A stretch of DNA of 64,000 nt from Mycobacteroides immunogenum. GTDB lineage: Bacteria > Actinomycetota > Actinomycetes > Mycobacteriales > Mycobacteriaceae. Below the pieces are notes generated by a model. It ran no database searches. It saw only the letters and a program-made list of their open reading frames with translations, and was not told where the DNA came from. Position numbers and translations under genes: made by a program. The stretch is taken from contig NZ_CP011530.1 of NCBI RefSeq assembly GCF_001605725.1, forward strand, positions 1,922,001 through 1,986,000. Direction: 5' to 3'. This document shows, piece after piece, positions 1 through 64,000 of the stretch. The first letter of the stretch is position 1. Each line of letters starts with the position of its first letter.

Positions 1-60
1 GAACGCAACCACTTCGCCGAGGCCATCGAACGGAGCATGCGGAGGAGGTACGCAACGTGA
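1..60 (+). CDS. C-terminal end of an upstream protein (partial)
   Basis: Frame 1 is open from the window edge and ends in TGA at 58-60, giving a basic, Arg-rich tail (ending RSMRRRYAT). The stop overlaps the GTG start of the next gene by 3 bases, the tight coupling usual in phage late operons. The family cannot be named from 19 residues. Confidence 0.6.
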   Translation, partial: ERNHFAEAIERSMRRRYAT

Positions 61-401
61 TTATCAGAACGATCGTCCCAGTGGCCATGCTCGCACTCAC
101 GCCGTTGATCTGGGTTCCCGCTGAGACGGCCGGCGATCTGCTCCTGCTGCTCGCCGCATGTGCATCTTGGGCGTTCGCCTTGCTCTACCTGGCCCGTTCG
201 CCGTGGTGGGCACGGCACGTCGGCCGCATGCTGGTCGCGTTCACACTTGCCCTGTCCCTGGTGCTGACCCAGAACTCGGTGGGCACATGGTGGGGCGATG
301 GATACCCATATCGCGGCGAGATCCGGGACGTGCTCTACGCCACTCTCGCAGTGACTCTCGTTCGGCTGACGTTGGCGCTGGTGCGGCTGCAGAACCGATA
401 G
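57..401 (+). CDS. Small membrane protein, holin-like
   Basis: 114 aa with a GTG start overlapping the preceding stop. Hydrophobic stretches at about residues 5-22, 26-46, 58-73 and 90-108 suggest four membrane helices joined by short loops. It is the last gene before a perfect terminator hairpin and lies near the integrase end of the element, a position where mycobacteriophages often carry lysis genes. A holin role is inferred from size, topology and place, not from a recognised motif. It could instead be an accessory membrane protein. Confidence 0.6.
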   Translation: MIIRTIVPVAMLALTPLIWVPAETAGDLLLLLAACASWAFALLYLARSPWWARHVGRMLVAFTLALSLVLTQNSVGTWWGDGYPYRGEIRDVLYATLAVTLVRLTLALVRLQNR

Positions 402-419
402 ACCGCACAGACGCCAAGC

Positions 420-453
420 GCCTCCGTCCTGAACTTTCAACCAGGACGGAGGC
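420..453 (+). terminator. Rho-independent-type terminator hairpin
   Basis: A perfect 12-bp stem (gcctccgtcctg, 420-431, with its complement at 442-453) encloses a 10-nt loop. There is no strong T-run, which is common in mycobacteria. It ends the + strand operon and lies between that operon and the convergent DUF4241 gene, so it may stop transcription from both sides. Confidence 0.8.
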
Positions 454-574
454 ACTTCCGGCGTTTAGAGGAGCCGGTCAGCCTGTTTTGCAACATCCTG
501 CCCCTCGCGAGACTTGCTCGTGGTGCAGGATACGGACTCTCCGTGCCGCTTCCGGTAGTCCCATTCGTAGCCGT

Positions 575-1252
575 TCATCGCTGACGGAACAGCCGGGGAA
601 ACATCCGCCCAGCGACGGCGCCCCATCGCTGTGCGCGACTCTCTGAGGTACGGAGCGTTGCTTGCGCGGCGGCAAGGACTCCGAAGTCCACATGGATGGC
701 GACCGGCTGGCCGGAATCGTCGTAACTCGCCACAACCGGACAACGGTTCTTCTCGATCACTGTTTTGCAGGTGATGATCTTGGACCCGACTGAGGTGAAG
801 ACCTCAGAGTAGTCCCGATCGCTTTCCCAGGCTCCCCCCCAGTTCATATCCAGAGCTTCCATGTCGTCGGCCGACAACAAGGACTCAGCGTCATGGATGA
901 GGATCATGCCTAGATCTACCCAGACGCTAATTCCATACGGCGGAACGAGTTCGGTGTAGAGATCATCGGGTGAGCCGAGACAGGTTGGTGGTGTGTCCGA
1001 CAGCTGAATCGACAGATAGGCAGGTCGGAAGAGGGGTGTTCTGGGCTTTGCGTGGATGTCGAGTTCCGTGGACCACACCCGATAGTTTCCCGGTGTGATC
1101 ATCAGAGTCACTTGCGGCCGGTCTAGGTCGTATAGATCGCGAATCGCCAACCGGCCTGATGAAACCTCAATCCGGCCCAACTCGACGTTCCGGCATAGGG
1201 CAGATGAGATGGACCAGGGGGCGAAGTGGGCGACATCCATAGGGACGATCAA
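575..1252 (-). CDS. DUF4241 domain protein
   Basis: 225 aa, soluble, no signal peptide. The C-terminal part carries the DUF4241-like pattern: a prolyl/valyl strand, a Tyr-Asp turn and a VDFG segment (residues about 175-200, SYDDSGQPVAIHVDFG). The biochemical role of DUF4241 is unknown; such proteins occur as accessory cargo in actinobacteria and beside toxin-immunity loci. It sits between the lysis-type operon and the integrase, the usual place for prophage cargo expressed during lysogeny. An immunity-type or defence role is possible but not shown. Confidence 0.7.
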   Translation of the reverse strand: MIVPMDVAHFAPWSISSALCRNVELGRIEVSSGRLAIRDLYDLDRPQVTLMITPGNYRVWSTELDIHAKPRTPLFRPAYLSIQLSDTPPTCLGSPDDLYTELVPPYGISVWVDLGMILIHDAESLLSADDMEALDMNWGGAWESDRDYSEVFTSVGSKIITCKTVIEKNRCPVVASYDDSGQPVAIHVDFGVLAAAQATLRTSESRAQRWGAVAGRMFPRLFRQR

Positions 1253-1335
1253 ATCCTACGCGTGAGCGTTGCGCGAGCCTTCGGCAGCTTCAAGCTCGAA
1301 ACCATACTGGGACAGCATGGTTTCGATGTACTTCT

Positions 1336-2565
1336 CTAGGCCAGCAGCAGATGATCGAGATTGGCTAGAGCCTTGCGTGTCTGAGTCTGGTCGATGTGCG
1401 CATACCCGCGGTGCGCCACCACCGACGATTGGCCCATGATCTGCATGCGGATCTCTTCTGGCACATCGGATTGGGACAACAGAGTCGCCGTGGTGTGTCT
1501 GCTGACGTACGGGGGAGCGTCCGGGAGGCCGGCACGGTCCAGTGCTGCCTTCCAGAGCGTGTGGTGTTCGCGCGGCGAGATGGGTCTGCCGTCGGGGTGG
1601 TGCCACAGCAGGTTGTGCGGATTTGGGCCCATCATGTTCTCGACGTGCACATTGAGCATCGCCCACAGTGGAGCGGGTATTGGGACGATCCGGGTGCCCG
1701 TCTTGGTCTTGGGTCGAGTCAACACTAACGACCGATAGAGAGGGCGGAATTCGAAGCCAGGTGGCATGTCCCAGTGGCGCTTTGGGCAGGCTGCTGCGCG
1801 AAGCTTTCCGCACGGCCAGCCGTCAGCGGTCCCATCGCCGCACCCGTGTCTCTGTCGATTGAGCTGTTGGAGTTGCCAGGACAGTTCGAAGATACCGTGA
1901 TCTAGGTCCGTGCGATCGAGCTCGATGCCCAGCAGCTCACCGGGCCTCGGGGCCGTGAGGAATGCAGTGGCCCATAGCGGCGCCAGTGGATCCTCGGCGT
2001 CAATACACGAGCGCAGCAGAGCCTTGCACTGCTCGGCGTCAAGAGGTTCGGGCGGGGTGGGGGTGTGTTTCGGCTTGGCCACCGCGTCGGTGACGTTTTT
2101 GCCGAGGATGCCCTCTTTCATGGCGTCGCCAATTGCCTTGCGCAGGATGATGTGTGACTGCGCTGCTGTGCGTGTGGAGGTCTTCTGCATTTCCCGGTAC
2201 ATCGCCCGCACGTCTTCTGCGGTGAGCACATCCAGGCGCTTGTGGCCGATCGCTGGAGTGATGTGCAGGCGAATGATGCTCTCGTAATCGGTGTATGCCT
2301 TAGGCCGCAGCGAGGGTCCGTGAATCTCTTCGATCCACTTTCGTAGCCATCGGCCGACCGTGGTGGATCCGGTCACCGTGGCGCGCCCCTCGGCGACTTC
2401 CTTACGCAGAGTTCGCAATTTGGCCATGGCGACGGTCTTTTGCGCTGACGAGACCACTTTGCGCCGACGCTTTCCGTCGACCGAGGGGAGCGTGACGGCT
2501 GCCCGCCAAAGGCCATTTGCTGCCCGGTAAAGGCTTCCGTCTCCCTGGCTACGACGCGTCGGCAT
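1336..2565 (-). CDS. int: Tyrosine recombinase (phage integrase)
   Basis: 409 aa, full family length. It has an N-terminal arm-binding region, a SAM-like core-binding domain (about 65-160) and a catalytic domain. Visible catalytic residues are R207 (APRPGE), K286/K288 (KTKTG), R356-H357 (SRHTT) and nucleophile Y388 (RGYAH). The His/Trp usually found in the GHSS motif is Gln379 (GQSS), and the first His of the HxxR motif is replaced by Tyr353. A Cys-rich insertion (about 240-262) could bind zinc. The gene ends the element about 135 bp from the tRNA-Asn fragment and would catalyse integration and excision there. Confidence 0.92.
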   Translation of the reverse strand: MPTRRSQGDGSLYRAANGLWRAAVTLPSVDGKRRRKVVSSAQKTVAMAKLRTLRKEVAEGRATVTGSTTVGRWLRKWIEEIHGPSLRPKAYTDYESIIRLHITPAIGHKRLDVLTAEDVRAMYREMQKTSTRTAAQSHIILRKAIGDAMKEGILGKNVTDAVAKPKHTPTPPEPLDAEQCKALLRSCIDAEDPLAPLWATAFLTAPRPGELLGIELDRTDLDHGIFELSWQLQQLNRQRHGCGDGTADGWPCGKLRAAACPKRHWDMPPGFEFRPLYRSLVLTRPKTKTGTRIVPIPAPLWAMLNVHVENMMGPNPHNLLWHHPDGRPISPREHHTLWKAALDRAGLPDAPPYVSRHTTATLLSQSDVPEEIRMQIMGQSSVVAHRGYAHIDQTQTRKALANLDHLLLA

Positions 2566-2699
2566 ATCTGCCCCTTCGTTCTAGGTGTAGCCACAGGTGT
2601 AGCCAACGATTCAAAAGTCCCTGCTAGTTCGTGCTAGCACTGAAACTATCTTGACCTGCAGTTATATGGCAAGCGTACACCCGGGAAATGGCAATAGCA

Positions 2700-2747
2700 T
2701 CCGACTGTTAATCGGACGGTTCTTGGTTCGAGTCCAAGCGGGGGAGC
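2700..2747 (+). other. Displaced 3' fragment of tRNA-Asn (att site)
   Basis: The bases form the anticodon arm (tccga / loop ctGTTaa / tcgga), variable loop, T arm (cttgg-ttcgagt-ccaag) and 3' acceptor strand (cgggggagc) of a tRNA-Asn(GTT). The 5' acceptor strand and a proper D arm are missing, so it cannot be a working tRNA. It is the duplicated 3' end left by site-specific integration into a tRNA-Asn gene, just outside the integrase gene. The exact crossover cannot be placed without the other end. Confidence 0.8.
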
Positions 2748-2887
2748 AGCTCAGCGGTTTTTTCGGATTTGCGGTGTAGCCAACAGCGATTACGCACCGC
2801 ATCTCCGCGCCTCCATGCCGGCACACGTAACTGAGCGGACATCGTCCGCCTCAATGCGTTGCCCAGTGGCGGTCAATGGTGCGGATC

Positions 2888-3062
2888 CACTGCATGCGCC
2901 ACACCTGCGCGTCATGGCTGATTCAGGCAGGCGTTCCGCTGCTGGTGGTTAAGCAGTACCTCACGCACGGGTCGATTTAGACCACCGTCGATGTTTACGG
3001 GCATCTCGACCGACGCAGCGCCCGGGCTGCCGCCAACGCCATCGCGCGGCTTTCAAATTGTC
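2888..3062 (+). pseudogene. Remnant of a tyrosine recombinase C-terminus
   Basis: Reading codons from 2888 gives the signature C-terminal end of a tyrosine recombinase: HCMRHTCASWLIQAGV, then KQYLTHGS, then VDVYGHLDRR. This includes RH, the second His (LTHGS) and the nucleophile Tyr (VYGH). An in-frame TAG (2978-2980) sits between the last two motifs, and no N-terminal two-thirds or start codon is present. It is a scar of an older integration beside the same tRNA fragment. Confidence 0.75.
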
Positions 3063-3074
3063 AACGGGTATCTC

Positions 3075-3762
3075 TCAGCCCTCACAGGCGACCCCATCAT
3101 TATCCCGGTCTAGCTTTGGCCGGTAGCCGGGGTCGCCTTTCTTGATGTTGTAAGCGCCATCGGCGTGAGCTTCATTGTCTCCGCCTCCCCGTGATCCTGA
3201 TCTAGATCAGCGGACTTTATCCGAAAGGGATGGAGCTGACGGGCATTTTCGAGCAGCTCTTTCTGCGCACCACTGTTGCCAGCTTCATCGGCTGTGTGTC
3301 ATCCGGCGGGGTCGAGCTCCGTCTGTTTGGCATGAGCGGGCTGTTGCGCCTGCTGGGGCTGCTGTCCGGCTTGCTGCCCCGGAACCTGCTGTGGGGCTTG
3401 GGGATTACCGCTGTTGTATATGCTGATTCCCGAGTTCTGATCTAGCGGTGGCTGGTTGATACCGCCCTGATAGTCGGGCATCTGAGGTGGCAAGCCTGGC
3501 GGCTGGAATTGGGATCCATTCATTCCGTTCGGGGCCCGCTAGGTCCGCCGGTAGGGCCTGTCGGATCTGCGGCGGCGGTCTGGATTGACGAAAAGCCGCT
3601 GCCAGGCACTGTGTGCTCGCTGGTTATCCTCGCTCCACCGATGGCAAGTGCTACCACGGCGACTACTGTCGAGGTCCTTCGCAAACCTGGTGACATGCGC
3701 CAACGATCACTAATAACCATGCGTAGCTTGCCCTCCAAATACTTGCTGCGCCCCGCGTGCAC
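3075..3762 (-). pseudogene. Decayed duplicate of DUF2599-gene N-terminus joined to an Excalibur domain tail
   Basis: From 3762 downwards the reading frame matches the first ~60 residues of the intact gene at 9300-10517 (ISDRWRMSPGLRR, QTAAADPTGPTGGPSG). A 1-bp deletion near 3530-3537 shifts the frame, after which the match resumes as MNGSQFQPPGLPPQMP. That frame stops near 3299. Further down another frame encodes a classic Excalibur motif (GDPGYRPKLDRDNDGVACEG, stop at 3075-3077). The DUF2599 domain itself is absent. At least two frame disruptions make it non-coding. Confidence 0.8.
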
Positions 3763-4161
3763 ATGCAGCCGATGGGAGAATCATGACTGACTGAATCGGT
3801 GAATGTCCAGGTGTTTGTACGGTTTTTGTGTTTGCTGATAGGGTTCGGTTGGCCGGGTTGGGCATGGAACTTGTGGATAACCTGCGGCTACATGGCGACT
3901 TGCGTGTCCGTGACGTGTGGAGAACTCTGCCCAAACTTCGGATTAGCTACGAACCTGGGATCGCACTCGAACTGTCGTTCTCTGTGCGGGCGGCGGAACC
4001 AGCAAGATCGACTCCCGTGTTGGGAATATCGTTGCGTGGCAATCGAATGCGTGTGATTTGAGCACGCCCGGAAAAGTTGGATCCATACACGGCGAATTCA
4101 CGGTGCGTGCCGGCTGACTAGGCGGTCCCGGGAAGGGTGGACCCCTGGGGTCTGCGTCAAC
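3763..4161. other. Gene-free stretch: duplicated upstream region of the DUF2599 gene
   Basis: No convincing gene. Stretches such as taacctgcggctacatggcg (3879-3898) and tagctacgaacctgggatcg (3943-3962) resemble the region upstream of the intact DUF2599 gene (about 10675-10770), so the duplication with the pseudogene extends beyond the coding part. The duplicated block totals roughly 600-700 bp, same orientation in both copies. Confidence 0.55.
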
Positions 4162-4446
4162 GTGTGCAACGATCTCTGCATGTGTGGGCGAAAGTCGGTC
4201 GAGGAGGCCCACGCCCACTGCACGAACAACCGCTCTGCCCTGAGTAGATCGGACGTCTGTGGCTGCTTCTACTGTCTGGCGATCTACTCACCGAGCGCGA
4301 TCACTGAGTGGACTGACTACGACGACTCCGGCCTGTGTCCCAAGTGCGGCATCGACAGTGTCCTCGCGAAGGCCTCGGGGTACCCAATCACTACAACCTT
4401 CCTCACACGGATGCACACACGCTGGTTTCGCCTAGCCGACGGTTAG
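4162..4446 (+). CDS. Small Cys-rich cytoplasmic protein of a widespread uncharacterised family
   Basis: 94 aa from the GTG at 4162, or 88 aa from the in-frame ATG at 4180. Conserved-looking features are two Cys pairs (CGCFYC near residues 33-38 and CPKCG near 59-63), the phrase FYCLAIYSPSAITEW, and a GYPITTTFLTRMH end. I recognise this pattern from small proteins in many bacteria annotated only as 'cytoplasmic protein'. The Cys pairs could bind one zinc ion. Function unknown; the gene stands alone between the scar region and a convergent thioesterase. Confidence 0.7.
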   Translation: MCNDLCMCGRKSVEEAHAHCTNNRSALSRSDVCGCFYCLAIYSPSAITEWTDYDDSGLCPKCGIDSVLAKASGYPITTTFLTRMHTRWFRLADG

Positions 4447-4691
4447 ACCAAGGGCTGATTAGCCGCGGTTCTCGGTCCTGGCCTTGGCGTTGTTGCATGA
4501 TTGGCACACTCCACGCCGGTGTGTAATCGGGGCAGTAGCGGGTGAAGCGGATCAGGTTGAGGGTCGTTGTCGCTCATGGGGACTTAGTTCCTTCCGTCAG
4601 TGTTACGCCTCAATCACGTGTGACCACCGGATCTGGCGCTGTATTCGACTAGCCGGAACGACGTATCAGGCAAGGACCACGACTCGCGAAG

Positions 4692-5135
4692 CTACGGGCT
4701 GACCACGGCCTCGGCGCGGCGGCGACGAAAGGGAACTGGCTCTCCCCGCAAGCCGACCAGTACGGCACGCAGATGCTCTGGAATCTGTGCGGGGCGACCG
4801 CCATCATCGACGACCACCATTGAGGTCTCCGCGATCGCTGCAGCCGTCCCGTCAGCGCCGATGATCTCGTAACCGATGCCGAACCCCGCGGTACCGATCC
4901 GCGTGGCGCGCATGAGCACACGCGCCGGTTCGTGCGAGTACAGCAAGGGCTGCACGTAGTCGATCTCCTGATGCGCGACGAACATGGTTATCCGACCAGA
5001 TTCGACGCCCATGAGTTGGTCCGAGAGAAACCGGATACGCGCTTCCTCGATCAGCCGAAACATGGCCACGTTATTTACATGCCGATAGGCATCCATATCG
5101 GCCCAGCGCAGCTCGACCTTGACTTCGACTCCCAT
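4692..5135 (-). CDS. Acyl-CoA thioesterase, hot-dog fold (4HBT type)
   Basis: 147 aa, one hot-dog domain. The N-terminal motif RWADMDAYRHVNNVAMF contains the family's catalytic Asp (D15) and the HVNN turn that starts the long helix. Such enzymes hydrolyse acyl-CoA thioesters in the cytoplasm; the substrate cannot be read from the sequence. It is a single gene with about 370 bp of free sequence upstream. Its nearest downstream neighbour (4162-4446) converges on it. Confidence 0.88.
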   Translation of the reverse strand: MGVEVKVELRWADMDAYRHVNNVAMFRLIEEARIRFLSDQLMGVESGRITMFVAHQEIDYVQPLLYSHEPARVLMRATRIGTAGFGIGYEIIGADGTAAAIAETSMVVVDDGGRPAQIPEHLRAVLVGLRGEPVPFRRRRAEAVVSP

Positions 5136-5502
5136 GCGCCTAACTTTCGCCGATACTTCACATCGCAGCCAACCTACACACCGGAAGGTGTGATCAGGCT
5201 AACTACCGAGTACGCCGCCCTCGCCCGGACATGGGTCGGCGTTGTTGGATGGGTTATATCCATGGCAATAGGCCGGTTTGACGTCCGGGGCGCTCAGCCC
5301 GGCGTACGCGATGCCCAGAATGCCCGAGCAGCTAGCAGTGCGGTCGCGACGGCAGATCGTCGTCGGCTGGCGTTTATTTATTGGGCATCGTTGCGCAGGG
5401 TCTACCCCGCACGAATTTTTCGAAAATTCATGGAACCGAATCCAGCCCCGCGTCGTCGTACTAGATGAATGCGAGTTGTGACGATGAAACGTGAGGTGAG
5501 CG
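5136..5502. other. Gene-free divergent intergenic region
   Basis: 367 bp between the thioesterase (leftward) and the small secreted-type cluster (rightward). It must hold the promoters of both. No repeat, RNA or convincing ORF was recognised; the long ORFs crossing it are shadows. Confidence 0.5.
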
Positions 5503-5898
5503 GTGGGCGAGTACAAGTTCGACATCAACGGGATGTCCCCTGATGCTCGGCAGGAGGCTGCCCATGCTGCGCGGACGACGGTGAAGTTCAAGGACGGCTA
5601 CGGCGTGGAGCTGGCCGGAGACATGCTGCGGGCGCGGGACATCATCGTGGACCAGCTCGCCTTGGTGAATGACGGTTCGGATCTTTCCCTGGGGGATCTG
5701 CCATCGGGGCATGACGCCGCTAAGCACTACAAAGAACAGCGGCAGAACGCCATCGCTGCGTTGAGCAAGATTAGGGACCACTACCAGGCCCATGCGGATC
5801 ACTTCATCGCTACCGAGATGCTGTTCCGCAACACAGAAGAGCGCAATACCGGACGCATCAATCCATACAAGGACGGAAAGGCGACGGTGGGCTACTGA
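5503..5898 (+). CDS. Small helical protein of a T7SS-like cluster, unknown function
   Basis: 131 aa from a GTG start. Predominantly charged helices with no signal peptide, no membrane segment and no clear WXG motif. The stop overlaps the start of the following DUF3558 lipoprotein by one base, so the two are translationally coupled. A WXG-containing, Gly-rich protein follows. The arrangement suggests a partner or chaperone for the secreted protein at 6513-7736, but no family is recognised. Confidence 0.6.
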   Translation: MGEYKFDINGMSPDARQEAAHAARTTVKFKDGYGVELAGDMLRARDIIVDQLALVNDGSDLSLGDLPSGHDAAKHYKEQRQNAIAALSKIRDHYQAHADHFIATEMLFRNTEERNTGRINPYKDGKATVGY

Positions 5899-6497
5899 TG
5901 ATGCGGATGGGCTTGGCTTGCGGGGCCGCACTACTGGTCGCTGGCTGCTCGACATCGACGGGTATCACGAAGCCGGCGGATACCAGTGGTTCGGCGGCGT
6001 CCTCGGTGTCGGCAGCTCCGACTTGGCAGCCGCAGGTGTCCAGCACATTGACCGCGCCGCATCCGCCACCTAATCACTGGAACGACGGCACCAGCTATGA
6101 CCCGTGCTTGACCTATACCGCTGAGCAGATTCGTTCCTGGGGTGTCGACCCTGCTCGGGTAAAAGACCGGGGTGTCGAGGACCGGCAGGTGCGAGGGTGT
6201 CGTTGGTCCGCAGACGGATGGTCGGTGGGGCTGACGGTCGCAAACAGTCCGGTGTCGGCCTATTTGGATCGCGAGCTCTTTGATAATCCGCGATCCATAA
6301 CCATCGCTGGCCTGCAGGCTGTGCAGTACGACGGGGGAGTTCCCCAGGCGCCCGCATGCACTGTGGTGCTGCCGGTGCAGAAGGCGTCGGTGGGCGTTGT
6401 TGTCGTGATTGCTGATCCGAAGAATGCTTCGCTTTCAGACCCTTGCGCGAAATCGATTGAGGTGGCCACTGCGGTGGCTCCGACTCTTCCAAAGTGA
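5898..6497 (+). CDS. DUF3558 lipoprotein
   Basis: 199 aa. An N-terminal signal peptide with lipobox LVAGC (Cys17) is followed by a Ser/Thr/Pro-rich linker and a compact domain with DUF3558 hallmarks: DPC near the start (SYDPCLTYT), CRW (GCRWSADGW), a central Cys and a DPC near the end. DUF3558 lipoproteins are abundant in mycobacteria and anchored outside the membrane; function unknown. Coupled by overlap to the preceding gene and 15 bp ahead of the next, so one operon. Confidence 0.88.
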   Translation: MMRMGLACGAALLVAGCSTSTGITKPADTSGSAASSVSAAPTWQPQVSSTLTAPHPPPNHWNDGTSYDPCLTYTAEQIRSWGVDPARVKDRGVEDRQVRGCRWSADGWSVGLTVANSPVSAYLDRELFDNPRSITIAGLQAVQYDGGVPQAPACTVVLPVQKASVGVVVVIADPKNASLSDPCAKSIEVATAVAPTLPK

Positions 6498-6512
6498 AAT
6501 GGGGTGTGAGTA

Positions 6513-7736
6513 ATGGCTGATGATGGCTGGCAGGGGATGTCGCATCAGGAGATCGTGTCCAAGCTGTCGGGCTTGGGGGTGGAGTCGGCTCGTGCCGAGG
6601 CGGATCGCTGGACCGCCGTTTACGGGGCCGTTTCCGATTCGGTGGATACCGCGATGAAGGTGCGTAGCAAGCTTCTCGACTCCGAGTCGTGGTCGGGGGA
6701 AGCCGCGAACTCGGCGTACGACGCCGTCGACCGCACGTACAAGAAGATCGCGAACCCGGATACAGGGTTGGCGGCTGAAGCGGGGAAGCTGAGTCAGGCC
6801 GCCGAGCAGGACGGCGAGACACTGATCGCGGCAAGCAGGGTTCCGCAGAATTATCCTGTTCCGGACAAGAACGCCACTAAGGACGAAAAGCAGCAGGCGC
6901 TCAACGCGATTCGTGCCGAGGCACAGAGCGCCTACACCAACCCGATGTCGGCGAACCGTCCAAATGTCACCGATCCTGACGTTGAGCAACTGGGGTCGGG
7001 GCCGGGAGATCAGGGTGGCGGCGGCAACGGCGGAGGAGGCAATGGCGGGGGCGGATCCGGTAGCGGCACCCAGACCCCTTCAGCGTCTGACGGTTTGGCC
7101 AGCAAGGACACCAAGCCTCAGTTGGCGGGTGGCGAAGGCCAGCAGGCCGGTGCGGGCCAAGGCCAAGGGCAGGGCGCTGGTCAGGGCTCGGGCGGCGGCT
7201 CCGGCGGTGGCCAAGGATCCGGATCGGGTGGCAGTGGTTCGGGTAATGGTCTGGGTTCTGGATTGGGTTCTGGCTCTGGTGGTTCGGGGTTGCCGTTGGG
7301 CAGCACCACTGCTGCAGGATTCTCTCCGTCATCGACCGGTACTGGTGGGGGCGGCTCGGGCACTGCGTTGAGCGGTCCGGGTGGGCTGAGCGGGCTGCGT
7401 GGTGGTGGTCTGCCCGGCGGTGCGGTAAGCGGTAGCGGTGCTGGCGGCGTGAATCCGGCGGCCGTGGGTGCAGCCGGTGTGCGTGGCGGTCCGATGGGCA
7501 TGATGGGCGGTGCCGGCGGGCATGGTCGTGGAGGCAAGGGGGAGGACGATGACGATCACGCGACGCCGCAGATCCTGATCAACTACGACAACACCGACGA
7601 ATTCATGGGTGATATGCCATCAGCTTCACCGGGGGTTATCGGTGACTGGTCCGAGCAGGAGAAGGCCGAAAAGGCGGCGCGGGAGCGGGAGGTGCGCCGC
7701 TACAAGGCCCTTGGCTGGGATGTGAAGTTCGAGTGA
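6513..7736 (+). CDS. WXG-like N-terminal protein with long Gly-rich region (likely T7SS substrate)
   Basis: 407 aa. Residues 1-140 form a helical region with a WSG (WXG-type) turn at W60 (ESWSGEAANSAYDA), as in ESX substrates. Residues about 165-340 are a Gly/Ser/Gln-rich low-complexity segment. The C-terminal 60 residues are acidic and end with a conserved-looking helix (WSEQEKAEKAAREREVRRYKALGWDVKFE lies at about 379-407). No signal peptide. Export by a type VII system is inferred from the WXG turn and the company of envelope lipoproteins. Confidence 0.72.
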   Translation: MADDGWQGMSHQEIVSKLSGLGVESARAEADRWTAVYGAVSDSVDTAMKVRSKLLDSESWSGEAANSAYDAVDRTYKKIANPDTGLAAEAGKLSQAAEQDGETLIAASRVPQNYPVPDKNATKDEKQQALNAIRAEAQSAYTNPMSANRPNVTDPDVEQLGSGPGDQGGGGNGGGGNGGGGSGSGTQTPSASDGLASKDTKPQLAGGEGQQAGAGQGQGQGAGQGSGGGSGGGQGSGSGGSGSGNGLGSGLGSGSGGSGLPLGSTTAAGFSPSSTGTGGGGSGTALSGPGGLSGLRGGGLPGGAVSGSGAGGVNPAAVGAAGVRGGPMGMMGGAGGHGRGGKGEDDDDHATPQILINYDNTDEFMGDMPSASPGVIGDWSEQEKAEKAAREREVRRYKALGWDVKFE

Positions 7737-7762
7737 AACCGGTAGTAGTACAGAGATAAACG

Positions 7763-8191
7763 ATGCGATTCGCCTTGGTAGTCGCGCTCTGTTTGGTGGC
7801 CTCCGCCTGCACTCATTCAGGCCCCAAACCACCAGAGGTTAAGCCGAAAGCCTCGGCATGCGAGGGCCGCTTCATCCGAGACCAATTCGTCGGTACGTGG
7901 AACGAACAAGACTCTCCCGGCGTTAACATCCTCAATCCGGATGGCACGTTGCTCCACAGCGCGTTAGGTGACACCTACTCCGGTACCTGGGACCTCGCCA
8001 GGTGGGGTCAGACGCCCCGAAAACCGACTCCCGGGGATGAGAATGCTTGCGTCCTATGGCTGACATTCAGTTTGCCCTACGGGCCCGTCGACTTCTTGTA
8101 TGCCCCGCTGAGCGTCAGTGTGTCGACTATCAAGCTCAGTTATATGGAACGCGGAAACACAATCGCGTGGAACCGCGCGAACAAGACGTGA
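7763..8191 (+). CDS. Small lipoprotein, unknown function
   Basis: 142 aa. Signal peptide with lipobox VASAC at residues 12-16. The mature part has a beta-rich lipocalin-like look: F.GTWNEQD, a 'NPDGTL' turn and a second GTWDLARW strand. This is typical of small proteins that test a Gly-Thr-Trp barrel strand, but no named family is certain. It lies 26 bp after the WXG-like gene and is probably in the same operon. Confidence 0.72.
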   Translation: MRFALVVALCLVASACTHSGPKPPEVKPKASACEGRFIRDQFVGTWNEQDSPGVNILNPDGTLLHSALGDTYSGTWDLARWGQTPRKPTPGDENACVLWLTFSLPYGPVDFLYAPLSVSVSTIKLSYMERGNTIAWNRANKT

Positions 8192-8245
8192 GTGATGGTG
8201 ACCGTCTGTGAGATCTAAGTAAGTTCGGCGAGACAGGGAAACGCG

Positions 8246-9283
8246 TTATCTCTGTGTCTCCGTGCACACAGTGAACTTACGTACCGGATGCGCGAAGCCG
8301 CCCGCCTTGCAATCTTGCGCATTTGCTACCCCATAGAGGACTTTGACCGGTCGCTCGCCGCCAGGCCCGCACACATCCCGTACAGCGTGCCATCGACCCG
8401 TGGCAGCACCTGGAAAAATACATAGATCGCGGCTCCAGTTGTAGTCCAGACACAAGAAGAGATCGCCCTCGTCGGTCTTTTTGGGTGCGTATTCCTGGTC
8501 GGAGTCGCTTGCGCATTCGTGCGATTGACGCGTTAGTTGAAAAATCCTGTACGTGGCGTCTTTCGCTGAGCAATCTACTTTCTGGATTGTCACATCGTTC
8601 TTCGCCGGGCCACTAAGAGCGATGCAATCGCCGACCCCGCCTAGCGGGGAACGCTCGGTCGAGGGCCTGAATTCTCTGTCTATATCAGAGAAGTTGTCGG
8701 ACTCAGAGGCGCTGTAGTGGGACGAACTGGGGGTGGAGTCTGATCCGCCTCCCACCGACGGCACACCAACTATCACGAATGCCACACCGACGAGCAAAAC
8801 CATCGCCCCACATGCGCCGACCACAATTCTTGTGCGTTTCTTGCGGCGGTTGTTCTCCTCTTCGCGTAGATACTGGCTGATCTTCGAACCCGAACTGCCG
8901 GTGCCGGGTCCTGCGACGAGCGCCATGAGGAAGCTGAAAAGTAAGCACGGCAGCCCCACCCAAATGAACATCCAGACGCCCAGCACCTCGATGACGAACA
9001 GTGCGATGAATGCGGAAGACAACAGGGGGACCGACGCGAGCGCGAGGGCTGCGATCATGTGCGGATTCTTGAATGAATTGATGTCCTGCTTGGTTATCCG
9101 CAGGACCGCAAAACACCACCACGCCAGCAAGGCAGCAGAAGCGAAAACTATCAGGCCAGCTGGAATCCGTGCTTTCTCCAGTCCGTCTGCGCCCATGACT
9201 GGAGGTGCTGTCCACCAGAAGTAGAACCATACGGCCGCGACCACGGTGCTTGCGATGGCGGCCCACTGAATTTTTCTGGTCAT
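8246..9283 (-). CDS. Membrane protein with LppU/SCO3897-like C-terminal domain
   Basis: 345 aa. Four hydrophobic segments (about 8-27, 42-62, 75-95, 97-122) are followed by a basic loop (about 135-153), a fifth helix (154-176), a Ser-rich linker and an exterior domain (about 215-345). The domain has the LppU/SCO3897 pattern: VGDCIAL, V.KVDCS..DATYRI, and paired cysteines near CLDYN, CIFPG and VCGPG. Function unknown. The start lies 16 bp after the stop of the DUF2599 gene on the same strand, so they form an operon. Confidence 0.72.
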   Translation of the reverse strand: MTRKIQWAAIASTVVAAVWFYFWWTAPPVMGADGLEKARIPAGLIVFASAALLAWWCFAVLRITKQDINSFKNPHMIAALALASVPLLSSAFIALFVIEVLGVWMFIWVGLPCLLFSFLMALVAGPGTGSSGSKISQYLREEENNRRKKRTRIVVGACGAMVLLVGVAFVIVGVPSVGGGSDSTPSSSHYSASESDNFSDIDREFRPSTERSPLGGVGDCIALSGPAKNDVTIQKVDCSAKDATYRIFQLTRQSHECASDSDQEYAPKKTDEGDLFLCLDYNWSRDLCIFPGAATGRWHAVRDVCGPGGERPVKVLYGVANAQDCKAGGFAHPVRKFTVCTETQR

Positions 9284-9299
9284 CAGTTCCTCGTCGACG

Positions 9300-10517
9300 T
9301 TATGGGTTGCAGAAGGATCGTGCGAAAGCGAAGGTTCCTATCGCGGGCCGTGCCCATTCAAGATTCCATGACTCCTTGTACCTGCCTCCCGGGCCATCCC
9401 AGAACTTCTTCGGGGCCCCATAAAAGTGGCAGAGGAACTGCTGGAAAACGCTATCTCGATTACTGGTCAAGCGGTCATTGAGAGACTTCGAAGGATCCGA
9501 CGGGCTCGTCAGCTGGCTCGCCTGGGCATGGCATGCTATCTCCCCCCACATGTCATATGCCGCCTTCGAATCCGGCGCGATAGTCGCGGGGAACTCTCGT
9601 AGCTCTTCTGGTTTGTCCGCTGAGAGAATCGCGGCTCCCGAGTTTGTGCCGGCAGACCGAGCAGCGTCAGTGTAGAAGATCATGATGGATTCTTTGCCAC
9701 CCTCTACGCCTTCAGCTGCGGCTCTGATTCCAACATTGGACACATATTTAGTGCCACAGTCATTTGGCTTTTCCTTGGGCTGCTCTTCCTTGCAGTTCTC
9801 ACAACCTCCACCCCCGGCTAGCCGCAAGTGCACCTGGCCCTTCATGGAGACGAACTTCATGACAGGCGGATTGCTAAGGCACTTGTATTCGTCGCGCTCC
9901 TGCTCCTGAGTGGAGTCCTTGTCGGACTTACTATTCGGTTCCTCGCGCGGGGACTCAGTCGGTGTCGGTTCCTGTGGTTGCTCAGTCTGAGTCGGGGCCT
10001 GACTGGGCTGCTGGCCCTGCTGAGGATGCTGTGGTGACTGTTGTTGCGGCGCTTGGTAATCCGGGTTCGCCTTGCCTGGACCCTCGGTGTACGGCGTCGC
10101 GGTCTGATAGTCGGGGATCTGAGTGCCATGGGCAGGCTGCTGGCCCGGCTGAGGTTGCTGTCCAGCCTGCTGGCCCGGAACCTGCTGCGGCGCTTGCGGA
10201 TTACCGCTGTTGTATATGCTGATCCCCGAGTTTTGATCCAGTGGTGGCTGGTTGATACCGCCCTGATAGTCAGGCATCTGAGGTGGCAAGCCTGGCGGCT
10301 GGAATTGGGATCCATTCATTCCGCCCGGGCCCCCGCTAGGTCCGCCCGTGGGACCTGTCGGATCCGCGGCAGCGGTCTGCATCGTCGAAAAGCCGTTCCC
10401 GGGCATCGTGTGGTCGCTGGCCACCTTCGCTCCACCGATGGCAAGTGCCACCACGGCCAGTGCTGCCGACACCCGTCGCAAACCTGGTGACATGCGCCAA
10501 CGATCACTCATAACCAT
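9300..10517 (-). CDS. DUF2599 domain protein, membrane-anchored, Pro/Gln-rich
   Basis: 405 aa. A signal anchor at about residues 14-30 is followed by a Pro/Gln-rich stalk (about 50-200) with the recurring phrase PDYQ. The C-terminal globular domain (about 210-405) ends with the DUF2599 signature: FLCHFYGAPKKFWDG, ESWNLEWARP and terminal CNP. The family is secreted or surface-exposed in actinobacteria and has no known activity. First gene of an operon with 8246-9283. Its N-terminal half and upstream region are duplicated as a pseudogene at about 3300-4000. Confidence 0.82.
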   Translation of the reverse strand: MVMSDRWRMSPGLRRVSAALAVVALAIGGAKVASDHTMPGNGFSTMQTAAADPTGPTGGPSGGPGGMNGSQFQPPGLPPQMPDYQGGINQPPLDQNSGISIYNSGNPQAPQQVPGQQAGQQPQPGQQPAHGTQIPDYQTATPYTEGPGKANPDYQAPQQQSPQHPQQGQQPSQAPTQTEQPQEPTPTESPREEPNSKSDKDSTQEQERDEYKCLSNPPVMKFVSMKGQVHLRLAGGGGCENCKEEQPKEKPNDCGTKYVSNVGIRAAAEGVEGGKESIMIFYTDAARSAGTNSGAAILSADKPEELREFPATIAPDSKAAYDMWGEIACHAQASQLTSPSDPSKSLNDRLTSNRDSVFQQFLCHFYGAPKKFWDGPGGRYKESWNLEWARPAIGTFAFARSFCNP

Positions 10518-10904
10518 GCGAAACTGGCCCCTCCTGATACTTGCTGCACCCCGCGCGCAGGCATATCCAATTCAGGGATCATGGCAGACCATCACAGATT
10601 ATGTCTAGGTATCCGCGTAACTTCAATGTTTGCTACACCAGGACTTCTGGCTTCGTATTCAGATCGAACTAATGCGTAACCTGCGACTATGTGGCGATCA
10701 GAATGTCGTTGACGCGTCTGAGGAAGCCGCGCCAACCTCGGCGTAGCTACGAATCCGCGACCGCGCAGGATTGTGCCGTCTAGGTGAGCGCGTCGTGTAC
10801 GTCCATGCAAGTGGCCGTATATCGATGTCAGCACGCGAATGCCGGCACTGGGCTGAAAAACGCAGCAAGACAAAGGATTACGGGCTCGTACTTCCTTGTT
10901 GAGC
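10518..10904. other. Gene-free region upstream of the DUF2599 operon
   Basis: 387 bp that should hold the DUF2599 operon promoter. Parts are recognisably similar to 3763-4000 (taacctgcgactatgtggcg at 10677-10696). No gene or RNA recognised. Confidence 0.5.
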
Positions 10905-11570
10905 TCAGAACTCCAGGCGTTGCCATTGTTGGGCCTGCAGAAGACCCGCCGTGGGGCCGTCGTGAAGCCATGCCGCGAACAAGCGTGGTACCAGCGACCG
11001 GTCCGCGGTAAGCGTCTGGAAGTGCCGATCCGGGCTACCGTCCCGATACTCCACCTGGCACTGTTCGCCGGGCTTGTATAGCGCCTGGACGTAGGTGTTC
11101 TCGGCGCATTCCGCAATGATGTAGTCGCCGTAGTAGTCCTGGTCGTTCATCACGTCGACCACGATCTGTTCGGACAGGTATGGCAGCTTGGTTCCGTTGG
11201 CGATGAGCACTTCGACATCGGTGCGCCCGCGGGGATCGAATACCTGGCGGCGTTGCAGATCGACCATCGCCAAGCCGCGGTCTTTCGTCATTGTCAGCAG
11301 GGTGTAAATCGTCCGATCCCACTCCGGCCAGCGGGTGCATAGCACCATGCCACGCGCGCTGGAATCAACCGGCCACATCGACAGGAACCCGCCCTCTTCG
11401 GCGAAGGCATCGGTGCGGTCAAGCTCCGCGATCATGTCGAGAACGGCGCTCGGAGGCTCGCCTTCCGGCTCGTTATACATTGCGTCGCAGGCGTTTAGCG
11501 CTTCCTCGCGAGTGTTGAACTCGGCAGGGATCACCGCGAAATCCATGGTCACCGGATCAGTAAACCTCAC
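10905..11570 (-). CDS. Conserved hypothetical protein (Imm1-like pattern)
   Basis: 221 aa, cytoplasmic, no signal. The C-terminal half has the motif YIIAECAENTYVQAL followed by QVEYRDGSPDRHFQ. I associate this 'EYRDGSPDRH' pattern with an uncharacterised actinobacterial family similar to Imm1-type immunity proteins. The start at 11570 is GTG; an ATG nine codons in (11546) is an alternative. No toxin gene is adjacent, so an immunity role is speculative. Confidence 0.6.
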   Translation of the reverse strand: MRFTDPVTMDFAVIPAEFNTREEALNACDAMYNEPEGEPPSAVLDMIAELDRTDAFAEEGGFLSMWPVDSSARGMVLCTRWPEWDRTIYTLLTMTKDRGLAMVDLQRRQVFDPRGRTDVEVLIANGTKLPYLSEQIVVDVMNDQDYYGDYIIAECAENTYVQALYKPGEQCQVEYRDGSPDRHFQTLTADRSLVPRLFAAWLHDGPTAGLLQAQQWQRLEF

Positions 11571-11603
11571 ATATCGATGCTGCAGAGAGTCGATGCTTGA
11601 TGA

Positions 11604-12362
11604 TCAGCCGTCCAGATACGCGTCCGCCCACGCGCCGATGATCCGGCCCGCACGCCGCGCCTCTCCGGGCCCGAACAGAAAATGGTTGGAACCCTCAAGG
11701 GAGACAAAGCTGCGCGGGTGCCGCGCGGTCTGAAAGATCCGGCTCGCGTTCTCGATTCCCACGGTGTTGTCGGTGGGCGAGTGCAGGATCAACAGCGGTA
11801 GGCGCAGGCTCCGGATTTTCTCTTGTAGGTCTGCGGTGCGGACATCCTCGACGAAGGCGCGTTTCAGCGTCAGCGCCTTCCCGCCGATCATCCAGGTGGC
11901 GCTGCCCTCGGCGAGCACCGTCTCGACCACGGCGTCGTATTGGATCTCGGCGTGCACCGGATCCATCGGCGCTCCCACGGTGACTACGGCACGCACCCCG
12001 GGGGATTCCCGCGCGGCCGCCAATGCTGCGGCCCCGCCAAAGGAATGCCCGATCAGAATGTCGGCCGGTGTTCCGCGTTCGGCCATGAATGTGCACGCCT
12101 GAATAACGTCTTTCGCTTTTACGGTGAATGATCCGTCGCCCCAGTCGCCCTCAGAATCGCCGAGCCCGAGGGCGTCGAACCGCATCATCGCGATGCCGTC
12201 TTTGGCCAGTTGCTTGCAAATCCGGGCCGCGGCAGGGCAGTCCTTGCCCAGGGTGAACCCGTGGGAGAAGACACCCCAGCCCCGAATGGGGCCTTCAGGT
12301 CTGTCGATGACTCCGGTGAGAGTGGGTCCGGTGCAACTGGGGAAGGTAACGCGTTCGGCCAT
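11604..12362 (-). CDS. Alpha/beta hydrolase
   Basis: 252 aa. The nucleophile elbow GHSFGG places Ser107. Asp198 (HSPTDNTVG) and His227 (GSNHFLF) complete a catalytic triad. The oxyanion-side motif SHGFTLGKD is present at 33-41. It resembles small cytosolic esterases/dienelactone-hydrolase-like enzymes; substrate unknown. It sits just upstream of 10905-11570 on the same strand (33-bp gap), so the two may be cotranscribed. Confidence 0.85.
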   Translation of the reverse strand: MAERVTFPSCTGPTLTGVIDRPEGPIRGWGVFSHGFTLGKDCPAAARICKQLAKDGIAMMRFDALGLGDSEGDWGDGSFTVKAKDVIQACTFMAERGTPADILIGHSFGGAAALAAARESPGVRAVVTVGAPMDPVHAEIQYDAVVETVLAEGSATWMIGGKALTLKRAFVEDVRTADLQEKIRSLRLPLLILHSPTDNTVGIENASRIFQTARHPRSFVSLEGSNHFLFGPGEARRAGRIIGAWADAYLDG

Positions 12363-12418
12363 GAGGGAGGTGTATCACCTTTGCGTGAAAGGCGCTGGGA
12401 GAGGACTATCCTGGAGGC

Positions 12419-12688
12419 ATGAAGCGACCACATAATGTGGCGCGAATTCTCTGCTCCGTGTTTATTGCCGGAGCTCTGGCTTCAGCGCCATTTGTTTTGT
12501 CCAGCCGGTCCGCGGGCTCTGCCCAGGCCACGGTCTGCGCGACGGCCGGGTATACCACCCGTTGCGAGGGTGTGCCCAGTTCGGCCTGGTACGGCTACGG
12601 CTATTACCCGCCGGGAGCTTACTGGGGAGCCCCGGGATACCCGCCGCTAGCTGTTGGGGCGGGCATCCCGGTACGCCCTATCCCTTAA
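12419..12688 (+). CDS. Small secreted Tyr/Pro/Gly-rich protein
   Basis: 89 aa. A cleavable-type signal peptide (about 1-33, ending near SAQA) is followed by a short mature part with two Cys and a run of Tyr, Gly and Pro (YGYGYYPPGAYWGAPGYPP). This composition is usual in small mycobacterial wall proteins of unknown role. The last 11 bp overlap the end of the convergent lipoprotein gene. Confidence 0.68.
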   Translation: MKRPHNVARILCSVFIAGALASAPFVLSSRSAGSAQATVCATAGYTTRCEGVPSSAWYGYGYYPPGAYWGAPGYPPLAVGAGIPVRPIP

Positions 12689-13394
12689 CGGCGTTGACGG
12701 CCTTGACGAAGACATCGGAGAGGTCGTTGCGATCGACATCACCCATACCGGACACCGAAATGGCGTGGTGGTCGTCGAGCTGCGCCGAGTAGGCGACCTG
12801 CGCCATTTCCTTCTCCATGCCGGGCGCGCTGATCTTGATGCTGGTCGAGGTGCCGGTCGTCTGCACGCCGTCGATGGCGGGCGCGTCGATCTTCTCGCCG
12901 GTGCCATCCGCCATGCCGGCGATCGACAGGGTGAACTTGTCGCAGGCGCCGCCGGTGGTGTCGGCGGGAATCGGGTTAACGGTCTCCATCGCCGCGGCGA
13001 TGATCATGGACTTGGACATCGGGTCCGCGCCGTCCTTGGCGCCGGTCACGCCCTGCATCGTGGTTCCGGTCACCTGCGGGAAGGCGCCCAGCATCTTGTC
13101 GGCGCATTCCTGCGGGGTGAAGGTGGCCTTATCGAAGATGCCCTTCATCTGATCGAGCATCTGCTGGGTGACGGTGGTCTTGGGCTGCACCTCGACGGTG
13201 TATCCGGCGGGAAACTGGTCCTTGATGGCATCGATCTTCGCGATGTCGAAGGTGCTTGCTGCGGCCGCGGAGGTGGTGGCGCTGCTGCTGGACGATGAGC
13301 TCGCGGACTCGTCCTTCTTGTCATCGTTGGAACACGCCATCAGGAGGCCGCCGGTCAACACCACGGTGCCGAAAACGGTCAATGAGCGATTCAT
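12678..13394 (-). CDS. DUF5642-type lipoprotein
   Basis: 238 aa. The signal peptide has lipobox LLMAC (Cys21). A Ser/Ala-rich linker (about 30-48) precedes a single domain beginning FDIAKIDAIKDQFPAGYTVE and containing two cysteines (QECADKML and GGACDKF), the layout of mycobacterial DUF5642 lipoproteins. Anchored on the outer face of the membrane; function unknown. Single gene, convergent with 12419-12688. Confidence 0.8.
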   Translation of the reverse strand: MNRSLTVFGTVVLTGGLLMACSNDDKKDESASSSSSSSATTSAAAASTFDIAKIDAIKDQFPAGYTVEVQPKTTVTQQMLDQMKGIFDKATFTPQECADKMLGAFPQVTGTTMQGVTGAKDGADPMSKSMIIAAAMETVNPIPADTTGGACDKFTLSIAGMADGTGEKIDAPAIDGVQTTGTSTSIKISAPGMEKEMAQVAYSAQLDDHHAISVSGMGDVDRNDLSDVFVKAVNAVKG

Positions 13395-13453
13395 ACAGGT
13401 AATTCCCCTCTGAGCTGTGCGTTTTCAGCGATCTGGAAGTAGATTCAATCATC

Positions 13454-14185
13454 GTGGCAATCGACGGCTCTGCGGGATCTGCCGAACTACCGCATGAATT
13501 TGACCACACGCACCCGGACGTGTCCGGGGGATGGTTGCGTGCGGCCACGTTCGGCGCCATGGACGGCCTGGTAACCAACACTGCTCTGGTTGCCGGCGTG
13601 GGCGCCAGTGGACTCGACTCGCACGCGATAGTGCTCACCGGGGCTGCCAGTCTGGTGGCGGGTGCTTTTTCGATGGCACTGGGCGAGTTCACCTCGGTGT
13701 CGACGTCCAATTCGCAGATCGAGCACGAGGCGGGCGTGGAGCGTCGCGCCATCCAGCTGCACCCGGATGCCGAGAAGCAGGAACTGATCTCCATGCTCGG
13801 CGATATCGGCCTCTCACCGCAGACCGCTCAGGCCGCGGCCGACGAGATCCACCAGGACGAGAACACTGCGGTGACGATCCATCTCACCCGCGAGCTCGGC
13901 ATCAATCCGAACGAGACCCCGTCGCCGTGGGTGGCTGCCCTCTCGTCGTTCGTGACCTTCTCGGTGGGCGCGGTGGTTCCGTTGATTCCGTTCCTGTTGG
14001 GATTCGCGTCACTGCTGGCGGGGCTGATCTGTGGCGGCGTGGGCCTGCTCATCGCCGGATGGGTCGCCGGAAGTTTCACCTCGCGGCCACGATGGCTGAG
14101 CGCGTTGCGGCAGTTGGCATTCGGTGCCATCGCGATTGGCGCCACCTACGTGATAGGCCATCTGATCGGCGTCGCGGTGAATTAG
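13454..14185 (+). CDS. VIT1/CCC1-family metal transporter
   Basis: 243 aa. The family hallmark GWLRAATFGAMDGLVTN opens the first helix, followed by SMALGEFTSVSTSNSQ at the second. A soluble acidic helical hairpin (about 85-150) sits between helices 2 and 3, as in iron/manganese exporters of the vacuolar iron transporter family. Three more helices follow. Predicted role: Fe(II) or Mn(II) transport across the cytoplasmic membrane. Single gene. Confidence 0.9.
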   Translation: MAIDGSAGSAELPHEFDHTHPDVSGGWLRAATFGAMDGLVTNTALVAGVGASGLDSHAIVLTGAASLVAGAFSMALGEFTSVSTSNSQIEHEAGVERRAIQLHPDAEKQELISMLGDIGLSPQTAQAAADEIHQDENTAVTIHLTRELGINPNETPSPWVAALSSFVTFSVGAVVPLIPFLLGFASLLAGLICGGVGLLIAGWVAGSFTSRPRWLSALRQLAFGAIAIGATYVIGHLIGVAVN

Positions 14186-14247
14186 CGCTCGCCGCGCCAA
14201 ACTGAGAATGTCCTGAGAGCGGGTAAACCTGCTGGCAGAATTGTGAA

Positions 14248-16266
14248 GTGAATTTCGCCAGGGTGCCGTTGAAGCCCGATGAATTGGCTCAGGCGGCCGT
14301 CATGTCCGCGCTCACCGCGGCCATGGTCATCGTCGGAATCACCTTGCCGATCTTCGGCGCCGTGCAACTGCTCGGTGCCGTGCCCATGGGTCTGCTGGGT
14401 TATCGCTACCGCATCCGGGTGCTGCTGGCCGCCGCCGTGGCGGGTGGGGTCATCGCCTTCCTGCTGGCCGGCCTGGGCGGATTCATCGCCATGTGCCAGT
14501 GCGTCTACATCGGCGGCCTGACGGGTGTGGTGCGCCGTCGCGGTCACGGCATGCCACTGCTGACAGTGATCGGCGTGATCTGTAGCGCGATCATCGCCGC
14601 CCTGTCGGTGGGTGCGCTGACGCTGCTGAACCGGATGCGCACGCTGCTTTTCGACGCGCTGCGTGCCTCGCTGGAGGGCCTGTTCAAGATGATCGGGCAT
14701 ATCCCGCATCTGGAGGCGGTGGGCGTGAACGCGACAAACGCCATCGACTTTGCGATGCGCAACTGGATGTGGTTCATCGGCGGCATTGTCTTCACCTTCG
14801 TGTTGTTGAACACCATGTTCGGGTGGTGGGTGCTGTCCCGGGTGATCCGGCGCCTGTCGGTGATTCCCGACGTGCACCAGCTCGATCCGCCGGCGGCGGC
14901 GGGGGCGGTGGGTCCGGTGCCGGCCCGTCTGCATGAGGTGCGATTCCGCTATCCACGGGGTGAATCCGACGCGCTGGCCCCGCTTTCCATGAGTATCGAT
15001 GTCGGCGAACATGTCGCGATCACCGGTCCCAATGGCTCCGGCAAGAGCACGTTGATGCGCATCCTCGCCGGCCGTGAACCGACGTCGGGCCAGATCGAGC
15101 GGCCCGGTTCGGTGGGCCTGGGCGCCATCGGTGGTACCGCAATCGTCATGCAGCACCCGGAAAGTCAGGTGCTGGGCACCAAGGTCGCCGACGACGTGGT
15201 GTGGGGTCTGCCCGCCGATCACAAGGTCGATATCGAGGGCCTGCTGCGCGAGGTCGGTCTGGAAGGGATGGGGGAGCACAGCACCTCCTCGCTGTCCGGC
15301 GGCGAGCTGCAGCGCTTGGCGGTGGCCTCGGCCCTGGCGCGTGACCCGTCGCTGCTGGTTGCCGACGAGATCACCAGCATGGTCGACCCGCAGGGGCGAC
15401 AGGATCTGTTGGGGGTGCTGTCCCGGCTCACCCAGCAGCACCGAATGTCGCTGGTGCACATCACACATTTTCAGTCCGAGGCGGCGGCCGCCGACCGCGA
15501 AGTTGCTCTGCGTGCGGTCAACGGTAAGGCGGCACTGACCGCGATCCAGACCGTGCCGGTGCCGACGACCTCGGCGGCGCCGCCCGACAGCGAGTCCCCG
15601 GTGGTACTCGAATTCGATTCCGTGGGGCATGAATACGCCAGCGGAACACCGTGGGCGAAATCGGCATTGCGTGATGTGTCGTTGACGGTGCATGAGGGCG
15701 ACGGGGTGCTCATTCACGGCGGCAACGGCTCGGGCAAGTCCACGTTCGCGTGGATCGCGGCCGGGCTGACCAAACCGACGGCCGGGCAGTGCCTGCTGGA
15801 CGGGCGCCCGGTGTCCGATCAGGTGGGGTCGGTGGCCATCAGCTTCCAGGCCGCCCGGTTGCAGCTGCTACGCAGCCGCGTCGATTATGAAATCGCCTCG
15901 GCAGCAGGTTTTTCCGGTCGCGACACCGACCGCGTGGTGCGGGCCCTGGCCAGCGTGGGGCTGGATGCGGACCTCGCCAAGCGGCCGATCGACCAACTCA
16001 GCGGTGGCCAGATGCGCCGCGTGGTGCTGGCCGGATTGCTGGCCCGCTCACCGCGCGCGCTGATCCTCGATGAGCCGCTGGCCGGTCTGGACGCGGAGGC
16101 GCAGGCGGGTCTGTTGCGGCTGCTGGTGGAGGTGCGCGAGCGCGAACGGCTCACCATCGTGGTCATCTCGCATGACTTCGACGGCATGCAGGAACTGTGC
16201 CCGCGGACCGTGCACCTGCAATCCGGTGTGCTGTTGCCCGAAGCTGTCGGATCGGGGAGCCGCTGA
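14248..16266 (+). CDS. Fused ECF-type transporter: membrane domain plus two ABC ATPases (Rv2326c type)
   Basis: 672 aa. Residues 1-210 hold about five membrane helices resembling a substrate-binding S component. Two ABC ATPase domains follow: Walker [10 protein letters not shown] (~260) with LSGGELQ, and GGNGSGKST (~491) with LSGGQMRR and [10 protein letters not shown]-loop histidines are in VHITHF and VISHDF. The size and architecture match M. tuberculosis Rv2326c. With the EcfT-like gene that overlaps its stop it would form a vitamin or metal importer; substrate unknown. Confidence 0.9.
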
Positions 16267-17081
16267 TGGCGAAGACACGTGCCCCACGCCGCCCGGTGGT
16301 GCTGCTGCGCCCGGTACCCGGTACGTCGACGATCCACGAGCTGTGGGCCGGGACCAAACTTCTTGCGGTCTTCCTTATTTCGGCGCTACTGACATTTTTC
16401 CCCACCTGGACGGCGATCGGCGCGGTGGCCGCCCTGGTGGTTCTCACCGCCTGGTTGGCGCATATCCCGCGCGGCGCCGTGCCCACCATTCCGATCTGGA
16501 TGGTGGCGTTGGTGATCGGCGGCAGTCTCACCGTGTTCTTCAGCGGCGGACCGCCCTTCTGGCATATCGGCGGGCTCACCATCGGATTCCACGGTGTGCT
16601 CGCGGTGGCACGCACGACGGCGGTCGCGGCGGTGCTGCTCGGTACGGGTGCCATGGTGTCGTGGACAACGAACGTTTCCGAGATCGCGCCCGCGGTGGCG
16701 GTGCTGGGGAGGCCGTTGAAGGTCTTCGGGATTCCGGTAGACGAGCGCGCCGCAACCCTGGCGCTGGCTTTGCGCTCATTCCCGATGCTGTCCGACGAGT
16801 TCCGGGTGCTGATCGCCGCGCGCAGACTGCGTCCGCCGCAGGTGCGTGAGGGCAGGCGCGGGCGGCGTGGCTTGCGATGGATCGCCGAGGCCGTCGACAT
16901 GCTGACCGCGGCGATCACCGCCGCGCTGCGCCGCGCATCGGAGATGGGGGATGCCATCACCGCGCGCGGTGGTACCGGTCAGATCTCGGCACACCCTGCC
17001 CGGCCCGGTCTCAATGACGCCATCGCGTTGCTGCTGGTGATCGCGGTGGGAACGGCCGTCGTATTGTTCGAGGTGCTGTAG
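16266..17081 (+). CDS. EcfT-type transmembrane coupling protein (Rv2325c type)
   Basis: 271 aa, ATG overlapping the preceding TGA (TGATG). Several hydrophobic helices are followed by cytoplasmic coupling helices containing AARRLRPP and, near the C-terminus, ITARGG, the Ala-Arg-Gly motif by which EcfT proteins dock on the ATPases. It pairs with the fused gene upstream, as Rv2325c does with Rv2326c. Confidence 0.9.
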
Positions 17082-17107
17082 CGCGAGGCGTCCGGGGAGG
17101 GGGAGCA

Positions 17108-17281
17108 GTGGCGGAGAAGTATCGATGGGTGGGTTCCGCGATCGTCGGAGGAGCCGCGTCAGCGGGAGTCACAGGGATTGTGCTGGCTGTCGCGGCGTTG
17201 GGTCTTCGATCGCCTTTTGACGTCGTTCCCGTGACTGCGGCCAGCGTCATTGCGTTGATCGCCTCGGGTGGTGTCATGTAA
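17108..17281 (+). CDS. Very small membrane protein
   Basis: 57 aa from GTG at 17108, preceded by a strong purine run (ggggagggggagca). Two hydrophobic segments (about 9-30 and 40-55) separated by a short loop. It lies 26 bp after the EcfT-like gene on the same strand, so it may be a small accessory subunit of that transporter. No family recognised. Confidence 0.5.
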   Translation: MAEKYRWVGSAIVGGAASAGVTGIVLAVAALGLRSPFDVVPVTAASVIALIASGGVM

Positions 17282-17394
17282 TGGCTACGACACCGGGTCT
17301 GAGATCGTCGGGTTCGTCGCGTAAGAAAATCGAGCGTGCGGTTTGTGTCGATTTTCGGCGGGATTTCGACACGATTCGCACACTCGGCGTGGGG

Positions 17395-18657
17395 CTACCG
17401 CTCCAGCGCCCTATTCGCTGCGTGTTGTGCCTGCTGCAGTGCCGTGTGCACATCCATGCGGCCCAGGAACATTTCGGCGAAGTATGGCTTCAGCGCCGCG
17501 AATCCGGCCCCGAACCCCTGCCCGCCGGGTGCGGCGATGTGCTGACCGTCGAGTACCTCGAAGAAGGGGGAGACGTCGACGCCCTTATCTGCCCAGTGCT
17601 GAAAGTACGGTTCCCGTGCGCTCAGCACCGCGGGAATCGCGGAGCCGCTGCGGCCCAGGAAGGCGTTCCCGTCGACGCTCCCCATCCAGGCCAGCACCCG
17701 CTGCACCGCATCGGGGTGCGGCGACGACGAATTCGCGGCGGCCACAATCCCGTTGGTGACACTGACGCGCCCCTGCGGTCCGGCCGGCATCATCGCCACA
17801 CCCCAGGGGAAGGGGGCGTTCGCCTGGATCTGCGCCAGGTTGTAGGTGCCCGACTGGAACAGCGCCATCCGTCCCTGCAGAAACTGATTGCGGGAGAAGT
17901 CGTTGTTGTCGTTGGTGTCGGCCGCCGAGGGCGCCACCTTGTCGACGTTGATGAGGTCCACCAGGTAGGTGAACGCCATCTCGGCGCGGGGATTGGCGAA
18001 GGCGAATTTGTTGTCGGCCTGGAACACCGCACCCGCCGACCCGAGATAGTTCAGATAGATTCCCTGTAAGTCGTTGGCGGCGTTGTATCCCCACTGCCCA
18101 GGCGGGGTGAGGCGGTGCAACAGCGGGCGCAGGGTGTCCACCTCGGGGTCGGGGTCCCAGCGCAGCTCGGCCAGCTCCGCCGGGTCGACCTGTGCCGCGT
18201 CGAGCAGATTCTTGTTGTAGTACAGCGCAATCCCGGCGTCACTGAGCTGCGGCACACCCCAGAGCTTGCCGCCCCGGGTGAATTGCGTGACGACGGACGG
18301 GTCCCAGTTGGCCTGCGGTGTTACGGGAACGAGGTTTCCGGTGTCGGCGTAGTCGGACAGATAGGCGTTACTGAGCCAGAAGATGTCGTCGGCGCCGTGC
18401 CCGGCCACATCGGTGCGCAGGCTGTTGAAGTAACTCGCGTACGAGGTGACTGTCACCGCGACCTGAATATCCGGATTGCGCCGGCTGAACTCGTCGAACG
18501 AGCTGCGGTACGCCTGGGCCACCTGCTGGTCCCAGACCCGAATAGTCACCACCGTTTTGCCGTGCGGGGTCTTGGGAATCCCCAGCCAGGCCGCGACCCC
18601 GAACAGCAGCAGCGCGACCAGCCCGAGGGTGAGGGCGGCGCGCGTGGAGGCCTTCAT
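17395..18657 (-). CDS. uspC: Sugar ABC transporter substrate-binding protein UspC
   Basis: 420 aa, type 1 extracellular sugar-binding fold. An N-terminal hydrophobic segment (about 8-26) serves as signal or anchor; no lipobox Cys is visible. Motifs typical of the family include VTIRVWDQQ, DIFWLSNAYL, GIALYYNKNLL and FQSGTYNLAQ. In M. tuberculosis, UspABC (Rv2316-Rv2318) is an amino-sugar importer. The start overlaps the end of uspB. No ATPase gene is nearby, as usual for this system, which is thought to share an ATPase encoded elsewhere. Confidence 0.9.
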   Translation of the reverse strand: MKASTRAALTLGLVALLLFGVAAWLGIPKTPHGKTVVTIRVWDQQVAQAYRSSFDEFSRRNPDIQVAVTVTSYASYFNSLRTDVAGHGADDIFWLSNAYLSDYADTGNLVPVTPQANWDPSVVTQFTRGGKLWGVPQLSDAGIALYYNKNLLDAAQVDPAELAELRWDPDPEVDTLRPLLHRLTPPGQWGYNAANDLQGIYLNYLGSAGAVFQADNKFAFANPRAEMAFTYLVDLINVDKVAPSAADTNDNNDFSRNQFLQGRMALFQSGTYNLAQIQANAPFPWGVAMMPAGPQGRVSVTNGIVAAANSSSPHPDAVQRVLAWMGSVDGNAFLGRSGSAIPAVLSAREPYFQHWADKGVDVSPFFEVLDGQHIAAPGGQGFGAGFAALKPYFAEMFLGRMDVHTALQQAQHAANRALER

Positions 18658-19526
18658 TTAAGTCCGCTCAGGGTGATGGAACGGACGATGTACTTCTGGA
18701 ACGCCACGAACAGGATCACCAACGGCACGATCGCCACGGTGGTCGCCGCCATCACGATGGGCCATTGCGCGTTGAACTGAGACTGCAACCCGGCAGTCGC
18801 GACGGTCAGCACCCGCCAATTGCCTCCGCTGGTGATCACCAACGGCCACATGAAGTTGTTCCACTGTGACACCACGGTGATGAGGGTGAGCGTGATCAGG
18901 ATCGGGCGGCTCACCGGTACCACCACATGCCACAGGATGTCGAGCGTGTTGGCACCGTCCAGACGCGCGGCACGAATCAGGTCGTCGGGAATGGTACGGA
19001 AATGCTCGCGCAACAAGAAGATCGCGTACGGCGAGCCGAACATGAACGGGATGACCAACGCCCAGAACGTGTTCCGCAGACCTACCTGCGTCAGCATCAA
19101 GTACATCGGCACCACGGTCACCGTCGCGGGGATCATCAACGTCGCCAGGTACACCCAGAACAGTCCGTCGCGGCCCGGGAATCGTAGCCGCGCAAAGGCA
19201 TACGCGGCCAAGACCGAGAACGTCAGCTGGCCGATCGCGATGATCGCCGTCATTAGCACCGTTACCACCGCGGCGCGCCCAAACCCGGCGTCGGCCAGCC
19301 CGGCGTAGTTAGCGAGTGTGAGCGGATTTGGCGGCGACAGCGGCGTACCGGTGGCGAACTGACGCGTGGTCTTCAGTGACGCCGACAGTGCGAATGCGAA
19401 CGGGCCGAGGGTAATTGCCGCCCCGACTATCAGCAGTACATAGACAGAGAGATTTCTAGAGCAATCCCCGAGCGCTGCCAAGGGGCGGTGATACGCTCTC
19501 GCCGTCGACGTTCCGGTTGACTTCAT
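18654..19526 (-). CDS. uspB: Sugar ABC transporter permease UspB
   Basis: 290 aa, MalG-type permease with six hydrophobic segments. The EAA-loop motif that contacts the ATPase reads AARLDGANTLDILWHVVVP. The stop overlaps the start of uspC by 4 bp, giving a coupled uspB-uspC unit. Its own start lies at 19526, antiparallel to and just overlapping the leader of a small + strand gene. It is separated from uspA by a PPE gene. Confidence 0.9.
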   Translation of the reverse strand: MKSTGTSTARAYHRPLAALGDCSRNLSVYVLLIVGAAITLGPFAFALSASLKTTRQFATGTPLSPPNPLTLANYAGLADAGFGRAAVVTVLMTAIIAIGQLTFSVLAAYAFARLRFPGRDGLFWVYLATLMIPATVTVVPMYLMLTQVGLRNTFWALVIPFMFGSPYAIFLLREHFRTIPDDLIRAARLDGANTLDILWHVVVPVSRPILITLTLITVVSQWNNFMWPLVITSGGNWRVLTVATAGLQSQFNAQWPIVMAATTVAIVPLVILFVAFQKYIVRSITLSGLK

Positions 19527-19542
19527 GTGGAGGGGATTTCCA

Positions 19543-19848
19543 TTGTTGTTCTGGGGGTGGGGTGGGCGCTCGAATCAGCTTGAGCTGTCGCCGACTCAAA
19601 TGCTGACATTCGCGTACCGCTACTTTCACTTGTTCTTCGTTTTTACCGTGACCTTCGGTGGGAATTACCTCATACACACCTTGACCGAGCATGGCTGGGC
19701 AGCGGCGCCCATCGCCAAGGAGCAGGCCGAGGAGATTCTGGCCGGGCGTTCTCTGCAGCCCAATCCGTGGCGGCGCTTCAGTCTGTACGGCCTGATCGCG
19801 GTGTTCGCATTTTTCATCGCCATCAACTCGCTGCGGCACGGGGCCTGA
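19543..19848 (+). CDS. Small membrane protein antiparallel to the usp genes
   Basis: 101 aa if it starts at TTG 19543, which has a good ribosome site (ggagggg, 19529-19535) seven bases upstream; an ATG at 19525 would lie before that site. Two hydrophobic segments (about 25-45 and 80-95) flank a polar loop (LTEHGWAAAPIAKEQAEEILAG). Unknown function. Its promoter region overlaps the uspB start and PPE lies on the other side, so it breaks the usp transcription unit. Confidence 0.65.
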   Translation: MLFWGWGGRSNQLELSPTQMLTFAYRYFHLFFVFTVTFGGNYLIHTLTEHGWAAAPIAKEQAEEILAGRSLQPNPWRRFSLYGLIAVFAFFIAINSLRHGA

Positions 19849-19910
19849 CAGACCCCGAGGTTCGTGCGCATGAGAAGACAGTAGTGGGCTGGATCAGCGC
19901 CGCGGGAACC

Positions 19911-21491
19911 TCACCCGGAGCCGTCGGGTTGCCAGCTGCTGGGCATCATCGGAACAGTCCGGGTGCCGTCGAGGGTCCCGCGGGTGACGGTCACCTTGCC
20001 CGCCGCGGGCGGCACCGCGCCCACACCGAGTGATCCGATCCCGCGGCTGGTGGCCGAAACCTCGTTCTCCAGGTCCATGTATTCGCGACCCAGCCCTCGG
20101 TCGCCGGCGTGTGCGCGTAGCCGTTCACGCGCGGATTCATCCTGGGAGAGCGCGGCGTCCTCGCCGCTCGAGAGCTCGTCGGCGAGGTCGCGCTCCCGGC
20201 GCCGCGCGCGGCGTTCGGCGAGCGTGTTTCCCGTGCCCAGCCCGGAGGCCTGTGCGGCATAGAACGATTCGCCCAGGCCCGCGCCCAGCGGGTTGGACGT
20301 GGTGGGCCCGATTCCCGGGCCAGGGCCGCCTGCCGCCGGTCCGCCGCCGCTGGGTGCGGGCGCCGGCGACGGTGCCGACGTGCCCACGCTGCTGGTGTGC
20401 ACGACGGTAGGTGACGGTGCGGGTGCCGAGGTGGTGGTCATGGCCGGGGCGCCACCCACCGGCGCGGTCGCCGCGGGCGCGGGCACCGGGGCAGGGACTC
20501 CGGCACCCACGGCGCCGAGCGCGCCCAGTGCCCCGAGGGAGCCGGTCGCGGCAACGGCGGCAGGCACCGCGGCCACGGCCGCGCCGATCACCGCGGCTTG
20601 AATGACGGTCTGCCCGATGGGCCAGAAGATCATCAAGGTGTGGAAGGTCGCCCAGGCGAGTGCACTGGCCAGCGCCGGGCTCATGCCCGGAATGCTCGAC
20701 AGCAGGTTGGTCAGCCCATTGGCGAACGGCACCGCTGGGATGGGCCAGCCGCCAGGATTCAGGTCCTTGGAGACCGGCCACGCGAAGTTGCTGGTGTATT
20801 GCTGGATGAGGGCTGCCAGCTGGTCCTGCCATGAGGTGGTGCTCTGCGCGGTTGCGGTGGCATCGGCTTGATCGAGGCTGCGACCCGCCTCGGCGGCCGG
20901 GGCGGCAGCGGCGCTTTGCGTCACTGCGGAGGTGGACGCGGCCTCGCCGCCGGGCGCCAGGATCGCCGGTGCCGGGGTGGTGACCGGCACCGCGGCGAGC
21001 GCCGATGCGGCGACGGCCTCATAGACCGTCATGGTCTGGGCGGCCTGGATCCACATGCGGATGTAGTCGGCCTCGTTCACCGCGATGGGGATGGTGTTGA
21101 CCCCGAAGAAGTTGGTGGCCACCAGCGCCCCGTGCAGGGCGTGGTTGGCGGCGAGCTCGGGCAGGGAAGGCATTGCGGCCAGGGCAGCGGTGTAGGCGCC
21201 GGCCGCGGTCTCATGCAAGGCCGCCGCAAACGTACTCTTCACTCCGCTGTCTAGCAGCCAATCCAGATACGGGCCGTGCGCGGCGGTGTACTGGTCGGCG
21301 CTTGGGCCCTGCCACGCTCCGGCCTGAACCGCGCCGAGCATTGCGGTGAGTTCACTGGCCGCCGCCGCGTACTCGGCACCCAGCGATGACCACTGCGTCG
21401 CGGCAGCCAGTAGGGGACCCGGACCTGGCCCACTAGACAGCAGCGTCGAATGCACCTCGGGCGGCAATGCCATCCAGATCGGCGCGGTCAC
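19911..21491 (-). CDS. PPE family protein
   Basis: 526 aa. Pro10-Pro11-Glu12 (ALPPEVHS) and the WxG turn W60-Q-G ([10 protein letters not shown]) define the PPE domain (1-180). A middle hydrophobic/Pro-rich domain (about 240-320, [16 protein letters not shown]) leads into an Ala/Pro/Gly-rich linker and a charged C-terminus rich in Arg/Glu. PPE proteins are ESX/T7SS substrates, often outer-membrane associated and sometimes involved in solute uptake. No PE partner is adjacent. It lies between uspA and uspB on the same strand, which is unexpected. Confidence 0.92.
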
Positions 21492-21631
21492 CGCAGCGGG
21501 CCACTATCACTCACAGGAACCTTTAAGGTCCTGGTCAGGCCGTATTTTCCGGGCACGCTGATTGGTCGAACGAGCGGGGCGATAAGTTCCCGGGAAATTT
21601 CTGCGGAAATGCCGGCAAACCGCTCGCGGCG

Positions 21632-22498
21632 CTACACCAGGTCGTAACTGACCCTGGATCGAAAGTAGCGGTGCTGGATCACCGTGATGATCACCAGGAT
21701 CAGAAACAGGATCAGCGACATCGCCGCCGAGCGCCCGACATGCGCCGCCTCAAACGCCTCGGCGTACACGCGGTGCGCGGCCAGGTCGGTGCGGTTTTGT
21801 GGGCCGCCGCTGGTCAGGGCGTACACGGTGTCGAAGGTCTGCACCGCGCTCACCACACCGGTGACGAGCACGAAGAAGAAGGTGGGCCGCAGCATCGGCA
21901 GGGTGATGCGGCGGAACCGCTGCCAGGCCGTCGCGCCGTCCACCCGCGCCGCGTTGTGCACATCGCGGGGAATGGCCAACAGACCCGCCATGAAGAACAA
22001 CGCCACGTAGCCGACGTTGGTCCACACACTGACCGCTGCCACCACCGGCAGCGCCAGGGATGGATCGGTGAGCCACTCGATGCGTTGTCCCAGAAGCGCA
22101 TTGACCACGCCGTCGGTGGGTGCCAGCATCCAATGCCACAGCACACCGATGGCCAGCGGGGCGCAGATCCACGGAATCACATAGATGGTCCGGAACAACA
22201 CGGTGCCGGGCAGTCCGCGCACCAACAGCGTCGCCGCCGCCAGGCCGAGTGCCGTCTGCACCGGGATCACCAGCGCCACAAAGAGCAGCGTCACCAGCAG
22301 GGAATGTCCGAAGGCGCCGTCGGAAAGCACCGAACGCCAATTGTCCAGGCCGACGAATTCGATGGGGCCCAACAGATCCCAGCGGCACAGGCTTAGCCAC
22401 ACCACCACCAGGATGGGCAGCAACAGAAACGCCGCGACCCCGAACAGGCTCGGGGCCAACAGCCCGTAGGCGACGGCTGTCTGCTTCGACCGACTCAC
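21632..22498 (-). CDS. uspA: Sugar ABC transporter permease UspA
   Basis: 288 aa, MalF-type permease with six hydrophobic segments and the EAA-loop motif AARVDGATAWQRFRRITLP. Its partners UspB and UspC are encoded about 2.1 kb downstream on the same strand, after the PPE gene. It diverges from the TldD gene with only 14 bp between the starts, as Rv2316/Rv2315c neighbours in M. tuberculosis. Confidence 0.9.
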   Translation of the reverse strand: MSRSKQTAVAYGLLAPSLFGVAAFLLLPILVVVWLSLCRWDLLGPIEFVGLDNWRSVLSDGAFGHSLLVTLLFVALVIPVQTALGLAAATLLVRGLPGTVLFRTIYVIPWICAPLAIGVLWHWMLAPTDGVVNALLGQRIEWLTDPSLALPVVAAVSVWTNVGYVALFFMAGLLAIPRDVHNAARVDGATAWQRFRRITLPMLRPTFFFVLVTGVVSAVQTFDTVYALTSGGPQNRTDLAAHRVYAEAFEAAHVGRSAAMSLILFLILVIITVIQHRYFRSRVSYDLV

Positions 22499-22512
22499 GG
22501 GACCATTAAATC

Positions 22513-24054
22513 GTGGACGCTCCCGGTAGCGTTGGGCACGTGACTCGGTCCGTAGATTCCGATTTCCTGGCGCTACCTCGCGCTGAACTCGCCGACGCTG
22601 CCCTGAACGCGGCGCGCGCCGCTGGCGCCAGCTATGCCGATCTGCGCATCCATCGGCTGATCAACGAGGAGCTGATGCTGCGCGACGAGCAGGTCGAGAC
22701 CGCGGTGTCCGGCCGCACCATCGGTCTGGCGGTGCGGGTGATCGTTGACGGCACGTGGGGATTCGCCTCGCATGTGCAGCTCGATACGACGGCCGCCGCC
22801 GAGACCGCGCGCCGGGCCGTGGCCGTCGCCCGGGGACTGCGCAGCTTGAACCGCGAGCGCGTCGAGCTGGCGGCCGAGCCTGTCTACGCCGACGTGCAGT
22901 GGGTGTCCGAGTACGAGATCGACCCGTTCGGGGTGCCGCAGGCGGACAAGATCGCGGTGCTGCAGGAGTATTCGGCCCGGTTGTTGGCCTCCGATGGGGT
23001 GGACCACTCCTCGGCGTCGCTGACGGCGGTCAAGGAGCAGACCTTCTACGCCGACACATTCGGCTCGTCGATCACCCAGCAGCGGGTGCGGGTGATGTCG
23101 CAGCTGGACGCCATCGCCATCAACACGGCTGACGGCACGTTTGATTCGATGCGCACCCTGGCCCCGCCGATGGGCCGTGGCTGGGAGGCCATCGGGAGCG
23201 ACGGCGTGTGGGACTGGAGCACCGAACTGCGTGAGATCCCGGAGCTGCTCACCGAGAAGGTGAAGGCGCCCAGCGTGGTCGCCGGACCCACCGACCTGGT
23301 GATCGACCCCACCAACCTGTGGCTCACCATCCACGAATCCATCGGCCACGCCACCGAATACGACAGGGCCATCGGCTACGAGGCCGCCTACGCGGGCACG
23401 TCATTCGCCACCCCCGACAAGCTGGGCACCATGAAATACGGCTCGCCCGTCATGAACGTCACCGCCGACCGCAACGAGGTGCACGGCCTGGCCTCGGTCG
23501 GATACGACGATGAGGGGGTGGCCTCGCAGCGCTGGGACCTGGTGCGCGACGGCATCTTCGTTGGCTACCAGCTGGACCGCGTGTTTGCGCCGCGGCTGGG
23601 CCAGGAGCGTTCCAACGGCTGCTCGTACGCCGATTCGCCGCACCATGTGCCGATCCAGCGGATGGCCAATGTGTCGCTGCAGGCCTCCCCGGATGAGCGC
23701 AGCACCGACGATCTGATCTCCGCCGTGGAGGACGGCATCTACATCGTGGGCGACAAGTCGTGGTCAATCGATATGCAGCGCTACAACTTCCAGTTCACCG
23801 GGCAGCGGTTCTACCGCATCCGCGGCGGCAAGCTGGATGGGCAGCTGCGTGACGTCGCCTACCAGGCCACCACCACTGACTTCTGGGGGTCGATGGAAGC
23901 CGTTGGCGGCCAATCCACCTGGCGCCTTGGCGGCGCCTTCAACTGCGGTAAGGCCCAGCCCGGACAGGTGGCAGCGGTGAGCCATGGCTGCCCATCGGCG
24001 CTCTTCCGTGGCGTCAATGTTCTCAACACCAAGCAGGAAGGTGGTGCCGCGTGA
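22513..24054 (+). CDS. tldD: TldD-family metalloprotease (Rv2315c type)
   Basis: 513 aa from GTG 22513 (GTG 22540 is an alternative start). The zinc motif HESIGH begins at about residue 274, the HExxxH site of TldD. The N-terminal region (DLRIHRLINEELMLRDEQVETAVSGR) and C-terminal beta-barrel are family-typical. TldD pairs with TldE to form a heterodimeric protease that cleaves unfolded peptides in a channel. The next gene overlaps it by 4 bp. Confidence 0.92.
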   Translation: MDAPGSVGHVTRSVDSDFLALPRAELADAALNAARAAGASYADLRIHRLINEELMLRDEQVETAVSGRTIGLAVRVIVDGTWGFASHVQLDTTAAAETARRAVAVARGLRSLNRERVELAAEPVYADVQWVSEYEIDPFGVPQADKIAVLQEYSARLLASDGVDHSSASLTAVKEQTFYADTFGSSITQQRVRVMSQLDAIAINTADGTFDSMRTLAPPMGRGWEAIGSDGVWDWSTELREIPELLTEKVKAPSVVAGPTDLVIDPTNLWLTIHESIGHATEYDRAIGYEAAYAGTSFATPDKLGTMKYGSPVMNVTADRNEVHGLASVGYDDEGVASQRWDLVRDGIFVGYQLDRVFAPRLGQERSNGCSYADSPHHVPIQRMANVSLQASPDERSTDDLISAVEDGIYIVGDKSWSIDMQRYNFQFTGQRFYRIRGGKLDGQLRDVAYQATTTDFWGSMEAVGGQSTWRLGGAFNCGKAQPGQVAAVSHGCPSALFRGVNVLNTKQEGGAA

Positions 24055-25427
24055 TCCCCGCACAGCAGGTCGCCGAGGATGTGCTGGCCGAGGCCGCGCG
24101 ACGCGGTGGTGCCGATGACACCATCGTCCTGATCCAGGACAGCAGCGAGGCCTCGCTGCGCTGGGCGGGCAGCTCCATGACCACCAACGGCGAGTCGGTG
24201 AAGCGCAGCATCGCGGTGATATCGATTCTGCGGCAAGGGGATCAGACCCGCGTTGGCTCGGTACTCACCGAGGACGCCGACCCGGCCGCGCTCGCCGATC
24301 TGGTGGCGGCCAGCCAGGCCGAGGCCGCCTCGGCGCCGCCGTCGCGCGATGCCATGCCGCTGCTGGGCCCCGGTGAGGCCGTGGGGGAGAGCTGGGATGC
24401 GGAGATCGTGCCCACCAGTGCCGGGGTGTTCGGCTCGCTGGCAGCCGATCTCTCCACCGGATTCGACGGCCCCGATACCCTGTACGGCTACGCCCGCCAC
24501 GAACGGCAGACCACCTTCTTAGCGTCGTCGACGGGGCTGCGCCGCCGGTTCACCCAGCCGACGGGCCAGGTGGAGATCAACGCCAAACGCGGGGTGGGTA
24601 GCGCCTGGGCCGGAGTATGCACCCCCGAATTCGTCGATGTGCCCACCGAATCGCTGCTGCGCCAGCTCAATGAACGGCTCACGGCCGCGCAGAATCAGAT
24701 CGAGTTCAAGGCTGGGCGCTACGAGACGCTGCTGCCGCCGTCGGCCACCGGGGACCTGATGCAGTACCTGGTGTGGACCATGGGCGGGCGCGGCGCGCAT
24801 GAGGGACGCAACGCCTTCGCGGGGCCGGGCGGCACCCGCATCGGCGAGCGCCTGACGGACCTGCCCATCACGGTGTACTCGGACCCGTCGTACCCGGGCT
24901 TGGAAAGCAGTCCTTTTGTGGCGACGCCTATTTCGCGGGAATCGTTGTCGGTGTTCGATAACGGCATCGGGATCGAGCGTGTCGATTGGGTGCGCGACGG
25001 CGTGATCAACGCGCTGAGCTACTCACGCGCCGACGCCGCCGAATTCGATACCGCTCCCACGGTAGGTGCCGACAATCTCATCATGACCGGGGGAGGCAGC
25101 GAGAGTCTGGAGCAGATGATCGCGGCCACCGAGAACGGTCTGCTGCTGACCACGCTGTGGTACATCCGCGAGGTGGACCCGACGGTGCTGCTGCTGACCG
25201 GCCTGACCCGTGACGGGGTGTACCTGGTGCGGGACGGCCAGATCACCGGCGCGGTGAACAACTTCCGGTTCAACGAGAGCCCGATCGATCTGCTGCGGCG
25301 GGTATCGCAGGTGGGCGCCACCGAATACACGCTGCCGCGCGAGTGGAGTGATTACGCGACGCGGCAGGCCATGCCGGCGCTGCGCATCCCCGACTTCCAC
25401 ATGTCGTCGGTCAGCGCGGCTCAGTAG
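24051..25427 (+). CDS. tldE: TldE/PmbA-family partner of TldD (Rv2314c type)
   Basis: 458 aa, start overlapping the tldD stop (GTGA). Same overall fold as TldD but no HExxxH zinc site, as expected for the non-catalytic subunit. Conserved C-terminal phrases include DPTVLLLTGLTRDGVYLVRDG and NNFRFNESP, which form the substrate channel in TldD/E. Length equals Rv2314c. Confidence 0.9.
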   Translation: MIPAQQVAEDVLAEAARRGGADDTIVLIQDSSEASLRWAGSSMTTNGESVKRSIAVISILRQGDQTRVGSVLTEDADPAALADLVAASQAEAASAPPSRDAMPLLGPGEAVGESWDAEIVPTSAGVFGSLAADLSTGFDGPDTLYGYARHERQTTFLASSTGLRRRFTQPTGQVEINAKRGVGSAWAGVCTPEFVDVPTESLLRQLNERLTAAQNQIEFKAGRYETLLPPSATGDLMQYLVWTMGGRGAHEGRNAFAGPGGTRIGERLTDLPITVYSDPSYPGLESSPFVATPISRESLSVFDNGIGIERVDWVRDGVINALSYSRADAAEFDTAPTVGADNLIMTGGGSESLEQMIAATENGLLLTTLWYIREVDPTVLLLTGLTRDGVYLVRDGQITGAVNNFRFNESPIDLLRRVSQVGATEYTLPREWSDYATRQAMPALRIPDFHMSSVSAAQ

Positions 25428-25504
25428 GGGAGCCGGGAAGGGTCTCCACAGAACCTTCACAAAAGGCTCCAGCCATCCCCACAACCGTCAAATAACCTGT
25501 TCAT

Positions 25505-26188
25505 GTGCAAGGCCAGCGAAGAATCTTGGTTGTCGACGACGAGCCAACGATCTGTGCGTCCATTTCCGCACGGCTGCGCGCGGAGGGGTACGCGGTAGAC
25601 ACCGAGGACAACGGCCTGGACGCGGTGCGGCATTGCCGCGAAAACCCGCCGGACCTGATGGTGCTGGACGTCATGCTGCCCGGGCTCGATGGGCTGGAAG
25701 TGTGCCGCCAGGTGCAGGCCAACGTACCCATCCCGGTGCTGATGCTCACCGCGCGCGGCACCGAGACCGACATGCTGGTGGGTTTGGGTGTGGGTGCCGA
25801 CGACTACCTGCCCAAGCCGTTCAGCATGCGGGTGCTGGTGGCCCGGGTGGCCGCGCTGCTGCGCCGCACCGATCGGATCGCGCCGCCGAGCACCGATGTG
25901 CGCATCGGGCAGGTGCGCATCGATGTGTCCGAGCGCCGCGTCTATCACCGCGACGACGAGGTGCACCTGACCCGCACCGAGTTCGATCTGCTGGCGTATC
26001 TGGCCGATAACCCGCGGGTGGCGATCAGCCGGGATCGCCTACTCGATCAGGTGTGGGGCTGGAGTGAGGGGCTGCCGTCGGGTCGGCGCACCGTCGACAG
26101 CCACATCAAGGCGCTGCGCCGCAAGCTCGGGCAGGAGCTGATCCGCACCGTGCACGGCATCGGATACGCGTTGGAGGCACCGCGATGA
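25505..26188 (+). CDS. OmpR-family response regulator
   Basis: 227 aa from GTG 25505. The receiver domain has acidic pocket D11-D12, phosphoacceptor D55 (VLDVMLPG) and K104 (LPKPF). The winged-helix DNA-binding domain (about 130-225) ends with RRTVDSHIKALRRKLG and RTVHGIGYAL. The stop overlaps the kinase start by 4 bp. Cognate to the next gene; the target genes are not visible. Confidence 0.95.
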   Translation: MQGQRRILVVDDEPTICASISARLRAEGYAVDTEDNGLDAVRHCRENPPDLMVLDVMLPGLDGLEVCRQVQANVPIPVLMLTARGTETDMLVGLGVGADDYLPKPFSMRVLVARVAALLRRTDRIAPPSTDVRIGQVRIDVSERRVYHRDDEVHLTRTEFDLLAYLADNPRVAISRDRLLDQVWGWSEGLPSGRRTVDSHIKALRRKLGQELIRTVHGIGYALEAPR

Positions 26189-27201
26189 GCCAACTGCTGG
26201 AACTGCTACCGCGCCCGCTGGATCCGTTGCGCTCGTTCAAGTTCAAGACGGCGGTGCTCGTGGGGGTGGCGCTGCTGATCGCCACCTGCCTGCTGTGGAT
26301 CACCGCCGAGTGGAAGCTGCGGTACGCGCTCACCCTGGCGTTGTTCGTGTCCTTCGGGGTGACGTGGTTTCTGGCACACGGCATGACCTCGCCGCTGCGC
26401 GATATGACGGCGGCGGCGCGTTCGATGGCCCAGGGCGACTACTCGCGCCGAGTGCGTTCGACTTCCCGCGATGAAGTGGGCCAGCTGGCAACGGCTTTCA
26501 ACCACATGGCCGCCGAGCTACAGTCCGCCGAACGGTACCGGCGCGAGCTGGTCGGCAACGTCTCGCACGAGCTGCGCACGCCCATCACCGCGCTGCAGGC
26601 GGTGCTGGAGAACATTGTCGACGGGGTGGCCGAGCCGGATCCGGCGACACTGAAAACCGCGCTGGCACAAACCGAACGGCTCGGCAGGTTGGTCGATGAC
26701 CTGCTGGATCTCTCGAAGCTGGAGAACGGATCGGTTCCGGTGCAACGCGAATCGTTCGCGGTGCGCGAGTTCGTCGATGATGCGGTGGCCCAGGCGAAGA
26801 CGACCGGGCGCCAGGTGCGCTATCACGTGACCGTCGAACCGTTCGACCTGATGGCGATCGCCGATACCGCGCGGCTGCATCAGGTGGTGGCCAATCTGCT
26901 GGACAACGCCTCGCGACACAGCCCGCCCGGGGGACAGGTGTCGGTGTTCGCGCACACCGAGAACGACGCGCTGCTGCTGGAGGTCGCCGACACCGGGCCG
27001 GGCATCGCCCCGCACGAAAGATCCCGAGTATTCGAGCGATTCACCCACGGGGGATCGCGTGATGGCGGCACCGGTTTGGGGCTGGCCATCGCGCAGTGGG
27101 CCGTCGATCTGCATGGCGGCCGCATCGAAATCGTGGACGCGCCCGGCTGCCGGGTGCGCGTCACGTTGCCGCAGTTCAACAACGAGGAGGGGAATTCATG
27201 A
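26185..27201 (+). CDS. Sensor histidine kinase
   Basis: 338 aa. Two membrane helices (about 22-41 and 48-65) with almost no exterior loop, then a HAMP domain (66-118), a HisKA domain with phospho-His128 (NVSHELRTP) and an ATPase domain with N box NLLDNASRH, G1 DTGPGIAP and G2 GGTGLGLAI. The very short sensor loop suggests it senses a membrane event or a partner protein. Its stop overlaps the ATG of a DUF4173 membrane protein (ATGA), a plausible partner. Confidence 0.95.
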   Translation: MSQLLELLPRPLDPLRSFKFKTAVLVGVALLIATCLLWITAEWKLRYALTLALFVSFGVTWFLAHGMTSPLRDMTAAARSMAQGDYSRRVRSTSRDEVGQLATAFNHMAAELQSAERYRRELVGNVSHELRTPITALQAVLENIVDGVAEPDPATLKTALAQTERLGRLVDDLLDLSKLENGSVPVQRESFAVREFVDDAVAQAKTTGRQVRYHVTVEPFDLMAIADTARLHQVVANLLDNASRHSPPGGQVSVFAHTENDALLLEVADTGPGIAPHERSRVFERFTHGGSRDGGTGLGLAIAQWAVDLHGGRIEIVDAPGCRVRVTLPQFNNEEGNS

Positions 27202-28760
27202 CCACTGGTTCGATGGTGCCGCCGCCGTACCCATATTCGATTCCGGGAGCACCGGTTCCGGGTGCGCCTGCCGGGCCGCCCGTGCCGCGTCCGCCGGTGC
27301 CGATCTTTGGGCCGCCGACGAAGTTCCTGACGGCGTGGCCGCGCGATATCCGATCGAAGATGACGCAGGGCGCGTTGCTCAGCGGCATCGGTGCTGGGTT
27401 GGTTGCGGCGCTGTGCTGGCGGTCCTCGCTGCCAGGCCTGGGGTGGATGCTGACCGCGCTTGCGGTGGCGCTCGCCGCGTTCGCGACGCAGAAGGTGCGG
27501 TGGACACCGACGCGCATCGGCGCGGTCGGGCTGGCGCTGTGTCTGGCGGTGGTGCCCACCGTGCGGGATGCGGATTGGCTGGTCGCCTTATGCGTGCTGA
27601 CCTCGCTGGCGCTGTTTATCTATGCGCTCGCTCCCGCCAGCACCTGGACCGGTCTGGTCTATGGGCAGCTGGTGATGGTGCGGGTGCCGCTGCGGGTGGC
27701 GGGCTGGATGCGCCGCGGCACCCGCACGATGTCGCGTGGCCGCAAGGTCAGCCCGGATCGGGTGGCGATCGTCGTGCTGGTCACGGTGGCGCTGGTGGTG
27801 GCGTTCGGGGCGCTGCTGGCCGATGCCGATGCCCGATTCAGCGCACTGATCTCCGGGGTCATGCCGTTCGTATCCTTCTGGGATGTGATCGGGCGGGTGA
27901 TCGTCGGCGTGTTGGTGGGCGGATTCGCGTTGGGGTCCATCTACGTGCTGGCCATGCCGCCGGCGTTTGACCGGCTGGCGCCGACGGAGCCCAAGCGGCT
28001 GCCGCGCTGGGAGTGGAGCCTGCCGCTGGCCGCGCTGAACTTGTTGTTCATCGCGTTTGTGGGTGTGCAGATTTCGGTCCTGTTCGGAGGAGACGAGCAT
28101 GTGCAGGTCACTGAGGGGTTGACCTACGCAGAGTATGCGCGGCAAGGCTTTTGGCAGCTGCTGTTTGTCACCATCCTGGTGCTGGGCGTGATCGCGGTGG
28201 CGATCCGGGTCGCGGGGCGGGAGGAGGCTCGTGACCGGCTGTTCTTGCGGGTGCTGATCGGCGGGCTGTGCCTGACCACGCTGGTGATTGTGGCCTCGGC
28301 CATTCACCGGATGTCGCTGTATGAGAACGCCTACGGGTACAGCGTGGAGCGGCTGCTGGTGCGCTGGATCGAGCTGGGCTTGGGTCTTGTGTTGGTGCTG
28401 ATCTTGGTGGCGGGGATTCGGATGAGTGCCCGGTGGCTGCCCACTGCGGTGGTGGCGGTCGGGGCGTTCGGGATGCTGGGGCTGGCCATCTTCAACCCGG
28501 AAAGCTATGTGGCGCAGCGCAACGTGCAGTTCTTTGAGCAGACCGGCAAGATCGATCAGCGGTACATGGGATATCTGTCCGCCGACGCGTTCGCGGCGAC
28601 GAAGTCGCTGCCCGAGGATGTGCGGGTGTGCGTGCAGGGGCGGATGAAGGATCGCTTGCGGCCGACGGCGCCCTGGTACGAGTACAACGTAAGCCGGGCG
28701 AACCTGCAGTCTGCTGAGGTCAAGGAGACCTCGTGCAACGTGGATCGCGACCACAGGTGA
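27198..28760 (+). CDS. DUF4173-type polytopic membrane protein
   Basis: 520 aa from ATG 27198, which overlaps the kinase stop. A Pro-rich cytoplasmic N-terminus (about 1-50) is followed by about 11-12 hydrophobic helices and a short soluble C-terminus with two Cys. The motif HRMSLYENAYGYSVERLLVRW is characteristic of DUF4173/DUF4153-type proteins. Function unknown. Coupled translation with the two-component genes suggests it is their partner. Confidence 0.82.
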   Translation: MTTGSMVPPPYPYSIPGAPVPGAPAGPPVPRPPVPIFGPPTKFLTAWPRDIRSKMTQGALLSGIGAGLVAALCWRSSLPGLGWMLTALAVALAAFATQKVRWTPTRIGAVGLALCLAVVPTVRDADWLVALCVLTSLALFIYALAPASTWTGLVYGQLVMVRVPLRVAGWMRRGTRTMSRGRKVSPDRVAIVVLVTVALVVAFGALLADADARFSALISGVMPFVSFWDVIGRVIVGVLVGGFALGSIYVLAMPPAFDRLAPTEPKRLPRWEWSLPLAALNLLFIAFVGVQISVLFGGDEHVQVTEGLTYAEYARQGFWQLLFVTILVLGVIAVAIRVAGREEARDRLFLRVLIGGLCLTTLVIVASAIHRMSLYENAYGYSVERLLVRWIELGLGLVLVLILVAGIRMSARWLPTAVVAVGAFGMLGLAIFNPESYVAQRNVQFFEQTGKIDQRYMGYLSADAFAATKSLPEDVRVCVQGRMKDRLRPTAPWYEYNVSRANLQSAEVKETSCNVDRDHR

Positions 28761-28810
28761 CCTGGGTTCCAGGGGCGCGGCGGGGGATCGGCTAGAGTCG
28801 TGACCTGCTG

Positions 28811-28884
28811 GGGGCGGTAGCTCAGTTGGTTAGAGCCGTGGACTCATAATCCATTGGTCGCGGGTTCGAGCCCCGCCCGCCCTA
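28811..28884 (+). tRNA. tRNA-Met (CAT), intact
   Basis: 74 nt fold as a complete cloverleaf: acceptor ggggcgg/ccgccct (G1-U72 wobble), D arm gctc/gagc, anticodon arm gtgga-ctCATaa-tccat, T arm gcggg-ttcgagc-cccgc and discriminator A; CCA is not encoded. Elongator Met is most likely, but a CAT tRNA could also be the modified Ile type. The 3' part serves as the left att site of the 33.7 kb element, and integration keeps the tRNA intact. Confidence 0.95.
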
Positions 28885-28885
28885 C
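28843..28885 (+). repeat. attL: 43-bp direct repeat, copy 1
   Basis: From ctcataatcc to cgccctac within the 3' half of tRNA-Met; identical over 43 bp to 62512-62554, and the flanking bases differ (a vs t on the left, a vs t on the right). The crossover lies somewhere inside. Confidence 0.93.
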
Positions 28886-28942
28886 AAAATCGCCTGTTGA
28901 AAGGGTACATACGAGCTTTGATGTATGAGACCTTGACCCGAG

Positions 28943-28965
28943 ATGGTCGGTTTATGGTCGGTTTA
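28943..28965 (+). promoter_or_regulatory. Tandem 11-bp repeat near attL (candidate integrase arm sites)
   Basis: Two copies of atggtcggttt at 28943 and 28954 (period 11), overlapping the 3' end of the integrase gene. The same tandem pair, with one mismatch, occurs near the other end at 62380 and 62391. Short direct repeats just inside both ends of an element are what tyrosine integrases bind with their N-terminal domains. Confidence 0.65.
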
Positions 28966-30219
28966 GGACTTGCGAGGTTTCCTGGGTTTCGGCCCACGGA
29001 CGGCCTTCTCGACCAGCGCGGCGGCATCATGGTGCACTCTGTTGCGCTGGAGATAGTGCTTGAGTGTGGTCGCCACGTTTGTGTGTCCGAGCACGTCAGC
29101 GGCGATGCGGGGGTCTGACCTCTCGTCGGTGACCAGGTTGCCCAAGGTCTTCCTGAAACTATGGCCGGTGGTCTTTTCCAGGGTCTCACCGAGAGAGGCG
29201 CGGGCTTTCCGCCACTGCTTGGCGAAGTTGTTGGTGTCACGAAGTGTGCCTATCGAGGAGGGGAAAATGAGGTCCATTCCGCCAGGTCGTGGTTCGGCTG
29301 CGCGAGCAACCAGCATCTCCACGGCGAACTTGGGCAGTGCGATGACCGGGGAGACACCCTTACGTGATTCATCGTTGACGGGTTGGCGCAACAAACCGAT
29401 TCCGGTCCCGCGTACCACGCGACCTGTGACCTGAATCGTCTTGTCGGCAGGGGCGAATTCCTTCCATCGCAGCGCGAGGATCTCGCTAACTCGCAACCCG
29501 GTGGCGATATGCATGAGGATGGGGTCTGTAAGGTCGGCTTCGAGACAGTAGTCGGATGTTGCGAGCGCGTTCAGCACTGCGGGCAGTTGAGCTGCTTCAA
29601 TGGGTTCCGCTGCTTTGCGTTTGGGCGTCTCGGGCTTCGCTCTCGGTTTCGGTGGAGCAGCGATAACACGGGCAGGGTTAGTATCCACGACACCATCGCG
29701 CACCGCCTCATCGAGAACTCGAATCAGGTTGCCGCGCAATTGCTTAGCTGTAGTGTGACCATGCTGCGCCTGCACAGCCTCCAGGATTCGGTAGAGCCGC
29801 CCAGGTGTGCACTCGCCAACCGTCAGTCCTTCAGCGTTAGCGTTCCAGTAGTTGAACCGCAGCCTGTAGGTGTCCCGTGTCCGCACCGGCTCGTTATCTT
29901 CGACCATTCTGTCGAGCCGTCTCTGCAGCAGGGTTGTGACCCGCGTGTTTTTGCTAATAGCACCGTCCTCGGAATCGGTCGCTGCCAAGGGGGATGTCCG
30001 TCGCAGTTCTTCGATGTGTTGCAGGAGCGCCTGCTCAGCGGCGGCACCATGACGGTCGGTGACACCCAGCGGCGTCCGCTTCCGTGGGCGCAAGTCGTCG
30101 CCTGACAGGTCGCGGTAGTAGCACCGCGCCTCCCACTTTCCAGGACCGAGTTGCGTCCGCTTCACCCTTCCGTGCTGGCCGAGCCCGAGTCCAGGTCTAC
30201 CCATCGTCGCCCCCGTCAC
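28963..30219 (-). CDS. int: Tyrosine recombinase (integrase) of the 33.7 kb element
   Basis: 418 aa from GTG 30219 (ATG 30204 is an alternative). Complete active site: R243 (GLRVSE), K287 (SRKG), H353 and R356 (GHSFRKT), H379 (LGHT) and nucleophile Y389 (LKHYL). N-terminal arm-binding (about 15-60) and core-binding (about 90-185) domains precede it. It lies directly beside attL. The start overlaps the end of the XRE repressor gene on the same strand, so the two are cotranscribed. Confidence 0.95.
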   Translation of the reverse strand: MTGATMGRPGLGLGQHGRVKRTQLGPGKWEARCYYRDLSGDDLRPRKRTPLGVTDRHGAAAEQALLQHIEELRRTSPLAATDSEDGAISKNTRVTTLLQRRLDRMVEDNEPVRTRDTYRLRFNYWNANAEGLTVGECTPGRLYRILEAVQAQHGHTTAKQLRGNLIRVLDEAVRDGVVDTNPARVIAAPPKPRAKPETPKRKAAEPIEAAQLPAVLNALATSDYCLEADLTDPILMHIATGLRVSEILALRWKEFAPADKTIQVTGRVVRGTGIGLLRQPVNDESRKGVSPVIALPKFAVEMLVARAAEPRPGGMDLIFPSSIGTLRDTNNFAKQWRKARASLGETLEKTTGHSFRKTLGNLVTDERSDPRIAADVLGHTNVATTLKHYLQRNRVHHDAAALVEKAVRGPKPRKPRKS

Positions 30220-30739
30220 CTATCACGCCGCCCGTCGCGCGGATGTCGGCTTCGAGCGCCACCAGGCGGTCACGGAGTTCCTTTATGAGCCGCTGGTCCA
30301 GGGGGGTGGTGTCCTTAATCGGCCGTAGCCGGGCTCGGAAGAGCAATTTCTTGGTGTCTTGACGCTGGCGGGTGAGGTGCATCAGTTCGCTGGTTTTCTG
30401 ATCTCGCGGGAGTCCCTGGCCCAGCGGCTTCCCGCCCCACCAGTCGGCCACGAGTTCGGCGCGTGCTCGGCGGTCGGGGAGCACCTCAACCTCGGCGTCG
30501 GGCATGTCGCCCCATGTCAGCAGGACGGCGGGTGTGACGCCGAGAGCTGCTGCGAGGACTGAGATTTCGTGTACAGCGACGTATTTTCTACGTCCTATTT
30601 CCATGTCCGTGATGAGTGCCTTGGTGACCTTGCATCCGAGTTTTTCGGTCTCATCGGACACCCACGTCACGCTGCGAGTTCCGCGCAGCGCGCGGACGGC
30701 CTGCCCGACACGGTTGGTTTGTTCCTGTTGCCACGACAT
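30197..30739 (-). CDS. XRE-type repressor
   Basis: 180 aa. The N-terminal half has an XRE-like helix-turn-helix: VGQAVRALR, then VTKALITDMEIGRRKYVAVHEISVLAAALGVTPAVLL. The C-terminal half is charged and helical (about 100-172), perhaps for dimerisation. It diverges from the excisionase-like gene, and a short repeated motif lies in the space between, so it probably controls both. A possible -10 element (tattct on its strand, 30745-30750) only 6 bases before the ATG suggests a leaderless transcript. Confidence 0.8.
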   Translation of the reverse strand: MSWQQEQTNRVGQAVRALRGTRSVTWVSDETEKLGCKVTKALITDMEIGRRKYVAVHEISVLAAALGVTPAVLLTWGDMPDAEVEVLPDRRARAELVADWWGGKPLGQGLPRDQKTSELMHLTRQRQDTKKLLFRARLRPIKDTTPLDQRLIKELRDRLVALEADIRATGGVIGDGGDDG

Positions 30740-30766
30740 GAACAGCAGAATAGCGCAATGTGTGGA

Positions 30767-30812
30767 TTTACGTGAGATTCAAGGTTGACGGCGTGAGTTT
30801 ACGTGATAGTGT
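30767..30812. promoter_or_regulatory. Divergent promoter region with repeated motif TTTACGTGA
   Basis: tttacgtga occurs at 30767-30775 and 30798-30806, 31 bp apart (about three helical turns). The second copy overlaps a candidate rightward promoter with -35 TTGACG (30785-30790) and -10 TAGTGT (30807-30812), 16-bp spacing. Candidate operator pair for the XRE repressor. Confidence 0.5.
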
Positions 30813-30871
30813 GGTGTGTATAAACGGCAAATGCCGATAAAATGATGTACACACACGCAAGGAAGAGAGTA

Positions 30872-31063
30872 ATGGAAGTACCCGAGGTGCGGTTCCTTAA
30901 CCGCCGTGAGCTGGCGGAACGCTGGAGCATGAGCGCGAGGACGCTGGAGAACTGGGCTGTGCTGGGGCGTGGGCCGACACCACGCCGATTCGGCAAGCGA
31001 GTGCTCTACCGATTGGTCGATGTGCTGGCCTACGAGCAGTCCGTGTTCGAGGAGTCGGCGTGA
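30872..31063 (+). CDS. xis: Excisionase-like HTH protein
   Basis: 63 aa from ATG 30872 (ribosome site aaggaagaga just upstream; an in-frame ATG at 30842 precedes this site). A single MerR/excisionase-type winged helix: RFLNRRELAERWSMSARTLENWAVLGRGPTP, then RRFGKRVLYRLVDVLAYE. Such small proteins act as recombination directionality factors. First gene of the rightward early operon, divergent from the repressor. A plain transcription factor is the alternative. Confidence 0.78.
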   Translation: MEVPEVRFLNRRELAERWSMSARTLENWAVLGRGPTPRRFGKRVLYRLVDVLAYEQSVFEESA

Positions 31064-31269
31064 TGTCCATCGCCTCGGCGCTCGCGGCGTCCGGCATGAC
31101 CGCTGCCGAGGCTCGGGTGCAACTGCGCGTGGAGCAGGCCGTGGTGCTCAAAAGGATCGTGGCCGTCAAGCGCCGCCTACGGGAAAGCTCTGCCCAGCTG
31201 GAGTCCCTCGAAGCCCGTCTGCGCGAAATCCATGAAGGTCAGCAGATTTTGGGGGACAGCAGCGCATGA
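31063..31269 (+). CDS. Small coiled-coil protein
   Basis: 68 aa. ATG at 31063 overlaps the preceding TGA by one base (TGATG). Nearly the whole length is helical with heptad spacing (RVQLRVEQAVVLKRIVAVKRRL, continuing into further Leu/Glu/Arg repeats). Function unknown. Its stop overlaps the start of the following methyltransferase, so translation is coupled. Confidence 0.6.
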   Translation: MSIASALAASGMTAAEARVQLRVEQAVVLKRIVAVKRRLRESSAQLESLEARLREIHEGQQILGDSSA

Positions 31270-32012
31270 AATATCGATTCATCACTCCGGGTGAAGCACG
31301 ACCCGATGACAAGCCCTTCACGTATTTCGCATCGGACAACCCCGACCCCAAGCCTGTCGAGTCGGTGCTCAACGATTCCGGCCAGGGACGGACGGTCTTC
31401 GGCAATAACGCCGCTCTCATCGACATGGTGGCCCGACTGTACGTCCCGGACGGTGCTCAGGTGCGGGACGTGACATGGGGTAAAGGAGCGTTCTGGAAGG
31501 GCACGGACACCAGCCGTTTCTCCCTGCGGGGCAGCGATGTCGCTGATCACATCGGCGGTCACGACGGGATTGTCCGAGCCGACTTCCGTGCTCTCCCGGA
31601 CGAAGACGAGTCCGTAGACCTCGTAGTGCTGGATCCCCCGTACATCCACAACCCGGGCAAGCACGTCACCGACAGCAGGTACAACAATGCGGCTACGACG
31701 AAGGGGCTGTCCCACGCCGACATCCGCGAGTTGTACCGGGCTGGGATGGCCGAGGCGCTGCGAGTGCTGCGTCCCGGCGGACAGCTCTGGGTGAAGTGCA
31801 AGGACGAAATCGAATCTGGGAAGCAGAAGTGGAGTCACATCGAAATCCACGACGATGCTACCGATTTGGGTCTGTACGCGCGTGACTTGTTCGTCTTGGT
31901 GCCGCCGTCGAAGTCCCCACAGTCCCGGTGGAACACGCAGAAGCACGCGCGCAAAGTCCACTCATACCTATGGGTCTTCGACAAGCCGAAACGGTCACGG
32001 CGCGCTGCATGA
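31266..32012 (+). CDS. DNA methyltransferase (DPPY type)
   Basis: 248 aa. Catalytic motif IV DPPY at residues 123-126 (VVLDPPYIHNP) and a SAM-binding strand VRDVTWGKGAFWKG (67-80). The order motif I then motif IV, and the C-terminal RVLRPGGQLWVKCKDE, fit the N4/N6-MTase fold found in actinophages. It would methylate adenine N6 or cytosine N4. No restriction nuclease is next to it, so protection from host restriction is the likeliest role. Confidence 0.83.
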   Translation: MKYRFITPGEARPDDKPFTYFASDNPDPKPVESVLNDSGQGRTVFGNNAALIDMVARLYVPDGAQVRDVTWGKGAFWKGTDTSRFSLRGSDVADHIGGHDGIVRADFRALPDEDESVDLVVLDPPYIHNPGKHVTDSRYNNAATTKGLSHADIRELYRAGMAEALRVLRPGGQLWVKCKDEIESGKQKWSHIEIHDDATDLGLYARDLFVLVPPSKSPQSRWNTQKHARKVHSYLWVFDKPKRSRRAA

Positions 32013-32018
32013 CCGGAA

Positions 32019-32094
32019 GGGTGTTGCCGACCATCATAGTGCGGCACACGAGGTTCATGACCCGGGCACCCGCGATGCGATAACCGTTGTCGCA
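32019..32094 (+). promoter_or_regulatory. Structured leader RNA candidate, copy 1
   Basis: A closing stem gggtg (32019-32023)/caccc (32067-32071) encloses a hairpin tgccg (32025-32029)/cggca (32042-32046) and a loop with sequence ttcatga flanked by gg/cc (32052-32062). A further hairpin tgcga/tcgca follows (32076-32080/32090-32094). A second copy lies at 32744-32824 with changed bases that keep the stems. It lies directly upstream of the Zn-protein gene at 32150. Not matched to a known riboswitch class. Confidence 0.6.
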
Positions 32095-32102
32095 CAAAAG
32101 AA

Positions 32103-32127
32103 AAACCCGCCGTTGCAGGGCGGGTTT
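32103..32127 (+). terminator. Terminator-like hairpin in the leader of 32150-32731
   Basis: aaacccgcc / ggcgggttt form a 9-bp stem with a 7-nt loop, just after the structured leader and before the ribosome site. It lacks a following T-run beyond the stem's own ttt. With the preceding structured element it could act as an attenuator. Confidence 0.6.
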
Positions 32128-32149
32128 CAGGTCGAGAAAGGAAATGAAG

Positions 32150-32731
32150 ATGACCGAGAACGATGTTGAGGATACCACCCGCAGGCAGTGCAGGTGGTGC
32201 CGTGTCTGGCTCGACACCGAGGACGACGAGGACCGCGAGCGCTGGTATGGCGCGAAGGACTTCTGCTCCGACGAATGCGCGGAGAAGGCACAAGAGAGTC
32301 TGACTGAGCGGGTAGAGCGACTAATCGAAGAATTCCAGGAAAGAGGTACTGCGCGGGCTTCGTATGAACACGACGAAGCAGAAGTCGAAGCCGAGGTGAT
32401 CGAGGAATTCGCGATTGTCCAGATCAGCGTGCGTCGAGACGCCGAGTGCGATTTCTGCAGGCAGCGTACGCGCATCGGCGGACCTGTTGTGCACTTCGAC
32501 CGGGACGGCGACGAGGAAGGCGGCTACGGACATCACCAGCACGGGTGCGGGCACTGGAACGTGCCTGCGTGTGACTACATCCGCTCACGTGACGAAGGCG
32601 AGATTCGAGCACTGATTGAGCGCGTCATTGATGCGAACAACGCGGATGTGATTAGCGAGCTTCGCCGCTGGTGGGACGAGTGTGACCCGGAAGAAAAGGA
32701 AGGTTGTGAATTTGAAGACCTGGTGATGTAA
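32150..32731 (+). CDS. Two-zinc-site protein, unknown function
   Basis: 193 aa from ATG 32150, preceded by gaaagg at a normal distance (ATG 32144 is too close). An N-terminal treble-clef-like site (CRWCRVW and FCSDEC) and a second set (CDFCRQRT, then HHQHGCGHW) look like two zinc-binding sites. A Glu-rich helix lies between them. The FCSDEC pattern recalls FCS/MYM-like zinc fingers. Part of the early operon and preceded by the structured leader. Confidence 0.62.
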   Translation: MTENDVEDTTRRQCRWCRVWLDTEDDEDRERWYGAKDFCSDECAEKAQESLTERVERLIEEFQERGTARASYEHDEAEVEAEVIEEFAIVQISVRRDAECDFCRQRTRIGGPVVHFDRDGDEEGGYGHHQHGCGHWNVPACDYIRSRDEGEIRALIERVIDANNADVISELRRWWDECDPEEKEGCEFEDLVM

Positions 32732-32743
32732 GCAGATCGCGGA

Positions 32744-32824
32744 GGGTGTTGCCGACCACCAGGTGCGGCGCGCGGGGCTCGTGACCCCAGCATCCACGGT
32801 GTGCACCGAAAATGTTGGTGCACA
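32744..32824 (+). promoter_or_regulatory. Structured leader RNA candidate, copy 2
   Basis: Same layout as copy 1: closing stem gggtg (32744-32748)/catcc (32091 bases further in register, 32791-32795; G-U replaces one G-C), hairpin tgccg (32750-32754)/cggcg (32766-32770), and hairpin gggg-ctcgtga-cccc (32774-32788). A perfect 8-bp hairpin tgtgcacc/ggtgcaca follows (32800-32824). It lies upstream of the tandem zinc-ribbon gene at 32844. Confidence 0.6.
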
Positions 32825-32843
32825 AGAAGAAAGGAGAAATGTG

Positions 32844-33086
32844 ATGCTGGAATGTCCAAGGTGCGGTGACGAATGTGATGAGAGAGACATGATGGAAGTT
32901 GCCACGGTTATCGTATGTTCCGAATGTCGTGCGATGCGGAACTGTCCAAGGTGCGGTGACGAATGTGACGAGAGAGACATGGTGGAAGTTGCCGACTCAA
33001 CGATCGTATGTTCCGAATGTCGATTTGACGCGGAGCTTGAAGATTTGAGTCGATGGGAAGAGGAACTTGCAGAGGGAGCGCACTGA
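32844..33086 (+). CDS. Tandem zinc-ribbon protein
   Basis: 80 aa from ATG 32844 with aaggag seven bases upstream. Two near-identical 30-residue units each hold CPRCGDECDERDM...CSEC, that is, two CxxC pairs forming a zinc ribbon. The DNA repeats with a 90-bp period (about 32853 and 32943) and few differences, so the duplication is recent. A short acidic tail follows. Possibly a nucleic-acid or protein adaptor; no closer assignment. Confidence 0.7.
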   Translation: MLECPRCGDECDERDMMEVATVIVCSECRAMRNCPRCGDECDERDMVEVADSTIVCSECRFDAELEDLSRWEEELAEGAH

Positions 33087-33208
33087 TGCCCGAAAACACC
33101 TGCGGAACATGCCCCGAATGTGACCGACCCAACGAAGGGCTCGTCCGCCTGGTCGATGTGCTGATGACGATGGGAGTCGATTTCGAGCTGCACCAGCACG
33201 CCGCGTGA
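33086..33208 (+). CDS. Very small Cys-pair protein
   Basis: 40 aa. ATG at 33086 overlaps the preceding TGA (TGATG). It contains CGTCPEC near the N-terminus and a helix VRLVDVLMTMGVDFELHQH. The coupling to the zinc-ribbon gene and the Cys pairs support it as a real gene; function unknown. A strong terminator follows 12 bp after the stop. Confidence 0.55.
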   Translation: MPENTCGTCPECDRPNEGLVRLVDVLMTMGVDFELHQHAA

Positions 33209-33220
33209 CGGTCAACTAGA

Positions 33221-33252
33221 AGCCCCGGAGCCCACTTTTCTCCGGGGTTTCT
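33221..33252 (+). terminator. Intrinsic terminator
   Basis: ccccggag / ctccgggg stem (within 33223-33247) followed by tttctt. It ends the early operon that starts at the excisionase-like gene. Confidence 0.85.
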
Positions 33253-33317
33253 TCATGCCTGGGGGACGTGCACCCCTCTCGATTGCCCTTCCCGCCCAGC
33301 AGTTCTAGCGTCGAGCC

Positions 33318-33635
33318 ATGCCCGAAAACCCCACCGTCCGAGGTCATCTGATGGCTCTCGCCGAACTGTTCGATGAACCGCAACACGTCCACGGTCCCGA
33401 CGCCCAGTGCTGCTCGGCAGCCGAGCATCCCGAGGCATGGGCAGAGCTGACGGTGGGCTGGTCTCGCGTGCTCGGGGCTGCCCGCACCCTCCAGGAGCGT
33501 CACGCAGAGGACACTCACGATGCCGTACTGGTCATGTGTGCCGACGCTGCTCGTGAGGCAGCGGTGGGGGAATTGCGCTGGTGCTGGGCGAGATTGGTGA
33601 ATCAGTACGTCGAGGCGGTGAGCACCGATGTCTGA
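33318..33635 (+). CDS. Hypothetical helical protein
   Basis: 105 aa from ATG 33318. No signal or membrane segment; mostly helical with two Cys near residue 31 (QCCSAAEHPEAW). It begins a second operon after the terminator and overlaps the next gene by 8 bp. No family recognised. The first four residues (MPEN) equal those of the small protein at 33086, which hints at shared 5' ends. Confidence 0.55.
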   Translation: MPENPTVRGHLMALAELFDEPQHVHGPDAQCCSAAEHPEAWAELTVGWSRVLGAARTLQERHAEDTHDAVLVMCADAAREAAVGELRWCWARLVNQYVEAVSTDV

Positions 33636-33867
33636 TTCGGAAGTTCCCCTGACCCCCATCGAGCGCCTTGCCGTCGCTGCGCTCTACGCCCGTCTGACTG
33701 CCGCCACCCCCTCATCTCGCCTGCGGCTCGACTCGGGTCTCACATCTAAAGATGTGTTACACCCACGACAACACCCAGAGGACGGGATGAACACGCAGGT
33801 CGCGCAGTCTCATATCCTGGTGTCACATCCGAAGTCTCACAATCAGTCTCACCAGGAGGCATCGTGA
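33628..33867 (+). CDS. Hypothetical small protein
   Basis: 79 aa from ATG 33628. The N-terminal 35 residues form a helix (TPIERLAVAALYARLTAA). The rest is polar with His/Gln/Ser-rich stretches, as in a disordered tail. It overlaps both neighbours, ending 4 bp inside the recombinase gene. A weak call, supported mainly by the overlaps. Confidence 0.42.
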   Translation: MSDSEVPLTPIERLAVAALYARLTAATPSSRLRLDSGLTSKDVLHPRQHPEDGMNTQVAQSHILVSHPKSHNQSHQEAS

Positions 33868-34427
33868 GCACAGCGGTGTACCTCCGAGTGTCCACAGGTC
33901 ACCAGTCGGTCGAGCAGCAGCGCGACCTTCTGGACTCGGCGGGGGTTCGGGCTGATCGTGAGTTTTGTGACGTGGCGTCGGGGCGCGCTGGCTCCGAGCG
34001 GACTGGCTGGACGGAGTGCCTTGGATGGCTCAGAGAGGGTGACACCCTCGTCGTAGCAGCCGTTGACCGCATCGGGCGCTCCGTCCGCGAAGTGGCCAGT
34101 GCCCTAGCCGATTTGACCGAGCGAGGCATCGCACTGCGGTCTCTGCGGGAGGGTGTGGACACTTCGACTCCTACGGGGCGCGCGGTCGTGCAGATCATGT
34201 CGTCCATCGCTGAGTTGGAATTGGAACTGGGCAAGGAGCGTCGTCAGTCCAGCAGGGAGGCGCGCACTGCTCGGGGTCTGCCCGCTACCCGACCACCGAA
34301 ACTCGATGTAGCACAGCAAGAACGGCTCATTCGGCTCTATCGGTCTGGGGAGCCTGTTGCCGAGTTGATGAGCCTGTTCTCGGTTTCGAGGGCGACGGTG
34401 TTTCGGTACGTGCGACAAGCGAGTTGA
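33864..34427 (+). CDS. Serine recombinase (resolvase/invertase)
   Basis: 187 aa from GTG 33864. Catalytic Ser10 in YLRVST, the conserved DRIGRS motif (about 72-77), the long E helix (VQIMSSIAELELELGKERRQ) and a C-terminal helix-turn-helix (VAELMSLFSVSRATVFRYV). Small serine recombinases resolve dimers or invert DNA between short sites. In an element that already has a tyrosine integrase, it may resolve multimers or invert a segment; the 84-bp spacer found in opposite orientations at 44.5 and 45.4 kb is a candidate. Confidence 0.92.
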   Translation: MSTAVYLRVSTGHQSVEQQRDLLDSAGVRADREFCDVASGRAGSERTGWTECLGWLREGDTLVVAAVDRIGRSVREVASALADLTERGIALRSLREGVDTSTPTGRAVVQIMSSIAELELELGKERRQSSREARTARGLPATRPPKLDVAQQERLIRLYRSGEPVAELMSLFSVSRATVFRYVRQAS

Positions 34428-34431
34428 GCCA

Positions 34432-34968
34432 GTGAGGGCCGCTGTTGTCGGGGAATGGATTGTTGTCACGGGCGGCTGGAGCCTATTTCGCACGATGCGA
34501 GAGCAAGTGTTAACGCCAGCCTTGGCGCGGCAAGTTGCCGAATGGTGTTACGAGCAACGGGATTACGAGTCAGCCGCCGAAATGCGTTGGGCTGCTGGGG
34601 AAGCCGAGAAGTGGCTCGCAGGAGAGAACCCCGACCAGTCCGACGACATCGTTGCGCGCATCGACGAGCTGTTAATGAGCGACGAGTTGTGGCCGGATGC
34701 GATGGACTGGTCACCGATGTCTGGCGCTGAGAAGGCGAGGATCCTCGCGGGTGAGCAAGACGAGCGCCCTCGCTCACTGCCTGTGGGCCAAATCCATGCC
34801 ATCCCCGTCGAACAGGTGGTCGAGTGGACGGCATGGTGGGACGGGTTGAGTGAGTCCGACCGGCACGACACCCCTTGGTACGTCGTGTGTCATCGACACA
34901 AGGTCGCTGGTGAGCGCGAGGTGTCGTGCGGGTGCGGAAATCCCAGTGGACAAGGGGATTCCCGGTAA
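34432..34968 (+). CDS. Hypothetical protein
   Basis: 178 aa from GTG 34432, five bases after the recombinase stop. Helical, Trp- and acid-rich (ten or more Trp), with two Cys near the C-terminus (SCGCGNPSG). An in-frame ATG at 34495 is an alternative start. No family recognised. It lies between the recombinase and a methyltransferase in one operon. Confidence 0.5.
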   Translation: MRAAVVGEWIVVTGGWSLFRTMREQVLTPALARQVAEWCYEQRDYESAAEMRWAAGEAEKWLAGENPDQSDDIVARIDELLMSDELWPDAMDWSPMSGAEKARILAGEQDERPRSLPVGQIHAIPVEQVVEWTAWWDGLSESDRHDTPWYVVCHRHKVAGEREVSCGCGNPSGQGDSR

Positions 34969-34978
34969 CATCCGTCGC

Positions 34979-35980
34979 ATGGCGAAGTCCCCTGTCCCGT
35001 ACTTCGGCGGAAAGAGCTGGCTGGCCCCGCGCCTGGCGGGCGTGTTACCCCCGCACAAACACTACGTCGAAGTGTGCGGGGGCTCCTTGGCTGTGCTGCT
35101 GGCCAAGAAGCCGAGCAGACAGGAAACAGTCAACGACCTGGATAACCACCTGATGACGTTTTGGCGGGTGTTGCGGGACAGGCCCGACGACCTGGAACGG
35201 GCCTGTTCCCTGACCCCGCACAGTAGAGCTGAAAGGGCACTAGCGCAAGAGATTTCGAGTGAGCTGGATGAACTGGAAGTCGCGCGGCGGGTGTTCGTGG
35301 CGTTAACACAGGGGAGGTCGGGGAGTCTCACTCGCACGGGTTGGCGGCACGACCTGCGGCCCGTGAGCACCCCGATGCCCGTCGTGTTGCAAAGGTATGC
35401 GGGGCGAATAGCGCAGGCAGCCAAGCGGATTCAAAAAGTCAGTCTGGAGTGTCGTCCTGCCGTCGAGCTGGTCGAGGCGTACGGGGCCGTTAGAGAGAAC
35501 CTGCTCTATGTGGACCCGCCGTACATCGTGGACAAGGGCATCAGGAGGGGCGGGGAGTATCGGGTGGAGATGCGGAGTGTGGGGGCTCACCAGGAACTCG
35601 CGGAGGCGTGCGTCGGGGCTGATGCGGCGGTGGTGGTGTCGGGATATGCCTCGGAGCTGTGGGACGGGATGCTCGACGGGTGGTACAGGTACGAGATTCC
35701 CATGCTGACCTCGCAAGGGTCGGGGGACGGTCGGCGGACAGAAATCGTGTGGAGCAATCGGGTGTTGGAGGGTCTGGAATACGACGGGGAATTTCCGTTA
35801 CAGGATGGGCCTAGTGTTACGGAAACGCAGCACCGTTGTGTGGGGTGCTCGGCGGTGTTGCGGCACCCGAAACGAGGCCGTCGTCGGCGCTGGTGTTCCG
35901 AGGCGTGCAGGGTCGCCGGCTGGCGTGCACGGCGTGATGCCGAGGGTGCGTCGGTCGAGGGCGGCGAGGCTGCGGGATGA
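34979..35980 (+). CDS. D12-class N6-adenine DNA methyltransferase (Dam-like)
   Basis: 333 aa from ATG 34979. The N-terminal motif PYFGGKSWLAPRLAG contains the D12 FxGGK SAM-binding signature, and catalytic DPPY is at residues 179-182. A C-terminal zinc finger (CVGCSAVLRH...WCSEACRVAGW, about 285-318) is an addition not found in the simplest Dam enzymes. It would modify adenine in a short target site. No partner nuclease is visible. Confidence 0.88.
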   Translation: MAKSPVPYFGGKSWLAPRLAGVLPPHKHYVEVCGGSLAVLLAKKPSRQETVNDLDNHLMTFWRVLRDRPDDLERACSLTPHSRAERALAQEISSELDELEVARRVFVALTQGRSGSLTRTGWRHDLRPVSTPMPVVLQRYAGRIAQAAKRIQKVSLECRPAVELVEAYGAVRENLLYVDPPYIVDKGIRRGGEYRVEMRSVGAHQELAEACVGADAAVVVSGYASELWDGMLDGWYRYEIPMLTSQGSGDGRRTEIVWSNRVLEGLEYDGEFPLQDGPSVTETQHRCVGCSAVLRHPKRGRRRRWCSEACRVAGWRARRDAEGASVEGGEAAG

Positions 35981-36009
35981 AGCGGCGGGCTGCCTGATCT
36001 ACTTGGGTG

Positions 36010-36561
36010 ATGGATGTGACCAGGTATCGGACGTTTGTGGCTGACCCGCCCTGGCGGTACCAGAACACCAGCTCGCGAGGTGCCGCTGAGAACCACTACG
36101 ACACCATGTCCCTCGACGACATTCGTGCGCTCACGGTGGTGGCGGACAGCGCCGCCGATGACGCTCATCTCTACTTGTGGTCTACCTCGCCGCACCTTCC
36201 CGAAGCGTTCTCAGTGATGAAAGCGTGGGGATTTGAGTACCGCACCCAGCTCATGTGGATGAAACCCCAGATGGGCATGGGCAACTACTTCCGTGTGGGC
36301 ACGGAGATCGTGTTGTTCGGCACCCGAGGGGATGCCGAGGTGCCTGTTGAGTTGGGCGACGAGCAGGAGGGTGCGGGGTTCATCTCGCCACGGCGTAAGC
36401 ACTCGCAAAAGCCGTCTGAGTTCCCCGAAATGGTGATGGACCTGAGCCCTGGTCCCTACATGGAGCTGTTCTCCCGCTGCAATCGAACGCGGGACATCGA
36501 CGCCGAATGCAGCTGCACGAAATGCCGCTTCGGATGGGCCGTGTGGGGAAACCAGTCCTAG
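36010..36561 (+). CDS. MT-A70-family adenine methyltransferase
   Basis: 183 aa from ATG 36010 (a GTG one codon earlier is possible). Catalytic DPPW occurs at the N-terminus (VADPPWRYQN) and the C-terminal HSQKPSEFPEMV supplies the SAM-side helix, as in MT-A70 enzymes of phages. A Cys pair near the end (CSCTKCRFGW) may bind zinc. Third methyltransferase of this operon region and last rightward gene before a leftward cassette. Confidence 0.9.
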   Translation: MDVTRYRTFVADPPWRYQNTSSRGAAENHYDTMSLDDIRALTVVADSAADDAHLYLWSTSPHLPEAFSVMKAWGFEYRTQLMWMKPQMGMGNYFRVGTEIVLFGTRGDAEVPVELGDEQEGAGFISPRRKHSQKPSEFPEMVMDLSPGPYMELFSRCNRTRDIDAECSCTKCRFGWAVWGNQS

Positions 36562-36646
36562 AGAGGGGTGTTATTACGGAGAAGTCGTGCTCGGCGGCGT
36601 GCAGGTCTGCGGCCTGACGAGATCAGCGGGTGGGTTGATGTGCGTT

Positions 36647-37210
36647 CTATCCGTCGAGCAGGGTGGGGATGAGGCTATGGACTTGCTCGGTGTAGTGGTT
36701 TTGGGTGTCTTCGAACGCTGTGACCATGCGTGCAATGCGCTCGCGGTAGACGCTGGCGCGCTCGGCGCGGACGGTCTTCTCGGCCTCACGCTGCACAAGC
36801 AATTCGGAGTCGGCGTCGCCCTCTAGTGGTGTCCAGGTGTGGGTGTCGGTGATTTCCCAGTCGTTGGCGACCGTGAAGCCTTCCGATTGCAGACGAGCCA
36901 GGAGTTTGACCATCGCCTCGCGGCGAGGTCCCACGATGTCGGACCATTCGGTGATGAGGACATCCAGTGCCGAGAGGGTGTCTACCAGCGCCGAGAGGGC
37001 CTGCACCACAACGGGCATCTCGACGATAAGTCGAGGGTTCACGGCTTCTTCTTCGGGATATCGGTCGGCGATGACTTGTGCGCGACGGGTCAGCTCGTTG
37101 AGCACCTCGTGCACCGCGACCCCGACTTCTCCTGCGTGGTGACTTAACTCGGCTGCCATGTCGCGGCGTGCGCGCAGCAGGGCCAACAGCTCGTGCGGCG
37201 AACCTTCCAC
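36647..37210 (-). CDS. Helical protein, paralogue of 37367-37927
   Basis: 187 aa, soluble and mostly helical. Aligns along its whole length with its neighbour: shared blocks are VAI/VHEVL-ELxRRxQVIAxxYPE, the phrase xDWxxTxxxxWxxL, EAEKTVRAERAxxYxERxxRM and the ending IPTxLDG. It is the last gene of the leftward toxin cassette. No named family; a role as an extra immunity protein or secretion chaperone is a guess based on position. Confidence 0.62.
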   Translation of the reverse strand: MEGSPHELLALLRARRDMAAELSHHAGEVGVAVHEVLNELTRRAQVIADRYPEEEAVNPRLIVEMPVVVQALSALVDTLSALDVLITEWSDIVGPRREAMVKLLARLQSEGFTVANDWEITDTHTWTPLEGDADSELLVQREAEKTVRAERASVYRERIARMVTAFEDTQNHYTEQVHSLIPTLLDG

Positions 37211-37366
37211 GGTGTCAGTTTTCCATAGCGGACAGGTGGTTGTGGGACTGAATACCGCTGCGCGGATGTGGCGACCAGCACCGAATCGAGATATTGATGG
37301 GGGTTATTCCCGCCACCGTCAGAGACTTGCAGCGCCGCCAATTGACGTAAAGAGGTTGACTGGTGG

Positions 37367-37927
37367 TTACCCGTCGAGCACGGTGGGGATGATGTTGCGG
37401 GCTCGCCGTGTGTATTCGCTGCGCGATTCCTCGAACGCAGCGGCCATGCGCAGGAGGCGCTCCTGGTAGGCGGTGGCGCGTTCGGCGCGCACGGTTTTCT
37501 CGGCTTCTTGCTGCACGAATGCGTCCGGGTGCGCGGTGTCATCCAACGCAGGCCAGTGGCGGGCCTCGGTGACGGTCCAGTCATCGGACACCTCGTAGCC
37601 TTCCGACCTCACACGCGCGAGGAAGTTCACTATCGGGTCGCGGCGGGCTCCCACCGCGTCGATGCATTCGCTGATCACGGTGCTGAGCGCGGACTGGGCA
37701 TGGACCAACGCGGACAACACCTCGACGACAGCGGGCATCTCCTCGATGAGCCGCAGCGTCATGGTCTGGTCTTCGGGGTATTCCTCGGCGATGACCTGGG
37801 TGCGGCGAATCAGCTCATCGAGCACCTCGCAGATGGCAACCCCGAACTCGCCGTTGGCGTCAATCGACGGTTCGGCGCGTTCACGGCTATCGCGCAGCAC
37901 CCGCAGCAAGGCGTGAGGGCTTTTCAC
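37367..37927 (-). CDS. Helical protein, paralogue of 36647-37210
   Basis: 186 aa, full-length paralogue of the next gene downstream, with a 156-bp gap between them. Middle section VVEVLSALVHAQSALSTVISE forms a long amphipathic helix. It starts 25 bp after the stop of the Tdi-like immunity gene on the same strand, so it is probably cotranscribed with the toxin cassette. Confidence 0.62.
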   Translation of the reverse strand: MKSPHALLRVLRDSRERAEPSIDANGEFGVAICEVLDELIRRTQVIAEEYPEDQTMTLRLIEEMPAVVEVLSALVHAQSALSTVISECIDAVGARRDPIVNFLARVRSEGYEVSDDWTVTEARHWPALDDTAHPDAFVQQEAEKTVRAERATAYQERLLRMAAAFEESRSEYTRRARNIIPTVLDG

Positions 37928-37952
37928 GTGGTCAGCAGGTCAACCGGGTGCC

Positions 37953-38606
37953 TCACCCGGCTACGTACCAGTGGTCACCGATGACTGAACGCAACAGGGC
38001 CATATGGACGTGGATTTGGAATAGGTGGGTGGCCTCGACAATGGCAGCACCACCGATTCGCAGGCCAGGCGCGAAGCCATACAACTCATCGAACTGCAAA
38101 GCGCCAAGATGCTCGTACACGCGGTCGAACATCGGCTCTTCCTCGCGGTCTAGGAAATCAAACTGCTTCTTCTCTGTTCCCGTGAAGAATGCTTTGAGTG
38201 TCCATTCGAGGTCTTCCTTGGAGGACTCAGTCACCGTGCGGAAGAAAACGGAGCCACGGACGGGCTCGACAACTAGCGATACTCCGTAGCCTGGTGTCCA
38301 GAACCAGACCTTCCCAAAGGCGCTCCGAATAAACGGAATGTATTGGGCGTCGTCGCCTAGACGGGGGTGCTTGATGGTGTCGAGCAGGATTTCTTCGGTG
38401 GTGACTTTCCACTCGATAGGGTCCACGAGCCAGATCAGCCCGTTGCCGAACCCGGAGAATCCGTAGTCCTGCCAGTAGGAGATGAGACAGTCAGGGACGA
38501 GCCCGGTATAGCCGCGCACGTGCTGATCGGTGCATCGGGTTCCGGGGATGGTGAGTGGAAACTTGGTAAGGAAGTACTCGAAGTCTTCGTCGGACATGTC
38601 ACTCAC
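37953..38606 (-). CDS. GAD-like/DUF1851 immunity protein (Tdi-like)
   Basis: 217 aa. The N-terminal part (about 1-115) has the GAD-like pattern: LVPDCLISYWQDYGFSGFGNGLIWLVDP. The C-terminal part carries the DUF1851 pattern (IPFIRSAFGKVWFWTPG, then LGALQFDELYGFAPGLRIGG). This two-domain layout is that of Tdi1, the immunity partner of Tde1-type DNases in type VI systems. The gene overlaps the end of the toxin gene by 8 bp, as immunity genes often do. Predicted to bind and block the toxin's C-terminal domain in the cytoplasm. Confidence 0.8.
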   Translation of the reverse strand: MSDMSDEDFEYFLTKFPLTIPGTRCTDQHVRGYTGLVPDCLISYWQDYGFSGFGNGLIWLVDPIEWKVTTEEILLDTIKHPRLGDDAQYIPFIRSAFGKVWFWTPGYGVSLVVEPVRGSVFFRTVTESSKEDLEWTLKAFFTGTEKKQFDFLDREEEPMFDRVYEHLGALQFDELYGFAPGLRIGGAAIVEATHLFQIHVHMALLRSVIGDHWYVAG

Positions 38607-40764
38607 CTCCTGTGATCCTGATGTTCACGATGGCGTTCGGGTCTTGAGTCTCTAGCCATGCACGAACGGCGTCTTTTTGCTGCTTGGTGAGAGTACCGAG
38701 TGCATTGTTGACCTGCCAATCGCCGTAGGTGAGAGGATTTTTGTAGCCGCCCAACGCGCCGTCAGGGTTGTGGGTCGCGGGTTGCGGGATGAGACCACCT
38801 GGACCCGAGGGGAACTGCTCGTTCGCGTACTGCATTGCAAGTCTTTGGGCTTCTTCCGGTCCATATCCAGCTTGGCGAAGCTCCTTGATGCCGATGTTCT
38901 GCAACTCCGAACGAAAATCATCTCTCAGCTCGGTGCTGGACGGGCGGGGTGTGTCCATGTGGTCGAGGACTTGCTGGACGCTTTGGGTGTTGAATCCGTG
39001 TTGCCAAAGCCCTGTCTGGCGGTCGATTTCGGCGCTGTGCTCGGGGCCGAGCTTGTCGGTGTAGGGCGGATGGTGGATGTCGTACTGGGGTGTGCGGGGC
39101 AGTTCGTCAACCGATACTCCGTGGTGGGTGGCGAGGTCTTGTAGATTCTGTTCGCCTCTGTCCCAATCCATCTGGTCGCGGATGGTGCGGTGCGAGTCGC
39201 GGGCGTCGTGCAGGATGTCGTCGGCGCTGCGCAGTGGCCCGACAGCGTGCTCGGCGGCGACTGCGCCAGGGGCATGGTCGCCGGTTCCCCCGCCCGGCGG
39301 TGTGTGGTGTTCTGGCACGTCGGGGACGTGCCCGCCGCCTGGTAGGTCGGGGTGGGGTGTGTGCGTGAGGTCTCCGAGGAGCCCGCGAGCACCTGCGACG
39401 GCTTCTGCGCCGATGGGGGCGGCGACTGCCCCTGCGGCTGCTCCTGCGGCTCCTTGGACGAGTTTTTCCCCGACGTAGCCTCCGGGGTTGTCGGCGGCGC
39501 GTTTCACCTCGTCGCCGAGCATGTCCAGGCGTTCTTGCGGGGTCATGCTCGCGTAGTCATACAAGCCCTTGGCGGTGTCTTTGGCGAGGGCTCCCCATGC
39601 TTCGGCGACCCCCGGTGCGCCAGGACCAGCTTGCCCGGTGAGCTTTTTGCCTTCGTCGAGCATGGCGTTACCGGCAGCGGCCCCATGATCGCTAGCCTCG
39701 GCATTGAACCTGTGGAACTGATCTGCGAAATCCCTATCGATGTTCTTCGGATCGGTCGGGGAAGCGGACGGAATGTCGGCGGTGCGGATCAGGCGCGGAT
39801 TCTGCGCATTCTCGACGGCTTTGTTGACCTGTGCGTCGATTTGGTCTGCGGGCACGCCCTGGCGTGCCAGTAGTTCGCGGGTCATCTGTTTGAACGCGGG
39901 CACGTCCTTGGCTTGCAGTGCGGGTGCGAGTTTCGCGGGCGGTTCGCGTCCGCTGGCGACATCGCGTACCCCGGGCACGGCTCCCACGCCGCCGAGCTTG
40001 GAGGGGTCAACTGCCTTGTCGCCCACGGGTATGTCTTTGGGATACAGCTTTTTGTAGTCAACCGTGTCCCCGATGGGGGCGGCGGCGGGTGTGGTTGTTC
40101 CGTCGGCTGTCTCGGCAGCCTGACCCCGTAGTGCCGCGAGGTAGCCGTCAGGCTTGACGGTGGAGTTTGGTGTTGCGCGCGGTGCGTTGTCGGCGAGCAC
40201 CTTGTTGATGTCGAAAGTGCCTGCCGTCGCGTTCAGCACGCCCTTGATGTTCTGTTGGGCGGCGGCGACAAGCTGGGCGACCTGTTGGGTCGCGGAGAAC
40301 CAGGCGTTCGCCGATGCGGTCAGCTCTTTTTGCCGTGCCTCAACAAGTTTGGTGTTCTCTTCGATGAGCTTCTCGCTGGTGCCTGGGACGGGTGTGTAGG
40401 TGAGTTTCAAGTCCTCCGAACAGGTAATACCCTTGTCTCGCTGGGACTCGACGCTTTCGATGATGTTCTTGGCGTTGACGAGTTCGGGGACAAGGGTGTG
40501 GTCGATGATGGGAGCGGCGTCGCGCTTGTACTGGTCGGTGATGTCCTCGACGCGGGCGGTGAACTTCCAGCCCGACTCGGTGTTACCTTGTCCCGCTTCG
40601 GCGGTGTGCCCGTCCCAGTAGGTGCCGCCAGGTTTGGCGATACTGCCCTTGAGCTTGGAAATTATCGACTCGTACGCGGCGGCGACAGGTGTCAACGCAT
40701 CGAGCAGGGCATGGTATTGGTTGGTGTCAGCGGTCAGGATCGCTGATTTCGATGGCCCCTGCAT
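38599..40764 (-). CDS. WXG-type polymorphic toxin with Ntox15-like DNase end
   Basis: 721 aa. N-terminal helical region with WDG turn at W50 (WXG-like); disordered Pro/Ala middle; hydrophobic segment about 450-478 (GAAGAAAGAVAAPIGAEAV); His/Pro-rich linker; C-terminal toxin region from about 560. The end carries HNPD at 665-668 followed by GG and YGDWQVNNALG, the HxxD signature of Ntox15 (Tde1-type) DNases. Upstream is a 100-aa WXG protein, downstream the Tdi-like immunity gene. Inferred: a DNA-degrading antibacterial effector delivered by an ESX-type system. Confidence 0.78.
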   Translation of the reverse strand: MQGPSKSAILTADTNQYHALLDALTPVAAAYESIISKLKGSIAKPGGTYWDGHTAEAGQGNTESGWKFTARVEDITDQYKRDAAPIIDHTLVPELVNAKNIIESVESQRDKGITCSEDLKLTYTPVPGTSEKLIEENTKLVEARQKELTASANAWFSATQQVAQLVAAAQQNIKGVLNATAGTFDINKVLADNAPRATPNSTVKPDGYLAALRGQAAETADGTTTPAAAPIGDTVDYKKLYPKDIPVGDKAVDPSKLGGVGAVPGVRDVASGREPPAKLAPALQAKDVPAFKQMTRELLARQGVPADQIDAQVNKAVENAQNPRLIRTADIPSASPTDPKNIDRDFADQFHRFNAEASDHGAAAGNAMLDEGKKLTGQAGPGAPGVAEAWGALAKDTAKGLYDYASMTPQERLDMLGDEVKRAADNPGGYVGEKLVQGAAGAAAGAVAAPIGAEAVAGARGLLGDLTHTPHPDLPGGGHVPDVPEHHTPPGGGTGDHAPGAVAAEHAVGPLRSADDILHDARDSHRTIRDQMDWDRGEQNLQDLATHHGVSVDELPRTPQYDIHHPPYTDKLGPEHSAEIDRQTGLWQHGFNTQSVQQVLDHMDTPRPSSTELRDDFRSELQNIGIKELRQAGYGPEEAQRLAMQYANEQFPSGPGGLIPQPATHNPDGALGGYKNPLTYGDWQVNNALGTLTKQQKDAVRAWLETQDPNAIVNIRITGGE

Positions 40765-40771
40765 GGATTCC

Positions 40772-41074
40772 CTAGACCCGCAGGGGGCTGCCGATGGCGC
40801 GCATCGCGGCGGTGCCCTGCTCCTCGGTGAGCACCAAACCCTTCTGGAACGCTGCTGTCACGTCCCCCAGAGCGCCCATCCAGCCGACGAGGACGGTGCC
40901 GACCTCGGCAAGGGTGTCCGAGAGCAGAGAGTGCATCGCGGCAATCGCGGGATCAGCGCCATGCGGTGAGGTGCTGGCCGGGGGAATCTTGGCCTTCAGC
41001 TCCGAGGCAAGCTCATCTATCTCTGGTTTGAGCTTGCCGAGCGCGGCCAGGTCAGCGGCAAGCACCTGTCCCAT
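40772..41074 (-). CDS. WXG100-like partner of the toxin
   Basis: 100 aa, two amphipathic helices around a W-M-G turn at 65-67 (VGWMGALGDV). Size and helical hairpin resemble WXG100 proteins that pair with larger ESX substrates; the WXG lies later than in ESAT-6. Seven bp upstream of the toxin gene on the same strand, the usual order for a co-secreted partner. Confidence 0.72.
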   Translation of the reverse strand: MGQVLAADLAALGKLKPEIDELASELKAKIPPASTSPHGADPAIAAMHSLLSDTLAEVGTVLVGWMGALGDVTAAFQKGLVLTEEQGTAAMRAIGSPLRV

Positions 41075-41181
41075 GTGGCGTCCCCCTGTATCGGTTAGCT
41101 GATTGAGCGCAGACTACAGCCATAGTGACGGGGACACCACTGATTGTCCGACCGTTCGAGCAATCTGTCAGGATCGGCTCT

Positions 41182-41227
41182 GGGTGCCGTCCCACCCATC
41201 ATGGTTGCGTAACCAGGGGCGGCACCC
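41182..41227 (-). terminator. Hairpin after the XRE regulator gene
   Basis: gggtgccg (41182-41189) pairs with cggcaccc (41220-41227), enclosing a smaller ggtt/aacc hairpin. It lies 9 bp after the stop of the leftward XRE gene. No T-run; may be a terminator or processing site ahead of the toxin cassette. Confidence 0.55.
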
Positions 41228-41235
41228 ACCCCCCC

Positions 41236-41502
41236 TTACTGTTGACGCAGATGATTCAAGGGTTTTACCAGCTCACTGACGTTGACCTCCAGCCCGATGG
41301 CCAGGCGCAATAAGGCTTTGGCGGTGGGGTTCAGCTTCCCATTCTCGTATCGGTGGATCGTGTTTCTCGGGATGCCTGTGCGTTCGGCAAGCCCTTCCAG
41401 CGTCAGTCCGGCATCCACGCGCTGCTTCTGAATCCCAATGCCCAGTGCGGTGATGTCGATGGTGTCCAGGTCAGGAGGCGGGGACACCTTTTTGCTCGGC
41501 AC
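41236..41502 (-). CDS. XRE-family regulator A
   Basis: 88 aa from GTG 41502. A complete XRE helix-turn-helix: GIGIQKQRVDAGLTLEGLAERTGIPRNTIHRYENGKLNPTAKALLRLAIGLEV. It shares most residues with the regulator at 58928-59194, including identical N-terminal VSPPPDLDTID and recognition helix. It diverges from the DUF4333 lipoprotein gene across a shared-type operator (41559-41578). Likely represses that operon and itself. Confidence 0.9.
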   Translation of the reverse strand: MPSKKVSPPPDLDTIDITALGIGIQKQRVDAGLTLEGLAERTGIPRNTIHRYENGKLNPTAKALLRLAIGLEVNVSELVKPLNHLRQQ

Positions 41503-41530
41503 CCGTTAAGACTGGTTGCCGCAAACCCCC

Positions 41531-41590
41531 AGGTCATCCACCTATAAGTAGACAATTCAACGTATAGGTTGATACGTTCCGCGTAACACC
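41531..41590. promoter_or_regulatory. Operator/promoter block A
   Basis: Contains a perfect inverted repeat aacgtat-aggttg-atacgtt (41559-41578), preceded by tataagtagacaa and followed by cgtaacacc. The same block occurs at 59223-59281 in front of the paralogous regulator. Conservation across both divergent regions points to the XRE binding site and shared promoters. Confidence 0.75.
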
Positions 41591-41607
41591 CATGAACCGA
41601 GGGGAAC

Positions 41608-41964
41608 ATGCCGATGACAGCGGATACAGCGAGGGCGTCCAGAACACCACTGTTGACTGCGTTGACGGTCATCGGAGTGCTTGGCGCGGTGGTGTTGTCC
41701 GGCTGCGGTTCTGATAGCAAGTCGGGCTCGTCGTCGAACTCGCTGAGCAGGGCGACCCTGGAATCGGAGCTGGAGCAGCTTCAAGGGTGGGAGAACAACC
41801 CGTTCGGCGGTGAGGTCCGCAAGGCCGTCTGCCAAGGCGGTATCGAACTACGCAACGGTGCGACCCAGACCTGCACCATCACGGTGTCAGGGCACACGCA
41901 CACGCTCACCGTCGTCATCAAGGACGCCAGCACGAACCCACCCATTTTTGGCATCAAAGGGTAA
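41608..41964 (+). CDS. DUF4333 lipoprotein
   Basis: 118 aa. Signal segment with lipobox VVLSGC (about residue 33), Ser-rich linker, then a DUF4333 domain: paired cysteines in VRKAVCQGG and QTCTITVSG plus the HTLTVVIKD strand. DUF4333 domains occur on mycobacterial lipoproteins and protein kinases; function unknown. First gene of the operon divergent from XRE regulator A. Confidence 0.8.
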   Translation: MPMTADTARASRTPLLTALTVIGVLGAVVLSGCGSDSKSGSSSNSLSRATLESELEQLQGWENNPFGGEVRKAVCQGGIELRNGATQTCTITVSGHTHTLTVVIKDASTNPPIFGIKG

Positions 41965-41972
41965 ACGCGACA

Positions 41973-42659
41973 GTGCTTATGGGTGAGAAGCGCTGTATCG
42001 CAGGGTTATCCATACTGCTCGTGGGTGCCGCAGCCGTGATGGGTGTGCCTGCTGCGGTGGCCAGAGCGACGGTCAACATGGCGCCGGGGATGGCGATTGT
42101 CATCGCTGACCATGAATGCTCGCTGGGTTTTTTCGCTAGCAACGCCAGCAACGACAACCTCGCGGTGACCGCTGGGCACTGCGCGGATCGCCCTGACCAG
42201 ATAGTGCGCACCGAGGACGGGATTCGTATCGGCACCGTGGTGCTGTGGAAGCCCGACCAAACCCTGCCCAACGGCAAGATTGACGACCTGTCCGAGCGTG
42301 GCTTCACCGTCATCGACCTTGATGATGCGCGGTCGGTGAACCCGTTCTTCGCCACCGTGGGCACGGTGTCCGAAGGCGACGCCGTCACCTTGGCCGGCAC
42401 GACCAGCGGGATCGCGCGGGGTCGAGTCACCTCGGCGGGAGCCAGCTTGCTTGCCGCAGACATCAAACAGCAGCCTGGTGATTCGGGTGGCCCCTGGTAC
42501 ACCAGCGGACCCACGCTGGTGGGGATCGCGTCCAGCGGCGACAAACTGGCCTCCGGCCGCTACGACGCGCAAGCTCAACCCATCCGCGACATTGTGCACC
42601 ACATCCGCAACAGCGGCAGCAAATGGGGACGCGGCTTCAAAGTCTGGAGCGTGCGCTGA
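41973..42659 (+). CDS. Secreted trypsin-like serine protease
   Basis: 228 aa. A signal peptide (about 7-31) precedes an S1-fold domain with His69 (TAGHC) and Ser171 (GDSGGP). The third member is doubtful: where an Asp is expected before the VI strand the sequence is SERGFTVIDL, so Gly occupies the usual place, with D105 or D115 nearby. Eight bp after the DUF4333 gene. Could process surface proteins during transfer, or be a non-catalytic homologue. Confidence 0.85.
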   Translation: MLMGEKRCIAGLSILLVGAAAVMGVPAAVARATVNMAPGMAIVIADHECSLGFFASNASNDNLAVTAGHCADRPDQIVRTEDGIRIGTVVLWKPDQTLPNGKIDDLSERGFTVIDLDDARSVNPFFATVGTVSEGDAVTLAGTTSGIARGRVTSAGASLLAADIKQQPGDSGGPWYTSGPTLVGIASSGDKLASGRYDAQAQPIRDIVHHIRNSGSKWGRGFKVWSVR

Positions 42660-42674
42660 TCTCGCTGCGCGGGA

Positions 42675-43229
42675 TTACGCGGTCCCTTGGAGTTGCCACT
42701 GCGCGATGACTGTGTTCGATGAAGTTGGATCGCGCAGGTCAAGGAGGGTGGGGGTCGCGGACTCCAGCACGTAGAACGAGATATATCCAGCGGTGTTTCC
42801 GGTCGTTTTCGACCCCAAGGGTGGATCGTTGGAGTGGTCATTGATCTTCACGCCGGGGTCGTGAGGCACAACGGCGGTGGGGTTGACGGTCTCAAGCGAC
42901 CAGTCCGATGTCGGGAAAGCGCCCTTGGTCGAAGTGACCCTGACGTTGAACATGTAGAACACATGCGGTTCGTGGTCTTGCACGTTTGTGGCGTTCACCT
43001 TGCTGACGAGAAAGGCATTCACCAAGCCGTCGTACCCGTCAGGCCCACCCTTGGTCACGTGGAACGGCTGTCCGAGTGGATGTGGTGAGGTCGGCGGCGC
43101 CGTCGGTGATGGCGGGCTGCTCGTGGTGGTCGTGGTGGTGTCGTTGGTGCCTGTGCAAGCGGTGAGTGCCAGCACGGTTCCTGCCACCACAAAGCTGTGA
43201 AGTATCGCGTGTCGTATGTTCTGAAACAC
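42675..43229 (-). CDS. Lipoprotein (DUF4352-like fold)
   Basis: 184 aa. Signal peptide with lipobox LTAC (Cys25), then a Thr/Ser/Pro-rich linker (26-50). The domain that follows has beta-sandwich features: NATNVQDHEPHVFYMFNVRVTSTKG and a C-terminal ISFYVLES strand, as in extracellular DUF4352-type proteins. It converges on the protease gene with a 15-bp gap. Confidence 0.7.
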   Translation of the reverse strand: MFQNIRHAILHSFVVAGTVLALTACTGTNDTTTTTTSSPPSPTAPPTSPHPLGQPFHVTKGGPDGYDGLVNAFLVSKVNATNVQDHEPHVFYMFNVRVTSTKGAFPTSDWSLETVNPTAVVPHDPGVKINDHSNDPPLGSKTTGNTAGYISFYVLESATPTLLDLRDPTSSNTVIAQWQLQGTA

Positions 43230-43429
43230 CGTGTCCCTTTACCTTTCGACGGTTTAGCGCTCGTGCTGGGTGGTGACGGTGGCCTACGTTGTCCGTGGAT
43301 CTCGGGATGGACAGAGTGTGACACGAGAGCACCCCAGTACGCGGGGACTCGACATCCGCAGGTCAACAGGCATTCTCAGCTCCCAGTGTTGTTGTCGTCG
43401 CTGTGACACTTCGGGTGAAGCGGGGGTTG

Positions 43430-44164
43430 TCACACGTGAACAATGGTCACGCCGCCGGGGCTGCTGATCGTCAAAGTCTCATCTTTCAACGTAAAGGTCC
43501 AATAATCTCTGACCTTTATCGACTGTCCGGAGTTGAGTTGTTGACCGGCGTCGGGCCGATACACCGCGCGCCCAGCATTGGCTACAGGTGGGACGGGAAT
43601 ATCAAACACTGTGTCGGCCGCACAGACCGTGAGGCCCTGAGCGCTGACTTTTGAAATGATGCCGACGATGACGTTTTTGCTGTTCGCGGCGATGACTGAG
43701 TCACTGATCATGAGCGCGTTGCAGTTTGCAATTGCCACGTTCGGGTCTGTGGTGCCCGCGTTCCGACAATTACTTGTGTCGATGAAAACCAGATCGCCTG
43801 TGGCGATGGCTTGAGGGTGCTTTCCAGGAGCGAACCCAGGCTCTACGCCGCCCTCTGGGTCGTCTGTACGAACGAAAGAGAACGCGCGGTTTCCCTCGGT
43901 GGTCAGGCCCTTGTGCTCCATCGTCACGCACGCAACGGTCTTCTGTCCGGCGAGGCAGCGAACACCGCTCGCGCCGATATTCACGGTGTCGGCAGTGTTC
44001 CCTTGGACGCTGGGTGCAGCGTGTTCCGATGATGTGGTCGTAGACGCCGCTATGGAGGACGACGATGTGGTGGTTGGGTGGTCGGAGTTCGCGCTGCACG
44101 CTGTTGGCGCGATGACCAGCCCTGCCGCAACAAGGGCATGCAGAGCGTTGCTTCTGTGAGTCAC
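43430..44164 (-). CDS. Lipoprotein, unknown function
   Basis: 244 aa from GTG 44164, which has an aaagg ribosome site; the longer frame to 44317 lacks a signal at its start. Lipobox APTAC near residue 22, Ser/Thr linker, then a beta-rich domain with four or more Cys (VRCLAGQKTVACVTMEHKG, SNCRNAG, IANCNALM). Same strand as 42675-43229, 200 bp upstream of it. No family recognised. Confidence 0.65.
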   Translation of the reverse strand: MTHRSNALHALVAAGLVIAPTACSANSDHPTTTSSSSIAASTTTSSEHAAPSVQGNTADTVNIGASGVRCLAGQKTVACVTMEHKGLTTEGNRAFSFVRTDDPEGGVEPGFAPGKHPQAIATGDLVFIDTSNCRNAGTTDPNVAIANCNALMISDSVIAANSKNVIVGIISKVSAQGLTVCAADTVFDIPVPPVANAGRAVYRPDAGQQLNSGQSIKVRDYWTFTLKDETLTISSPGGVTIVHV

Positions 44165-44470
44165 GGAATTACCTTTGTTCGATGAACGGGAAGAGGGCGC
44201 TGCAATTGCCGGAGCCGCGTCCTTAGACGGACTGCTGCGCCCGAAGAACAGAACAAACGGCATCGGTTCGCCTCCTGGTGCTGGTGTTGGCGCGACCCTA
44301 ACAGCGAGGCCCGACAACTTAGGGGTGCTGGTGGGATATGACGGTTGCTGGACGGTCTTGACCTAAATCGTGCCTCTCGGAGAGAGGTTGGGCTACCTGG
44401 TAGGGCGTTCAGGGACTCGACACTCCCAGGTCAGCAGGTGTTTCCGTTCATCGAATGCCTCTTAAAAGCC
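44165..44470. other. Gene-free stretch before the palindromic region
   Basis: About 306 bp; should contain the promoter of the leftward lipoprotein. No gene, RNA or repeat recognised. Confidence 0.5.
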
Positions 44471-44688
44471 GTGTTACGTTGAGTGAAGCGGCAAACTAGG
44501 CAAACTCACCCTATTAACTTCTATAGGGGAAATACACGCCTTATAGGCAAAACAGGCATCCATATACGTCCATACGCGCGACCTGGTGTTTTATAGGGAC
44601 ATGACAGCCTGCAGAGGGTGTGTGTATTTCCCCTATAGAAGTTAATAGGGTGAGTTTGCCTAGTTTGCCGCTTCACTCAACGTAACAC
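44471..44688. repeat. Palindromic unit R1: 67-bp perfect inverted repeats around an 84-bp spacer
   Basis: Arm 44471-44537 is the exact reverse complement of 44622-44688. The spacer 44538-44621 is the exact reverse complement of the spacer in R2 (45441-45524). Arms contain ctatagg/cctatag-type motifs (cttctatagggg, ccctattaac). The outer part of the arm reads gtgttacgttgagtgaag. Confidence 0.95.
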
Positions 44689-45381
44689 CCTGGGTGGATT
44701 CGTGCCCACTGCGCATTCACGACACTGAGCGTCGAACACCCCCACTATTCTATGTGAATTACATCACACCACCGTGTGGTGGACGGTATTTTCTCATCAA
44801 TGGCAACCGCGATAGCTATGGGGACGTGCATGGCACTTCACCTGCCTTGAAGCTCAGTCGAACCTCTGAATCTTCATGTTATCCCAGCGTAACACCTATA
44901 TTTGCACTCTCAGTGATACCGGTAGAGCTGTTGATTTCGCCTGGATTTTGGCGAGTTGGAGCGTAGTCTGGAGGCTATGAGCAAATCGCGAGTGGTGCAC
45001 GTTCCACTAGAAACGGTGGGTGCTTGCGCAGGGCGCAAGCACCCACCGTTTCTAGTGGAACGTGCACCACTCGCGATTTGCTCATAGCCTCCAGACTACG
45101 CTCCAACTCGCCAAAATCCAGGCGAAATCAACAGCTCTACCGGTATCACTGAGAGTGCAAATATAGGTGTTACGCTGGGATAACATGAAGATTCAGAGGT
45201 TCGACTGAGCTTCAAGGCAGGTGAAGTGCCATGCACGTCCCCATAGCTATCGCGGTTGCCATTGATGAGAAAATACCGTCCACCACACGGTGGTGTGATG
45301 TAATTCACATAGAATAGTGGGGGTGTTCGACGCTCAGTGTCGTGAATGCGCAGTGGGCACGAATCCACCCAGGGTGTTACG
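44681..45381. repeat. Large palindrome U1/U1': 349-bp perfect inverted repeats, 3-bp centre
   Basis: 44681-45029 and 45033-45381 are inverted copies separated only by agg (45030-45032). The centre is the small palindrome cttgcgc-agg-gcgcaag. 44681-45029 is also a direct repeat of 45584-45932, 903 bp away, where the sequence is the leader and first codons of the gene at 45880. Identity of the copies is supported by the same 90-residue frame in each. Confidence 0.95.
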
Positions 45382-45942
45382 CATATGACAGCGGCAAAAC
45401 AGGCAAACTCACCCTATTAACTTCTATAGGGGAAATACACACACCCTCTGCAGGCTGTCATGTCCCTATAAAACACCAGGTCGCGCGTATGGACGTATAT
45501 GGATGCCTGTTTTGCCTATAAGGCGTGTATTTCCCCTATAGAAGTTAATAGGGTGAGTTTGCCTGTTTTGCCGCTGTCATATGCGTAACACCCTGGGTGG
45601 ATTCGTGCCCACTGCGCATTCACGACACTGAGCGTCGAACACCCCCACTATTCTATGTGAATTACATCACACCACCGTGTGGTGGACGGTATTTTCTCAT
45701 CAATGGCAACCGCGATAGCTATGGGGACGTGCATGGCACTTCACCTGCCTTGAAGCTCAGTCGAACCTCTGAATCTTCATGTTATCCCAGCGTAACACCT
45801 ATATTTGCACTCTCAGTGATACCGGTAGAGCTGTTGATTTCGCCTGGATTTTGGCGAGTTGGAGCGTAGTCTGGAGGCTATGAGCAAATCGCGAGTGGTG
45901 CACGTTCCACTAGAAACGGTGGGTGCTTGCGCCCTGCGCAAG
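45023..45942. repeat. Inverted repeats of 418 bp around the R2 spacer
   Basis: 45023-45440 is the reverse complement of 45525-45942, with the 84-bp spacer 45441-45524 between. It includes the R2 arms (outer part gtgttacgcatatgacagcg, different from R1) and the whole U leader on each side. The match ends inside the gene at 45880, just past its own small palindrome cttgcgc-cct-gcgcaag. Confidence 0.95.
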
Positions 45943-46125
45943 GGCAAGTCTCCGAGTGCTGTTCGGGCGGCTATCTCGGACGGAAGACTTCCCGCTATCA
46001 CCGCGACAGCACCAAATAGGCGAGCCTATTATCTCGTCCGCCCTACTGATGCTGATGCGCTCTGGGATCACCCGGAATCCTTGAATGCTAGTGACATCGA
46101 GGAGCTGCTGAAAGTGGCTCTGTAG
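45880..46125 (+). CDS. Small HTH-like protein upstream of replication genes
   Basis: 81 aa from ATG 45880 with ctggagg upstream. The central part SPSAVRAAISDGRLPAITATAPNRRAYYLVRPTDADAL resembles an excisionase/MerR-type winged helix. Its leader and first ~20 codons are the sequence duplicated in the palindromes. It heads the operon with the two following genes and may be the replication or copy-control regulator acting on the palindromic region. Confidence 0.65.
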   Translation: MSKSRVVHVPLETVGACALRKGKSPSAVRAAISDGRLPAITATAPNRRAYYLVRPTDADALWDHPESLNASDIEELLKVAL

Positions 46126-46134
46126 AAAAGCGAA

Positions 46135-46159
46135 AGCCAGGTGCTGCTAACACCTGGCT
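46135..46159 (+). terminator. Hairpin between 45880-46125 and 46210-46923
   Basis: agccaggtg / cacctggct, a perfect 9-bp stem with 7-nt loop, 10 bp after the stop. No T-run. It may attenuate transcription into the primase operon or stabilise the transcript end. Confidence 0.6.
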
Positions 46160-46209
46160 GCCCGAACCGAAGTCCGAAAATCTCTCTCACAAGACAGGAG
46201 AATCATAAC

Positions 46210-46923
46210 ATGGGCGCAAACTTCAGCGCTTCCCCGAAGACCGTTCCCGCCGACCCGTTCGCAGCCTTCAGGACACGGCGCGGTCTGCGCGACTTCGCGC
46301 TGCGGCTGCTGCACCTTCCGCACGAGCTGGCCCCGGAGTCCCGCGCGTCCTGGGCGATCCCCGCGTGGAAGATCCTGGCCGCTCAGCACCGCCGGCTCGC
46401 CGCGCTGCACCGCGCACTTGACGCCGCCGACCTGGCGGCGGTGACCGAGTGGGCGCATGCGGGCGTGTCCGACACCAGTGGTTGGAACCGCGAGGTGGTG
46501 GAGCTGTCCGAGCAGGCAGGGGAGCTGGCCGAGGCGCTGGAGCACGCCGAGCCTGAGGTCGCCGCACGGTACGGGTTCGGCGACCTCCCCGGATGCGTGT
46601 GGTTGGCGTGGGGACGAGCCGTGGACGACTTCGAGACCGCAGTCGCGGCGGCTCGTCCCGCCGACGCTGCCGAGGTGCTGCGCGGCCTCGCGGGCTTGAT
46701 CGTCAACATCGCCAGCTCGGCGTTCACCTTGCGCCGTGACGACGAGCACGGCTACGCCGTCGAGCTGGACGCGCTGCTGGCCGGACTGGGGTTCAGCGCC
46801 CGAGACCTGCCGATGCTGCGAGCGACCGCCCGCCGCGAGCACCTCACGGTGCCGCAGCCCCGCGCCACCGACGACCCGGTGCGACTGATGTTGGCTAGTT
46901 CTATCAGTGAAGGGCGGGACTGA
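46210..46923 (+). CDS. Hypothetical protein of the replication module
   Basis: 237 aa from ATG 46210 (acaggag upstream). Ala/Leu/Arg-rich helical protein with many Trp in the first half (SRASWAIPAWKILAAQHRRLAALHRAL). Two bp before the primase gene and presumably cotranscribed. No known domain recognised; AICE-type replication modules often have an unnamed partner gene here. Confidence 0.62.
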   Translation: MGANFSASPKTVPADPFAAFRTRRGLRDFALRLLHLPHELAPESRASWAIPAWKILAAQHRRLAALHRALDAADLAAVTEWAHAGVSDTSGWNREVVELSEQAGELAEALEHAEPEVAARYGFGDLPGCVWLAWGRAVDDFETAVAAARPADAAEVLRGLAGLIVNIASSAFTLRRDDEHGYAVELDALLAGLGFSARDLPMLRATARREHLTVPQPRATDDPVRLMLASSISEGRD

Positions 46924-46925
46924 CC

Positions 46926-49286
46926 ATGACCGAGACGGTTATTGAGCTGCCCGCGCAGCCGCTGAACGACAGGGACAGGGAAGTCCTGATCTCGGGAGCT
47001 GCCTGCACCCAGGAGTTCCTGGACTCCAACCCACATTTGGTACGGTCGGTCGAGACCTCTGTGGACCGCCGTCTGGGGGTGGAGCGCGACCCTTGGTCGC
47101 ACCTGAGCTGCCCCGCGCGCGGTCAAATCTATTGCTGGTACTCGCTGGACGAGGATGCCGAGGCGAAACATCAGTACCGTCCTGACAGCCCCGGCGAGCA
47201 CGGCAAATACCAGTTCGAGGTTGGCAACGCACCGAGCTACGGTGTTGTCCGCAAGGGCAGCGATGACGGAACCATCTACTTGGTCGAGGGCTTCAAGAAG
47301 GCTCTTGCCGCCGCAGCGACGCTGGGTCTGGCCGGGGACACGGACACCGCAGTCATCGCGCTGCCCTCATGCACGAGTTGGAGCACGGGAGAATGGTCGC
47401 CCGATCCCGCGCTGACGGGATTCGTCGCGGGCCGCGAGGTGATCGTGTTTCTCGATGCGGATGCCGCGACCAACCCGGACGTGTACGCGGGGGGTGAGCG
47501 CCTGCACTCGGCGCTCGATGGTGCTGCTGAAGGCATCAGGTTCGCGCAAGTCCCAGGCGGAGGAAAAAACGGCCTCGACGACTATCTGACTGTCCTTGAC
47601 GCGGGGAAGCGTCCGGGTGCGCTGGAACGCCTGTGCCGCAAGGCGATTGTCGGCAAGCCCGCACCGAAACGTCCGACCGGCAAGAAGAGCAAGAAAGGTG
47701 AGGTCGGCGCTGACGACGGGTGGATGTTCACCGAGTCGGGGAAGCTCCGTCCCGACACCATCGCCCGTCACATCTTGGTTGAATTCCCGGTGGCCGCGAC
47801 GACGAGTCATGAGCTGGCCGTCTACGACAACGGCGTGTACACGCGGCACCCGTCGGCAGTGAAGGCTCTCGTGGGTGGACTGCTCAAGGATCAGTACAAC
47901 ACCGGGAATCTCACCAACATTGTCGGTCGGCTGGAGGGCCTGTGTTTCGAGGAGCACCGGGTGCTGCCCGACCGCGCCAGCGAGCCGCTGTTGAACTGCA
48001 AGAACGGCATGCTGGACTTGCGCACCCTGGAACTGAAACCCCACGACCCGTCCTATCTGTCGGGCAGGCAAATCCCCATCGAGTGGGATCCCGACGCGAC
48101 CTGCCCCACGTACGACGCATGGCTGGAAGACCGCGTGGGCAAGGCCCAGGTGCCTGTGGTGAACGAGGCCATCTCCCAATTCCTGGACCCGTCGCGCACG
48201 CCGAGCAAGGCGCTGTTCCTGTTCGGGCCGTCGCGCTCGGGCAAGAGCACCATCCTGCGGTTGGCCAAGGCTCTCGTGGGCGGCGAGGAGTCAGTGTCAG
48301 CGCTCACCCTCCAACAACTCGCGGACGACCATTTCGCTGCCGCCGAGCTGTTTGGCAAGCCCATCAACGTCTGCCCCGATCTGCCCCGGAACCATGTCAG
48401 TGATGTGTCGGTGTTCAAGCGCGTGACGGGCGACGACCCGATCACGGCGAACCGCAAGTATGGCGCGATGTTCACCTTACGGTCGAACTCTTTGTTCCTG
48501 CTGTCGGCCAACGCGATTCCCACGGTCGCCGGCGATGACATCAGCGCCTACTTGAACCGCGTCGTCCCTGTAGTTTTCCCGAAAACATATGCGGGGCGAG
48601 AAGACTCGTCCGTCGAAGACGAGATGATGAAAGAGCTGCCGGGAATCCTCGTCAAGTGGGTGCTCGCCCGCCGCGCTCACATGCAGCGCACTCAGTGGAC
48701 ACCTCCGCACCCCGCCGTCTGGGAACGCTTCAGCGGCGCGGTGGACAGGGTGGCGCAGTTCCTCAGCACTTGCTGCGACGTAGGTGGAGCCACGTTCCCG
48801 TACAACCCCATCACGACGCCCGGCACGTTGAGCACGCCTCGGGGGCGCGCCGTCTGGTTCCCCGGGCAGCGCGCCACTCTCACTCAGCTCCACTCCGCGT
48901 TCCTGGACTGGTCATTGGGCGGAGCCGACATGAGCTTTGAGTCATTCAAGGAGCGCGTGCTCACCGCGCCCGGGGTGCGGAACAAAGTCCGCGACCCGGC
49001 GCGCAGCGGCGGGCGAACAACCAACGTCGTCATCAAATCCCGTGATGATTGGGGTTCGACTTCCAAGCACGCCGACCTGGCGAGCATCCTGTTCCCCGAC
49101 GAGGCCGACGACATCGACGACATCGACGAGTCGGCGGGCGTGCAGAACGTCACCCCGATCACCCGGCCGTTCGGGCGAGGATTCCGTACCTCTGCGGCGA
49201 TGCCGGTGCCACCAAGGCTCGACGAGGACGCCACGGAAGCCACCGGCACCGCCGCGCGCGGGCGGTACACGTCAGACTGGATCTAG
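46926..49286 (+). CDS. Primase-helicase: TOPRIM-like (DUF3854) plus D5/SF3 helicase
   Basis: 786 aa. N-terminal part (about 110-235) has a TOPRIM-like domain of DUF3854 type: VEGFKKALAAAATLG and EVIVFLDADAATNPD, then GGGKNGLDDYL. From about 330 a D5-N domain (LLNCKNGMLDLRTLELKPHD) leads to an SF3 helicase with Walker A GPSRSGKST near 434-442. This is the layout of P4-like plasmid and phage primases. It should start and unwind replication of the excised element; the palindromic region upstream is the likely origin. Confidence 0.88.
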   Translation: MTETVIELPAQPLNDRDREVLISGAACTQEFLDSNPHLVRSVETSVDRRLGVERDPWSHLSCPARGQIYCWYSLDEDAEAKHQYRPDSPGEHGKYQFEVGNAPSYGVVRKGSDDGTIYLVEGFKKALAAAATLGLAGDTDTAVIALPSCTSWSTGEWSPDPALTGFVAGREVIVFLDADAATNPDVYAGGERLHSALDGAAEGIRFAQVPGGGKNGLDDYLTVLDAGKRPGALERLCRKAIVGKPAPKRPTGKKSKKGEVGADDGWMFTESGKLRPDTIARHILVEFPVAATTSHELAVYDNGVYTRHPSAVKALVGGLLKDQYNTGNLTNIVGRLEGLCFEEHRVLPDRASEPLLNCKNGMLDLRTLELKPHDPSYLSGRQIPIEWDPDATCPTYDAWLEDRVGKAQVPVVNEAISQFLDPSRTPSKALFLFGPSRSGKSTILRLAKALVGGEESVSALTLQQLADDHFAAAELFGKPINVCPDLPRNHVSDVSVFKRVTGDDPITANRKYGAMFTLRSNSLFLLSANAIPTVAGDDISAYLNRVVPVVFPKTYAGREDSSVEDEMMKELPGILVKWVLARRAHMQRTQWTPPHPAVWERFSGAVDRVAQFLSTCCDVGGATFPYNPITTPGTLSTPRGRAVWFPGQRATLTQLHSAFLDWSLGGADMSFESFKERVLTAPGVRNKVRDPARSGGRTTNVVIKSRDDWGSTSKHADLASILFPDEADDIDDIDESAGVQNVTPITRPFGRGFRTSAAMPVPPRLDEDATEATGTAARGRYTSDWI

Positions 49287-49296
49287 GAGAAGTGAC

Positions 49297-49578
49297 ATGA
49301 CCGCCGCCGAACACGACCCGTATCCCGAGCTTCCCGCCCTCCCGCGCGCCGTGCAGCTCGCCTGTCAGACCATCGAGCCCGAGCACCTGACTATGCCGAC
49401 GGAAGACCTGCACGCGGTAGTTGAGGTCAGCCAGTCCATCCACAACTTTGTTTCCCACTGCATCTCGCACCGGGGCACCGAGACGGTGGACATGACCACG
49501 TATCAAGCCCTACTCGCTGTCCAGCGGGTCGTCGAACAAGCGCTGAACGACAGCGGGGACGTGACGCCCAGTGAGTAG
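49297..49578 (+). CDS. Hypothetical small protein
   Basis: 93 aa from ATG 49297 (ggaga upstream). Helical and acidic, no signal or membrane segment, two Cys. It lies 10 bp after the primase gene and overlaps the DUF2637 gene by 8 bp. Position suggests a role in replication or spread; no family recognised. Confidence 0.55.
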   Translation: MTAAEHDPYPELPALPRAVQLACQTIEPEHLTMPTEDLHAVVEVSQSIHNFVSHCISHRGTETVDMTTYQALLAVQRVVEQALNDSGDVTPSE

Positions 49579-50491
49579 CCAAAGCCCTTCAGCGCCAACG
49601 ACAATTGCCCCCATGAGCTACGTCACCAAACGGGAAGCCGAGCAGGCGGAAGCCCAAGCCACCGTCTCGACCCTCCGCGCAGACAGGCGCTTCCTGTGGT
49701 GCTGGCTCACCGTCGCCACCATGCTCAGTGTTTGCGGAAACGTCGGACATGCCTGGCTCACCGTTCCACCCGGAACCGCCCAAGCCCTCGCAATCGGGTG
49801 GGCAATCGCCCCGCCCACCCTGCTCATGCTTGCCGTGCACGGACTCCCGACGCTGAGCCGCATGCTCGGCTCCGAGCGCTCTGACCGACTCCTTTCCGCC
49901 GTCGTGTGGGGAGTCACGATGGGCGCGTTCGGCTGGAGCGCGTTCGGCATCCACGACTTCACCGCCGCGCTCGGAGTGCCCTCCACGTTGAGCTGGGTCG
50001 CGCCCGCTGTCATCGACTTGAGCGTGTTCGGTGCGACCAGGGGTCTTGTTCTCACCAGCCCGCTCGCGGCCCGTCTCAAGGTCGGCGCGCCATCACCCCG
50101 CGCCGCGCAACCACAGCTCAGCAAAGGTTCCACACCCACTCCCGCGCCGCGCCAAGCACCTTCAGCCGCGCCGACCGCCGCGCCTCCCGCGCCGCGCAAC
50201 GTCTCCACGGACGCGCCAACCGCCCCGCGTTCCGCGCCGACCACCGCGCCACAGAACGGTGCTGGCGCGCCCAGCCCCGCGCCCGAGCTGGTGCGCCTGG
50301 CTGAGCACATCGTGGGGAGTCGGGCTGTCCGTCAGGATGTTCGCACGGTGGCTCGCATCCTCGAACTCTCGGAGACCGAGAGCAGGAAAGCCGTCATTGC
50401 GGACAGGGTGGGTGTTCACCATTCCACGGTGAGCAAGGTGCTGGAGTCCGCCGAGCTGGAACGCCGAGCAGCCCTCACCCTGGCGTCCTGA
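49571..50491 (+). CDS. DUF2637 membrane protein with C-terminal HTH-like region
   Basis: 306 aa from GTG 49571. About four membrane helices in residues 40-165 (FLWCWLTVATMLSVCGNVGHAWL and following) match DUF2637, a domain found on SpdB-like spread proteins of actinobacterial conjugative elements. A long Ala/Pro linker (175-235) leads to a helical end with VARILELSETESRKAVIADRVGVHHSTVSKVL, a helix-turn-helix pattern. It may tether plasmid DNA to the membrane. It is directly followed by the 12-bp repeat array. Confidence 0.78.
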   Translation: MSSQSPSAPTTIAPMSYVTKREAEQAEAQATVSTLRADRRFLWCWLTVATMLSVCGNVGHAWLTVPPGTAQALAIGWAIAPPTLLMLAVHGLPTLSRMLGSERSDRLLSAVVWGVTMGAFGWSAFGIHDFTAALGVPSTLSWVAPAVIDLSVFGATRGLVLTSPLAARLKVGAPSPRAAQPQLSKGSTPTPAPRQAPSAAPTAAPPAPRNVSTDAPTAPRSAPTTAPQNGAGAPSPAPELVRLAEHIVGSRAVRQDVRTVARILELSETESRKAVIADRVGVHHSTVSKVLESAELERRAALTLAS

Positions 50492-50530
50492 CCCCATTTG
50501 CTCCACGCTGAACCCCCGCACCCCCTCATT

Positions 50531-50602
50531 CCGTAAGCCCGACCGTAAGCACCTCCGTAAGACGACCCGTAAGACCCGCCGTAAGACCGTCCGTAAGATT
50601 CG
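50531..50602 (+). repeat. Six tandem 12-bp units CCGTAAGNNNNN
   Basis: ccgtaag begins at 50531, 50543, 50555, 50567, 50579 and 50591, a period of exactly 12 bp, while the five bases between vary (cccga, cacct, acgac, acccg, accgt, attcg). The fixed word and variable filler indicate protein binding rather than simple slippage. Close to the TraB-like gene, so a candidate clt (TraB recognition sequence) array. Confidence 0.9.
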
Positions 50603-51093
50603 CGGCACCCTTGATTTTCGATGAGGGCACCCTCCCATTAGCCCTGCTAGAGAACCCCTTTTCCACGTATCCGAGTGCCACTCGAACCCTCGCTCCCAAG
50701 TCATCTCGGAACGCCCCTCGTAAGCCACCCTGAACGCCCAATCCTGGAGCGCGATAAGCCCTCTCGGACACCCCATCGCCCCAGACGTAAGACCAACTCG
50801 ACTCCCAGTCCCCGCCGAACCTCCCCGACGCACCGAGTCTCCGACTCGGCACGCCGACTCGCGGCGAACCTTCTGACCCAACGAGAAGCACCGTGACCTG
50901 GGATTTTAGTCCCACCCTCGGTTGCGTCTACACCTTCTGACCTGCGGAAACACTCTATTCTTGCACACCGCTCGGTCTTCCGTATCCCCGAAACCCCAGT
51001 TCACAGGTAGTTTATGTGCCACTAGCAAACGGTGGTGTTAATGCCAGAGTAACGGGAAACGCTGGTACACACCGGGATTCGTGAAATTGAAGG

Positions 51094-51122
51094 TTGACAG
51101 GGCAAAGATGGCTGATTATCAT
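51094..51122 (+). promoter_or_regulatory. Sigma-70-type promoter for the translocase operon
   Basis: TTGACA (51094-51099), 17-bp spacer, TATCAT (51117-51122), about 90 bp before the gene at 51212. The -35 box is perfect and the spacing ideal. Confidence 0.75.
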
Positions 51123-51211
51123 TATTAACGGCGGAACTCCTCTAACCCCGTCCGCCGAATTAAGGGGTAGGGGTCGGGCAAAGAGCCCCGAGTGACCAGG
51201 AGGTGAGCGCA

Positions 51212-51544
51212 GTGGGAAAGTGGATTGCTGTTGCGCTCCTGGGTCTTTCGGGGATGTCGATTCTCTCTGAGTACCCCCTGTGGGGAGTCGGACTCATTGG
51301 GGTAGCGGGGCTCATCGTGTGGATGAGCCTGCAGGGTCGTCAGTCGGCACGGGTCGAGCGGAGCCGCCCAGTGGCCGCGCGGAGCGCCCGCGCCGAGGTG
51401 CAACAGGAAGTGAACTCGGCGCAGCGGGACGCGAACCGCGCTGTGCGGACGCAGGTGGAGCGCGCCCGCCGTGAGGCGCAGCGGAACTTGTCCGGCGCGG
51501 TGGCGCGGGTCGAGCGCGAGCAGGCGCAGCGGTGGTCGGCGTGA
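51212..51544 (+). CDS. Membrane anchor with coiled-coil tail
   Basis: 110 aa. GTG 51212 follows an aggaggt ribosome site (51200-51206); an earlier GTG lies inside that site. Two hydrophobic helices (about 4-19 and 23-41) and a long charged helix (50-108, rich in Arg/Glu/Gln/Ala) that would extend into the cytoplasm. Its stop overlaps the start of the translocase, which has no membrane segment of its own. It may be its detached membrane anchor. Confidence 0.62.
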   Translation: MGKWIAVALLGLSGMSILSEYPLWGVGLIGVAGLIVWMSLQGRQSARVERSRPVAARSARAEVQQEVNSAQRDANRAVRTQVERARREAQRNLSGAVARVEREQAQRWSA

Positions 51545-53412
51545 GTCGTCAGCAACGTCGCGCGGCGGCGTATCGGCGCGCAGAACGACGTGAAGATTTC
51601 ATGTGGCAGCGCGGCATCAAGCAGCAAGATGCGCGCCTCGACGCCATCGACCGTGATGAGCGCGACGCAGAGCGTGAGTGGGAAAAGTTGTCCGAGAAGG
51701 TCGCGACCATCGAGTCGCGGGCACGCCAGGACGCCGAAAAGGCCGTCGCGGAGATTCAGCGCCAGGCTGCGTCAGAGGAGAAGCGCGTGTTGAGCACGCC
51801 CTTGGTGAGATACAGCGGCGCGGGCCACCTGCGCCCGCCGCTGTGGGTGTGGCATATGAAGAGTTCCATGCCTGCCGCACTTGCCGCGCGGGTAGGAATC
51901 ACGGGCTCCGAGGGTGGCCCACTCCTCGTCCTGCGCGCGGGCGGTGGCGTTGCTGAGAGCGACTTGGCTCGCAGCGTCATCGCCGCCGAACTTCCCGAAA
52001 TCTCGGGTGACCCCGCGTTCGTCGGGTGGAGTGACCAGACGGTTTCTCTGCTCCCCGAGGTGGCGCAGCGGTACTCGATTCTGGAGAAACTGCGCGACGA
52101 CGACTGGATGGCGCACGTGCTGGAGAGCGCGGGGATCACGAGTACGAACACCACGACGGAGAGCGTGGCGGGAAAGTACGGGGTTGTCGAGAGGAAAGTC
52201 ACGACCGTGACCGTGCCGAGCCTGTCGGACGTTCGTGTGACTCGGACAGGGTTGCGGTTGACGTTCGCCCATCAGCCAGGTCGGTCGGCGAAAGATTGGA
52301 ACTCCAAGATTGACGCCCTGCGCGCTGGGCTGAAAGCGGCGGGGCTCGACGCCTCGAACATGCGGATTTCGGACGGTGCGGGCGGGACGGTCGTTCTCCA
52401 CATGAACGACGTTGACCCTTTTTCCGGCCAGAGTCCAGAGAGCGGACGGTTCGATGTCGAGCGCGGTCGGAGCCTGTTGGGCATCACTGAGTCGGGCGAC
52501 GAGTGTTGGATTACGTGGAACGGCTCCAGCGGTCTGGTTGTCGGCGGTGTGCCAGGTTCGGGCAAGACCGCCTCCCTCCTTCCCGTGCTCGCGGGGATGG
52601 CTGGGCAGTGCGAACTTCACGTGTTCGACGGCAAGGCGGGATTCGATTTGCACCCCCTTCGTCATATCTCCAGCACGTACGACCGTTCTGGTGACATCTC
52701 TGCTCCTCTCGAAACTCTGAGGAAGCTCGATGCTCTGCGGACTGCCCGTGCCGAGGCGATGTACTCGACGCTGAACGCCAGCAATTTCTGGAATCTCACA
52801 CAGTCCCAGCGCGACCAACTCGGGGTGAAACCCGTGTTCTGCATCCTCGATGAAGTACAGACGTGGACGGACACGAGCGGCATGGACAAAGAAGAAAAAG
52901 CCATCGCCGCCGAGTGCATCAAGCTGGTTCGGACGCTCGTCCAGAAGGGTCGGAGTGCTGGAGTCATCGTTGTCTTGACGACTCAAAAGCCCGATGCCAC
53001 TTCGATTCCGACTGTCATCCGCGACAACGCAGCTTTGAAAATTTGTTTCCGAGTTTCGACTCCAGAACAAGCCATCACGGTGCTCGGTCGGCAGTCGCCG
53101 AACGCGCCAGACCCGACCGAAATTCGTATGGACACAAAGGGTCGCGGAGTGATGGAAACTGAAGGACACGGCATCGTGTTGTTCCAAGCGGGCTACAAAG
53201 AACCGTCCGAACTCGACCGTGAGCTGGCACGGCACAAGCCCGTCGAGGACCAGTTCTCCGTGGCTTCTCGGCTCCTCGGCAAGACCCAAAAAGTCGTGTC
53301 ACGTCCCACCGCACCCGAGCCCGCCGATGAGCCCCGAACTGCTGTCACGCCCCCTGTGCGCGAGGCGGACGAACACCCGAAAATGACTGGAGTGGAAGGG
53401 TTCTCATTGTGA
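51541..53412 (+). CDS. traB: FtsK/SpoIIIE-type DNA translocase, TraB-like
   Basis: 623 aa from GTG 51541. A charged coiled coil (1-85), a middle region (about 90-310, RPPLWVWHMKSS...RAGGGVAESDL) and an ATPase domain: Walker A GGVPGSGKTAS (~335-345), Walker B VFCILDEVQ, and LTTQKPD, the FtsK-type sensor. No membrane helix. In actinobacterial elements such proteins form hexamers that pump double-stranded DNA between cells. The 12-bp array upstream is its likely target. Stop overlaps the next start. Confidence 0.88.
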   Translation: MSRQQRRAAAYRRAERREDFMWQRGIKQQDARLDAIDRDERDAEREWEKLSEKVATIESRARQDAEKAVAEIQRQAASEEKRVLSTPLVRYSGAGHLRPPLWVWHMKSSMPAALAARVGITGSEGGPLLVLRAGGGVAESDLARSVIAAELPEISGDPAFVGWSDQTVSLLPEVAQRYSILEKLRDDDWMAHVLESAGITSTNTTTESVAGKYGVVERKVTTVTVPSLSDVRVTRTGLRLTFAHQPGRSAKDWNSKIDALRAGLKAAGLDASNMRISDGAGGTVVLHMNDVDPFSGQSPESGRFDVERGRSLLGITESGDECWITWNGSSGLVVGGVPGSGKTASLLPVLAGMAGQCELHVFDGKAGFDLHPLRHISSTYDRSGDISAPLETLRKLDALRTARAEAMYSTLNASNFWNLTQSQRDQLGVKPVFCILDEVQTWTDTSGMDKEEKAIAAECIKLVRTLVQKGRSAGVIVVLTTQKPDATSIPTVIRDNAALKICFRVSTPEQAITVLGRQSPNAPDPTEIRMDTKGRGVMETEGHGIVLFQAGYKEPSELDRELARHKPVEDQFSVASRLLGKTQKVVSRPTAPEPADEPRTAVTPPVREADEHPKMTGVEGFSL

Positions 53413-54038
53413 GCAGATTCGTCGTTGGATTGGATTGCGTAGTCACAGGAGTCAGCATCGCCGCGTTCGTCGAGGGCGCTCCGAGCCCCGTGACGCGGTT
53501 CGTGCGGGCACCGAGAATCGACAACTTCGACGTGATGCACCAGACCGCCCGCACGTTGACGACAGCCGAGATGGTGATGGAAAGCGTTCTGCGGTCAGGA
53601 GTTCCAGACCTCGTGGTCATGATGAAACCGAGCATGGGTGACGCCCGCAAGGACACGTCAGCCCCACGGCGGATGATGCTGGTCGGTGAAATCCAGCGGC
53701 GACTCGTGGAAGCGGGAATTCCCGTGGCCGAGGTTTCCGCGATGACGCTCGTGGACTGGCTCCTCGGCAGCGGGCGGAAATACCCACCACGTGATTTCAG
53801 CGGCCTGGAGCAAGCCGTACGGGGTGCGTGGAATCCCGGGGAAACCGACGACGGGTTCCGCCTGACGACAGTCGGCGTCGCGGCTGCGGCTGCCGTGGTA
53901 GCTGGAATTTCGACTCGCAAGAGTGTTGAAAATTCCAGCTTGGCGGCATTGTCGGAAATGAGCTTGCCGAGCGGCTGGGAACTCCCAGCGCGGGCGTCCG
54001 AGTGGAACAAGCTGCACGTGAAATCTGAAGTGGCATAG
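53409..54038 (+). CDS. RNase H/RuvC-like fold protein, perhaps inactive
   Basis: 209 aa from GTG 53409. The N-terminus VVGLDCVVTGVSIAAFVEG resembles the first strand pair of RuvC-like nucleases with Asp9. Later segments (PDLVVMMKPSM, LVGEIQRRLVEAGIPVAEVSAMTLVDWLLGSGRK) fit the RuvC order, but the acidic residues expected in the second strand (here MMKPS) and C-terminal helix (here TTVGVAAAAA) are missing. Coupled to the translocase by overlap. Fold assignment is tentative. Confidence 0.55.
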   Translation: MSRFVVGLDCVVTGVSIAAFVEGAPSPVTRFVRAPRIDNFDVMHQTARTLTTAEMVMESVLRSGVPDLVVMMKPSMGDARKDTSAPRRMMLVGEIQRRLVEAGIPVAEVSAMTLVDWLLGSGRKYPPRDFSGLEQAVRGAWNPGETDDGFRLTTVGVAAAAAVVAGISTRKSVENSSLAALSEMSLPSGWELPARASEWNKLHVKSEVA

Positions 54039-54047
54039 GAGAAGACC

Positions 54048-54488
54048 ATGGAAAGAGAAGTTGAAGTCCCGTTCGAGGTCGCCCGAGCGCTGGACAAAAG
54101 GTACGACAAGCACGCCGACCGCTACGGCCCAATCGGTTTCGTGGGGCTGGTGGCGGGCATCATCGGCACGGGCGTGGCGCTCTCGAACCATCCCGCGCCC
54201 GCCTGGGCGGCGGTGGTTGCCGTGGTCGGCTGGTTGGTGTGCGTCGGCTCGTTCGTCTTCGCTATCGGTGCGAGCCGACGAGACACCCTGAGAGTGATGG
54301 ACCATTTCGATAGGGATGTCCAGGACTACGACGACTGGGCCGACGATGACGATGAAGACTTGGAGGACGACCAGCTTCCCGAGGAAGACGAGTACCCCCG
54401 TGCCGTCGAGCCGCCCCAGGCCACGATCACGCCCGCACCGCCAGCAGCGGGGAACCTGCTGTCGTCTCTCCGTCAGCAGAACCAATAG
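54048..54488 (+). CDS. Two-helix membrane protein with acidic tail (copy 1)
   Basis: 146 aa. Two membrane helices (about 27-44 and 52-72), then a very acidic stretch (DDWADDDDEDLEDDQLPEED) and a tail with EYPRAVEPP and NLLSSLRQ. The protein at 60651-61055 has the same order with TPRAVTYP and YLSSLGD. Ten bp after the RuvC-like gene. Unknown role; the tail may contact the translocase. Confidence 0.68.
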   Translation: MEREVEVPFEVARALDKRYDKHADRYGPIGFVGLVAGIIGTGVALSNHPAPAWAAVVAVVGWLVCVGSFVFAIGASRRDTLRVMDHFDRDVQDYDDWADDDDEDLEDDQLPEEDEYPRAVEPPQATITPAPPAAGNLLSSLRQQNQ

Positions 54489-54544
54489 ACCCGTCTCCCA
54501 GACAAATTTCAACTGACCGACCACATGAAGAAAGGAAGAGAAAA

Positions 54545-55060
54545 ATGAACTCAAGGATCCTCGCAGCCGTAGCCGCGAGTGCGCTGACGGTCGGTCTCAC
54601 GGCGTGCGGGAGCACCAGCACGCCGACTGCCAGCCCCGAGCCACAGCCGTTCCCGAGGGAGCCGCAGTGCCAGGACATTTCCCGTCCCGCTGACCCGCAC
54701 AACGTCATCGGAAGTCACTGGTTCAAGGACGATTCGTGCAGCATCCTCAACATGAACCGCGCGGGTGCAGGGGTTGACCCCGACCAAGCCGAAAAGATTG
54801 TGTACGACGCTCGGATGAAGATGTTGTTCGGTAAGCGCGACATCGCCATGCTCACTATCGAAGCCAACAAACAGCTCGATCACCCGAGCGGCGTGACCAC
54901 CGATTTCGCTGGCGTTATCGCCCAGCGGCACGCTTCCGTCACGAAAGAGGTGAATGAGTCACGGGAGGCACTCGGCGGGCGCGCCCCCGAGGGCTTCAAG
55001 GTGACCATCGTGAAGGGGGATGTCCCTTCGGCTAGCCCTGGAATCGCACCAAAGAAGTAG
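54545..55060 (+). CDS. Lipoprotein, DUF3558-like
   Basis: 171 aa with aaaggaagag before the ATG. Lipobox LTAC (Cys21), short linker, then a domain with CQDISRP, DDSCSILNM and a central helix. Two cysteines suggest one disulfide, as in DUF3558-like lipoproteins, though the end of the domain is not typical. Part of the transfer operon; likely at the outer face of the membrane. Confidence 0.7.
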   Translation: MNSRILAAVAASALTVGLTACGSTSTPTASPEPQPFPREPQCQDISRPADPHNVIGSHWFKDDSCSILNMNRAGAGVDPDQAEKIVYDARMKMLFGKRDIAMLTIEANKQLDHPSGVTTDFAGVIAQRHASVTKEVNESREALGGRAPEGFKVTIVKGDVPSASPGIAPKK

Positions 55061-55069
55061 CGTGTTCAC

Positions 55070-55570
55070 ATGACTACTCAATCCCGGCCGGGCACAACAA
55101 ATCTCGTGGCTCTGGTCATCGCATCGGTCGTGGGACTCTCGGTGGTGGGGTGCTCGCATCCCACCACCCCCACGGGGTCGAGCACGATCAGCACCACGGC
55201 TCCGTCTCGGGCACTGGTGGACGTGGAGAAGGTGTGGGCGAGCCACCCGATGCCCGATTGTCCACGGGTCATCATCGGAAACCAGCCCGCCCCAGCGGGT
55301 CTGGAGCTGCCGAGTGACGAGACCGTGGCCGTGCAACTGCGGGGTGTGAAGAGCGCTGGAACCGAGTCATGGGTTCGGGCGAAACTCGGCTGGGTGACGA
55401 AATGGCTTGCGAAGGTGCGCGCCGACATCATCGACGCCGACACTACGGGCGATAGTTCGATGACAGATGGATTCAGCCAGTACATCCAGCACATCAAGTC
55501 GGAACTTGCAGCAGGGCATGATATTCCAGATTCAGCACTAGATGGTGACTTCCCAGAAGGATGCGCGTGA
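55070..55570 (+). CDS. Lipoprotein, paralogue of 61779-62315
   Basis: 166 aa. Signal with lipobox VVGC (Cys28). The C-terminal end, HIKSELAAGHDIPDSALDGDFPEGC, matches TVVELEQGKDIPDADVDGLF of the lipoprotein at 61779-62315; other parts are diverged. TGATG overlap with the next gene. Function unknown; envelope component of the transfer operon. Confidence 0.72.
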   Translation: MTTQSRPGTTNLVALVIASVVGLSVVGCSHPTTPTGSSTISTTAPSRALVDVEKVWASHPMPDCPRVIIGNQPAPAGLELPSDETVAVQLRGVKSAGTESWVRAKLGWVTKWLAKVRADIIDADTTGDSSMTDGFSQYIQHIKSELAAGHDIPDSALDGDFPEGCA

Positions 55571-57549
55571 TGGCACCCCAGTCCGACCTCCAGAAACCCA
55601 CCCCTGACCCTTACTTCCTGGTCGAGGATTCCTGGCCGCAGGAGTCCGAGAGTTCGTACCATGCTGCCGAAGCAGTGGCAGACGACGCCGCGACCACCGC
55701 AGCGACCCAAGCTCAATCCGCAACGGACGCGGGCTCCAAGATGAACGACGAGAAGGGTGAAACTGCCGACAGCGTTTCCGGCGGATATTCAAGTGCGGCA
55801 TCACAGTTGTCGAGTCAGGGGCAGCATTTCACAGCTATCAGTGGATGGATGTCGGATGCGGCTGGAAAAGTTGACGCTGCGAAACGTCATATCCGCCAGC
55901 TCGTTCGGTCGGGAACATCCGAAATCCGCACCGCTTTCGATTCCGAAATCCAAGGAACCCCTACATCCCCGTCGTCGGTGGAACTCACTGACAGGTACCG
56001 CTCGGGCATCGCCCAAGTGGCAACCACTCTCAGCCATGACCTCGACAGCATCGGGCACAGTCTCGCGGGCACCCCTGGTGCTTCCCGCACCCCGAGCTAC
56101 ACGAGCATTCCCACGAACCCGACCGCCGAGCACCCGAGCCCGACTGCACAGGTCGCGGCGTACAACCACGGAGACCAGCCCCAGGTCACCCCACAGCAGC
56201 TCCCCGACATGCCGCGCGCCACGAGCCCATCGACCACCGAATCGGCAAGCAGGGAAAGCACTCCCAGCACACTAGCGACACCGCGCAGCGTGAACCCCAC
56301 CTTGTCAAACCTCGTTTCTGGGAGCGGCTCACCGAGTGCAAGCTCTCCGGGCGGCACCGCCTCGCCGCGCACCCCATCGCAGAGTTCTCCGAGTGCGCAG
56401 AGCCCACAAGCTCACCAGCCCGCCGAGCACCACCACCAGCCGAAATCCACTGGACTACCGCGCATCCCGAGTATCCCGCTGCCAGACCTCTCGAACATTC
56501 CCCTGGACACCATCACGACGGCGGTCAGCTCAGCCACGGCACACCAGCTCCCCACGGCGGCACCGACTCCGAGCGCCACGATCACGCCAACTGTTCCCGC
56601 GAGCACGGGCACGACCCCAGGGGTGGCGGGCACCCCGCCCGTGACCCCCGTGACCCCAGGAGGGCTCAGCCCAATCGGAGGAGGGGGACTCAGCACTCCA
56701 CCTCCTGTCACGCAACCCGCACCCCAGGCGACACCAGCCGCTCCGCCTGCTGCGTCCCAGCAGACCTCGACTCGCAGCCCCGCCGCTGATGTCGGGTGGA
56801 TTCAGAAGACGTACGGACTCGCCCCGGGCATCGAGACGCAGAAGCCCGAAACCTTAGCCCCGCCAGCCCTATTCATCGCTGACCTTCCCGAGTCCGAGGC
56901 TCACTTGCATCGTGTGCTCGCCACGTTGCGCCAGGCTTTCGAGCAGGCAGGTTGGGGTCAGCCCCTCGCCGTGGCGCTCATCCGAAAGGGCTTCGAGAGC
57001 CGTTGCGTGTACGTCACGGCGGACGCCCTATCTATCCACCCGCAGGGTGTCCTCCTGCCCCACGGAGTCCTCCCGCTTGACGAGATTCCCTCTGTCCCAG
57101 ACCGTTCCGAGATGGCGGGAAGCATCATGGTCACCGACAAGCTCGCTGCCCTGCTCCCACGGGGATGGGATGTAGAGGGACTGTTGAGCACCCTGCCCGC
57201 CGACGAGCATCACCAGAGCCCCGAGCAGTACCAGTCGTTGGTGGAGGCTGGGGAGTTGTTGGAGTGCAAGGTTTCTCGTGGTCGTGCGGGTGTCACGGCT
57301 GATGAAGCGATGAGCGTTTTCGCACGAGCTGCGATTGGCTCGGCGGGCTGCGGAGAACTCGACTCCGAGAGTTCTCGGCTTCGGGGTGCCAGGTGGATTG
57401 GCACTCAGCCAGCGGGGTACGGGGAGGTGTTGAGTCGGTACCACCTCGTGGATGCCGCCGAGTGCATGGGTTTGGGGAACTGGGCGGAAGCGGTGTACGC
57501 CAGCGAGAAGTACCTGTCCATCACGGACGCGAAATCACAAGCGGCATAA
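55570..57549 (+). CDS. Large T7SS-like protein with DUF5632/DUF5631-like C-terminus
   Basis: 659 aa from ATG 55570 (gaagga upstream). N-terminal 130 residues are helical (WXG/PPE-like hairpin, no signal). Residues about 140-400 are Pro/Ser/Thr-rich. The C-terminal 250 residues resemble the DUF5632/DUF5631 pair of mycobacterial proteins such as Rv3899c: VALIRKGFESRCVYVTAD, GVLLPHGVLPLDEIP, and GTQPAGYGEVLSRYHLVDAAE. Such proteins are linked to ESX secretion. In this operon it suggests that transfer uses or mimics a type VII export route. Confidence 0.65.
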   Translation: MAPQSDLQKPTPDPYFLVEDSWPQESESSYHAAEAVADDAATTAATQAQSATDAGSKMNDEKGETADSVSGGYSSAASQLSSQGQHFTAISGWMSDAAGKVDAAKRHIRQLVRSGTSEIRTAFDSEIQGTPTSPSSVELTDRYRSGIAQVATTLSHDLDSIGHSLAGTPGASRTPSYTSIPTNPTAEHPSPTAQVAAYNHGDQPQVTPQQLPDMPRATSPSTTESASRESTPSTLATPRSVNPTLSNLVSGSGSPSASSPGGTASPRTPSQSSPSAQSPQAHQPAEHHHQPKSTGLPRIPSIPLPDLSNIPLDTITTAVSSATAHQLPTAAPTPSATITPTVPASTGTTPGVAGTPPVTPVTPGGLSPIGGGGLSTPPPVTQPAPQATPAAPPAASQQTSTRSPAADVGWIQKTYGLAPGIETQKPETLAPPALFIADLPESEAHLHRVLATLRQAFEQAGWGQPLAVALIRKGFESRCVYVTADALSIHPQGVLLPHGVLPLDEIPSVPDRSEMAGSIMVTDKLAALLPRGWDVEGLLSTLPADEHHQSPEQYQSLVEAGELLECKVSRGRAGVTADEAMSVFARAAIGSAGCGELDSESSRLRGARWIGTQPAGYGEVLSRYHLVDAAECMGLGNWAEAVYASEKYLSITDAKSQAA

Positions 57550-57559
57550 GGAGAGAACG

Positions 57560-57772
57560 GTGAACGCTGAACAGGAAATCGAGTTCTTCGATGCGCACGT
57601 GCGGCATGCCACACGGGCGGCGCACATCGAACAGCAAATCGAACTGTGGAAGTCCGAACTTGGACCCACGTTGGCGTTTTTGCATGTGTTGAATGTGCTC
57701 GGGGAAGCACGGGAAGCAAGTATGGCTCGGTGCCAGCGGGAAGCCCTGGCGGCGTTGGGGAAAGACCAATGA
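57560..57772 (+). CDS. Small helical protein
   Basis: 70 aa from GTG 57560 preceded by aaggagag. One long amphipathic helix pair (EIEFFDAHVRHATRAAHIEQ, then LAFLHVLNVLGEAREASMAR). Its stop overlaps the next ATG (ATGA). Function unknown; probably a small partner of the large protein upstream. Confidence 0.6.
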   Translation: MNAEQEIEFFDAHVRHATRAAHIEQQIELWKSELGPTLAFLHVLNVLGEAREASMARCQREALAALGKDQ

Positions 57773-57921
57773 CCCCCGACCTGCTGGAGCACGGGGAAGA
57801 CCGCCGTCCGCCTGCGGCGGCGGGCACAGCGGCTCCCGACAACCAGAGCATGGGATCCCCGTGGGACACCGACGTGGTGAACTCCTGGGTGTCCCCCTAC
57901 CACCAGAAGAACAAGGAGTGA
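57769..57921 (+). CDS. Very small acidic/Pro-rich protein
   Basis: 50 aa from ATG 57769, overlapping the preceding TGA. Disordered composition ending in WDTDVVNSWVSPYHQKNKE. Evidence is the coupled start and its place five bases before the next gene; no family recognised. Confidence 0.45.
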   Translation: MTPDLLEHGEDRRPPAAAGTAAPDNQSMGSPWDTDVVNSWVSPYHQKNKE

Positions 57922-57926
57922 GTGAG

Positions 57927-58238
57927 ATGTCAGGAACAATCGCAACATCGGGTGACTCCGTGATTCGGATGCACAAGAGCGTCGGGGAGGGGGCGAGGGC
58001 GGCAGCGTCCTCCTTGCCCTCGGTGGAGTCGGAGGGGATGAGAGTGGGGCACTCGGCCATCTTGGAAGCGGCGCTGGCGGAGACTCGGGCGGCGCTGGAA
58101 GAGCTGGCTCGGGTGGCTGACATCGGTGCTGGGGGTGCTGGCGCGCTGGGGGATCAGGACCAGGAGTCGGGTCGGCGGTTCTCGGAAGGGGTGGGATATG
58201 CCCCGAGCGTCAGGCCCGTTGAGGTGCGGGTTGTCTAG
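57927..58238 (+). CDS. WXG100-size helical protein
   Basis: 103 aa from ATG 57927 with aaggag upstream. Two Ala/Glu-rich helices around a short turn (SSLPSVESEGMRVGHSAI) resemble a WXG100 hairpin without the Trp. C-terminal tail is Gly-rich then polar. Probably a secreted-type small partner in this T7SS-like gene group; no clear motif. Confidence 0.58.
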   Translation: MSGTIATSGDSVIRMHKSVGEGARAAASSLPSVESEGMRVGHSAILEAALAETRAALEELARVADIGAGGAGALGDQDQESGRRFSEGVGYAPSVRPVEVRVV

Positions 58239-58278
58239 CTCCGCACGGGGGTGAGGGGTAACTCGATAGGCTCAGTGG

Positions 58279-58911
58279 GTGTGGAGGTGTTGGCTGGCGC
58301 TGGTTTTGGTTCTCGTCGGGTGCGAAAGAGCCGTGGACGAGACGGCGGTCAAAGCACTTGAAATAAATGTGCCTGCGGCGGCGTTCGACGGCTTGTTTGT
58401 CGAAAGTGCTGAACTATCAACGATGTTGGGAAACAAACTGAGGTACACGGGTGGATATGACGAACCCGCGTATGACGATACCGACCACTCCCCGTGCGCG
58501 GCGATGGTGGGTCTTTTCGGAAATATGGATGCGTTCGGTCGGGAGTTTCAGCGGTTTCGGTGGAAGACCTTTCGAAGGGATGTGCCAGCGGGGATACCGG
58601 ACTATCAGGAGATAAGAGAGCTTGTGGTGCTGTGGGATTCTGCCGGCGGCGCATTCGAGGCGATGCAACGAATTTCGGCACTGCTGGGCACGTGTCGAGC
58701 AGACTCTGGCAACGCGATGGTGAAGTTCGAGAAGTCGTCAGGTTCTGTGCTCCGATGGTGGCTGGACAGGGTTGATGGTATTTGCGCATATGACGTTCGC
58801 ATCTACGCGAACGTGGTCTATTCCGGGGAGTCCTGTCTGACAGGTCGGGATGTGGAGCTGGCGACAAAAGTCGCCTTGGCGATGGATGCGCGGATTAGAA
58901 CCCTTGGGTAA
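58279..58911 (+). CDS. Lipoprotein with PknH-like sensor domain
   Basis: 210 aa from GTG 58279. Short signal with lipobox LVGC (Cys15). The domain has four Cys (HSPCAAM, GTCRAD, DGICAYD, ESCLTG) and the phrases AMQRISALLGTC and WWLDRVDGICAYDVR, matching the extracellular PknH_C-like domain common on mycobacterial lipoproteins. Last gene of the first transfer operon. Confidence 0.78.
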   Translation: MWRCWLALVLVLVGCERAVDETAVKALEINVPAAAFDGLFVESAELSTMLGNKLRYTGGYDEPAYDDTDHSPCAAMVGLFGNMDAFGREFQRFRWKTFRRDVPAGIPDYQEIRELVVLWDSAGGAFEAMQRISALLGTCRADSGNAMVKFEKSSGSVLRWWLDRVDGICAYDVRIYANVVYSGESCLTGRDVELATKVALAMDARIRTLG

Positions 58912-58927
58912 CGCGGTGTGTGGAGCG

Positions 58928-59194
58928 CTATTTCTGCGGTAAGTGATTCAGCGGTTGCACGAGGTCGCCGATATTGACCTCTAGTCCAATCGCTAAGCGC
59001 AGCAGGGCTTTCACGGTCGGATTCAATTTCTGGTTCTCGTATCGGTGGATGGTGTTGCGCGGGATTCCTGTGCGTTCGGCGAGCTGGTCGAGAGTGAGTC
59101 CCGCTGCGACACGTACTCGTTGAATCTCGATGGCCAGTGCGCTGGTGTCGATGGTGTCCAGGTCAGGAGGTGGGGACACCTTTTCGCGCGGCAT
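58928..59194 (-). CDS. XRE-family regulator B
   Basis: 88 aa. Differs from regulator A (41236-41502) at only a minority of positions; the recognition helix RTGIPRNTIHRYEN is identical, so both should read the same operator. Full HTH at about 20-75. It diverges from the second transfer-like operon across operator block B. Confidence 0.9.
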   Translation of the reverse strand: MPREKVSPPPDLDTIDTSALAIEIQRVRVAAGLTLDQLAERTGIPRNTIHRYENQKLNPTVKALLRLAIGLEVNIGDLVQPLNHLPQK

Positions 59195-59222
59195 CCGTTC
59201 AGCCTTGGTGTCGGCAACCCGC

Positions 59223-59281
59223 AGGTCATCGACTTATAAGTAGACAAATCCACGTATGGGTTGATACGTTTCCGTAACACC
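59223..59281. promoter_or_regulatory. Operator/promoter block B
   Basis: Inverted repeat acgtat-gggttg-atacgt (59252-59269) within a block almost identical to 41531-41590: aggtcatc, tataagtagacaa and cgtaacacc are at the same spacing. Controls regulator B and the operon beginning at 59303. Confidence 0.75.
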
Positions 59282-59302
59282 ACGGACCGAGACGAAGCGA
59301 GC

Positions 59303-60661
59303 ATGAGCGGACACAAGACGACTTCGCTGCTGGCGGGCGGTGCGGGTCTCGCGGTCGCGATTGCCAGCTTCCAGACGTGGGTGAAGTGGTCTGGGGACTG
59401 GGGCGTGCTCACGCTGTCGGGGACGGGGGAGTTCAGCTCTCCTTATGCGCTCATTGCTGGGCAAGTCGCGAGCTGGTATGCGTTCCCGATTGGTTGGATT
59501 GCGGCCGTGCTGGGTGTTGTCGTCATCGGGTCCGCCGTGCTGCATCACCTGGAGATTCTCGATGCTGATGTGGCACTGAAAGCCGTGGTGTTGCCCAGTG
59601 CTCTGGGTGCTGTCGGGGCGGCAGTGGTGCTCGTTGACAAGAATCTGCTGCTCACTGGTGTCCCCAAGGGAGGGCTGGACGGGGCGCCCCCATCTGCGGG
59701 GATTGGGGCTATCGTCGTGCTGCTGGCCTTCCTAGTGGCGATGGCGTCGGGATTCGCACTGTCGGGAACAAGCCGACCCCGCTACGTGCGTAGGAGTTCC
59801 ACAGTCAGGTCGCGGAGCACCGCTGGGCCAACGCGAGGCAAGGCCACGACACGACCTGCCACCAAGAAGGCTACGAAGAAAAAGAAGAGCAAGAAGAAGA
59901 AAGCCGCTGCTGGTTCAACACCTTTGCCGCAGAAGGGTATCGGTCACGACGCCTCCGTGGCGGACGTTGATGAGGTCGCGCGGGTAGCCGAGGAACATCA
60001 ACTCACCCAACCGCGTGTGGAGTACAGGGGAGGTTCGCAAGGTCAGCCACCAGTGTGGCTGACCCACTGGTGCGCCCGGCTCCCTCCTGTGTTGCGGGCG
60101 ACGTTAGGGGTTCCTGGTGTCCCAGAAGCAGGGCCAGTGCTGCTACTGCACGCGGGAGGTGGGGTAGCCGAACAGGACTTGATCCCCGCGATGGTTCGGG
60201 CCGAGAAACCGCAGCTCCTCAATGACCTCCAGTACGTGTCCTGGGAGGCTGGCCTTGCTCCGCTATTTACCGAAATCGGCAGGCGGTACACGGTGCTCGA
60301 ACTCGTGCGCGACGACGCATGGCTGACCCCACTACTGGAATCCGCTGGCATCACTACTCGACAGACCTGCGCCGAGCCCGTCCAAGGCGAATATGACATC
60401 TACCAAAGAGAATTGGTCACCATCGAGGTTCCCGTGCTCATCGGCGCGGAGGTGCGCGAAAACGGCTTGGTACTGCGATTCCGTTCTCAAGTAGGGGATC
60501 CAGCCGACACATGGGTCCGGGGCCTAACCGTCCTGCGAGAAGGCTTCTCGACGGCAGGCATGAACGCCGTCCACCTGCGCGTGGCCGATGGCCCCGAGGG
60601 CGGAATCGAGTTGCGGTTCAACGACAAACGGGAAGCGGTAGAGGAGAACTATGGGTCATAA
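59303..60661 (+). CDS. Membrane protein carrying the translocase's N-terminal domain without ATPase
   Basis: 452 aa from ATG 59303. Four membrane helices (about 8-25, 55-80, 95-115, 140-160), a strongly basic linker (KKATKKKKSKKKKAAAG, about 196-212), then a domain (about 225-450) that aligns with residues 90-310 of the TraB-like protein: QPPVWLTHW/RPPLWVWHM, HAGGGVAEQDL/RAGGGVAESDL, RRYTVLELVRDDAWLTPLLESAGI/QRYSILEKLRDDDWMAHVLESAGI. No Walker motifs follow. May anchor, gate or inhibit the translocase. Confidence 0.82.
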   Translation: MSGHKTTSLLAGGAGLAVAIASFQTWVKWSGDWGVLTLSGTGEFSSPYALIAGQVASWYAFPIGWIAAVLGVVVIGSAVLHHLEILDADVALKAVVLPSALGAVGAAVVLVDKNLLLTGVPKGGLDGAPPSAGIGAIVVLLAFLVAMASGFALSGTSRPRYVRRSSTVRSRSTAGPTRGKATTRPATKKATKKKKSKKKKAAAGSTPLPQKGIGHDASVADVDEVARVAEEHQLTQPRVEYRGGSQGQPPVWLTHWCARLPPVLRATLGVPGVPEAGPVLLLHAGGGVAEQDLIPAMVRAEKPQLLNDLQYVSWEAGLAPLFTEIGRRYTVLELVRDDAWLTPLLESAGITTRQTCAEPVQGEYDIYQRELVTIEVPVLIGAEVRENGLVLRFRSQVGDPADTWVRGLTVLREGFSTAGMNAVHLRVADGPEGGIELRFNDKREAVEENYGS

Positions 60662-61055
60662 GCAGGGCACCTCGGCGGGCCAGTGGGCAGGCAGCATCAT
60701 GCTGGCTGGGGGTCTGGTGGGGGCTTTCCTGGCAGGCCAGGTAGTCAAGAGTGGGACGCTCGCGGTCGGCCTGTTCTGCCTGGCGCTCGCAGGACTGGCC
60801 ATCTACCTTGTCAGTGTCGTAGGCCAGGCAGCCGCTGCCAACCGTGAGATGAACCCACGCCCGACCCGGACGGTCATCGAGGACTATCCCGACGATGATG
60901 AGCACGACGACAACGAAACTCCCCGCGCGGTCACGTATCCCGCAACACAGGAGTGGGTTGCCCCGCCTTCGACGGAACAGGCGACTGGGCCACGCAAGCG
61001 CGGCTACCTCAGCAGCCTCGGCGACGAGCCTTCACCTCCCTACACCAATGATTGA
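60651..61055 (+). CDS. Two-helix membrane protein with acidic tail (copy 2)
   Basis: 134 aa, overlapping the preceding gene by 11 bp. Two membrane helices (about 12-31 and 37-58), an acidic segment (EDYPDDDEHDDNE), TPRAVTYP, and a GYLSSLGD end; the same order as 54048-54488. Second-operon counterpart of that protein. Confidence 0.68.
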   Translation: MGHKQGTSAGQWAGSIMLAGGLVGAFLAGQVVKSGTLAVGLFCLALAGLAIYLVSVVGQAAAANREMNPRPTRTVIEDYPDDDEHDDNETPRAVTYPATQEWVAPPSTEQATGPRKRGYLSSLGDEPSPPYTND

Positions 61056-61066
61056 GAGGCAGCTTG

Positions 61067-61318
61067 ATGAACCAAAAACTGTTCCGCACAGTATTAGTGA
61101 TGTTCACAGTGGTCTTGAGTCTTGGGTTGGCTCCTGTGGCTAGTGCGAAACCCGCGCCGCCGTATCCCGCCCCGCCAGGGCGCGAATGGGCGCTTTTCGG
61201 GCCGTATCATTCGTCGTGGGTATGTGGTCAGGGACAGGACACCTGGCCATCGGCGATGAGCGAATGCTTCGACGGCGGTAACGGCTGGTACTGGTATGGG
61301 CTACGGCAAGCGGGCTGA
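61067..61318 (+). CDS. Small secreted protein
   Basis: 83 aa from ATG 61067. Signal peptide (1-27, cleavage near VASA-KP), mature part with two Cys (WVCGQGQ and SECFDGG) and an aromatic end (NGWYWYGLRQ). Typical of small exported mycobacterial/phage proteins of unknown role. Two bp before the next gene. Confidence 0.65.
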   Translation: MNQKLFRTVLVMFTVVLSLGLAPVASAKPAPPYPAPPGREWALFGPYHSSWVCGQGQDTWPSAMSECFDGGNGWYWYGLRQAG

Positions 61319-61320
61319 CT

Positions 61321-61782
61321 ATGCAAAACCGTTGGAATGCAACAGTGTTCGTGATGCTAGCTGTCGCACCCTTCATTCTTGCACCGCTTGCGGCGGCGGA
61401 CCCTGGTGGAATGAACGGGCACTACATTGAGACCAGTGCCAACCGCGAAGGCGGCGGAGCAGTCACGAGTCACTGGTTCATCACCCCGTGCGGACAGGAC
61501 TGTCGGTCAGTTGAGCTGTGCGACAACGAGAAACATGAAGGATGCACCACCGCACAAGCAAGGCTCACCAACAGGCGTTGGGAGATGGATGCCTCGCACA
61601 TCGACATCGCCTGCCCCAGCGGCGTAGTCATCCCCGACGCCGCCAGCTTTCACTATCAGTGGAGTCCTGCCACCCTCGAAGGAACAGGCGAAGGAACTCG
61701 GTACGGACCAGGTTGCCCAGATGGAATCACCCCCATCTCCGCAACCGTGGACTTCACACTCAAACAGGCGTCGAGGCCGTGA
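61321..61782 (+). CDS. Secreted Cys-rich protein
   Basis: 153 aa. Signal peptide (1-26, ending LAAA-DP). Mature part has six Cys (TPCGQDCRSVELC, GCTTAQ, DIACPSG, GPGCPDG) and beta-rich spacing, as in small mycobacterial exported proteins with a lipocalin-like or sandwich fold. Its stop overlaps the next start. Function unknown. Confidence 0.68.
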   Translation: MQNRWNATVFVMLAVAPFILAPLAAADPGGMNGHYIETSANREGGGAVTSHWFITPCGQDCRSVELCDNEKHEGCTTAQARLTNRRWEMDASHIDIACPSGVVIPDAASFHYQWSPATLEGTGEGTRYGPGCPDGITPISATVDFTLKQASRP

Positions 61783-62315
61783 GGTATCAATCTCTCGCTA
61801 CGTTGGCTGTCTCCGCGACTTGCGCGGCAAGCGTCGCGTTCGGCGTGTCCGCGTGCAACCAGTCCGATGGGTCTGGCCAGCGCGCCACGGGCGCGACCGC
61901 CATCCCCCACAACACAGTCCCCGGCCAGGCGCTCGTCGAGCGGCTCAACCAAGTGAAGTCCTGTGGCCCGCACATCGGATTCGACGGACGGGCCATCGAA
62001 GACAAGCTGGGAAACCAGTTGCCACAGCTCTCCGTCGTCGCTGACCGTCTTGCCGAGGTCACTCCGCGCGGAGACACCGTGTTCATCGACCATCAGGTGG
62101 ATCAGATCGCCTACTACCGCAATGTCGTGTGGTCCGAAATGGTTGTGGGCGTGCACGACAACGACGCCAACATGGACATCCTGTTGCAGGCTGACAAGGA
62201 CAGTTGGGAGCGGTTCCTGAACCACACTGTCGTAGAGTTGGAGCAGGGCAAGGACATCCCGGACGCAGACGTTGATGGGCTGTTCCCTCCTCAGGACAAC
62301 CCATGCCATAGCTGA
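61779..62315 (+). CDS. Lipoprotein, paralogue of 55070-55570
   Basis: 178 aa from GTG 61779 (overlaps the preceding TGA). Signal with lipobox VSAC (near residue 26). The C-terminal KDIPDADVDGLFPPQDNPC matches the end of the lipoprotein at 55070-55570. Last gene of the element, about 200 bp before attR. Confidence 0.72.
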   Translation: MRYQSLATLAVSATCAASVAFGVSACNQSDGSGQRATGATAIPHNTVPGQALVERLNQVKSCGPHIGFDGRAIEDKLGNQLPQLSVVADRLAEVTPRGDTVFIDHQVDQIAYYRNVVWSEMVVGVHDNDANMDILLQADKDSWERFLNHTVVELEQGKDIPDADVDGLFPPQDNPCHS

Positions 62316-62379
62316 CCTTTCGGTCAGTCGCATAGCGGCGCGGATGCCAGCGTCCCGCGACACCTGACCTCCCAGAAAC

Positions 62380-62401
62380 ATGGTCGATTTATGGTCGGTT
62401 T
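62380..62401 (+). promoter_or_regulatory. Tandem 11-bp repeat near attR (candidate integrase arm sites)
   Basis: atggtcgattt (62380) and atggtcggttt (62391), period 11, the same pair as at 28943-28953/28954-28964. Location inside both ends fits integrase arm-type sites. Confidence 0.65.
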
Positions 62402-62511
62402 ATGACAAGCTGGAAGACCCCTGGTCCTTCTGTTATCGATAGATAACAAGTAAGAAATACCTGGTCAAAGTGTATTCAAGGGAATCTGCACGGATTGGAG
62501 CGGGGGTCTTT

Positions 62512-62554
62512 CTCATAATCCATTGGTCGCGGGTTCGAGCCCCGCCCGCCCTAC
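62512..62554 (+). repeat. attR: 43-bp direct repeat, copy 2 (tRNA-Met 3' fragment)
   Basis: Identical to 28843-28885; carries the anticodon loop to the acceptor end of tRNA-Met without the 5' half, so it is not a working tRNA. Confidence 0.93.
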
Positions 62555-62750
62555 TTTAGAGGCTGTATGACGTCGGGTGATGCTTTACGTTTTGTCTGCG
62601 GTTGATGGGTGACAGTGTTTCGGCTGATGCCTTACGCCTGTTTCGGTTGATCGTTGACACTCCCTCGATCAACCTCGGCGTTCGGCTATAACCTTGAACG
62701 AATTGGAGCGGGCTCGATCCGGTCTCAGGGTCTCAGGGAGGGGCAGTTTC

Positions 62751-64000
62751 GTGACGTTATCAGGGGGGTTGGGGGCACCGTTGCGGGAGACGTGGATTCG
62801 CCGCGTCCGAATGATTCAGGCCATACTCGCGGTCGCCGCCTTAGCGGGGGCGTGCTTGGTTGCCTCAACTAATCCACTTGCACAGTGGTGGTTTTGGGTA
62901 GGCGCGACGACCGCTCTGACTATCGCTGTCGTCGAACCTTACTTTACCGGGGTCACCGGTGCGCTGTTGTTCAGCCTCGGAGCATTAGGCGCTGGCTTGA
63001 CAGCCAATCGTCAGGGTGTCGAACCCCTATGGGCCGTCTACTTTGGCTTAGCCGTAGCCGTATTTGCAACCTCAGCGTTATCAATCGCCAGTGGGGAAGG
63101 ACGACTTCGAGATGCTACCCATTGGATCGCCACTCGATTCGGCCGTCCACTCTGGTTGGGGACGTCAGCTGTCTTAATCGAGGTGATTCGCAAAGCAAGC
63201 GGGGGCACGCTCGTCGGCGCGACCCCGCTTGCGATCGGAGCATTGCTTGCCCTCGTGCTCGCGTCTCCCGATTGGTATCGCCTGTTTATCGCCGTCGCGC
63301 CAGCTCTTGGCGGACTTGCGACGTTGGAAACAGCTATCGAGCCCAACGTCGTATTGCTTACTACTGATCAGCGTTTCGTACCGGGGTCCGCCGTCGATGT
63401 CGAGGGCATTCACGCCTCCCGAGGAGTCGTAATCGGAAATCTTGCCCATAAAGGGGGAAATCGCATCCGAGTCGCACTGGAGCGGCCTTGGTTCGACGTA
63501 GCGCAACGCAGTGGTCAGCAATGCACGGTTGTTGCTGCATCTTCAGCGACGCAGGCGGTTGCGATCGTGGCTGAGGGCTCAACGGATCTAAACTTGAGCT
63601 TGCGGTTGTTTGGCTCGTTGGCCCGAGGCGACACGGTGTACTGGCAGGATTCAGCAACGGGTCGAAAGTACCTGTATCAAGTCCTGGGTCGCGAGTTGTC
63701 ACGGGAGGTGTGGGACGGTTCTTCTGTGGTCGCGGAGCATGGAACGGCGGTGATGCTCGGCACGGTCGAGCCCGGGGGTATTGTTCGGAACGCTGCGTTG
63801 CCAGCGCCATATGTGCCAGTGTTTCCGGCAGATGCTGTCTCAGGAACGTTGCCTAATGGCTATGGCCGAATCGGCAAAATTTCGGGCACTGAAGTGCCTT
63901 TTGGGATTTCGGCTGAGCAGCTGAGCGCACACCACCTTGCCATTCTCGGAATGTCCGGCATGGGCAAGACGACAGTTGCCCGCAGGGTGTTGAATCTTCT
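62751..64000 (+). CDS. Membrane-anchored HerA-like ATPase (partial, runs off window)
   Basis: Open from GTG 62751 (gggagggg upstream) to the window end, 416 codons. Several hydrophobic helices in residues about 22-90 and 125-195, then a beta-rich region (about 220-390, VGGN-type HAS-barrel-like strands) and Walker A GMSGMGKTTVARR at about 403. This order fits HerA/DUF87-type hexameric ATPases with a membrane anchor. TTA, CTA and GTA codons are more frequent than in the backbone, suggesting transfer. HerA proteins are parts of several defence systems; partners would lie beyond the window. Confidence 0.7.
   Translation, partial: MTLSGGLGAPLRETWIRRVRMIQAILAVAALAGACLVASTNPLAQWWFWVGATTALTIAVVEPYFTGVTGALLFSLGALGAGLTANRQGVEPLWAVYFGLAVAVFATSALSIASGEGRLRDATHWIATRFGRPLWLGTSAVLIEVIRKASGGTLVGATPLAIGALLALVLASPDWYRLFIAVAPALGGLATLETAIEPNVVLLTTDQRFVPGSAVDVEGIHASRGVVIGNLAHKGGNRIRVALERPWFDVAQRSGQQCTVVAASSATQAVAIVAEGSTDLNLSLRLFGSLARGDTVYWQDSATGRKYLYQVLGRELSREVWDGSSVVAEHGTAVMLGTVEPGGIVRNAALPAPYVPVFPADAVSGTLPNGYGRIGKISGTEVPFGISAEQLSAHHLAILGMSGMGKTTVARRVLNL

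Follow-up and report, generated by a model that had tools for sequence, protein, structure and literature searches.

Tandem inversion duplication (TID) and origin-containing rearrangements of the ODIRA kind have an inverted middle copy and turns at short pre-existing inverted repeats, and in ODIRA the segment includes an active origin. In quasipalindrome correction by template switching, an imperfect inverted repeat is made perfect and its loop is inverted. The origins of P4-type, SaPI-type and pRN1-type replicons have iterons or an inverted repeat adjoining the primase/helicase gene, and actinomycete integrative and conjugative elements (AICEs) are tRNA-integrated and carry a tyrosine integrase, a replication gene and an FtsK-like translocase.

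In the window (the whole 64-kb stretch of DNA analyzed here), a 218-bp inverted repeat, R, and the 341-bp leader of a primase operon, U, together form an inverted triplication (Table 1). Its nearest known kinds are TID, ODIRA and quasipalindrome correction, and we regard it as a rearrangement of a known type whose location is unusual. As in TID and ODIRA, the order is A-B-B'-B with the middle copy inverted, both turns lie at short pre-existing inverted repeats (the 7-bp repeat of the first gene, and the R arms, which are single in relatives), and a candidate origin, the conserved replicator-like R, lies inside. Unlike in TID and ODIRA, the segment is only about 0.56 kb, one turn falls within the putative replicator's own inverted repeat, and R1 appears to carry an extra local correction. 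Judged against an ancestor reconstructed from relatives, R1 would show the perfected arms and inverted loop of quasipalindrome correction; here, two alternative corrections (X/X' and Y/Y') would adjoin in one rearrangement.

Table 1. Features of the palindromic triplet and of the element that carries it (positions in the window).
Feature	Position	Strand	Remark
attL	28843..28885	+	43-bp direct repeat, 3' end of tRNA-Met
Tyrosine integrase	28963..30219	-	
R1 left arm, type X	44471..44537	+	GTGTTACG box, X block
R1 left-arm iterons, GGCAAA twice, 9 nt apart	44490 and 44499	+	
R1 spacer T'	44538..44621	-	inverted relative to spacer of two nearest relatives
R1 right arm X'	44622..44688	-	perfect complement of X
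U copy 1	44689..45029	+	leader and first codons of small gene; stops at turn
Center of large palindrome, 3 nt	45030..45032	.	agg; gene has cct
U copy 2	45033..45373	-	inverted
R2 left arm, type Y	45374..45440	+	
R2 spacer T	45441..45524	+	orientation as in relatives L032 and L033
R2 right arm Y'	45525..45591	-	adjoins native leader
U copy 3	45592..45932	+	native primase-operon leader
81-aa protein, first in operon	45880..46125	+	HTH-like by eye
7-bp inverted repeat cttgcgc-cct-gcgcaag in gene	45926..45942	+	turn site
237-aa protein	46210..46923	+	homologues directly upstream of primase in four relatives
P4-family primase/helicase	46926..49286	+	TIGR01613, D5_N, DUF5906
306-aa protein	49571..50491	+	secondary phrog match: excisionase
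FtsK/SpoIIIE-like, weakly TraB-like translocase	51532..53412	+	
attR	62512..62554	+	second copy of 43-bp repeat

The whole structure reads F-X-T'-X'-U-(agg)-U'-Y-T-Y'-U-gene, where X and Y stand for the 67-nt arms, with 9 differences between the two types, and T for an 84-nt spacer. An earlier note, made from the letters alone, had listed three perfect inverted pairs, and we recovered all of them at the same positions and lengths: R1 (67-nt arms, 100% identity, 84-nt spacer), U1/U1' (349-nt arms, 44681-45029 / 45033-45381, around the agg center) and the R2-centered pair (418-nt arms, 45023-45440 / 45525-45942, 100% identity, 84-nt spacer). The U1/U1' pair extends further, to 559-nt arms (44471-45029 / 45033-45591) at 97% identity, with 18 mismatches because R1 and R2 differ at 9 of 67 arm positions, counted twice. 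R1 thus differs from R2, though either repeat is perfect within itself, a point that the earlier note does not make, and the 341 nt of U are identical in all three copies, U2 being read as the reverse complement. When the window was scanned, these three were the sole inverted pairs scoring at least 25 within 1.5 kb; a chance origin of the palindromes was rejected, as the 64 kb hold no other such pairs. A search of the 5.57-Mb genome with R-U DNA gave four matches, all at this locus (44471-45942), and the source assembly is a single contig with a completeness of 100.

U1 stops at the turn and U2 faces away. The third U retains the native leader, as the earlier note had also read it, and the primase operon is therefore intact. 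The turn does lie at the proposed small palindrome cttgcgc-NNN-gcgcaag: the 7-bp palindrome of the gene is copied there, with agg replacing cct. The GTGTTACG box is found inside U as well (44888 and 45791, and 45167 in the inverted copy). The hairpin predicted for R2 by itself is stable (−90.7 kcal/mol, z −23.7), and the distance from the end of R to the small gene is 289 bp, compared with 353-377 bp in relatives.

The 43-bp direct repeat at tRNA-Met bounds an element of about 33.7 kb with the tyrosine integrase alongside. Like an AICE, this element is tRNA-integrated, with att sites at the tRNA gene, and has a tyrosine integrase, a replication gene and an FtsK-like translocase. Unlike that of an AICE, its translocase, a candidate transfer protein that matches phrog_1358 (E 6e-34), reaches just 28.4 of 800 bits with the NCBIfam TraB model, far under the cut-off. 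The 81-aa protein gave no match to Pfam or NCBIfam and a weak match to a phrog of unknown function; in L032, L033, L042 and L043, a homologue of it (phmmer E 3e-10 to 1.5e-12) is encoded between R and the primase. Three further related primases are encoded in the same genome and share other genes with the window element; we refer to their loci as putative sister elements. Close primases carry Mycobacteroides labels, and 13 primases, several labelled Mycobacteroides abscessus, are at 84-89% identity.

We then carried out the comparison of relatives that the earlier note had proposed. Of 13 full-length relatives, 11 have an R-like inverted repeat, as a single copy, 285-1597 bp upstream of the primase, and none of the 11 shows an inverted triplicate. 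The 13 contain near-duplicates (L042 of L032; L075 and L046 with common iterons), and L077 was left out of them as a copy of L047. The 11 include three Streptomyces phages, which are the first 3 among the 1051 phage records that matched a primase; plasmid records with such a match numbered 178. In L076, the R-like inverted repeat lies 4.06 kb upstream of the primase, and none was found when the primase locus of Segniliparus (L047) was searched. All four relatives that have a small-gene homologue show the order R-leader-small gene-primase, and two of the four are near-identical. At the DNA level, R-U searches gave no match in 147 other congeners, in phages or in plasmids, and viral contigs searched for R motifs gave none. 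R as a mobile insertion was rejected, since the genome has no other copy and the position in relatives is comparable.

Taking these comparisons into account, we favor with moderate confidence a recent, probably neutral and unstable triplication of replicator and leader by template switching in this strain, and we infer that the triplet is located in living DNA. The ancestor, as reconstructed from relatives, would have had one R with unlike arms, in the order F-X-T-Y'-U-gene. On the path we propose, the nascent strand would have switched templates several times between both parental strands at inverted repeats. A switch at the inner arms of R would have left R1 as X-T'-X', and the next would have taken place at the outer 8-bp box. 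A switch at the 7-bp palindrome of the first gene would have made the turn and inverted its center to agg. A second switch at the inner arms, now those of R2, would have given Y-T-Y' before the return to the native operon. The product would be an inverted triplication of replicator and leader, with the operon kept whole by the third copy, and direct-repeat recombination across 903 bp would delete the triplet.

The arms of R are consistent with such a path. Numbering arm positions from the GTGTT box, we compared single-copy relatives that have this box, and their arms differ at positions 8-11 and 44 (L032/L042), 8-12, 1, 43 and 44 (L033) or 8-10 (L043); leaving end bases aside, these differences fall in a single block next to the box. 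In the window, X and Y differ at positions 9-11, 13-16 and 26-27, that is, mainly in the block where the relatives' arms differ, so R1 and R2 look like alternative perfect versions of one imperfect ancestor. Which arm X derives from is not decided by sequence likeness (5 vs 5 and 4 vs 5 matches of 11 with the relatives' arms); we take it as distal from its adjacency to the unique flank. Y is weakly proximal-like (6 vs 4 and 6 vs 3).

Aligned to L032 and L033, the R2 spacer scores 41 and 46, values reached by 0 of 2000 single-base shuffles, and the R1 spacer scores 16 and 18; R2 alone retains the spacer orientation of these two nearest relatives. Among the 12 relatives whose spacers were compared, L044 also leans to the R2 orientation (0.7% of shuffles), L081 (0.1% of shuffles) and L043 (3%) lean to that of R1, and seven are uninformative on orientation. 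Such a pattern of R1/R2 arms and spacers would be expected if copying switched between template strands at inverted repeats. The loop orientation supports the path and does not prove it, because recombination between the long arms can also flip the 3-nt center and the 84-nt spacers.

The earlier note had suggested two fold-back switches. A template switch at the 7-bp palindrome is compatible with the sequence, but more than two switches are required, because R1 needs one in and one out, its right arm and spacer being unlike the inferred ancestor. A simple self fold-back for every turn was rejected: the agg center and the spacers are inverted relative to the fold-back expectation and better fit switching to the opposite strand. 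If real, the triplet preserves a series of template switches at one replicator, and its arm block, spacer orientation and center orientation are detailed enough for a path to be proposed. It would then also suggest that inverted amplification in bacteria can start from the inverted repeat of an origin itself.

Further perfect fold-backs were found in the same assembly. One (C1:650220-650587; L118:220-587) has 172-bp arms and a 24-nt spacer in a proline-rich coding region, where, as read by eye, the proline-rich frames differ between its two sides. Another (C1:958275-958465; L119:8275-8465), with 70-bp arms and a 51-nt spacer, lies in a gene whose product has a transglycosylase domain (PF06737), and the likely C-terminal part of that gene is in another frame. 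The third (C1:3948730-3948934; L100:18730-18934), with 88-bp arms and a 29-nt spacer, is in a sister element and breaks the homologue of the window gene for the 306-aa protein. In all three cases, the reading frame of the gene appears to be shifted. Two fold-back genes compared with 20 other genomes gave short partial matches only. Sampling at hand-chosen positions, we found perfect fold-backs in 2 of 54 non-element stretches of this assembly (1,080,000 bases) and in 1 of the 6 stretches that flank elements (120,000 bases); the second background sample contradicted the idea that fold-backs are limited to such elements.

These fold-backs bear on whether the triplet is a library or assembly artefact, that is, in vitro template switching or a mis-resolved fold-back in a strain with one R and one U. 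We consider this doubtful, though a serious candidate. Besides the three apparently frame-shifting fold-backs in coding regions of the same assembly, it is favored by copies that are perfect and without decay, and by the eight congeners, where 0 of 40 stretches (800,000 bases) had a perfect fold-back and the best inverted repeat scored 34. This excess is suggestive and not significant, as the own-genome rate including the window (4 loci in 1.264 Mb) would lead us to expect about 2.5 in the congener control. Read duplication would yield identical R copies, but the arm blocks of R1 and R2 differ and are internally compensated, which argues against it, while in vitro switching would look alike. 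Also against an artefact, the native strand is resumed on either side of the fold-backs, as far as the flanking frames show, unlike in a read with a missing adapter, and the assembly is complete and in one contig. Either the genome or the assembly undergoes frequent template switching; if it is the assembly, several gene breaks are flagged in one complete assembly. The earlier note's argument from maintenance to function fares poorly here, since similar perfect fold-backs in unrelated genes point to recent origin or artefact.

R itself looks like the element's replicator, an origin function suggested by its conserved layout and position. We read R as the putative cis-acting replicator that serves the P4-type primase operon of this mycobacterial integrative element; it comprises a GTGTT box, a variable block and two iterons spaced by 9 nt per arm, with the arms inverted around a spacer. 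As at iteron-type origins of P4-family primase replicons, iterons lie beside the primase gene, here in inverted arms. R adjoins the primase/helicase gene as do P4-, SaPI- and pRN1-type origins, and differs from them in having two iterons per arm as inverted pairs. The earlier suggestion of an origin thus stands for R alone, whose layout and position are conserved in relatives, and not for the palindrome itself.

In a stricter test, the inverted arms had to contain a repeat with a period of 8-11 and a run of at least 5; it was applied to 32 primase/helicase loci (L018, L041, L048 and L053 were left out). A match by the primase/helicase gene was found in 18: 12 within 1.6 kb upstream, 1 (L076) at the 4.06 kb noted above, and those in L078, L079, L091, L092 and L094 at 1.1-1.6 kb past the start of the helicase match. 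The 14 failures were L043, L082, L047, L050 and 10 loci whose helicases are more distant; in L043 and L082 the inverted repeat is present and tandem iterons are absent. Two further matches lay off target, one being a fold-back in L033 and the other a weak match in L075, and dinucleotide shuffles gave 0 matches in 658,868 bases. Nine of the 11 R-bearing relatives pass, eight with a period of 9 nt and L081 with a period of 8. The iteron letters vary among elements while the layout is constant. The iteron pattern of the sister elements was searched for in the window and is absent; therefore, the layout is common and the letters are not.

Could R instead be an operator for the small protein or a clt-like transfer site? 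We think this unlikely, and the triplication mechanism would be unchanged by it. The GTGTTACG box inside U and the FtsK-like translocase of the element would fit such a role. However, inverted repeats also precede the primases of the three phages, with no translocase named in the annotation of the 12 kb around the primase, and those of L044, L045, L046 and L075, which lack a homologue of the small gene. As a replicator, the inverted two-iteron element beside P4-type primases of mycobacterial elements and Streptomyces phages would be a concrete origin candidate for a large family, a byproduct that may outlast the triplet finding.

Two readings give the triplet itself a wider meaning. It seems improbable that the strain forms perfect fold-backs chromosome-wide by frequent inter-strand switching and that, at the element's origin, this process made the triplet a natural bacterial counterpart of ODIRA, a palindromic double replicator excisable or amplifiable as a closed dumbbell. 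We find it very improbable that selection maintains the double replicator as a functional form, be it a replication intermediate (hairpin or dumbbell) or an origin of greater strength. The predicted stability of the R2 hairpin, the conservation of R beside the primase and the operon left whole agree with selection, but none of the R-bearing relatives has the inverted triplicate (L081 has small nested inverted repeats within its arms), like fold-backs occur in unrelated genes, and no sign of selection for the triplet was seen. An invertible switch, in which the operon would be controlled by inversion between the arms, whether site-specific or homologous, had also been suggested and has next to no probability: the long inverted arms make inversion possible, but it would change only a 3-nt piece, an 84-nt piece or a self-complementary block, moving no promoter or gene.

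In the phages phiSAJS1 (L080:4290-4566), Mischief19 (L081:4247-4571) and Geonosis (L082:4470-4620), a long inverted repeat lies shortly upstream of the primase, and we propose these repeats as origin candidates on the basis of sequence. Inverted pairs of 9-nt iterons were observed at L091:6115-6295, L092:6214-6321 and L094:6172-6347, about 1.1-1.2 kb past the start of the distant-helicase match. Finally, two other congeners have a related inverted repeat (L170:10614-10816 and L182:11778-12052), with arms that start CGCGAGCGTGCGTGTCTGC and spacers of 137 and 151 nt.
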